Of a stretch of 33,787 bases of DNA, positions 1-33,787 are shown piece by piece. Numbering within the stretch: the first letter of the stretch is position 1; each line of letters opens with the position of its first letter. The stretch comes from a virus: IMG/VR virus record IMGVR_UViG_3300007345_000130, positions 1 through 33,787 of that record; one strand, 5' to 3'. A model generated the notes under the pieces. The model did no database searches and had not been told where the DNA came from. It worked only from the letters and a program-made list of their open reading frames with translations. The translations under genes and the position numbers were made by a program.

Positions 1-1413
1 AACCCATAAACCTATGCCTAACGCCATCGTTAAATCGTCATTGTAACCATTAGCAGCTTGTGCTTTACCATTGTGCCATATAAACGTCATTAATTCATTG
101 ATCATACGTTTAGAACGAATCGTAACTGTTCGTTCTCTAAAGTATAAATCCAACTTGGATATTACCAATGGACGTGTTCTGGACGACATAGTAAAACCAG
201 CAGTCGCTCTTTTGTCTTTAGCATTCCATTTGTTAGTAAACTGATTGTCTAAATCAATATACTTCAAATCGTCTGTCATGTAAAATAAATTTTGATAACC
301 ACGATCGATTATCTGTTGAATAGCAGCCCATCCAATTGAACTGTTTTCCACTATCAATAAAGCATTATTCCATTCTGTAGCAACCTGAACCAACAAATTG
401 CCAAAGTCTTTTGTCTCGATCTTACCACGATATTCAGCAACCTGTGTGTTGCTTTCTACATCCAATACGTGAAACGTTGAATAATCCTCTCCATCCCCAC
501 GTGATACGTCAGCACACACAACATAATCTTTTGAAAAATTAGGATGTTCCCATCGCCAATAACAATTATCCATATATTCTTTGGATATTGGCTCTATTAC
601 ATAAGTGTCTTCATACCATTTTAAAGTTTCTAAGTCAATTACAGAGTTACCGGATGAAATAAAATCGCAGTCGCATTCCTGAGCAGCTCCCTTTTGACCA
701 AGCAATACATCCTGTTCATCACGCCAATTTTGGTCATATTCTGGATGTTTTGTCCAGTGTAATTTAATCGTATTAAATTTCTGAACACCTTCCTCGGATT
801 CTTTCCACATACGATAAAACCAATTACCCATACCATTCGGTGTAGATAAAACGATCGCGTTTCCTCCACCATGAGTCATTGCTGATTGAACAGATGTCCA
901 AATCTCGTCAATCTGATCAATGAAAGCAGCCTCATCGACCACCAATAAACTCAAAGCCTCAGAACGACCAGCATCACCACTAGCAGACACTGCCTTGATC
1001 TGTGACCCATTCGCTAAACGTAAACTCGTTCTGTTGTTCTCTACCTCCTTTTGACGCATCCATGAAGGTAAATTGTCGTTCATAAAACGAACCTTAGTTA
1101 CAAGGTTCTTAGCGACGTCCTGTTTAGTAGCAATTACAAGTATAGACTTGTCTTTATGAAATGTCATCAACCACATGCCATAACCAGCAGTCAACGTGGA
1201 TATTCCCATTTGACGACATTTTAAAATGATGTTTTTGGGATTGTCTCTAAACTCACGAACACATTCCTCTTGAAACGGAAATAACTTAAAGTCGATTGTT
1301 CCCTTACTTGGGTGTTGGATTTTACAATATTTTTTCATGAAGTATGCAGGATCAGCCGCACACTTTTTATACTCAGACTTTATTAATTCACGTAACTGTT
1401 TAACTTTGTTCAT
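1..1413 (-). CDS. 17: Terminase large subunit (gp17-like), 3' end cut by window edge
   Basis: This is the motor that packages DNA into the prohead: an N-terminal ATPase and a C-terminal RNase H-fold nuclease that cuts the concatemer. The window holds 471 codons and the frame is still open at base 1; T4 gp17 has 610 residues, so the C-terminus is missing. Visible motifs are a Walker A-like CRQMGIST (residues 66-73), Walker B LLVVDE with D160-E161, the coupling motif LSTPNG (189-194), the nuclease aspartate in CADVSRGDGEDY (D302), a glutamate in LLIVENSSIGW (E356), and the late acidic pair NDD (458-460). The N-terminus is about 95 residues shorter than in T4. The start at 1413 overlaps the end of the upstream gene by 14 bases and has no clear ribosome binding site, so translation is probably coupled. 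Confidence 0.95.
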   Translation of the reverse strand, partial: MNKVKQLRELIKSEYKKCAADPAYFMKKYCKIQHPSKGTIDFKLFPFQEECVREFRDNPKNIILKCRQMGISTLTAGYGMWLMTFHKDKSILVIATKQDVAKNLVTKVRFMNDNLPSWMRQKEVENNRTSLRLANGSQIKAVSASGDAGRSEALSLLVVDEAAFIDQIDEIWTSVQSAMTHGGGNAIVLSTPNGMGNWFYRMWKESEEGVQKFNTIKLHWTKHPEYDQNWRDEQDVLLGQKGAAQECDCDFISSGNSVIDLETLKWYEDTYVIEPISKEYMDNCYWRWEHPNFSKDYVVCADVSRGDGEDYSTFHVLDVESNTQVAEYRGKIETKDFGNLLVQVATEWNNALLIVENSSIGWAAIQQIIDRGYQNLFYMTDDLKYIDLDNQFTNKWNAKDKRATAGFTMSSRTRPLVISKLDLYFRERTVTIRSKRMINELMTFIWHNGKAQAANGYNDDLTMALGIGLWV

Positions 1414-1999
1414 CTATTTTTGCTAACTCAGAATCAATTCGCTCCAACGTGGATTTGCCTTCTTGAATGTCTTTTTGTAAATCTTCTTTAACCTTGTTCA
1501 AATCCAAACCACTCCAGCGCTCAAGATCACCAAACTCATTTACAAATTCAATTTTTTCATCCAAAACCGTTTTTTCAGCTTCCTCTAATTGATTTAACAT
1601 ATCAATCACATAGTCACGTTGTTTATTCAATACAAATTTTAATTCATATTGTTTGAACGTTCCATTGATACGTCTTTGTGTATCCAACTCAACAGTACAA
1701 TCGAAACACATTTTAGTGCTTCTATATGTTGAATTGTCGTATCTATGAGAAAAATCAATTTCCTTTTGGCATGCTGAACAACATGGGTTTGTGTCTTGTA
1801 AAGCGTTTATTACTTTTGGAATTGATTTTTTTCCATATGATGTCTTTTCCCATATCTTACCATCTTCATCGACCCATTGATCTCCGACTTTACGAGCACG
1901 TTCTTCTTGTGCTTTTTCTATTCCAGCAAAACTCACAGACGGTGGTCTAAAATTTTTACCGTCTACCCAATCATTTATAATTTGTAAATTTGAACTCAT
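1400..1999 (-). CDS. Zinc-finger/coiled-coil protein directly upstream of terminase
   Basis: A 199-residue protein with a four-cysteine zinc-binding pattern, C74-x2-C77 and C98-x2-C101, followed by a charged helical region (about 105-195) likely to form a coiled coil. Its stop overlaps the terminase start by 14 bases. In T4 the gene just ahead of gp17 encodes the small terminase subunit gp16, so this position makes a packaging role plausible, but I see no sequence proof and gp16 has no such zinc finger. Proteins with a similar Cys pattern followed by a GDxExW-like segment (here GDLERW, 157-162) are, to my recollection, found in other marine T4-like phages. A Shine-Dalgarno-like AGAGG precedes the ATG, and the start codon lies inside a perfect hairpin. 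Confidence 0.75.
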   Translation of the reverse strand: MSSNLQIINDWVDGKNFRPPSVSFAGIEKAQEERARKVGDQWVDEDGKIWEKTSYGKKSIPKVINALQDTNPCCSACQKEIDFSHRYDNSTYRSTKMCFDCTVELDTQRRINGTFKQYELKFVLNKQRDYVIDMLNQLEEAEKTVLDEKIEFVNEFGDLERWSGLDLNKVKEDLQKDIQEGKSTLERIDSELAKIDEQS

Positions 2000-2028
2000 A
2001 TATATAACCTCTGTAAGTTATATATATG
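1997..2028 (-). promoter_or_regulatory. Perfect 12-bp hairpin containing the start codon
   Basis: On the sense strand CATATATATAAC and GTTATATATATG are exact reverse complements separated by the 8-base loop TTACAGAG. The last three bases of the 3' arm are the ATG (1999-1997) of the zinc-finger gene. The Shine-Dalgarno-like AGAGG lies mainly in the loop. The stem is almost all A-T. The geometry is that of a translational switch or RNA thermometer controlling this gene and, through the 14-base overlap, the terminase. Confidence 0.6.
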
Positions 2029-2052
2029 AAAAAGTTTTAAAAAACTGTTTTT

Positions 2053-3345
2053 TTACATTTTCTTCTTTATTTTCTTTTCTTCCGTATCCGTGAATTGAGT
2101 ATATGGTTTTTTAGCAACAGTTGATGCTCCTGCGTTTAATTTTGTTTTTGGCATTTCTTCACAGGCAGAATCATCCATTGAACAGGTTCCGTTGTTCGAT
2201 TCTTTGTTATTTCCTTTTCCAATTCCACCATCCATCATCTTTATTTTTTCAGCACCATCAGTTGACATTCTTTTTTCAGCAGTCATAAATTCATCTAAAT
2301 TATTAACTGAATTTACCTTAGAGTCTACCTTTGACTTTCCTGATTTTTTCTTGGGATCTACTTCCGTGTATCCACGATTTATAGTTGGTTTGTTACCATC
2401 CAGTTTTGAATAGTCTCCTCCGGTTGGAACTTTCGTATCGTCTAAATCGGGAGTATCATCTTTAGTATCTTTAAATTCAGAAGTAGTGTTGTCATAATCT
2501 CTATCTTTAGCATGATCAAATGAACCTGCTTTTACATATTCATTATACAAATTCCCAATTTCTTTGAAAGATTCTTCTAATGATACAACATTAGACTCAA
2601 CAGGAACTTCACCGTATATTTTTATAGTATTTGCTTTAAATTGTAACTCAACATCTTCTACCGCAAAAACTTGGTCATCGTCAAATAATTCTTTAGCAAT
2701 TTCAAATCCTGTTATGGTAGCTCTATCTCTCGAAAATGACTTATATCCTTGTAAACTGGCAAATGGTGCCATGTCTCTAGTTCCTCCTTGAGTGTTAGCA
2801 GTTGGATTGTTTTCCAATAAGATTGATTTTAATTTACCCTTATTTTCAGTTATGAACTTTTTCTTTAAAAGGTTTGATTGAATTTTCGATCTGATTTTAT
2901 CTCTAACAGAATATTCCTCACATAATTTTCCGGAAACATCTACAAATGTATGTTCATCATCCAATGGAACATCCATGCTTCTTTCATCGCCGTCGATATA
3001 ATCAATTAAATCATATCCAATTTTATCCGCCATCATCTCATTACGATCTTCCCAATTCATATTGGTGTTATCACGTTGACCAATGAATGACTGTAACATA
3101 TCGGTAGGAACAACAGTTGATAGCGTTTGGATTGCTGGTATAGTAGATATTTTCAACATCCCACGAAGCATTTCACATTCGTCGATCTTCATGTGATTCT
3201 CAGTTTCGTCATCACAACCACAATTTCCACATTCTCCTAATGGATAGTTATCCTCATTTTTTGCAGCCGGTGTATCCATTGGCTCCAAATAAGTTTCTTC
3301 TAAAAAAGGTTTTACAATTGATTCTACTAGTTTGTCAACATTCAT
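2053..3345 (-). CDS. Unrecognised acidic protein, 430 residues
   Basis: I do not recognise this protein. It begins with a helical segment, has a tight cysteine cluster CGNCGCDD (C39, C42, C44) that could bind a metal, and has a long polar, charged second half rich in Asp, Lys, Ser and Asn that looks disordered (about 290-430), ending in a Lys-rich tail. The middle (about 190-280) looks folded. No signal peptide or membrane segment is seen. It sits between a fibre-like structural gene and the packaging genes, so a virion or head-assembly role is possible but only inferred from position. There is no Shine-Dalgarno sequence; a TATTTATA motif ends three bases before the ATG. Confidence 0.75.
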   Translation of the reverse strand: MNVDKLVESIVKPFLEETYLEPMDTPAAKNEDNYPLGECGNCGCDDETENHMKIDECEMLRGMLKISTIPAIQTLSTVVPTDMLQSFIGQRDNTNMNWEDRNEMMADKIGYDLIDYIDGDERSMDVPLDDEHTFVDVSGKLCEEYSVRDKIRSKIQSNLLKKKFITENKGKLKSILLENNPTANTQGGTRDMAPFASLQGYKSFSRDRATITGFEIAKELFDDDQVFAVEDVELQFKANTIKIYGEVPVESNVVSLEESFKEIGNLYNEYVKAGSFDHAKDRDYDNTTSEFKDTKDDTPDLDDTKVPTGGDYSKLDGNKPTINRGYTEVDPKKKSGKSKVDSKVNSVNNLDEFMTAEKRMSTDGAEKIKMMDGGIGKGNNKESNNGTCSMDDSACEEMPKTKLNAGASTVAKKPYTQFTDTEEKKIKKKM

Positions 3346-3348
3346 GTT

Positions 3349-3356
3349 TATAAATA
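3349..3356 (-). promoter_or_regulatory. TATTTATA motif (candidate late promoter), 3 nt before ATG
   Basis: The sense strand reads TATTTATAAACATG, so only AAC separates the motif from the start codon of the 430-residue protein. No ribosome binding site is present. This is one of ten copies in the window. Confidence 0.5.
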
Positions 3357-3360
3357 TAAA

Positions 3361-5553
3361 TTAAACTTCATTTCCGTCGCTTATGGATGATGGAACTCCA
3401 TTATTAATACGTAACTTAGGAGTAACTGAACCAGATACCCACAATCTATAATTTCCCATTTGAAATAAATTTCCTCCATTCCAAGCAGAAGTATATGTAA
3501 CGAAATCAGCAACTTCCGAATGAGAAGCACTTATAGCAACATCAGCATTAACTGCGTGTGAAGCACTTGTTGCTGAAACAGCGTTGGTTGCATTCGTAGC
3601 ATTAGTTGCGTTTGTGGCATTCGTAGCATTTGCTACTGTTCCGGTCACGTTTGTTCCTGCGACACTTCCAATGAAAGAATCAGCAGTTATATTGTTGCCG
3701 CTTAAATTCGGAAAATTGTTTATCCATGCTGGAATTCCTGTTAGATCTCCCCATGTAACATTTCCTGATAGTGAACCGGATTTTGCTAATGTATCTCCAT
3801 TTGGATCAAAAAACTTTACATCTTCCAACACAACAGGAACATTATTATGATCAACGTCGAATAGTTCCGCTCTAACTAAAAATCTTTCATTTGCAACACT
3901 AACGTCAAACGGAACTCTTACCGTTGTAATCTCGGGTGAAAAAGAGAACGCTTGATTTGGTTTTATGGAAATATCCGATGTTGTGAAATCTCCATATGAA
4001 GGTATCATAACCATCGTGCAATTCACATCTTCGTTTACAGTAAATGAGATTTTAAAATCTTTAAATGTATTTGTTAATCCGGATTCAAATTCAACTTTTC
4101 CTAAATTAATTCCAAATCCATCGTATGATGGTGACGTTGGATATCCCAGCATAGAACCCGTTAAATAAAATGTTAAATTAGATTTTGTTGATAAATTACT
4201 TCTTCCATCATACACTCGTCCGGATAAAATATATTCAACGTCTTTGTTGAATAACATAAAATTACTATCCCATGAACTTCCGCTTCTAATGTTCATTTCA
4301 GAATCAACAATAGGAACATACGTTTCATCTGTGGTAACTTCAGTGTTGTCTTTAGCAATAACATAAATTGATTTGTTTTTATTCTCACCAACCGCTCCGT
4401 TAAAACTCATACCATCGATTATATTAGAAGCATCATAATCCAATGAAGTTAATCCATTTTCATACCAATATTCGTCGATTTGGTCCTGATCAAAAGTAAA
4501 TCCTATATTTTCACGTTGTCTATCGCTTGTGATTTCATCAACTAATATTTCTTTTGATTCTAATAAACTATCGGCAATAATTTGACTGTCTACGTTTGAA
4601 TTAAAACTTTTTCTATAAATTTTAAAACGATATACGTTTCCTGTAAACGTTTTTAGGTTTTTTAATGTAACACGTGCCAGTGAAGTTTTGAAAATTTTAC
4701 CTGAAGACGCCGCTATAGACGTTCCTAACACAGGAGTATACTCAATGTTATATGTGGCTGATTTAAAAGACCTCACGATTCTCTGATCGTCTGTATTAGG
4801 ATATAATACGGGAGTTTTTACAATCAACGTGCTTTCATTTATAACATTTTTTATTTCAAGTGAACTTGTTGATGGAATCGCTGTGCCGTCTGCCAATGTT
4901 ATTCCAGTGAGAACTAACGTTTCCCCCTTCATTCTCGATAAAAATGGATTGCCGGATGATCGTATGACCTTATATTCAACCGGATTACGTAAATTGTCGT
5001 AATTTAAAAAGTTTGTTTTTGGTTGAGGAGCAACCGCTATGGAATATGAAGATCCTGATGCTGTAATAGTATCTGAATTAGCAAAAATGGACAGTTCCGA
5101 TACAAATGGTTCAACGATAACTTCCGGAGTTTTATAAAATCTAATTTTTGTCTTGTTTTGTTTAGATGAGTCTATGGTTAGATCAGCACTCCATCTAACC
5201 ACTTTATCTTCATTAGAAGTTCCAACTATATAAATTTTGCCATTTCCCTGTGGAACAAATGATTGTACGTGAATAGAAACTACTATAGAAACACCATCAC
5301 GAAATTTTACATTCTTTTTGCCGCGACCAACTTCAACATATAAAGGTTCACCCTCAATGTCTAACACCTCAACCTGTATAGAACTGCCTGGCTTCAATCG
5401 TTCGCTTCCTGCCAGAGAGATAGCATTTTTTCCACCAGTTAACACAGGATTAAAATCCTTAATCCCAAAAAATACAGAATCTAATTTAGTATCCTCTTCA
5501 TCAACTTGTAACTGACCTAAACCTAGTTTCTTACCTTTACGTAATATCGCCAT
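3361..5553 (-). CDS. Tail-fibre-like virion protein with NAT repeats
   Basis: A 730-residue protein that is probably an extended virion component. The first 600 residues are rich in beta-strand, Ser, Thr and Asn and look like a chain of Ig-like or fibronectin-like domains. At about 643-660 there is a run of Asn-Ala-Thr triplets (coded by 9-bp tandem repeats), followed by a regular Ala/Ser/His pattern (SATSASHAVNADV and relatives), typical of the trimeric rod of phage fibres. The C-terminus is a short globular end. The neighbours are the recombination nuclease upstream and an unknown protein downstream. The start has no Shine-Dalgarno sequence; a TATTTATT motif ends three bases before the ATG. 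The fibre assignment is from composition and repeats, not from a recognised receptor-binding domain. Confidence 0.75.
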   Translation of the reverse strand: MAILRKGKKLGLGQLQVDEEDTKLDSVFFGIKDFNPVLTGGKNAISLAGSERLKPGSSIQVEVLDIEGEPLYVEVGRGKKNVKFRDGVSIVVSIHVQSFVPQGNGKIYIVGTSNEDKVVRWSADLTIDSSKQNKTKIRFYKTPEVIVEPFVSELSIFANSDTITASGSSYSIAVAPQPKTNFLNYDNLRNPVEYKVIRSSGNPFLSRMKGETLVLTGITLADGTAIPSTSSLEIKNVINESTLIVKTPVLYPNTDDQRIVRSFKSATYNIEYTPVLGTSIAASSGKIFKTSLARVTLKNLKTFTGNVYRFKIYRKSFNSNVDSQIIADSLLESKEILVDEITSDRQRENIGFTFDQDQIDEYWYENGLTSLDYDASNIIDGMSFNGAVGENKNKSIYVIAKDNTEVTTDETYVPIVDSEMNIRSGSSWDSNFMLFNKDVEYILSGRVYDGRSNLSTKSNLTFYLTGSMLGYPTSPSYDGFGINLGKVEFESGLTNTFKDFKISFTVNEDVNCTMVMIPSYGDFTTSDISIKPNQAFSFSPEITTVRVPFDVSVANERFLVRAELFDVDHNNVPVVLEDVKFFDPNGDTLAKSGSLSGNVTWGDLTGIPAWINNFPNLSGNNITADSFIGSVAGTNVTGTVANATNATNATNATNATNAVSATSASHAVNADVAISASHSEVADFVTYTSAWNGGNLFQMGNYRLWVSGSVTPKLRINNGVPSSISDGNEV
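3585..3640 (-). repeat. 9-bp tandem repeats coding Asn-Ala-Thr
   Basis: About six imperfect 9-bp units of the type GCATTCGTA / GCATTAGTT / GCGTTTGTG (plus-strand reading) encode the NAT triplets of the fibre-like protein. Units differ mostly at codon third positions, so the repeat is kept at protein level. Boundaries are approximate. Confidence 0.7.
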
Positions 5554-5556
5554 GTC

Positions 5557-5564
5557 AATAAATA
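5557..5564 (-). promoter_or_regulatory. TATTTATT motif (candidate late promoter), 3 nt before ATG
   Basis: The sense strand reads TATTTATTGACATG. The motif overlaps the short gap after the fusion nuclease gene and lies three bases from the start of the fibre-like gene, which has no Shine-Dalgarno sequence. Confidence 0.5.
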
Positions 5565-5572
5565 TATATCAA

Positions 5573-8500
5573 TTATATATTATTGATTGAACTGAAACCT
5601 TCTGTTTTTTTAATTTCGATTAGAGAATCTGCTAAGTCTTTAGCCGAATCAATGTGGGTGATCATCAACACGAAATCAAATTGATCTTTTAAGAATGAAA
5701 ATAAAGCAGGCATCGACGCCATAGCATCAGCATCCAAAGTTCCTAACCCTTCATCCAAACATAAAAAATTAGTCTTTGGCATATTAGAAATGTTGGTTAA
5801 TGCTATTCTTAATGCTAAATTAGATATAAATCCTTCTTTACCACTTGTCAATTCTAATGCCCAAGTTCTTTCATCATATACGATATTTCCGTTTACGTTT
5901 TTACCATCTGTATCGATAGACACATTAAATTCGACAATCTGTGATAAAATGTTATTAGCCTCCGCTTCAATCGATGGAACTGATTTACGAATGATATCGT
6001 ATGGAACTCCATCACGATTGACGCATTCTAAGTATAAACGATATGATTCAAATTGAGATTCCAATTCTTCAAATTCACGAATTTCAGATTTACATTTTTT
6101 CCGTTCATTTTTCCACAAAGTTATATTTGAATTAGTTTCCATTATTTTATTCGTTGCTAATTCTATCTTACTGGATAATTCTTTTACTTGGGAATCCAAT
6201 TCTATGATATTCTTTTTTATTTTTTCGTTTACTTTTACAATTTCAATTGAGTCGTAGTATTTTTTCTTTTTATCTTCAAGATTCTCAATTTTGTTTTTTA
6301 ATGTAACTATATCATTTTCTTTTTGTTTTACATTATTATAACATTTATGAAATTCAGATTCATTTAAAGTTAAAATTTCTTTTAGTTTTTTATATTCATT
6401 GAATGTATGTGGAATATTTTCATTGTCTTCTAAATATTGATTAATTTCTTCCCGTTGAGATACCAGCAAGTCAGCATCAGGTTTTAAAGTTTGGAGTTCT
6501 TCTTTTGCTTTTATAGCATCTTGAACAAAAGCATTTTTCATGCAAAATTCACAATCTTCGTCATATTCATGAGTATCCAAAAACTTAACTTTTTCTATTT
6601 TATTTCTTATATTAACCTTCAAAACATCTATTTTGGAATTAACTTCTTTTAGGTTATCTATTTTTGAATTAAATTCCTCACATTTGTATTCGATGTTATT
6701 CTGAATGTGTGCTTCAATTTGACTTTCAATGATTTCATTATCACGTTTGAATTTAATACACTCTTCTTTTAAAGAATCGATGTCGATTGAATCTAATAAG
6801 TTTTTATTATTTTTTAACTGACTTTCAATTTTGTCAATATTTTCATCAACATCCTCTAATCTGACAATCATTGAATTTTGTCGTATTATATCTTCCATTA
6901 AAGACTCTTTATCGTCAACGATTGAATTTTTGACCTCAACCATCTTTGAATACTTTTCTTCAGCACATTCAATAAGCGAGTCGTATTCTTCTATATCAGA
7001 CTCAATTTCATCTTTATTGAATTTCTTAATCACGCCGTTGATTTCTTTACTTTCGTCGGAAGCTATCTGATTTAATCTATCAAATACAGTAATTCCAAGA
7101 AATCTAGCAATCAAATCCTTTCGTTCGGTCTGTGACTTCTCTGTAAAATTGCTATTATCTTTTTGTAAACTTAATGTCGTTAATACAAAATCATCATATT
7201 CTCCTAAAAACGATCTTATGATCTCATTCGTTGAACGTCTGCTTTCATCATTTAGATTTTCTCGCTCACCATCAATCATTCTCCAGAAATCAACATTTAC
7301 CGAAACCTTACCTTTTTTATCACGTTTAGCTGACCGTTCTATATAATAATCAACTCCGTTTAATTCAAAATTAAATTTAGCATGAAAACTCATTTTGCTT
7401 TCATTCATTACCTCAGAAGCCTTAAACGTCCGTTCACATTTATCCCAAATGCAAAAACACAAAGCACTCATTAATGAACTTTTTCCACTGGCATTTCCTG
7501 CGAAAATTCCATTTATACCTTCTAGTTTTGTAAAATCGATTGTATTATCTTCTCCATATGAAAACATATTACTAAATTCAAATTTTTTTGGAATCCATTG
7601 TATACAGGGTGATTTGTCTTCAGCTGATAATTTAGAATTTACGTCTTTATTTATTTCAAAAACGCCATCGACTATTTTTTTATGTAATTTAGGATATTTT
7701 GCATTCAAAAAGTCTTTTATCAAATCATTTTGGAATGTCACGTCATTCAATTTACTTAGTTGAACATCAGAAACCTCCCCACGTTTTATATCTTTTATTT
7801 TTTCACCACGAATATAAGATACTTCTTCCAAATCGGATAACTCTCCAATGTCAGATACCGCTGATTTAACATCCTTTTGTTCTGAATTATAACAACGGAT
7901 ACGAAGTCTTGCCTTTTTTGGAATCTTTTTTAAATCGGTTTCAATCTTACCTTCTTTGATATCCACCGTGAAATAACCGTAATCATTTTTTAAATTAAAA
8001 TGTTTATGTTCACGTTTTTTAACATCCCAAACACAATATCCATGTTTGTCTAAATTTTCACCGTGATTTTGTTGAACTAATGATCCAGGATATACAATCG
8101 CAGGTAAATCATTTTCTCCATCGAACTTTTGTAACGTCTGATATTTGTGAATGTCGCCTAATAACGCCATATCAAATCCATCGAACTTACGTATCGTAAC
8201 CATTTTGTTGCTTACTTCATACCCAATATCAGTCTTTGCAGCGTTCATTGGCCCATGCCATAAAGCAATAGTCGTATCCACTTTATCACGAAAGCTCTTT
8301 GGGATTTTATCAAATGTTATATATTTCTCAACGTCTTCAAATATACCAAAATGTGAAAATAAAATATTCTTACATTTATATAATCCATTTTCTCTAAGAT
8401 AATGAACGTGTTTGTTATTCAAAGCATCAACAACAGGACTGATAACGTCTAATCGTTTTGTATTGTTTAAATTACAATCATGGTTGCCTGGTATAACAAT

Positions 8501-8764
8501 AGTATCTGTTAAATTAGCACAATTAACAAACAAGTCTGTCATCTCTCTAACCAACTCAGGGCTAGTTTCTACCTTACTGTGTGCTATATCACCAGCAACG
8601 ACAATCAATGAATTTTTCGTTCCTTTGCGTTTTACTGCTTTATAAAACTTTTCAAATACCTCTCTATATTCTTCATGTCTAGTTACGTTACGAATATGAA
8701 CGTCTGCTATATGATAAATCTTTTCAATCTTTTCGTGTTGTATTTCGATATATTCTAAATCCAT
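5573..8764 (-). CDS. Fused gp47-gp46 (SbcD/Mre11 + SbcC/Rad50) recombination nuclease
   Basis: One 1063-residue chain holds both halves of the phage recombination exonuclease, which resects DNA ends for recombination-dependent replication. Residues 1-340 are an Mre11/gp47 metallophosphoesterase: DVH (21-23), GD (58-59), GNHD (93-96), SH (137-138), WHG (169-171) and GDIH (203-206). After a linker of about 50 residues the Rad50/gp46 ATPase begins: Walker A GNASGKSS (423-430), long coiled coils (about 575-730 and 750-905) around a zinc hook CEFC (738-741), the ABC signature around SGKEG (974-978), Walker B FLCLDE with D1004-E1005, D-loop GTLD (1008-1011) and switch histidine H1037. In T4 these are two genes of 339 and 560 residues. 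All motifs are intact and the frame is unbroken. The start follows the primase stop by five bases, without a Shine-Dalgarno sequence. Confidence 0.95.
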   Translation of the reverse strand: MDLEYIEIQHEKIEKIYHIADVHIRNVTRHEEYREVFEKFYKAVKRKGTKNSLIVVAGDIAHSKVETSPELVREMTDLFVNCANLTDTIVIPGNHDCNLNNTKRLDVISPVVDALNNKHVHYLRENGLYKCKNILFSHFGIFEDVEKYITFDKIPKSFRDKVDTTIALWHGPMNAAKTDIGYEVSNKMVTIRKFDGFDMALLGDIHKYQTLQKFDGENDLPAIVYPGSLVQQNHGENLDKHGYCVWDVKKREHKHFNLKNDYGYFTVDIKEGKIETDLKKIPKKARLRIRCYNSEQKDVKSAVSDIGELSDLEEVSYIRGEKIKDIKRGEVSDVQLSKLNDVTFQNDLIKDFLNAKYPKLHKKIVDGVFEINKDVNSKLSAEDKSPCIQWIPKKFEFSNMFSYGEDNTIDFTKLEGINGIFAGNASGKSSLMSALCFCIWDKCERTFKASEVMNESKMSFHAKFNFELNGVDYYIERSAKRDKKGKVSVNVDFWRMIDGERENLNDESRRSTNEIIRSFLGEYDDFVLTTLSLQKDNSNFTEKSQTERKDLIARFLGITVFDRLNQIASDESKEINGVIKKFNKDEIESDIEEYDSLIECAEEKYSKMVEVKNSIVDDKESLMEDIIRQNSMIVRLEDVDENIDKIESQLKNNKNLLDSIDIDSLKEECIKFKRDNEIIESQIEAHIQNNIEYKCEEFNSKIDNLKEVNSKIDVLKVNIRNKIEKVKFLDTHEYDEDCEFCMKNAFVQDAIKAKEELQTLKPDADLLVSQREEINQYLEDNENIPHTFNEYKKLKEILTLNESEFHKCYNNVKQKENDIVTLKNKIENLEDKKKKYYDSIEIVKVNEKIKKNIIELDSQVKELSSKIELATNKIMETNSNITLWKNERKKCKSEIREFEELESQFESYRLYLECVNRDGVPYDIIRKSVPSIEAEANNILSQIVEFNVSIDTDGKNVNGNIVYDERTWALELTSGKEGFISNLALRIALTNISNMPKTNFLCLDEGLGTLDADAMASMPALFSFLKDQFDFVLMITHIDSAKDLADSLIEIKKTEGFSSINNI

Positions 8765-8769
8765 TGTGT

Positions 8770-9693
8770 TTATAATGAAAGTTTCATGTTAATAAAGTCT
8801 GTAAATCCAAAATCATTCGTGTTGTTGATTAAATTGTGGATTTTCTTATATCCCATTTCCGATGGGTCTTTTTCATTTAATTTAACGGCATGAACGTTTA
8901 TGCCATACGATTGTAATTCTTCAGTGTTTTTCATGACATTAAATAAAGCATCGTTATCTAAAATAATATAAACGTCTTTAACTCCATTCATAATTATTTT
9001 AAATACCAATTCTTCAGGTAAAGTTTTTCCAAATAAAGGTATAGCATTTCGTTTTATTGCTATTGCGTCAAAAATTCCTTCCACTAAATATAAAGGCTGT
9101 GTGTAACTTAAAAACATTTCAAACCCAACCACATTTTTTGACACCTTTGGATTTTTATACTTCAGTGGGTGGTCTGGTATCCATGTTCTACCAACAAAAT
9201 AATTTAACTGTCCATTTTCGTCATAACTAGGTAATATGATTCGTTTTTCATATTCACCTTTGTCGCAATAACCAATGTTATATTTTAAAATTTCCGCCGG
9301 AGTTATTCCACGTTTTTTCAAATAATGTATTGCATGATTGTATGAAAAATCGTTTTGTTTGTAACACAAACTTTTAAATTCATCAGGTAACCGCAGAACT
9401 TCATCAACCGTTTCGGTTTTGTGTTCATAATCACCTTGGATTAATTTTAATTGTTTTAATCCTTCGTATAATTTTTTTGGAACTTTTAAAAACTTAAATA
9501 AAGTTCTAATGCTTTTTCCTCTTGTGTCGTGTGAATGTCCACAAATCCAACATTTCCAATTCTGAGTCTCCAAATTTACAGACAACTTGGGTTTGTGGTG
9601 GTTACAACATGGACAGAAATAAAGCGTCTCGCCACCACGAACCTCTTGACCTGTATGACCAAACGCTTTATCTATTAAACTTTTCAACGACAT
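8770..9693 (-). CDS. 61: DNA primase (gp61-like, zinc finger + Toprim)
   Basis: Makes RNA primers for lagging-strand synthesis, working with a replicative helicase not in this window. The 307-residue protein has an N-terminal zinc-binding module (C27/C30 and C48/C51, CPCC and CWIC) followed by a Toprim catalytic fold: LVEGIFDA with E205 and D209, then IILDNDA with D246 and D248. There is no helicase domain, which fits the T4 arrangement of separate primase and helicase (T4 gp61 is 342 residues). A consensus sigma-70 promoter lies immediately upstream, its -10 box ending 8 bases from the ATG, with no room for a ribosome binding site. No other Met lies near the N-terminus, so the message may be leaderless. 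The fusion nuclease follows 5 bases later and is probably co-transcribed. Confidence 0.93.
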   Translation of the reverse strand: MSLKSLIDKAFGHTGQEVRGGETLYFCPCCNHHKPKLSVNLETQNWKCWICGHSHDTRGKSIRTLFKFLKVPKKLYEGLKQLKLIQGDYEHKTETVDEVLRLPDEFKSLCYKQNDFSYNHAIHYLKKRGITPAEILKYNIGYCDKGEYEKRIILPSYDENGQLNYFVGRTWIPDHPLKYKNPKVSKNVVGFEMFLSYTQPLYLVEGIFDAIAIKRNAIPLFGKTLPEELVFKIIMNGVKDVYIILDNDALFNVMKNTEELQSYGINVHAVKLNEKDPSEMGYKKIHNLINNTNDFGFTDFINMKLSL

Positions 9694-9701
9694 AACACGA
9701 T

Positions 9702-9730
9702 ATTATATACTATATCAGTGGAATTGTCAA
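9702..9730 (-). promoter_or_regulatory. Consensus sigma-70 promoter of primase
   Basis: The sense strand has TTGACA (9730-9725), a 17-base spacer and TATAAT (9707-9702), a full consensus match. Eight bases separate the -10 box from the primase ATG, so transcription should start at or within about three bases of the start codon. It lies in the gap between the resolvase gene and the primase gene and would drive primase plus the gp47-gp46 fusion. Confidence 0.85.
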
Positions 9731-9740
9731 TATATAAAAA

Positions 9741-10241
9741 CTATTTATTATAACATGCTAATACAATGGCATCATACATATCAATGTTCTTTTTGTCAAA
9801 GTTGCCTGCTCTGTTGATATGAACCCACCTAGACGTGTCAAATCTCTTTTCTATCTCTTGTTTGACATAATCCTTAGAGTTGATACCTTTGACTCTTGCT
9901 TTACCAAATAGCGACTTTCTAGCGGTATTTACATTAACAAGATGAATCGGAACAGGGTAAAACTTATCAGTTAGAATATATTCAAATATTGCATTGAATC
10001 TAACCAACTGAATTATAACCTGTTGACTTGTTCTTCCTCCGGAGAATCCACTGAGCGGAGCTTCTATATTAATTCGTTCAGGAACTCGTTTATCGCTTAA
10101 CGAATCCAAAACAGCATAAGTTTTTTCTTTTGGGGTTTCAAACTTGCTGATATCAACATAACCAGCATCTATGAGTTTTTCGTCACTCACATATGACCAA
10201 CCGACGCATGTTGTGGATGCGTCAAATCCTAATGTAACCAT
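9741..10241 (-). CDS. RuvC-like Holliday junction resolvase
   Basis: A 166-residue protein with the RNase H-fold nuclease pattern of RuvC-type resolvases. The first strand carries the metal-binding aspartate in LGFDASTTCVGW (D7), the second acidic residue is in NIEAP (E60), and the C-terminal acidic residues are in NIDMYDAI (D154, D157). It probably cuts branched DNA made during recombination-dependent replication before packaging, the job done in T4 by the unrelated endonuclease VII (gp49). It stands just upstream of primase and the gp47-gp46 fusion, which supports this role. A Shine-Dalgarno sequence AAAGG precedes the ATG. The exact substrate is inferred from the fold. Confidence 0.85.
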   Translation of the reverse strand: MVTLGFDASTTCVGWSYVSDEKLIDAGYVDISKFETPKEKTYAVLDSLSDKRVPERINIEAPLSGFSGGRTSQQVIIQLVRFNAIFEYILTDKFYPVPIHLVNVNTARKSLFGKARVKGINSKDYVKQEIEKRFDTSRWVHINRAGNFDKKNIDMYDAIVLACYNK

Positions 10242-10261
10242 TTATAACCTTTATTGTTTGT

Positions 10262-10669
10262 TTATTGTATTCCGCCAGTATAATAACGTTTGTTACTAAA
10301 ACCAGGAATACCATCTAAATAATTTAATGCGTTCGCTTTATATGAAGTTGACTTAACTTGCATATTCTTAACAAATTGACTTTGATATAAGTCAGTAAAG
10401 TAATTTACAGCACTTGGAACTCCACGTTCTTCAGAATACATAGAGATTGCACCAGGTCCACCCAAGCCAATTCCACGAAAGTCAGAAGCATCTCCAGCAC
10501 TCTTACCCATTACAAATCCATCAGCATATTTGTTTTCCATATAGTCAACCGAAACAGGCGCTTCACGTTCCTTCTGACCCTTCCATCCCAAATAACGCTC
10601 CTCTAATGAAGTCGCTAATGAGGTTCTTGTAATTCCTACTCCTGTATCTGATGAATCTGCTGTTGCCAT
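10262..10669 (-). CDS. Unrecognised small protein, probably virion
   Basis: A 135-residue Gly- and Ser-rich soluble protein with no motif I recognise. It lies between the large propeller protein and the resolvase. It has one of the two starts in the window where a TATTTATA motif is followed by a proper leader: the motif lies 18 bases upstream and a strong Shine-Dalgarno AAAGGAAA stands between motif and ATG. This implies efficient late expression, as for a structural protein, but the role is inferred. Confidence 0.75.
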   Translation of the reverse strand: MATADSSDTGVGITRTSLATSLEERYLGWKGQKEREAPVSVDYMENKYADGFVMGKSAGDASDFRGIGLGGPGAISMYSEERGVPSAVNYFTDLYQSQFVKNMQVKSTSYKANALNYLDGIPGFSNKRYYTGGIQ

Positions 10670-10687
10670 AATATTTCCTTTGTTGCT

Positions 10688-10695
10688 TATAAATA
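10688..10695 (-). promoter_or_regulatory. TATTTATA motif with Shine-Dalgarno leader
   Basis: The sense strand reads TATTTATA, then AGCAAC, then AAAGGAAA and ATG. The spacing leaves room for a transcription start about six bases downstream and a short leader with a ribosome binding site, which argues that the motif is a promoter element. Confidence 0.55.
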
Positions 10696-10716
10696 TAATG
10701 ATTTTTTAAAAAACCA

Positions 10717-13700
10717 TCACATATCGATTCTAACAATGAAATTTAGCGGATCGTTTTGTAACACTTTTATTGGCTTTCCTAATTTAGCAACCGCAACCAT
10801 TTCGTAATTTTCATTGTATAATCCAATTGACGTTACGTATGGAGATTGATAACTTCCTGTTTTGTCAATTGAAGACGATTCTAAGTAATTGTAAAATGTT
10901 GGATCGACTTGTGTTAAATTAAATTTACCGGTTAATTTATCTAAATAATTTACTACCAAATCAGGAGTGTTTCGTGTTGAATTGTCGTTTATATTTCCTT
11001 CGATTAAACGTTCATCACGTAGATTTGACCAATAATTTAACAATATATTAGCATCATAATTGTCAGCCTTTCCATCTCCATCAAAATCAAGATAACCAGC
11101 ATTATCCAACGCTACTAATTTATCATACGTGTCTGCGTCTAACTTACCACCGTCCAACTCAAATTCTTCCTGTAATACATTTGTTTCATACCCATTCAAA
11201 ACAAGAGCATCTTCAGCCTCAGTAATTATAATATCATTGTTCCACCAAGCCTCAGTTTGTTCCTGAACATAACCATTGTCGGTTGATGTTTGATCTTCTG
11301 GTAAAAATTTAAATTTGTTTAAATATCGAAGAATCAAATCTAAATCGTCAAAATCAAATATACCATCGCCATTTATATCCAATATGACCTTTTCCTTTAC
11401 AAGAGCGGAAGGATTTGTGCTTATATTAAATTCTCCTTTTTCAACAGGAATCAAAAACTCATTTTCGTATAAGGTGTGTTCTCCCTTGAAGTTGACAATA
11501 TGACCACGACTTCCTGTTGCTGTAAATATCTCACCGAAAAATGAACCCGTGTCGGTTATGGTCATTATGCCATTCTTATAAAATACATTTCCAACTTTGT
11601 AATAGTTGTTAAGATCGGGAGTATTATAAATAAATACAGACCCGCTTGCCTTCATAGGCATCCCCGACTTCAACGTTTCTAATTGAAAATATTCACTTGA
11701 ATGTGAAATCGATGTATCATAATCCTCATTTACATGAGAAGGTGCTCCAACGAAAATATATTGATCTGTGATCTTTACGGAATTTCCAAATTGTTGTGTA
11801 GAACGATTTATAAGCTTTCTTTTTGTAAAGTTCTTTTCGAGTTGCCAATTTAAATCATCATCTAAATTATAAACAAACAATTTACCAGCGTCGGTTTCAA
11901 CTTCGTAATCTTCAATTGAATATGATCCAGTTCCATCGTAAGATGCTGTTACAAACGTTTTCTCAATTGGACATCCTACCACAAATCGATTGTTTTCTAT
12001 GTCAACCGACTTACCAAACCAATTGTTTCGCAAAGTATCTCCTTGGAACATAAATCTGTCTGCAAACTTAACCCCACATTCTATAGTTTCAATGTCATCA
12101 TCACAACAATTTCCACAATAAAATAAATCCTCAGGAGGATCGCCTGCTTCATAAGCATACACCGCTCCTATATTAAAACTCTGAGACACCAATGTTACCG
12201 TTCCAAATGTAGGCGACCCCACAATTACATACTCACCATCAACCGCTACAGAATGTCCATATGAATCGCCAACGTTTTCACCAATATACTTAGGAACTTC
12301 AATTGACGCTGTGATAGAATAATTTTTATCCATCTTACAAGCAGGCAACCAAGATCCAGATACGCAACTCGATCCGCTTATCTCAACTTCTTCTCCAACG
12401 AATCTATATACATATACTTTGCCACCGCCGTGTTGTTGTCGTTTGTCGTTTCCAATAACCAATATATCACCATCCATGTCAAGACTTCCGCCAAAACGCT
12501 CGTTCTCCTTCGGATCAGGAGCAACCAATCTAGCATGCAAAACAAACGTATTTGTTCCCGATACATAAGTTGGTGGATCAGTCTCCATAAAAATAGTAGC
12601 ATCTGTGTCCTCCAGTATGAACTCACTAGCACAAAATGAATTTGTTAAAGGAAAGAAATATGAATCTTCGGGAGATACAGGCTGATAAAAACTTCCTGTT
12701 GCTATATCTAAACAAGGATCGGTTTCGTGGTTGTATGTTTTGCGTTGGTAAATATAAACCGCACCAGCATCATTGTTATATCCAGGCGCACCTACCGCTA
12801 ATACATTGTTGTTGATCTTTACAGCAAAACCAAATTCATCGTCGGTTACTTCACTTTCAAGAACGTTGATTGTTCCCCAGTGATCAATTCCGCCTTTATA
12901 TTTATCAAATACAAATACAGTACCAGAACGACTTCCGCTCAAACATTCTACATTAGGCGAACCAATTGCCATAAACTGACCTTCGATAGAAATAGCCGAT
13001 CCAAATTTGTCATCTTCTGATGTAAATGGCGAAGGTTCGTTTGACGTTACAACATATCCGCCTTGTTCCATTTCAAGTAACCACGAATCATCTGTAGCAA
13101 TTTGTAATGCAATCGAATGTTGACTCCAAGGCGAGTATAACGTTTTAAGTGATCTAAAAATACTTTCAGACACATCATACTTCATCAAATGTGCCCATCC
13201 GGCTTTAGGATGTGTTAAACTGCCACTATCATCTGGACAACCAACTAACAAATATCCGTCGGTATAATCAACTTCTTCTCCGAATCTTTCGTTTAATGGG
13301 TTGAAACTTTCTGTAGGATAAATTGTCAAGTGACGATCATTTGCGTGATGTTCTTCGTTTGTCAATGGTCTGACATTCACTTCCGATTGGAAATATTTGT
13401 CAGTCATAACCAAATTAGTATAGCCATCGTCAGCAATAGTATAAACTTCGTCCGGATTTGATTTGTCAATTATTTTTACGCTTCCGGGATGAATACTTTC
13501 ACCATACAATTCCTTTGGAACAGTTCCAACTGTAACCGTGTCATAAATTTTACGAACTTCTTTACGTTTTCCGAATTTATCGAAGTCGATTGTCTCAATT
13601 CCAAATTTATGTTCTGGATTTGAAAACTCATAAAACTGACTTTTGATTGCGTTATAAACCAATCGTTTGTAAGTTCCGTCTGTATTTAATGGGTTGTCAG

Positions 13701-13977
13701 AACCACTATAAAATAAACTAGAGGATTCGTAAAACGTTCCGGTGATTTTTTCACCGTATGAAATTTTAAACTTTTTTGAATCGTCTGCACTATATAATAA
13801 AGATGCAGACGGCGGGTTTGTGCAAAATAAGGGTAAAGCACTTCCAAATTTTTCTACCCATAAATCACACACCTCTTCCGTAAGCTCATTGTCTTCCCCC
13901 ATATTCTGAAGAAACCACGTCTTGAAAGTCTTGAATGGTCTTACGGTAATGTCGGAACGTTTTAAATTCTTTATCAT
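10717..13977 (-). CDS. Large virion protein: 7 FG-GAP repeats, dockerin-like EF-hands
   Basis: A 1086-residue protein with an unusual domain order. Residues about 228-790 hold seven FG-GAP (integrin-alpha type) repeats, each with a pattern such as ERFGGSLDMDGDILVIG, centred near 231, 324, 381, 494, 571, 653 and 730; seven repeats would close one beta-propeller. At 867-878 (DINGDGIFDFDD) and 964-975 (DFDGDGKADNYD) there are two calcium-binding loops of dockerin type, each followed by a helix. The last 40 residues match the C-terminus of the 363-residue structural protein upstream. A Cys cluster (C621, C624, C625) is also present. It is probably an appendage or baseplate-attached adhesin; the partner is unknown. 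It has no Shine-Dalgarno sequence, and a TATTTATA motif ends three bases before the ATG. A homing endonuclease gene lies immediately upstream. Confidence 0.88.
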   Translation of the reverse strand: MIKNLKRSDITVRPFKTFKTWFLQNMGEDNELTEEVCDLWVEKFGSALPLFCTNPPSASLLYSADDSKKFKISYGEKITGTFYESSSLFYSGSDNPLNTDGTYKRLVYNAIKSQFYEFSNPEHKFGIETIDFDKFGKRKEVRKIYDTVTVGTVPKELYGESIHPGSVKIIDKSNPDEVYTIADDGYTNLVMTDKYFQSEVNVRPLTNEEHHANDRHLTIYPTESFNPLNERFGEEVDYTDGYLLVGCPDDSGSLTHPKAGWAHLMKYDVSESIFRSLKTLYSPWSQHSIALQIATDDSWLLEMEQGGYVVTSNEPSPFTSEDDKFGSAISIEGQFMAIGSPNVECLSGSRSGTVFVFDKYKGGIDHWGTINVLESEVTDDEFGFAVKINNNVLAVGAPGYNNDAGAVYIYQRKTYNHETDPCLDIATGSFYQPVSPEDSYFFPLTNSFCASEFILEDTDATIFMETDPPTYVSGTNTFVLHARLVAPDPKENERFGGSLDMDGDILVIGNDKRQQHGGGKVYVYRFVGEEVEISGSSCVSGSWLPACKMDKNYSITASIEVPKYIGENVGDSYGHSVAVDGEYVIVGSPTFGTVTLVSQSFNIGAVYAYEAGDPPEDLFYCGNCCDDDIETIECGVKFADRFMFQGDTLRNNWFGKSVDIENNRFVVGCPIEKTFVTASYDGTGSYSIEDYEVETDAGKLFVYNLDDDLNWQLEKNFTKRKLINRSTQQFGNSVKITDQYIFVGAPSHVNEDYDTSISHSSEYFQLETLKSGMPMKASGSVFIYNTPDLNNYYKVGNVFYKNGIMTITDTGSFFGEIFTATGSRGHIVNFKGEHTLYENEFLIPVEKGEFNISTNPSALVKEKVILDINGDGIFDFDDLDLILRYLNKFKFLPEDQTSTDNGYVQEQTEAWWNNDIIITEAEDALVLNGYETNVLQEEFELDGGKLDADTYDKLVALDNAGYLDFDGDGKADNYDANILLNYWSNLRDERLIEGNINDNSTRNTPDLVVNYLDKLTGKFNLTQVDPTFYNYLESSSIDKTGSYQSPYVTSIGLYNENYEMVAVAKLGKPIKVLQNDPLNFIVRIDM

Positions 13978-13980
13978 GTA

Positions 13981-13988
13981 TATAAATA
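13981..13988 (-). promoter_or_regulatory. TATTTATA motif (candidate late promoter), 3 nt before ATG
   Basis: The sense strand reads TATTTATATACATG, in the 15-base gap between the homing endonuclease stop and the propeller protein start. The propeller gene therefore keeps its own signal despite the mobile gene upstream. Confidence 0.5.
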
Positions 13989-13992
13989 TAGT

Positions 13993-14871
13993 TTAAACAA
14001 ATATCTTGTCTATAACATCATCAACAACGGTTATGTCTTTATTTATATCAGTTTCCCATAATCGATACACAATATAACCACGACGTTCTGCCAATTCTTC
14101 TTTGAATTTGTCGTTTTTTCTAACCTCATTTATTTCTTTACAATGAGACTTTGTGTTCGGATTTCCGTGCCAAAAATCACCATCAACTTCAATTAAAGCA
14201 GGTTTGCCTTTGATTTTAAAATCGTATATTTTACAAATATCACCTTCTGTTATATAAAATTGAAATGTATTATCAATTCCTAATTCATTTAACCGATCAT
14301 TTACTTTTTTTTCTAACTTATTCATCGGTTGTCTCTCAAATATTTTTTTTATAGTTTCTGGAGAGTGTGTTTTGCCATACATTGGATTGTTTTTAGGATC
14401 TTTAAGTCTTTCTTTAGCCTTTTCTCCTATTTTTTTCTTAACGTCTATCGAATGTTCCTTTCCAAACATAGGATGATTTTCTTTATTTTTCAAACGCTCT
14501 TTTGCTTTTTTGCCTATTTTTTTCTTGATTTCATCCGTCATGAAATCACGTTTTTTTCCAAAGAACGGATGTTTTTCTCCTTTTTTACCCTCACTTAATT
14601 TTCGTTTGGTTTCTTCTTTCATATGGCCTTTAGGTATACCCCTTTGCATATCACCTATCAATTGAGGGAGAAATTCAGGAGAAACTTTTCCTTTAACCAA
14701 TTTATCGCTATATGGACATATATTCCAACCGAATTCATGAAAATCTTCTATGTTTTCACGTATATATTCTTTATATACAATCCCATGCTTTGATCTTAAA
14801 TGTTTTGACATGTTTTGAATGCTACAATCAAATCCACAAACCTTACATATAATACGTTTTTGTTTCTTCAT
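13993..14871 (-). CDS. Free-standing homing endonuclease (zinc finger, NUMOD3-like repeats, Vsr-like nuclease)
   Basis: A selfish nuclease that would copy its own gene into related genomes. From the ATG at 14871 it has 292 residues: an N-terminal C2H2-like finger (CKVCGFDCSIQNMSKHLRSKH region, about 8-29), three NUMOD3-like DNA-binding repeats (GKKGEKHPFFGKK, HPMFGKEHS, NPMYGKTHS, about 95-180) separated by near-identical KKKIGxKAKERLK segments, and a C-terminal PD-(D/E)xK fold of the Vsr/very-short-patch type (DFKIKGKPALIEVDGDFWHG, then YRLWETDI). An in-frame GTG at 14886 is possible but less likely. No intron is evident, so it is free-standing, sitting between two structural genes. The target is probably a nearby tail gene in related phages, which is inferred. 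Confidence 0.9.
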   Translation of the reverse strand: MKKQKRIICKVCGFDCSIQNMSKHLRSKHGIVYKEYIRENIEDFHEFGWNICPYSDKLVKGKVSPEFLPQLIGDMQRGIPKGHMKEETKRKLSEGKKGEKHPFFGKKRDFMTDEIKKKIGKKAKERLKNKENHPMFGKEHSIDVKKKIGEKAKERLKDPKNNPMYGKTHSPETIKKIFERQPMNKLEKKVNDRLNELGIDNTFQFYITEGDICKIYDFKIKGKPALIEVDGDFWHGNPNTKSHCKEINEVRKNDKFKEELAERRGYIVYRLWETDINKDITVVDDVIDKIFV

Positions 14872-14937
14872 GATTATATATATCACGAAAAAACAAAAAC
14901 TATACGGTATCTAACTTTATTTTTAGTAAAGGCTCAG

Positions 14938-16029
14938 TTACCAATCTAAGCGAATTTTCAAAAGGGCTTCTGTCGAAAATGTTTTCTGAATTGGTTGACT
15001 TAACTTAGCAACCGCAATCAATTCGTTGTTATCATCATATAATCCAACAGTTGTGATATAAACTTGTGGATCGTTTTGGAATGTAGTAAAACGAATTTTT
15101 CCTTCGTCGTTTGGATTACTTACCTCAGTTTCTCTCAAAGAGAATGTTGGATTGTTTGAATAATTAAATTCTTGGTTTTTAACACGAACAAAATAATGTC
15201 TTGATGGAATACTTTCTTCATTTCCACCCTTCATAATATTTGATGTTATAGCAGAATTTAATGCCTCATATAGTTTAGTTTGATTTAAAGCATATCCATT
15301 TGCACTTCCAGTAGAAGGAGTTAACTCACTACCAACGATAGCAGCCAACTTCTCAGGATTCAACATAACAACTCCCAAACGTGGGTAAATTAGACCAACA
15401 CCTTCTGGATCAAATGTAGTTGCAAGTGATGTAGACGTTCCAAGAGAACCACTGACAATGTTATACTGAGCTTTAGCAGACAGAGATCCTGTTGTAGAAA
15501 ATGTAGCAGATTCATCTACAAATGTAAACAATCCATTACTTCCGCTAATAGAGAACTGTAGTCTTCCGTTTACAAGTCTTTCTTTAAATCTGCTAGAACC
15601 GAAGTTAATAGCATAAAAGTCTGTTTTGTCGATTGACGTTGCATTGTCACCGCTTCCACTTTGGAATGTGAAAAAGTCATCTCCCGGACTTAAAATTAAA
15701 TTTTGATATTGTGTGTATACCGCTTGTGTCGGTTTGATCTTTACAGTCGATAAATCACGTTCAGATGACCCCGAAGCAGCATTATGACCATACGTAAGCG
15801 AGAATAATTGTTCAGACGTTGCTGAACTAACATCAGAATCAAATACATCTAAATAATATAAACCACTTTTAGGTTCAAATTCAGAAGAACCTGTTATTTG
15901 TGCTTGAACACTAGATGTAAATAAACTTGATGAAAATGTAGAAGCTCCTCCTGGAAATAATCCAAGAGATACGTTCTGCACTCTTCCTGCTACGATGTCA
16001 CTTGATTCAAATGTTCTAAATGTACTCAT
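14938..16029 (-). CDS. Virion structural protein, 363 residues
   Basis: A beta-rich, Ser/Gly/Thr-rich soluble protein of the kind found in T4-type baseplates and appendages. Its C-terminal 85 residues (279-363), with EFNYSNNPTF and ITTVGLYDDNNELIAVAKL as hallmarks, form a domain I recall in structural proteins of many large phages. The same end motif closes the propeller protein downstream, so the two genes share a module, probably for attachment to a common partner. It starts two bases after the 210-residue gene's stop, with AGGA about eight bases before the ATG. The exact location in the particle is not known. Confidence 0.82.
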   Translation of the reverse strand: MSTFRTFESSDIVAGRVQNVSLGLFPGGASTFSSSLFTSSVQAQITGSSEFEPKSGLYYLDVFDSDVSSATSEQLFSLTYGHNAASGSSERDLSTVKIKPTQAVYTQYQNLILSPGDDFFTFQSGSGDNATSIDKTDFYAINFGSSRFKERLVNGRLQFSISGSNGLFTFVDESATFSTTGSLSAKAQYNIVSGSLGTSTSLATTFDPEGVGLIYPRLGVVMLNPEKLAAIVGSELTPSTGSANGYALNQTKLYEALNSAITSNIMKGGNEESIPSRHYFVRVKNQEFNYSNNPTFSLRETEVSNPNDEGKIRFTTFQNDPQVYITTVGLYDDNNELIAVAKLSQPIQKTFSTEALLKIRLDW

Positions 16030-16031
16030 TA

Positions 16032-16664
16032 TTATGATCCTATTACATTAACGGTTACATCAATTGTTTTACTACCACCAGACTCATTACCGATAAGAGT
16101 AAGTGTAGTGTTTAGTGTAGACGTTAGAGAATTGTTTGGTATGAAACGGAACTTGATGCCTGTTGCTACTTGAGCAGTTTCGGAACTAACATCACCCAAG
16201 AAACTTGGGATTGTAGCTTGAACAGAACTGTCAAGACCTTCACCGATAACCGTTCCAGCATTTTTGTTAGCAAGAATAGCAGTATATCCAAGTTTTGTAT
16301 TGAATGTTGGGTTTGTAGAAGGAACGATCACAGTCTCACCACGATATGTAGACTTAACGTTGATGTTCTCCTGACCAACACTGATGACCGGGATAAAAGT
16401 AGAACCAGCAGGCAACGTAACCAATTTATACTTCAATACTTGAGACTCATCACTGAATGGTTCAAATATTGGAGTGTTTTTTAAAGCCACATCATAAAAA
16501 GCACTTCCTTGTGGATGATTTGGATCGTATAAACGATAATCAATTTCATCATCAGATAAAGCGAACGATGTGATATTCAATGCTCCACGTTGAGCCAGAA
16601 TCTCTCTTCCTTTTTTGGTCAACACTGCATTTACAGTAATTGTTGAATTGTCAAGGTATGCCAT
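16032..16664 (-). CDS. Conserved virion structural protein, 210 residues
   Basis: The N-terminus (MAYLDNSTITVNAVLTKKGR and the following 40 residues, with LSDDEIDYRLYDPNHPQGS) is a pattern I recall from structural proteins of large myoviruses, often encoded beside baseplate genes. The rest is beta-rich. There is no membrane segment or enzyme motif. It has the best ribosome binding site in the tail block, TAGGAGAA, and a TATTTATA motif 31 bases upstream, so it is probably made abundantly late. The 363-residue protein follows after two bases and is probably translated from the same message. The function is inferred from context. Confidence 0.8.
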   Translation of the reverse strand: MAYLDNSTITVNAVLTKKGREILAQRGALNITSFALSDDEIDYRLYDPNHPQGSAFYDVALKNTPIFEPFSDESQVLKYKLVTLPAGSTFIPVISVGQENINVKSTYRGETVIVPSTNPTFNTKLGYTAILANKNAGTVIGEGLDSSVQATIPSFLGDVSSETAQVATGIKFRFIPNNSLTSTLNTTLTLIGNESGGSKTIDVTVNVIGS

Positions 16665-16695
16665 TATTAAATTCTCCTATAATTTGTTTATTACG

Positions 16696-16703
16696 TATAA
16701 ATA
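16696..16703 (-). promoter_or_regulatory. TATTTATA motif with 31-nt leader and Shine-Dalgarno
   Basis: The sense strand has TATTTATA in the gap after the 1401-residue gene, then a leader that contains TAGGAGAA (16679-16672) before the ATG. This is the longest leader among the ten motif copies and fits a promoter reading. Confidence 0.55.
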
Positions 16704-16729
16704 TTCGTCAGTTACATTTTTCTCAGATT

Positions 16730-19700
16730 TTACGAATCCGAATCCAATACAACTCCTTCTCCTTCAGTTCCAACATTAACAGTTCCTCTATCAACTGTGG
16801 TCAATACTACAACCTCAGAACCATTTGGAACACCGCTTTCTTCGTCAATTGTTGAATCCTCTGTTTGTATAGATATACCACCAAAAAAGTTTCGTTTAAA
16901 TTTAAAATGTCTTCTGTCATATCCATCCAAAACTCTTGAGTCCGGAAATGATAAAGAAGCACTCAAATCAGTGTCACCCAAATCAATTAAATTAATTCGT
17001 TCAAATGATTGTGTTACCGGAACATAATTGTCGTTGCTAACCGTATCATCAAAACGATATAATGTTCTGATCTCCTTCATTACCTCAGCATAATATCGTT
17101 TTCCGCCTTTGTGAACAATTCCGTCTTCGGAATAAATCTCAGAAGCATGAGTGTCAGGTTGATCGTCAACAAATGTATAAAAATTTCTTGGATGTGATGT
17201 TGTAGCGTCTACATTTGGTTTAAGTTCGTCTACTAATCCATTTCCGTCTAATACATTTCCAAATAACATTTCAGAAGACACTTCACGAATGACATCTTTT
17301 TCAGTTTCTATATCATTGTGAATTGTTAGTTCAGATGGTTTGTTTTGAACTTTATTTCGTTCCAAAATTGTCGGTTCGACCAAAATGCCAGTTCTGAAAG
17401 TAGCCTTCGCTGGAACAATAGTTTGTAAATGTTTAAACAAAGAGTTGTCAAAATATGATTTGATTAAATTAATATAACCTTGGAAATCTATATTAGACAA
17501 TCCTGTTTTATAAAACGTCTTTTTGAACGTGTCAAATGTTTTGTATTGATTTTTATATGTCTCTCTAGGATCGCCGATAAAATCTGAAATGTCAAAGTCG
17601 CCGAAAAATTCTATAATGCGTGTGTTTAAATCGTCAATCGGTGAAAAGAAAACACCCAATCCATTTGATCCCTTTGTCTTTGTCTTGGAAGACGGTTTGG
17701 TTGTTCTGCTATCATAAAACAAAGGTTTCTCAATCTCGTTTGTAATATAATTTACATTGTTACTTCTAAACTTAGCAGCTCCATAATCAGGTATCTTAAC
17801 AAGTTCTCTTGTTTGGAACTTTTTAAAATGCCAAGGAAAACTAGCAGAAACATATTGAAATACTTCTGGCTTCTGATCACAACAATCGTCACACAATGTA
17901 TCGTCGTATGATTTACTGGTTGATAAATCGTGGAAATTAATTGCTTGTATATCACCCAACTTTGTCAAACTAAGTGAGTTGTTTGGAATTGTAATAGAAC
18001 CGCTTACAGCGTCCGCTGATCCTGAATATAAATCTTGCGGTTGATTAAAGTTTAAATGTAATGCTAAATTGTCAACCGTATCCTCCGGAAAGTCAGAATC
18101 ATATCCATTGATGAAATATACATGACTGTCAAATCGTTTGTCACTCACAGGATTCTTCCAAAGTCTTACCTGATCAATCACACCATAAAAAGCTTCTGGA
18201 TCTGGAACTATAGAAGACGTAATCTGAGAAAAGTTACCAACATATACACTTGCATCTGATCCACTAGCTCTAAAGTTAGCATTATAACTTCCTGTAAAAT
18301 AAAAATCTTGTGTGTCTTCAAATACAATTCTATCGTCGATTGCTCTTTTAACCACTAAATCATATTTGATCGGAACTTGATCTACGAAAGTTTCATCGGC
18401 TAATTGTGCGGCACTCAAATTAAAAAAGTTATCCACATCATTACGACGTAACATGACACTGAACAAGTCGCCATTGAAAACCGGCAACTCATCAGACATA
18501 AGCGTTGTAATCTCAGCATTGCTTCCTGTGTCAAATGCTAATGTGAAAAATACCTTACCCCACGTGCTTCCTCGTTCACGTTGAACTCCTATCACCCAAC
18601 GATCATCACAACTCATAAGACGGAATATCTCGCCTTCGTCATATGTCTTATGAGTGTCAAAAGCAAACTTAAATTCAACTGTCTTAATATCCTTATCCCA
18701 AGGCATATTCAGATATTCGCCTTTGCCATCAAAGTGTAAAGCATAATAGTCATTGTCAAAGATAAACTGATTGTCATCTTTTGTTTTGTCTATTTTTCGT
18801 ATACCGCCGAACTCCCGAATAGAATACAAACTTCGTGGTATGCCATAGCATGTAAACAATGAACGAATACATTCCTCACTACCCTTTGTCTTTAAAATGT
18901 GAGGCAACGAATTTAAAATCCGTTTCCAAATTAACTGTGTTCTACGTTTCGCAGGTATGTCTTCCAACCCAACCGAATCCTCTGTGTCGCCAGTTAGTGC
19001 AACCAACAAATCCTCATTGTCATTTCCACTCTCAGGCGTCCATCCCAAGGATGTCAACATCGTCTTTATCATCTCATTCGACAACCCAATATCATCACGA
19101 TTCTCAACACGAGCAACAGTCGGAGTATGCTCCAAGTGCATCCAAATCTCGTCAAACGTCTGACCTACCATGTTTAGGAAATTTACATAATCACCATTCT
19201 CAGAATCCTGTATGATAAAATCAGGTGTGTTGCTTATCAATGAATCGTCATTCCACTCATCATATAATGACGCTGATGTTTCATATGTTCCCTGTAAAGT
19301 AGTTGTTCCTACAGGTTTACTATGTTCTATATACCAATCAGGATTGTCAAATAAAAATTGTTCATATCCATCAAATCCCTCTTTGATCGTTTGGATCTCA
19401 TTCGACCTAACACTTCTATCAGCAAGATGATATATGTCATTTGGAGAATCTACCAACTTAACATCAATCAAATCAATTTCATCTTCCAATTCATTTATAC
19501 GATTTAATTTATATTCGTAATTGTTGACACGAGCAGTTGCAGATGAAAATTTAATAAATTTAGAAAAATCCGAATAATCTATGTTTATTTTATTATTATC
19601 ATCTTCTTTTTTAAGAAGAATATCTAATGAACCGCTGTCAGCAACACTATCCAACGTATATTCTTTTGTGGAAAATAAATTTTCACTGTCGTTAGCAAAG

Positions 19701-20935
19701 AAATTGGGGCCTTTAATCTTGTTTAACGTTATTTTATTATTTTTGTAAACTATAAAATCATTATAAACAGGATTGGTTGTAAGTCTTGAAAATATAAATT
19801 TATCGCCAACGGTATAATCTTCTAACAACGGTTCTGCTAATTTAAGTAAAAGCGGTTCATGTTTACCCTCAATAGAAACGTTTTCTCCGGAAGCAATATA
19901 ATTAACAACAGGAAACATTACATTATTTCCGAAGTTGATAAAATGTTTTAAGAAAATGTTATTTCTTTCAAAATACAACGATTCAGCGTCATCGATTGAA
20001 ACCGTGAAGATTTGATCGAATATTCCTTTTAGATAAGAGATATATTCTTCAAACTCATTGCTGACAACTGTAGATTTTTTATTTAAATGAAATCGTATTA
20101 ATGTATCAGAGGTATTATCGTAAAGTTCTCTAATTTGTTCAAACGTAACTTCTTCTTCGTTTTGTGAAAACAACCAATTTTCCAATTGATATAAAATGGT
20201 TTTGTCTTTTTCAACGTCTTGTCTGAAAATCCCAAGTAGAAAATTGATCATATCAATGTCTCTTGGAAGAGCATATAACAATTTTATTTCTTGAACCAAT
20301 CTTTCATTATCTTCGACTGTAGAAAGAAATATTTTATCGATTTGTTTTTCGTTTATATTGATTAAAATATCATCTGTTATTTCTTTACCGAAAAATGAAT
20401 TATTTTTTACTTTTGAAAATTGTTTGTTTATATAAACATCTTCATTTGCTCTTTTTGCAGGAACAACCTTTAACTCGGTTCGTGATGGAGAAATTTCTGA
20501 AATTTCTAATTTTTCATCGTTACCACCGATTACGTCGGTCATTAAAGTATAAGCAACTTTATATGAACCAGGTCCAAGATCAATGTCTTTTAAATCATCT
20601 GTCGGAGAAACAATCAATTGTTTTAACGATGCGCTTTCCACCGTAAACATTCCAGATTTAATAGAATCGAAGTTGTATTTTATTAGATTGTTGTCTAAAT
20701 CTGTATATGTTCTTTGGATTGATTCGGATTCTAATTGATTGTCGTTTCTTTTGTGAGCAATTAAATTGTTTGTTTTGTCGTAAACAGATACCTCAATCTT
20801 TTCATCCGGAAGTTGACCAAATTTAACTTTCTTTGTTTTTGATGCAACTATAACATCAAGATCTTTCTGTTCAAGAAAATATCCTGTGTTTAATGAATTT
20901 GTAACTTCTGTATTATATTTGTATTCCAGCTTCAT
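16730..20935 (-). CDS. Large baseplate/tail protein with Tail_P2_I-like and LamG-like domains
   Basis: A 1401-residue protein, the largest in the window. Residues about 664-712 (ILNSLPHILKTKGSEECIRS, then CYGIP and SIREFGG) match a motif I know from tail proteins related to P2 gpI that sit in the baseplate wedge. Residues about 730-945 look like a concanavalin A/LamG-type jelly roll (LHFDGKGEYLNMPW at the start, YGVIDQVRLWKNP near the end), which often binds sugars. A Cys cluster CDDCCD is at 1015-1020. By position after gp6 and by size it may replace T4 gp7 (1032 residues), but I see no direct match. It starts one base after the 83-residue gene's stop. Probably a wedge arm carrying a glycan-binding or stabilising domain. 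Confidence 0.83.
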   Translation of the reverse strand: MKLEYKYNTEVTNSLNTGYFLEQKDLDVIVASKTKKVKFGQLPDEKIEVSVYDKTNNLIAHKRNDNQLESESIQRTYTDLDNNLIKYNFDSIKSGMFTVESASLKQLIVSPTDDLKDIDLGPGSYKVAYTLMTDVIGGNDEKLEISEISPSRTELKVVPAKRANEDVYINKQFSKVKNNSFFGKEITDDILININEKQIDKIFLSTVEDNERLVQEIKLLYALPRDIDMINFLLGIFRQDVEKDKTILYQLENWLFSQNEEEVTFEQIRELYDNTSDTLIRFHLNKKSTVVSNEFEEYISYLKGIFDQIFTVSIDDAESLYFERNNIFLKHFINFGNNVMFPVVNYIASGENVSIEGKHEPLLLKLAEPLLEDYTVGDKFIFSRLTTNPVYNDFIVYKNNKITLNKIKGPNFFANDSENLFSTKEYTLDSVADSGSLDILLKKEDDNNKINIDYSDFSKFIKFSSATARVNNYEYKLNRINELEDEIDLIDVKLVDSPNDIYHLADRSVRSNEIQTIKEGFDGYEQFLFDNPDWYIEHSKPVGTTTLQGTYETSASLYDEWNDDSLISNTPDFIIQDSENGDYVNFLNMVGQTFDEIWMHLEHTPTVARVENRDDIGLSNEMIKTMLTSLGWTPESGNDNEDLLVALTGDTEDSVGLEDIPAKRRTQLIWKRILNSLPHILKTKGSEECIRSLFTCYGIPRSLYSIREFGGIRKIDKTKDDNQFIFDNDYYALHFDGKGEYLNMPWDKDIKTVEFKFAFDTHKTYDEGEIFRLMSCDDRWVIGVQRERGSTWGKVFFTLAFDTGSNAEITTLMSDELPVFNGDLFSVMLRRNDVDNFFNLSAAQLADETFVDQVPIKYDLVVKRAIDDRIVFEDTQDFYFTGSYNANFRASGSDASVYVGNFSQITSSIVPDPEAFYGVIDQVRLWKNPVSDKRFDSHVYFINGYDSDFPEDTVDNLALHLNFNQPQDLYSGSADAVSGSITIPNNSLSLTKLGDIQAINFHDLSTSKSYDDTLCDDCCDQKPEVFQYVSASFPWHFKKFQTRELVKIPDYGAAKFRSNNVNYITNEIEKPLFYDSRTTKPSSKTKTKGSNGLGVFFSPIDDLNTRIIEFFGDFDISDFIGDPRETYKNQYKTFDTFKKTFYKTGLSNIDFQGYINLIKSYFDNSLFKHLQTIVPAKATFRTGILVEPTILERNKVQNKPSELTIHNDIETEKDVIREVSSEMLFGNVLDGNGLVDELKPNVDATTSHPRNFYTFVDDQPDTHASEIYSEDGIVHKGGKRYYAEVMKEIRTLYRFDDTVSNDNYVPVTQSFERINLIDLGDTDLSASLSFPDSRVLDGYDRRHFKFKRNFFGGISIQTEDSTIDEESGVPNGSEVVVLTTVDRGTVNVGTEGEGVVLDSDS

Positions 20936-20936
20936 A

Positions 20937-21188
20937 TCATTCTTCTATCTGTGTTGGAATATTAATCTCAAATTCGGTAAATGCTGCATCAAATCGTTCT
21001 TCGACAGCGTCAGTATCATACACATCAGAAATTAACGGTATAGAAATGGTAGAATTGTTGATTTTAGATTCATCGTAATCCAATCTCAACACACCATATT
21101 CATCAAACGTAGATGCTATGGAGCCGCTTGAAACGACTTGTTCAAGTTCTTCGTTTGAATAATTCTGTAGAAAATCAGGTAAAGCCAT
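20937..21188 (-). CDS. Small acidic protein in the baseplate operon
   Basis: An 83-residue acidic protein with no recognised motif, lying between the DNRLRE-type protein and the 1401-residue protein with a one-base gap on each side. This tight spacing and its long open frame support a real gene that is translationally coupled. It may be a small baseplate component or an assembly factor for the large neighbour; this is inferred from position only. Confidence 0.7.
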   Translation of the reverse strand: MALPDFLQNYSNEELEQVVSSGSIASTFDEYGVLRLDYDESKINNSTISIPLISDVYDTDAVEERFDAAFTEFEINIPTQIEE

Positions 21189-21189
21189 A

Positions 21190-23439
21190 TTAAATACTTA
21201 TTTTGAATGCTTTATTATCTGTAACAATAATAGTAGAATTTGTAAACACTACTTTTATAACTACTTTGAAATATCTTTCTTGTGGGAAATTTGTGGTATC
21301 TAATATAAAATAATTTCCATTATCATCTACACTTAATTTTGTTCCCGTCACATCAAAGTCGATCAAATACTCTTCACTATGAGCGTCTTGTATAGCATAA
21401 TAAGATGCCACAGGCAACTTCTTGGACGTGTTATAACGAGTAAATTGATTTTCAAATGTTTTCACAGGAAATTTATCTCTCGCAAAAACATCAATTCTAG
21501 CCTTTTCACCAGAAATATATTCTTTTTTAAGATTAGCGGTTGTAATCATAAGTTGATCACTTTCGGTTGCTGTAACCAAAGAACCTGTTCTAACACTATC
21601 ATCCCACTTAACTGCAAGATGTGGAATATAAATTGTATTGGTATCTTGTGCAAAAAACTTAACTCCGCCAAATACAACTGAACTGTTTTCTTCGCTTGAC
21701 TTTAACTCAAATCCATTATTAGGCGTCGCTCCAATCAACCAAGAATTAACAATGTCGGTGACGTTCATGTTTATATCTGAACTTTGATTGTTGAAACTCT
21801 GGCTAACGGAACTCGTCAATGAAGTTGTTATTTTAGCACCACTCAATTTAACTTGACTACTTCCTGATTGCAATCCTATGTTTTGTGATAATAGATAATC
21901 GTCAGTAGCAGACACCGTTAATACAGAAGCAGAAGCTGATGAACTAACAAATGTCAAAACTGAATTTAATTTATCATTTAAATTACTTACGGAATCCTCT
22001 ACAGTTGATCCTGTAGCAAAGTGATATACTCGATTAGCAACATCATCCCCAACCACAGTCAAAGAACTTGAAGCGACTCCACCAGCAAAACTGGAAGTTG
22101 TTGATCCTGATTGAAAGTAATATGAATTGCCATCCAATCCGGATACACTGGACGTAAATAACAAAGACATATCTTTTGTTGTGTTGAATGTAAATCCACA
22201 ACTTGATGAAATTTCATTTAACTGACCAACCAAAGCATAAAATCTTGTTTTCAATCCGGTATATTTACCGCCTGCTAATGTCAATTTGTTAGCAACAGGT
22301 TTTGAAAGTGGGTTTCCACATATGTCTAAACTCTCACTCAATGTTGTGTCAGCAATATCCCATAAATAATATTTGTTACCGCCTTCACCAGAATCAACCG
22401 AATTCATAATTACATATGAACTTGTAAACGAAGATGACACTGACGCTGATATCGAACTTGAATATGAACTTGATACACTAGCTGTAATATAAAAGTCAGA
22501 CACGGAGTTTATTGCTTGTGACATAGAGTTTGCTGTCTCAACTACATTACTTGCTGAATAAAAGAACTGTAAATTTGAACAAGGAGGAGCAACAATGTCT
22601 TTGTTTGATGAAACGATCAAACTTGCGGTTGTCTCACAATCAACGATTTCAAATCTATCACCAGCAACAATTCCATTCACCAAAAACGAAGCAGACGCTT
22701 CAACTGGCGTTTTACTGGAACCATCCCAACCAAAATAATAAACATCACCACAGTCAGGCGGAACATTGCCATTGACAACAATAAGTTTACATTCTTTACT
22801 ACCTGAAAAAATAAATTGATCAAAGTCATTGATAGCCGTAATTTGCATCGAACTTGTAGCAAATCCAGATTGAGAAACTTGGATGCTACTTGATGCATTG
22901 AACGTGTAATTTAATCCATTTGAACTGGTGACATAAAATAATTGACCTTGTTCGTATGAAGTAAAATTCATAGTAGCGGAAGGTGCTGATAAAGACGAAC
23001 TTGAAATTGTTCCGTATGTTGTGACTCCGCCATATGAACTCGTTGGTGAATATGTGCTATCCCACAACTGACCTCCATACGTGTCTCTGTATTTCCAAGA
23101 CGCTCCTACTATAGTATCATCGTCAAATAAACGACCAGTTCCCATCACCCAACTCTGGGATATAGGATTTGCTATTATGTCATAAGCAATCGGAGTCTCA
23201 AATGCCTCAACTGTATAAAGTTTTAAATAAAATTTAGGATCAACAATCTTACCAGTAGCAATAGATTGTGATATGCTAGATAAGTCAAATTGGATTAATG
23301 CGCGAGATATATGGTCGCCGCATTCATCTGTTGAACCCTTACCGATTTCCAATACTTCATCTTTGCCAAAATTTCGATATTTTAACAGTTTGTGATTGGA
23401 TACGAATGTGTCTTGTTGAGGATAAACAAATGTAATCAT
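21190..23439 (-). CDS. Tail/baseplate protein with split DNRLRE-type jelly roll
   Basis: A 749-residue protein. The N-terminal 125 residues (DTFVSNHK, SRALIQFDLSSI, then a Trp-rich end) resemble the first half of DNRLRE-type beta domains, and residues about 553-613 (INMNVTDIVNSWLIG, NNGFELKSS, IPHLAVKW) resemble the second half. Between them is a Ser/Thr-rich stretch of about 400 residues with several similar units (for example SMSQAINSVSDFYITASVSS at 305-324 and NLNDKLNSVLTFVSSSASAS at 486-505). The C-terminal 130 residues are another beta domain. It lies between gp6 and the 1401-residue protein, so a baseplate-peripheral role is likely. It has no Shine-Dalgarno sequence; a TATTTATA motif ends 7 bases upstream of the ATG. 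Confidence 0.82.
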   Translation of the reverse strand: MITFVYPQQDTFVSNHKLLKYRNFGKDEVLEIGKGSTDECGDHISRALIQFDLSSISQSIATGKIVDPKFYLKLYTVEAFETPIAYDIIANPISQSWVMGTGRLFDDDTIVGASWKYRDTYGGQLWDSTYSPTSSYGGVTTYGTISSSSLSAPSATMNFTSYEQGQLFYVTSSNGLNYTFNASSSIQVSQSGFATSSMQITAINDFDQFIFSGSKECKLIVVNGNVPPDCGDVYYFGWDGSSKTPVEASASFLVNGIVAGDRFEIVDCETTASLIVSSNKDIVAPPCSNLQFFYSASNVVETANSMSQAINSVSDFYITASVSSSYSSSISASVSSSFTSSYVIMNSVDSGEGGNKYYLWDIADTTLSESLDICGNPLSKPVANKLTLAGGKYTGLKTRFYALVGQLNEISSSCGFTFNTTKDMSLLFTSSVSGLDGNSYYFQSGSTTSSFAGGVASSSLTVVGDDVANRVYHFATGSTVEDSVSNLNDKLNSVLTFVSSSASASVLTVSATDDYLLSQNIGLQSGSSQVKLSGAKITTSLTSSVSQSFNNQSSDINMNVTDIVNSWLIGATPNNGFELKSSEENSSVVFGGVKFFAQDTNTIYIPHLAVKWDDSVRTGSLVTATESDQLMITTANLKKEYISGEKARIDVFARDKFPVKTFENQFTRYNTSKKLPVASYYAIQDAHSEEYLIDFDVTGTKLSVDDNGNYFILDTTNFPQERYFKVVIKVVFTNSTIIVTDNKAFKISI

Positions 23440-23446
23440 GATACTA

Positions 23447-23454
23447 TATAAATA
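23447..23454 (-). promoter_or_regulatory. TATTTATA motif (candidate late promoter), 7 nt before ATG
   Basis: The sense strand reads TATTTATATAGTATCATG, in the gap between gp6 and the DNRLRE-type gene. No ribosome binding site lies between motif and start codon. Confidence 0.5.
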
Positions 23455-23460
23455 TCACAA

Positions 23461-25356
23461 TTACAAACATTTTCCGCTTATATCCTTTCCTGGATTCTTA
23501 ACCTCAAATATTGATGGGTCTAATGATGGATAAATTATTTTGTCTATAGTAGCTTTCTCAATGTTATACTCAACATCAGAATAATCATCACCATCAACTT
23601 TTGTTAAATTTCTGACTTTCACGTTTTGAACGGATTGAACTCCTTCAACGTTGGCCAATGCTAATTCAAATTTACTAATATTGATCGTTTGGTTGAAGTT
23701 CATATTGTCGATGTTAAAGAACTCTTTAGATTCATTTAAGCATCTAACCAACACTTCACGTTTGTTTTCTCCTTTGAATGTAGTTATTTCAAAGTAAACG
23801 CCAATGTTAACAATAAAACCATCCATCAAATTAACTTCGTCGGTCAACATTCTATATCTCGAAATATATTGTTTTACATTATTTCGTAAAGCAGCATTCA
23901 TTTTAACAAGTTGTTTTTTCTTGTTTAATGTCAATGTGTAAATGTTTATATCAAAAGACTTATCAAGATTTTTGTCAGCGTTCACCGCCTGTTCAGATAT
24001 CTCATTGTCAGTAGCAACATGAACCTTAGCAACAGACCCATATCTAGACGGCATACTTAATATCCTAGCAACATAATCCTCTTTACTTACAATACGACTT
24101 TGAGCCTGATGATACGCTAAAGCATTTTCACGAATCTCTTCATCGGTTTCAGCACCAGCTCCACCTGTAGCAGCTTCACTGTTGGTTACTTTTAAACTAT
24201 TTCGTAAGTTTAATACCAACTCTCTTTCAAATTCAGGATAATCATCCAATGCATTTGAATATTCAACGTTGCTTATTTGAGTAACTTCGTTTGAGTTTAT
24301 ATTAGCTTCTATTCCACCACCAACAATATATCTAACCGTCAATATAGTGTTGTTTGGTGCTAATCCATAATTCTGACTTTGTAAAAACTTAGACGGATCA
24401 ACAGTAGCATTCAGTTTGCTTATCGCGCTTTTCTGAATGTTTTTGATGTCTAAAATAATTTCATCTTCTTCAGAAGAGTTAATTCCAGCTCCAAATTCTA
24501 AATATGTTTTATCGTCAGAAGAAACTCCTGTGATAAATTTTCTGTTTGTTCGTAATGATCCAATTAACGAAGGAACGGATTCTTTAAACCGATAAAACTC
24601 ACCATCATTACGTTTAACATTTTCAACGTCAGTATATACAATGTCTTGAGATAAATAATCAACTTCATGCCATTTATTATTGTCAGAATCAATAACGCTT
24701 AATACATCAATTACATTATCTTCATCCAATTCTATTCTAAAAAATTCTTGTGCTGAACCAACACTAACTTGTTTTTCTACTATTCTTCCTGAATAAGCAT
24801 TAACTGTTTTCTTTAATAAAAACAATTGAACTTGATTCAATTCGTCACGACTATATGCTGTAACTGTCAATGGAGAATCTTGGCTATCAACTGAGAAATC
24901 CACCGCTTCTGTTGTGATAAATCCTACTCCTTCGGAAGTAGTTACTTCCATGTCTTGTAATAAAGTAAAAGCAAATCTAAAGTCTGGTTTAGCAACACCA
25001 TCAACTTCAATAGAAGGCACCAATTGAAAAACATCCAATGGACAAAACGCAGGTCTTGTCACTTTAGGTTTATATCCCAACGTTTTAGCATTAGCCATGA
25101 TGTTACCACGCTCAGTTGTATATGGTAATAACGCCTCTTTAAATTGATAGTCTGTATAATATGATAATACATCACCAACATAAGACGCTAACTTGATATA
25201 CAACATGCCTGGCGACGTAGGATTGAAATCTTTAAATGTATTTGGAAAGTATGTTTTAGCATACTCTAATAGATTTTGTTCAAACTGATCAAAGTCTTTT
25301 GACAAGTAATTAACTTGTTGTGATTTTTTTGCGAAATTTTTACTGCTTTTCTTCAT
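23461..25356 (-). CDS. 6: Baseplate wedge protein gp6
   Basis: A 631-residue homologue of T4 gp6 (660 residues), related to the P2 gpJ family, which dimerises between wedges to form the inner baseplate ring. The N-terminus has the family signature: YLSKDFDQFEQNLLEYAKTY, then FNPTSPGMLYIKLASYVGDV and the following residues up to about 100. The middle has TGGAGAETDEEIRENA, the loop before the conserved SRIVSKEDYVARIL (about 400-430). The start codon overlaps the gp25 stop (TAATG), so gp25 and gp6 are translationally coupled as in many myoviruses. All parts look intact. Confidence 0.93.
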   Translation of the reverse strand: MKKSSKNFAKKSQQVNYLSKDFDQFEQNLLEYAKTYFPNTFKDFNPTSPGMLYIKLASYVGDVLSYYTDYQFKEALLPYTTERGNIMANAKTLGYKPKVTRPAFCPLDVFQLVPSIEVDGVAKPDFRFAFTLLQDMEVTTSEGVGFITTEAVDFSVDSQDSPLTVTAYSRDELNQVQLFLLKKTVNAYSGRIVEKQVSVGSAQEFFRIELDEDNVIDVLSVIDSDNNKWHEVDYLSQDIVYTDVENVKRNDGEFYRFKESVPSLIGSLRTNRKFITGVSSDDKTYLEFGAGINSSEEDEIILDIKNIQKSAISKLNATVDPSKFLQSQNYGLAPNNTILTVRYIVGGGIEANINSNEVTQISNVEYSNALDDYPEFERELVLNLRNSLKVTNSEAATGGAGAETDEEIRENALAYHQAQSRIVSKEDYVARILSMPSRYGSVAKVHVATDNEISEQAVNADKNLDKSFDINIYTLTLNKKKQLVKMNAALRNNVKQYISRYRMLTDEVNLMDGFIVNIGVYFEITTFKGENKREVLVRCLNESKEFFNIDNMNFNQTINISKFELALANVEGVQSVQNVKVRNLTKVDGDDYSDVEYNIEKATIDKIIYPSLDPSIFEVKNPGKDISGKCL

Positions 25357-25733
25357 TATATTCCAATCGTCAAAGTTTCAACGTTGCTTGTGTCTCCAAC
25401 GGTAAAGTGTATTTTCATGAACAATCTATTTAAATCGATCGTCTGTCCATCTCGATCAAACTCTATATTCTGAATGTTTATATAAGGCAACCAAGCTGCC
25501 ACTTCATCAATTATAGTTTGACTTACAATTTCTTCAACGTCATCAATGTTATGTTCAAATAATACAGAATACAAATCCGTTCCGAATTGTGGCGTCATCG
25601 GAATTTCACCTTTACGAGTAAGCATCAATGTTTTTAAATTATTTTTGGCTACAGATAACGTGTCAAACGTTTGTTCAAAAAATCCGTTTTTTCCTCTTCG
25701 TATAGGTAAACTCAATCCCAATGGTGTCGCCAT
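25356..25733 (-). CDS. 25: Baseplate wedge protein gp25
   Basis: A 125-residue protein of the GPW/gp25 family (T4 gp25 has 132 residues). It plugs into the gp6 ring and helps nucleate sheath assembly. The family pattern is present: NLKTLMLTRKGEIPMTPQFG (residues about 32-51), then GTDLYSVLFEHN, an acidic helix and a C-terminal strand pair. A good Shine-Dalgarno AGGAG lies about nine bases before the ATG, just after the preceding gene's stop. The stop overlaps the gp6 start. Confidence 0.93.
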   Translation of the reverse strand: MATPLGLSLPIRRGKNGFFEQTFDTLSVAKNNLKTLMLTRKGEIPMTPQFGTDLYSVLFEHNIDDVEEIVSQTIIDEVAAWLPYINIQNIEFDRDGQTIDLNRLFMKIHFTVGDTSNVETLTIGI

Positions 25734-25737
25734 CTAT

Positions 25738-26355
25738 TTAAACTCCTTTGCTAAAATCTATGTTGCTAGGGCCTTTTTTGACAGACGCCTTGTTAACTTT
25801 ATCCATGAACCCACTGTAATTTTTTGTAAGAGCACCCAAAACTTCAGGTGCAGTTTCAGCCAACTGTTCAGCAGATATTTGTTGTGGAGCACCTTCCGCT
25901 GTTTGGGTCGGTAACATCGCCTGTGCCCGTTGATCGAATCCATCGAAAGCACCTGGCTTAGCAATACTAGGTGTATACTCCGTTTCAGCATACATAGCAT
26001 CCATTTTTTGTTGCTCCATCTGTTCCGCCATCATCATAGCAGGTGTCATATGAGCACCCATTGTTCCCTCCTGTGGAACTCCACCCTGAGTTTGATTCAG
26101 AATTTCATTCAACATAGGATTATCAGTATATTTGATCTGACCATTATCTTCTACACGCTTTTCAGGCGCCAATCCCATCATCTCTACCAAACTTTCACCT
26201 TTGGATTTTTGAACGATTGGTTTAGAAGGTTGTTTTGTTTCTTCATGAATTAAGATAGCCTCCGCTAACATACCAGGGAGAATATCTCCTATAACCTTAA
26301 CAACTTCCTCTTTAATCAAGGGTTGTAATATTTTTTTTAACTGATCTTTTTTCAT
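25738..26355 (-). CDS. Unrecognised baseplate-cluster protein, 205 residues
   Basis: A helical, Gln/Ala/Met-rich protein. The first 40 residues (MKKDQLKKILQPLIKEEVVK and the rest) form a charged amphipathic helix; the middle (about 85-160) is rich in Gln, Met, Ala and Pro and looks flexible; the end has a short helical segment. There is no enzyme motif. It lies directly before gp25, four bases from its start, so it is probably a minor baseplate or tail-assembly protein. It has no Shine-Dalgarno sequence; a TATTTATA motif ends four bases before the ATG. Confidence 0.72.
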   Translation of the reverse strand: MKKDQLKKILQPLIKEEVVKVIGDILPGMLAEAILIHEETKQPSKPIVQKSKGESLVEMMGLAPEKRVEDNGQIKYTDNPMLNEILNQTQGGVPQEGTMGAHMTPAMMMAEQMEQQKMDAMYAETEYTPSIAKPGAFDGFDQRAQAMLPTQTAEGAPQQISAEQLAETAPEVLGALTKNYSGFMDKVNKASVKKGPSNIDFSKGV

Positions 26356-26359
26356 AATA

Positions 26360-26367
26360 TATAAATA
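26360..26367 (-). promoter_or_regulatory. TATTTATA motif (candidate late promoter), 4 nt before ATG
   Basis: The sense strand reads TATTTATATATTATG in the 31-base gap before the 205-residue gene. No ribosome binding site is seen. Confidence 0.5.
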
Positions 26368-26386
26368 TTGAATTTATTGATTTTCA

Positions 26387-27280
26387 TTAAAAATCATCGT
26401 CGCTGAAACTACCATCTCCGAATTCACTAAACGAATCAGCAGCAGATGTTGTGCTTGGAACGAACTCAGTAGTTCCATCCGAGCGTGTTATAGTAGCACC
26501 GCCTCCTGAAACTGTGGCGGTTGACGTTGAAGTGGATGATGAAAATGTCTTTGTCGTTGATGATGCTGTTTTGGTAATGTTACTTGTTGCTGAACTTGCG
26601 GTTGACGTTGCTTTGTCTACAGTTCCCTTAGCAGAATCAACTACTCCAGTTACACCGCTTGTTGTTGAACTTGCGACTCCTTTGGCTTTCCCAATTGTTC
26701 CTCCAACAGCCCCACCTGCTTTTTCTGTAGCAGCTGACTTTAATCCATCGACGCTTGGAACGGATGGTAGATCAGGAACAGCAGGTAATTCTGGTGCTAC
26801 AGGTAAACCACCTATACTTGGAGCAATACCATCCAAAGACGGTTTTGAAATAGCAGGTGGTAATTCTGGTTTAGGCAATTGTTTTCCTAAATCTGCAAAA
26901 GAATTTGGCTTAGGTATCGACGGCGGAGTTAATGCTGGTATATCAAGTTTGGGTAATTTTGGTAAAGCTGGAACACTTGGGATTTTACTAAGGGCTGCTT
27001 TTGCTCCTAACGCAGATGCAGCTTGACGTGAAAATCCGCCAAGTTTACTCGTAGCACCCTTAATAGCTCCTAATTTATCCCCAACGCTTCCAACGTCTGG
27101 CAATTGATCCTTAATTCCGGATACAACATCACCAGCTGCGCTTTTAGCACTACCGATTGCACCAGAAACAGCACCTTTAGCAGATGAAATTGCGCCAGTT
27201 GCTTTACTTGTTACACCACTTACCGCACCTTTGACTTTTCCAAGTGCGGCGCTTTTCATAGTTGAGAATCCGTTAGCCAT
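26387..27280 (-). CDS. Low-complexity Ala/Gly/Ser/Pro protein between spike and gp25
   Basis: A 297-residue protein of three compositional blocks. Residues 1-95 are a Lys/Ala/Gly/Ser amphipathic repeat (units like GKVKGAVSGVTSKATGAISS), residues about 95-175 are Pro-rich (PSVPALPKLPKLDIPALTPP), and residues 180-290 are Thr/Ser-rich with further KATSTASSATSN units, ending in an acidic tail DDDF. It resembles helical LEA- or apolipoprotein-like proteins more than a globular domain. Placed between the spike gene and gp25 it may be a tail-tip, lumen or chaperone-like component, but no function is known to me. It has no Shine-Dalgarno sequence; TATTTATT ends three bases upstream of the ATG. Confidence 0.72.
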   Translation of the reverse strand: MANGFSTMKSAALGKVKGAVSGVTSKATGAISSAKGAVSGAIGSAKSAAGDVVSGIKDQLPDVGSVGDKLGAIKGATSKLGGFSRQAASALGAKAALSKIPSVPALPKLPKLDIPALTPPSIPKPNSFADLGKQLPKPELPPAISKPSLDGIAPSIGGLPVAPELPAVPDLPSVPSVDGLKSAATEKAGGAVGGTIGKAKGVASSTTSGVTGVVDSAKGTVDKATSTASSATSNITKTASSTTKTFSSSTSTSTATVSGGGATITRSDGTTEFVPSTTSAADSFSEFGDGSFSDDDF

Positions 27281-27283
27281 ATT

Positions 27284-27291
27284 AATAAATA
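27284..27291 (-). promoter_or_regulatory. TATTTATT motif (candidate late promoter), 3 nt before ATG
   Basis: The sense strand reads TATTTATTAATATG. The motif begins right after the stop codon of the spike gene and almost fills the 11-base gap. Confidence 0.5.
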
Positions 27292-28962
27292 TTACTTAGC
27301 GGAAGTTCTCTTCGGGCCAATCTTACCCTCAAATTCACCAGCCTTCTTTACCCAATATCCACCGGGCACTTTTCCTAATGACGCCGGAGCACCCAACCCT
27401 TGAGCTTCTCCACCGTCTTGACCAAGAGCATGACCTCCGCCGGTTAAGAACACACGTTTGCTTAACGTCTCTGGCAATTTCTGAACTAAGGCTTCTAACG
27501 CTTTGACATGAACTTCAATTGGAGTTTGGGTTACAATAGCATCAAAGTCACTAAACGAATCAGTAGGAGATCCTGTTTCGGGAGGCGACGCCGAACCAGC
27601 ATCAGGATGACTATGACTATGAGTGTGTTCATGATCGTAATTGTGTCTATGTGATTTCAACCACTCGCCTAATTCATACAGCCACTCTATCATAGTCTCA
27701 CCCAAAATAGCAGGCTCCTTAGTTTGGTCGTATTCACCCAAATAAATAAATGGAGAGTTTAAAACTGTTTTCTGATTTGTGGTCAATACAATCTGATCAT
27801 GACTATCTATACAAAATTCATCATCCGTTGTAAACTGCATATGTTTTTTGCTGAATGCTAATAGTTCACTGTCACGAGCACTAAACAGAAGTCTGCTAGA
27901 GTTAATCACAATTTGATCACCGTCTAACTTTGGAAATTTCCACGTGGTAGAATCCGGAGTAGAATATTTTTTCTGTTCCTCATTTCCAGCACTAAACCAT
28001 GCCTTAATAAAATGTAATTGAGGATTAAATAAACTTTCAGTTTTACCGCTTGTGATGTGTATACTAGAACCATCCCAATTCACATTCTCAGTCATTACGC
28101 TGTTGAAGTGATCCTCAAATCCTATGTTTGCTCCAGCTGTTGGGTCTGGCCCTTTTTTAATTCCGGCTTTGCCTTCTGGTATCTTCGCTACAGGTCGTTG
28201 TCTGTTACGTATCAGTATACTTGGATTCCCACCACCACCAGCGTAATCAGGCGGTAAACCAACATCTTTAGCCTTATTGTTCTCATAAGCACCAAATCTA
28301 ATGCTATTTCCAAAACGACCCTCTAAAATAGTATCACCTTCAAAACGTTTTAAACGTCGTATCTTGTTATTAAAAATAAAATATTTTCCTGTGAATCCCT
28401 GATAGCGTGGTTCACTTCCTTCTGAACCTATTACAGACTTAACTCCTTTATATGGAGCTTTTGGATTGCTTGAGTCACGTATCAATCCTTTAAACCCATC
28501 ACCTACCATATATTCAATTGCAGGATTACAATTGGAGTTTACTCGATTGTCAAAATTTATTTGTGGAGAATAATACCAACGTCCTAAATAATTTACCACC
28601 GATACAATCTCATTTATCAAAGGATATTGAGTTGTTGCTGAATCCAATGGGTATGCCCATATCAAACTCTCTCTATCAGCGTTCTTCCTACTTTCAACCG
28701 GTCTAACCAAAGCACATCCAATGCGTGACAAATCTGCTCCAGAAGGTGGTGCTCCTTTTGAAGTTGTTGGTGTGAAGTCTACATCAACCGTCTTATCGTA
28801 TAGATCTGGATGTTCATTGTCCAAGATTATATCAACGACTGTAGCCGCTTCAAACTCATGATCGAATACATCATCTACTTGTGAACGTATCGAGTCGGCA
28901 TTAACCAGACCATCCGTTTTTCTGCCTAATCCTGTGTTACGTCTGTGAAATCGGGGTCTCAT
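27292..28962 (-). CDS. 5: Baseplate central spike/hub protein (gp5-like) with His-rich tip
   Basis: A 556-residue protein at the place of the T4 gp5 spike, ahead of gp25 and gp6. Residues about 75-140 look like an OB-fold start (GCALVRPVES, then VNYLGRWYYSPQ). GDTILEGRFGNSIRFG (209-224) is a signature I recall in gp5-like proteins of marine T4-like phages. Repeating beta segments (290-400) could form the beta-helix needle. A histidine cluster HRHNYDHEHTHSHSH (438-452) could bind metal as HxH motifs do at other spike tips, but about 100 residues follow it. No lysozyme domain is visible, unlike T4 gp5. The start overlaps the preceding stop as ATGA. Confidence 0.8.
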   Translation of the reverse strand: MRPRFHRRNTGLGRKTDGLVNADSIRSQVDDVFDHEFEAATVVDIILDNEHPDLYDKTVDVDFTPTTSKGAPPSGADLSRIGCALVRPVESRKNADRESLIWAYPLDSATTQYPLINEIVSVVNYLGRWYYSPQINFDNRVNSNCNPAIEYMVGDGFKGLIRDSSNPKAPYKGVKSVIGSEGSEPRYQGFTGKYFIFNNKIRRLKRFEGDTILEGRFGNSIRFGAYENNKAKDVGLPPDYAGGGGNPSILIRNRQRPVAKIPEGKAGIKKGPDPTAGANIGFEDHFNSVMTENVNWDGSSIHITSGKTESLFNPQLHFIKAWFSAGNEEQKKYSTPDSTTWKFPKLDGDQIVINSSRLLFSARDSELLAFSKKHMQFTTDDEFCIDSHDQIVLTTNQKTVLNSPFIYLGEYDQTKEPAILGETMIEWLYELGEWLKSHRHNYDHEHTHSHSHPDAGSASPPETGSPTDSFSDFDAIVTQTPIEVHVKALEALVQKLPETLSKRVFLTGGGHALGQDGGEAQGLGAPASLGKVPGGYWVKKAGEFEGKIGPKRTSAK

Positions 28963-29369
28963 TTTTCAAGGGATTCTTTTGCGGTATTTACGATGTCATC
29001 TACAGACTGTTTACTTATATTGTTTTTTTCTTCGATACTAAGTGTGTTTACCTGTTCCATCAATTGCTCACGTTCTTCGTCAGACAATTCAAAAGCACCA
29101 CCCGTAGCTTCTATACTAGCTTGTCTACTCGCTATACGTTGAACTACAGCAGCTAACTTAACCAACTGATCGTCGTTCTTTACGCTTACTTCTAAATAAC
29201 CTTTAATCAAAGGAACTACCATCAAAGCATCATTTACTCCCTTGATCAATTGTCTTAACTCTCCGATCAACACATCAACTTGATTTTTTGTGCTTTGTTG
29301 ATTAGTATAAATATCTTTACACAGATCAGAAAAGTTTTTACCTCTAAAAATTTCAATGTCGTTATCCAT
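28959..29369 (-). CDS. Unrecognised helical protein, 136 residues
   Basis: A mostly helical, acidic protein with likely coiled-coil stretches (about 20-60 and 95-130) and no motif I recognise. It overlaps the spike gene by four bases (ATGA) and is probably co-translated, which suggests a partner or chaperone of the spike, but this is inference. The start codon lies in the 3' arm of a short 7-bp inverted repeat. There is no Shine-Dalgarno sequence. Confidence 0.72.
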   Translation of the reverse strand: MDNDIEIFRGKNFSDLCKDIYTNQQSTKNQVDVLIGELRQLIKGVNDALMVVPLIKGYLEVSVKNDDQLVKLAAVVQRIASRQASIEATGGAFELSDEEREQLMEQVNTLSIEEKNNISKQSVDDIVNTAKESLEK

Positions 29370-29385
29370 AACTATATATATGGAT
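29364..29385 (-). promoter_or_regulatory. Short inverted repeat containing a start codon
   Basis: The sense strand reads ATCCATA, loop TATATAGT, TATGGAT: seven base pairs with the ATG of the 136-residue protein in the 3' arm. It has the same layout as the 12-bp hairpin before the terminase operon but is much weaker and may be chance. Confidence 0.3.
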
Positions 29386-29398
29386 ATTATCCAAAATG

Positions 29399-29704
29399 TT
29401 ATTGCGCAACCTTCAATTGATTGTTTTGTTCTGAATTATTCATTACATTTTTAGCAACATCAATCAATTCGGGTTTTAAATCTTCTATACCATCAATAGA
29501 CTCTACGCTCCAAGAGTTATATAATTTTGGATATTCATCCATGTGATTGCGTAGAGCCCGACCAATCGATAACATATTTTGTTCTATATCAGACATACGA
29601 TATCCTTCGTCTTGTAATGACTTAAAGACTGAAATTTGTAATTTATTCCAGTCTGGATGAGCCTTAATTATAATCTCGGATATGATGTCTGATAATTGTT
29701 TCAT
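29399..29704 (-). CDS. Unrecognised protein following the late sigma gene, 101 residues
   Basis: A soluble, helical 101-residue protein with no motif I recognise. It overlaps the sigma factor gene by four bases (ATGA), so it is probably made together with it. In T4 the late sigma gp55 works with a small co-activator, gp33 (112 residues); size and coupling make a gp33-like partner conceivable, but I see no sequence match and do not assign it. Confidence 0.7.
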   Translation of the reverse strand: MKQLSDIISEIIIKAHPDWNKLQISVFKSLQDEGYRMSDIEQNMLSIGRALRNHMDEYPKLYNSWSVESIDGIEDLKPELIDVAKNVMNNSEQNNQLKVAQ

Positions 29705-30597
29705 TCAAAAAAAGGATCAGTTTCAGTTTCTTCTCCGTAAATAGAGTTTTCTACTGTTCCTCTGGATAAATATTGCTCAAGAATATCTTTTTGATATTCT
29801 TTCATTTTATTAATCACTTTTGTAATGTTTTGAGTTTTACAACCTGACATTTCTCTTATATAGAGATATAATGTTTTTTTGTTAAAGTTTTCAATCTTTT
29901 CTCTGTTCTTGAAAAGTTCTAAAACAGCGTTCGCTATTTCCATTTCTTTTCTTTTATTGAAAATCTTTACTAAATTTTCATCCCAATATTCGATCATGAG
30001 ATTAACAAATTCTTTAATTTCAGCATTTTCATTATCAAATTGCATTAATATTTCACCGTCGATTTCTTCATCAGGTGCATCAATTATCTCAGTATGTTGA
30101 TTCCAACGTTTCCATGTATTGTTATTTTGCAATATAAGCCAATTTTTAGCTACCACCGAAAAATATGAAAATGCTTTACTTCCACCTTCACATTGAGGTT
30201 TATATTTGTGTATGTTCGATACAAGGAAACTTACAACTTGCTGTTGAATTCTAATCGGTTCGCTGTCAAAGTAAGAAAACTTAAACGTATTATAAACATT
30301 TTCAGCTAATTTTTCAAAAGCATATTTAATTTCTTCAATATAAATTGTATTCCGTTTAACCAGATTTTCTTCTTTGTTATATTTTACAATAGCATCCTCA
30401 GTTGCTTGAGTAAAATACATTTTATCTTTTGGAGTACGCTTACGTTTCTTTTTAGCTATTTTTTTAACAGCACCCGTAACAGCTTTATTCGTTGATTTTG
30501 TTGCTTTTTTGGCAACAGAAGATTTTTTAGCAACTGTTTTTTTAACTGATTTTGTAACTTTTTTAACTATTTTATTCTTCGTCGTTTTCTTCGGCAT
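29701..30597 (-). CDS. 55: Late-transcription sigma factor (gp55-like) with Lys-rich N-terminal tail
   Basis: Directs host RNA polymerase to late promoters. The core at about 95-175 resembles T4 gp55 region 2: KFSYFDSEPIRIQQQVVSFL, then HKYKP and SKAFSYFSVVAKNWLI (140-155), like the T4 NFDETKYKNPHAYITQ region. It differs from T4 (185 residues) in a 57-residue N-terminal tail of Lys/Ala/Thr/Ser units resembling histone H1, and an extra helical segment (about 195-275) ending in a helix-turn-helix-like stretch (TLYLYIREMSGCKTQNITKV). The last residues DPFFE resemble the hydrophobic/acidic end with which T4 gp55 contacts the sliding clamp. It overlaps the upstream gene by 26 bases, with a GGTGA-type site before the ATG. 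Confidence 0.82.
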   Translation of the reverse strand: MPKKTTKNKIVKKVTKSVKKTVAKKSSVAKKATKSTNKAVTGAVKKIAKKKRKRTPKDKMYFTQATEDAIVKYNKEENLVKRNTIYIEEIKYAFEKLAENVYNTFKFSYFDSEPIRIQQQVVSFLVSNIHKYKPQCEGGSKAFSYFSVVAKNWLILQNNNTWKRWNQHTEIIDAPDEEIDGEILMQFDNENAEIKEFVNLMIEYWDENLVKIFNKRKEMEIANAVLELFKNREKIENFNKKTLYLYIREMSGCKTQNITKVINKMKEYQKDILEQYLSRGTVENSIYGEETETDPFFE

Positions 30598-30862
30598 CTA
30601 ATTCACCCAGTTTATCATTTAATTCCGTAATAAGATTTTTCATCTCATCGAATATGATGCCGACTTCATCATCACTTTCAAACATCTGACGTTCGTCAAT
30701 AGACTTCATTTCGTCATATGTTTTGCGAGCTCGATCATTGAAGTTTGTAATCCATGATTCGTATATTTCGTTTTTGCGCAACAAATTGAATGTTATATAA
30801 CATAACATTACCAACAAAACAATCAAAAAACAAATAATAATGTATAACACTAAACTACTCAT
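30572..30862 (-). CDS. Small single-helix membrane protein
   Basis: A 96-residue protein with one clear N-terminal membrane helix (about 4-28, LVLYIIICFLIVLLVMLCYI) and an acidic soluble tail containing YESWI and DEVGIIFDEM. I recall similar small proteins near gp55 in T4-like cyanophages, without known function. The start overlaps the previous stop as ATGA, and the end overlaps the sigma factor by 26 bases, so the genes are tightly coupled. Confidence 0.8.
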   Translation of the reverse strand: MSSLVLYIIICFLIVLLVMLCYITFNLLRKNEIYESWITNFNDRARKTYDEMKSIDERQMFESDDEVGIIFDEMKNLITELNDKLGELDAEENDEE

Positions 30863-31002
30863 AAACTTTCGGTATCTTCTTCGATGGAATCATAGAAATA
30901 ATCGTTGATAAGTTCTAAAGCTTCCTCAACGCATTTCCAATCTTCACATTCCAAAGCATCTTCCAAAGTCCGTTTTATATCGTGAATAATATTTTCATCC
31001 AT
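30859..31002 (-). CDS. Small acidic protein, 47 residues
   Basis: A short open frame from the ATG at 31002 to a TGA that overlaps the next start as ATGA. The product (MDENIIHDIKRTLEDALECE and 27 more residues) is acidic and helical. Support comes from the ATGA overlap, the gap-filling position and a TATTTATC motif 7 bases upstream. It heads the message for the small membrane protein and the late sigma factor. Function is unknown. Confidence 0.7.
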   Translation of the reverse strand: MDENIIHDIKRTLEDALECEDWKCVEEALELINDYFYDSIEEDTESL

Positions 31003-31009
31003 AATAACG

Positions 31010-31017
31010 GATAAATA
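31010..31017 (-). promoter_or_regulatory. TATTTATC motif (candidate late promoter), 7 nt before ATG
   Basis: The sense strand has TATTTATC in the 43-base gap after the peptide deformylase gene, seven bases before the 47-residue gene. It is the most divergent of the ten copies. If active it would place the late sigma gene under a late-type promoter. Confidence 0.4.
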
Positions 31018-31045
31018 GATGGAAGATGCTTTTTTTGTTAACTTT

Positions 31046-31651
31046 TTATATAATTTCCCAACCGTCTTCTAAAAGAGCTTCAGCTTTTTTATATTTAATA
31101 AACTGAGTTTCACCGTCTTTTTCTACCATGACCTTTTCGTTTCTTCCGTATTTAATACGTTTTACAGGTTCTCTTTTCAATCTAATATGATCATCCGTGA
31201 TAAGTTCACCGCTTAAATGTCCAACCTCATGTTGTATACACACACACTCTAGCAAACCTTCATCCTTCCAGTAGTTGTCAGCGTCTAATTCGGAACTATC
31301 AGGACCAAACTCAATCTCATTCACCCAATTGTCACAAGCAATTTTAACCGTCTTGTTTCTTACTGTGTGAACACGTTTGCCAGGTAAACTTAAACATCCT
31401 TCAATATATCCAACCTTTTCGTCGCTAACATCCACACATCTTGGATTGATTAAAACTTTAGGTTCTTCGTCTTTACGAGCACGAACAACACATACAGCCT
31501 TATCAATTCCAACCTGATTAGCAGCCAATCCAAGACCACCAAAATCATCCAATGCTTCAATTAATTTTTTAGCAATTTCCTCACCTTCTTCAACAGAAGA
31601 ACACGGATTAACAACTTTAGTTAATTTATTTTTTCTTGTAACAATCTTCAT
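31046..31651 (-). CDS. def: Peptide deformylase
   Basis: Removes the formyl group from nascent proteins. All three family motifs are visible in the 201-residue product: GLGLAANQ (39-46), EGCLS (84-88, metal ligand C86) and the metal-binding HEVGH (141-145), where most deformylases have HExDH, so the usual Asp is Gly144. An insertion of about 12 residues lies just before the third motif, and a C-terminal segment of about 45 residues extends beyond the usual enzyme. Deformylases are known in marine T4-like phages. The ATG at 31651 follows AAAAAAGG by 5 bases and is preferred over an in-frame GTG at 31657, which would abut that site. A sigma-70 promoter with a leader of about 30 bases lies upstream. 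Confidence 0.94.
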   Translation of the reverse strand: MKIVTRKNKLTKVVNPCSSVEEGEEIAKKLIEALDDFGGLGLAANQVGIDKAVCVVRARKDEEPKVLINPRCVDVSDEKVGYIEGCLSLPGKRVHTVRNKTVKIACDNWVNEIEFGPDSSELDADNYWKDEGLLECVCIQHEVGHLSGELITDDHIRLKREPVKRIKYGRNEKVMVEKDGETQFIKYKKAEALLEDGWEII

Positions 31652-31684
31652 AAACACCTTTTTTAATAAATTTTTAACATTATC

Positions 31685-31712
31685 ATTATACTGATTAATA
31701 ACGATTTGTCAA
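31685..31712 (-). promoter_or_regulatory. Sigma-70 promoter of peptide deformylase
   Basis: The sense strand has TTGACA (31712-31707), a 16-base spacer and TATAAT (31690-31685). The predicted start is about 27-30 bases before the ATG and the leader contains the Shine-Dalgarno sequence AAAAAAGG. This is the conventional leadered arrangement, unlike the primase and HD-gene promoters. Confidence 0.8.
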
Positions 31713-31739
31713 TTTATAAAAAGTATTTATTTTTATTTT

Positions 31740-32753
31740 TTATGATTCTGCAATAATATTTCCGTTTTTATCTGTAACTTTGCCGCTTTTTGTGTGAATG
31801 TTTTTTAATTTTAATATCTGCTTTTCTTTTTCAATTTGTTCAGGAGTTTTTTCTACAATAACTTCCTTCTCAACAATCTTTTCTACAGGAACCTCTTTTA
31901 TAACTTCTTTTTCTACAACCACAGTGTTTTCAATTTCTTTTAACTCTTTTTCAATTTGTTTAGCTTTTTTTCGTTTGCGATCCTGTAAATCCATTGAATT
32001 GTATGCTAATACCAAAGCAACCGCCAAAGGATCGAACACAAAAATAATAATTATAATAAACCACTTAGCAACACTATCCAACGTCATATCAAACTCGTTA
32101 GCAACAAAATCAAATGTTTGAATATCCTTAGCTTCACCAGCATCCAATTTAATAGCCATTATATCTTCTTCTAACTTTATTTTTTGATCAGTTAGTTTGT
32201 CTAATTTGTTTTGAGCATTAGTGATATCAATTGACGATTGTTCAATTAATTTTTGTGTTGACTCTTGAAGTCTTTGCGCTGAACTTGCTGTCATGCTTTT
32301 CCCAATCTTAGCGGTAATGTCATCTAAACGTTTTTCCTGACTCTGACGAGCATGTGTCAATGTCTTGATTCGTTCAGCCATTATAATAACCTCGCCCTCT
32401 ACCAAATCTTTACGATTCTTTACACTCTCAATCTTGCTCATATGTAACTCATGCTTTAAAGCACTATCCTGATATGCAGATGATAAGAAACCAAAAATGC
32501 CCAACGATGTAATAAACATTAAAACGATAACAGATATGTTTAAATACCATTTTAACATCAAACCGCATGATTTCCATTCACGTTTTAAATACGAAACGCT
32601 AACAAGCTTTCCAATTTCTAAAGCACCTGCCATAACCAATGTAGCAACAAAAGCACCAGCGAATAAAGTAGCTATGCCTTTTACACTAAAATAAGCAGCA
32701 CAACCAGCAACCAACAGCGCAGTCAATCCAATTAAATATTTAAAGAAGTTCAT
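31740..32753 (-). CDS. Four-helix membrane protein with coiled coil
   Basis: A 337-residue membrane protein: helices at about 4-24, 28-50, 69-92 and 231-252, a coiled-coil domain between the third and fourth (about 100-210), and a charged C-terminal tail with VEKEV/VPVEKIVEKEV repeats (278-303). The single Cys18 in the first helix does not form a clear lipobox. I recall related proteins in marine T4-like phages but no function. It may act in the host inner membrane. It lies between a terminator and the deformylase promoter, so it is probably its own unit. It has only a weak GGG before the ATG, and a TATTTATT motif ends five bases upstream. Confidence 0.82.
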   Translation of the reverse strand: MNFFKYLIGLTALLVAGCAAYFSVKGIATLFAGAFVATLVMAGALEIGKLVSVSYLKREWKSCGLMLKWYLNISVIVLMFITSLGIFGFLSSAYQDSALKHELHMSKIESVKNRKDLVEGEVIIMAERIKTLTHARQSQEKRLDDITAKIGKSMTASSAQRLQESTQKLIEQSSIDITNAQNKLDKLTDQKIKLEEDIMAIKLDAGEAKDIQTFDFVANEFDMTLDSVAKWFIIIIIFVFDPLAVALVLAYNSMDLQDRKRKKAKQIEKELKEIENTVVVEKEVIKEVPVEKIVEKEVIVEKTPEQIEKEKQILKLKNIHTKSGKVTDKNGNIIAES

Positions 32754-32758
32754 ATCCC

Positions 32759-32766
32759 AATAAATA
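32759..32766 (-). promoter_or_regulatory. TATTTATT motif (candidate late promoter), 5 nt before ATG
   Basis: The sense strand reads TATTTATTGGGATATG, just after the HD-gene terminator, so the membrane protein needs a new transcription start here and this is the only promoter-like sequence seen. Confidence 0.5.
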
Positions 32767-32777
32767 TATTAATGCAC

Positions 32778-32809
32778 AAAAAAACCGACCTTTATAAAAA
32801 GTCGGTTTT
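32778..32809 (-). terminator. Rho-independent terminator after HD gene
   Basis: On the sense strand AAAACCGAC and GTCGGTTTT form a perfect 9-bp stem around an 11-base loop, followed by further Ts. It lies 11 bases past the stop codon of the HD-domain gene. Confidence 0.9.
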
Positions 32810-32819
32810 CGTGTTTAAA

Positions 32820-33545
32820 TCATTCGTCAAATAATTTACTTTGAAGGGTTGATTTAGTCTCTCCTATAAATCTGTAATATTCATCTCCCTCAATTTTAGC
32901 AGCAAAATTATCGGCTGAATGTAATATAATAGGAAGTCTTGTTTTCAACTGTGATTCTTCTCCAAACGATTTTGGCATCAAAAACTTTTTAGCGTCCTCT
33001 GAATACAATCCATCAGCACAAATAATTCCAATGTGTTCTTTCTGAGTATATTTAATTCCGAATTTATTTAAAATTTGGAATGAATTAGCTTCTATGTCAG
33101 AAATCATTCGTTTTTTATTTGTATTGAAATATTGTTGATTTTTCTTTATACTCCAATCGTCTTGATTTATCTCATAATGAGCATTTCCATATCCATCTTC
33201 AATTTTACCCAAATCGTGATGATAAGCTGCGAACACCAACTCTTCTAACTCAAAGTCAATAGTTCCGCCACTCTTTTTATAAAAAGAGTATAATGCTTTT
33301 GCATTTCTAACCACGTTCTCAACATGATCGATTAAACCACCAATATAACAGTTGTGAAAATAAATCATACCACTAGCAGGCGCAATCATATAATTCTCTC
33401 TAATATGATCTGTCTCATACATTGCCATTAGAGCATCCAACCGTTCACCGGAAAAATCCTCTTGTAATCTGCTTAGAAAATTATCATAGTTTTTCTTAAG
33501 CGTTTTTTCGTCGTATTTGAATACGTATTTTGCTTTTATATCCAT
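32820..33545 (-). CDS. HD-domain metal-dependent hydrolase
   Basis: A 241-residue protein with the HD-superfamily metal site: H64, H74 (LIDHVENV), the HHDLGK motif (H109-H110-D111), H171, and H209 with D212 (ILHSADNFA). Enzymes of this fold hydrolyse phosphate esters of nucleotides or RNA; the order of motifs resembles the nuclease domain of YhaM-type exoribonucleases, though no nucleic-acid-binding domain is attached. The substrate is unknown. It forms a single-gene unit: a sigma-70 promoter with an overlapping inverted repeat upstream, and a strong terminator downstream. No Shine-Dalgarno sequence is present and the -10 box ends 7 bases before the ATG. Confidence 0.85.
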   Translation of the reverse strand: MDIKAKYVFKYDEKTLKKNYDNFLSRLQEDFSGERLDALMAMYETDHIRENYMIAPASGMIYFHNCYIGGLIDHVENVVRNAKALYSFYKKSGGTIDFELEELVFAAYHHDLGKIEDGYGNAHYEINQDDWSIKKNQQYFNTNKKRMISDIEANSFQILNKFGIKYTQKEHIGIICADGLYSEDAKKFLMPKSFGEESQLKTRLPIILHSADNFAAKIEGDEYYRFIGETKSTLQSKLFDE

Positions 33546-33546
33546 G

Positions 33547-33572
33547 ACGCCAACTATACATCAGGTTGGCGT
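33547..33572. promoter_or_regulatory. Operator-like inverted repeat over the HD promoter
   Basis: ACGCCAAC and GTTGGCGT are perfect 8-base arms 10 bases apart, covering the spacer, the -10 box and the bases up to the start codon. If transcription starts at the ATG this repeat is not in the RNA, so a protein-binding operator is more likely than an RNA hairpin. Confidence 0.5.
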
Positions 33573-33581
33573 AAAAGTCAA
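33553..33581 (-). promoter_or_regulatory. Sigma-70 promoter of HD gene, start at the ATG
   Basis: The sense strand has TTGACT (33581-33576), a 17-base spacer and TATAGT (33558-33553). Seven bases then lead to the ATG, so transcription is predicted to begin at the A of the start codon or one base before it. Confidence 0.75.
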
Positions 33582-33582
33582 G

Positions 33583-33607
33583 AAAAAAATCAGCAATCGC
33601 AGATTTT
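33583..33607 (-). terminator. Probable terminator at the end of the upstream gene
   Basis: The sense strand has AAAATC, T, GC, loop GATT, GC, T, GATTTT with one T-T mismatch, running into seven Ts. The stop codon of the truncated gene lies inside the 3' arm. The stem is weaker than the one after the HD gene. Confidence 0.5.
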
Positions 33608-33787
33608 ACGTTTTACGTTTTCTATTCCTTGTGGGGTTTGTCCACCGCGACCATATTTTCCGTATGATATACGATCTTGGATTCTTCTGAATGTGAAGTA
33701 TCCCCAAACGATCAACGGATGAATTTTATTTATTTTAGCAGAAGTGTTGTTCAGAAAAATCTTTTTTGAATCAGCATACCACGTTTG
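33590..33787 (-). CDS. C-terminal end of an unrecognised gene
   Basis: An open frame runs from the window edge to a TGA at 33592-33590, giving 65 residues (starting QTWYADSKKIFLNN, ending KRKICDC). The 5' part lies outside the window. The fragment is basic and aromatic, with a GRGGQTP stretch, and is followed by a probable terminator. There is too little to assign a function. Confidence 0.6.
   Translation of the reverse strand, partial: QTWYADSKKIFLNNTSAKINKIHPLIVWGYFTFRRIQDRISYGKYGRGGQTPQGIENVKRKICDC

Follow-up and report, generated by a model that had tools for sequence, protein, structure and literature searches.

Does one open frame in a virus record join the nuclease Mre11 and the ATPase Rad50 in a single chain, or have two genes been merged by error, and what could such an enzyme do for a phage? 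The window, that is the whole stretch of DNA analysed here (33,787 nucleotides), is a 33.8 kb IMG/VR virus record in which the gene in question is found in one copy. The evidence given below makes it very probable that its product is a single-chain Mre11-Rad50 (SbcD-SbcC) of a T4-like myophage, acting in DNA-end resection for recombination-dependent replication.

5573..8764, minus strand: fused Mre11-Rad50 gene, a single open frame with matches to PHROG 100 and PHROG 77 and to Pfam Metallophos

The gene consists of 1063 codons plus the stop in one open frame, while the plus strand of the same interval has stops throughout. The protein was matched by Pfam Metallophos on residues 15-208 (6.6e-15), by PHROG 100 (SbcD-like) at 14-363 (4.9e-23) and by PHROG 77 (SbcC-like) at 279-1061 (1.7e-42), and a PDB sequence search placed Mre11 chains on one half and Rad50/SbcC chains on the other. 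A first IMG/VR scan gave five full-length relatives of 38-41% identity; a profile scan then disclosed at least 558 stretches encoding relatives, and the 80 best of these were taken further. A single uninterrupted frame of 984-1071 codons was present in 85 of 85 IMG/VR loci (truncated at the edge of the contig in two), which represent 84 distinct contigs, L004 and L088 being the same one; many are near-copies, and conservation is given below for 40 homologues of less than about 80% mutual identity (alignment A3). The fusion is also present in the named Microcystis phage Mel-JY01, where it is annotated as 'AAA domain containing protein' (WWT39521). Thus frame, motifs, PHROG and Pfam matches and homologues confirm what a preliminary description had proposed from the letters alone, namely an Mre11-type and a Rad50-type protein in one 1063-codon chain, and the fusions in other phage genomes that it had suggested looking for were found.

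The same description had considered that a sequencing error might have removed a stop and a start between two genes. The source is indeed a metagenomic contig, and in one relative, L158, the frame is broken at the zinc hook. A lost stop is nevertheless excluded because the 85 loci and Mel-JY01, which come from many independent assemblies, all keep the fusion uninterrupted, and the spacing across the junction is fixed, with W390 invariant; an artefact of sequencing or assembly is extremely improbable.

Interrupted copies were encountered in a few places. The break in L158 (5897-9069) is probably a sequencing error or marks a decayed copy. In the 484 kb phage LR756508 an insert (L008:6677-7594) splits the fused gene shortly after the GDIHK motif; it holds a 305-codon frame with zinc-ribbon-like Cys motifs at its start and is perhaps a homing endonuclease or intron. 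Contig L092 starts in frame (3-120) with an intein-end-like sequence (..NGKISISGN) joined to CNLNN, which places the insertion at the fused gene's GNHD-C metal motif.

The domain anatomy was deduced from an AlphaFold2 model of the single chain (mean pLDDT 82.9; pTM 0.46, a modest global confidence), from structural alignment and from motifs.

7994..8725, minus strand: Mre11 phosphoesterase, residues 14-257, with motifs I-V (V = GDIH), from Metallophos, structure match and motif alignment
7808..7981, minus strand: Mre11 capping domain, residues 262-319, from the model and from VIA-align of 11..320 against 7dog and 4m0v
7637..7741, minus strand: helix-loop-helix, residues 342-376, from model helices and conserved residues; binding to the Rad50 coil root expected
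7601..7636, minus strand: inter-domain linker, residues 377-388, from the model and fixed spacing, directly before invariant W390
7016..7600, minus strand: Rad50 N-terminal lobe, residues 389-583, with Walker A and Q-loop, from structure match and motifs
6020..7015, minus strand: two coiled-coil arms, residues 584-915, with the hook in between, from model helices
6542..6553, minus strand: zinc hook C738-E-F-C741 at the coiled-coil tip, both Cys invariant (40/40)
5576..6007, minus strand: Rad50 C-terminal lobe, residues 920-1063, with signature, Walker B, D-loop and H-loop, from motifs and structure match

VIA-align matched residues 8-328 to the SbcD/Mre11 nuclease plus cap (Z 23-25; 7dog and 4m0v are SbcD nucleases with their capping domain); the matches for residues 390-1063 were archaeal Rad50 and the SbcC of E. 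coli (Z 25-29), the N-terminal lobe aligning to Rad50/SbcC from residue 388-390 onwards (Z 28-29). The coiled coil is modelled as helices 584-630, 643-731 and 745-915. The model thus contains both an SbcD-like and an SbcC-like half, each of them complete, and supports a single-chain enzyme.

The region near residues 340-395 had been taken as a linker as a whole. This holds, according to the model, only for about 12 residues (approximately 377-388), while 342-376 form two helices (342-356 and 362-376, pLDDT about 88-90) in which Q345, N372 and N376 are invariant among the 40 homologues. In Thermotoga Mre11 a helix-loop-helix binds the Rad50 coil root (PMC3175470), and by analogy residues 342-376 may do the same. 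In 39 of the 40 homologues N376 lies 14 residues from W390, itself invariant, so that the junction looks like a fixed structural piece and not a loose tether.

It was also considered whether the fused gene might yield two working chains, either by internal initiation, for instance at Met400, which is invariant and lies just within the Rad50 half, or by a protease acting on the linker. Residues 320-332 are modelled with low confidence and may be flexible. A start at Met400 would drop the first Rad50 strand (389-398 in the model), and a Shine-Dalgarno-like site precedes this codon in only 1 of 40 homologues, a weak test given that just 3 of the 40 genes carry such a site ahead of their own start codon. 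Phages of Bacteroidota likewise have start codons without Shine-Dalgarno-like sites. Production of two chains is judged quite unlikely, and the single-chain enzyme is retained.

Inspection of the metal site showed that four of the five Mre11 motifs, all of which had been listed as present, are canonical: I (D21-x-H23), II (G58-D59..H62), III (G93-N-H-D96) and IV (H170). Motif V instead reads G203-D204-I-H206 and not GHxH, Asp replacing the first His in 40 of 40 homologues with the second His (H206) kept. In PfMre11 the first His of this motif, His206, is a metal ligand. The remaining Mre11 metal ligands are kept in the 40 homologues save for Gln at His23 in one of them. GDxH occurs also in Mel-JY01, LR756508, LR756501 and PTm1, that is in every fused protein examined at motif V, while the split proteins of T4, KVP40, S-CRM01, Staphylococcus 812 and SIOphi have GHxH; the motif of Vibrio phage PG07 D12 is GDLH, unlike that of the other split proteins compared. 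The same His-to-Asp change has been reported for Mimivirus R555 (PMC3175470). The Mre11 half is therefore read, from its sequence, as a probable divergent relative of canonical Mre11/SbcD with GDIH as a known variant.

The Rad50 half was found to be complete, as had been claimed for its ATPase, zinc hook and signature. Walker A (K428/S429), Q534, the signature S974-G-K-E977, Walker B (D1004-E1005), the D-loop (D1011) and the H-loop (H1037) are all present, and these residues are invariant in the 40 homologues with the exception of K at 976. The fused set has the signature SGxE, whereas most of the split phage proteins have S-E-G-E or S-x-G-E/Q.

The genes next to the fusion offer an independent view of its function.

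8770..9693, minus strand: DnaG-type primase, directly upstream (PHROG 47, 1.6e-48)
9741..10241, minus strand: RuvC-like Holliday junction resolvase, second gene upstream (PHROG 159, 2.5e-12)
5573-9693 of the window and L110:1337-2119: examples of the slot behind the orthologous primase, from the primase-locus survey

Of the 86 related loci that extend far enough upstream, 73 have the primase immediately before the fusion, and a RecA-family gene was found in Mel-JY01, LR756508 and four large fusion-carrying contigs. The closest named-phage relatives of the window's terminase are those of Mel-JY01 (54.7%) and Flavobacterium phage immuto (53.3%). The immuto primase is 40% identical to that of the window, and the gene after it encodes a 260-aa PD-(D/E)XK exonuclease (PHROG 298); neither PHROG 77 nor PHROG 100 had a match in the 160 kb immuto genome. 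Conversely, relatives of the exonuclease were absent from Mel-JY01, LR756508 and three large contigs with the fused gene. Among 160 IMG/VR primase loci, 102 had the exonuclease only, 52 had Mre11/Rad50 only, none had both and six had neither, numbers that are counts and not frequencies, the loci having been fetched by two queries, half of them with immuto's own primase. In 154 loci the slot behind the primase is thus occupied by the fusion or by an unrelated PD-(D/E)XK exonuclease, never by both, an exclusivity that refers to about 5 kb around the primase loci plus a few whole genomes.

Outside this cassette, the window carries a NUMOD3 homing-endonuclease-like gene (13993-14886) within a block of structural genes and, between structural and replication genes, a 1086-aa protein with FG-GAP repeats (10717-13977; Pfam 2.3e-35) for which the PHROG search gave no match.

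The exchange bears on whether the motif V Asp has left the nuclease dead or altered, the protein then serving as a DNA tether or structural ATPase. Nuclease activity is not to be assumed, because the His-to-Asp change touches a metal ligand, and the change is common to all fused homologues examined at this motif and to R555. The other metal ligands are kept, however, apart from the single His23 substitution; Asp is itself able to bind metal; and a nuclease function is suggested by the swap with a true exonuclease in the primase slot. Loss or alteration of the nuclease is accordingly regarded as unlikely, and the conserved GDxH raises the question of whether Asp can act as second ligand of the metal.

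For the preferred reading, a resecting single-chain enzyme, the following arrangement is proposed. Most likely, two chains would dimerise through their Mre11 phosphoesterases and their ATP-bound Rad50 heads. Each Mre11 helix-loop-helix would pack on the coil root of its own chain's Rad50 half, and the 12-residue linker would run straight into the first Rad50 strand. The distance from the Mre11 C-terminus to the Rad50 N-terminus has been calculated as about 28 angstroms, bridged by 9-12 residues (PMC3175470), so that the helix-loop-helix and 12 residues should be enough for pairing in cis. The outcome would be the usual 2:2 head made from two polypeptides rather than four, and it is plausible that, as predicted at the outset, the covalent fusion fixes the stoichiometry. 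The enzyme would bind phage DNA ends with ATP gating the nuclease, and end resection would supply single strands to a phage RecA/UvsX recombinase; its roles may include recombination-dependent replication, end repair and perhaps host-DNA breakdown, as for T4 gp46/47.

A broader proposal, towards which we lean with some reserve, is that a large, uncultured T4-like phage lineage performs recombination only through an Asp-site single-chain Mre11-Rad50, which is exchanged as a cassette with the PD-(D/E)XK exonuclease behind the primase. No second strong phrog_77/phrog_100 pair was detected in Mel-JY01 (190 kb) or in contigs of 237-274 kb, where the fused gene has the only strong matches and a handful of phrog_77 hits are weak. 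An exception is phage LR756501 (735 kb), which beside its fusion has a separate Rad50-like gene, at 670999-672753 of its record (L009), and a weak match of SbcD type. If the proposal is true, the primase slot is a natural complementation experiment for the job of Mre11-Rad50 in phages.

Distribution was assessed against 50,697 phage records. The whole protein was matched by tblastn with at least 80% coverage in four of them, two apparently duplicates, and T4 gp47 had matches in 2,695; with the IMG/VR counts, the fused form is therefore rare in named phages and frequent in uncultured ones. In the trees of both domains a branch separates 42 fused proteins from the split ones (92/91 for Mre11, 99/90 for Rad50), the split side being sampled phage gp47/gp46 pairs, with R555 and 0305phi8-36 outside the set and with long branches (PTm1, LR756501 and the split outgroups) limiting both trees; the separation would suit a single origin of the fused set without proving it. 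In a BFVD structure search giant-virus proteins of 969-1389 aa ranked at the top (Tupanvirus, Harvfovirus, Yasminevirus, Terrestrivirus), with the Tenacibaculum phages pT24 and PTm1 slightly below, in line with the R555-type kinship proposed in 2011.

Two other assignments were rejected. A scan of genome_contigs returned eight loci on MAG contigs and one canonical split bacterial SbcD/SbcC pair (L097); a cellular origin was dismissed as most of the loci resemble binned phage. PADLOC matched Lamassu LmuB to the Rad50 half only (3e-19), which was read as shared SMC-type ATPase ancestry and not as a defence system.

The fusion is not new in kind. The preliminary description was unsure whether phage fusions had been described, but Yoshida, Claverie and Ogata reported such fusions in 2011, in Mimivirus R555 and in twelve other cases, including Bacillus phage 0305phi8-36, Clostridium kluyveri and Deferribacter plasmids, bacteria and eukaryotes (PMC3175470), and annotated phage isolates carry it too. 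According to the same paper, homologues of R555 are abundant in aquatic viral fractions and sit beside primases and other phage genes, and many of them were proposed to belong to phages (PMC3175470). The parts consulted of a 2021 jumbo-phage comparison describe SbcC and SbcD as near universal and do not mention a fusion (PMC7824862). In the open literature searched there was no functional study of fused Mre11-Rad50 after 2011, nor any biochemistry or structure of it, and the searches made returned no fused chain among solved structures. What is added here is the separation of the fused set from sampled split gp47/gp46 in both trees, the presence of GDxH throughout the fused members examined, and the exchange with the exonuclease in the primase slot. 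A compact natural fusion of 120 kDa from a large family would simplify structural work, since one chain gives a fixed 1:1 expression, and the exchange lets one ask which job of Mre11-Rad50 a phage needs, simple resection or ATP-driven end recognition and tethering.

Compared with known systems, both halves have the fold of E. coli SbcCD and Thermotoga Mre11-Rad50 (Z 24-29), which are made of two polypeptides and share about 15-20% identity over the aligned parts. T4 gp47/gp46 have the same two domains, the zinc hook, a phage recombination role and membership of PHROG 100 and PHROG 77. The T4 genes, in contrast, are separate, with two small genes between them; T4 has GHFH at motif V and SEGE as its signature, where the window has GDIH and SGKE; and in the trees of both halves the T4-type split pairs branch separately from the fused proteins. 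The earlier label of a T4-type gp47 and gp46 fused is thus right as to domain identity and too specific as to kinship, the fused proteins forming a branch of their own. Tenacibaculum phage PTm1 ORF 75 (1318 aa) and the LR756501 protein (1202 aa) are also single-chain Mre11-Rad50, of the PHROG 35725 type, but are longer than the window protein and lie on a separate long branch; the PTm1 protein as scan query gave no match beyond its own genome, and these fusions may or may not share an origin with that of the window. The closest likeness, which rests on the description in PMC3175470 and on the structural matches to giant-virus proteins, is to R555-type fusions. These likewise have Mre11 N-terminal and Rad50 C-terminal in one chain, with a cap, a helix-loop-helix and a short linker and with Asp at the position of PfMre11 His206, and they are likewise aquatic and phage-associated, with primases among their neighbours in metagenomic scaffolds; the difference is one of size and host genome, R555 having 1351 aa and the window protein about 1060 aa in a T4-like phage.
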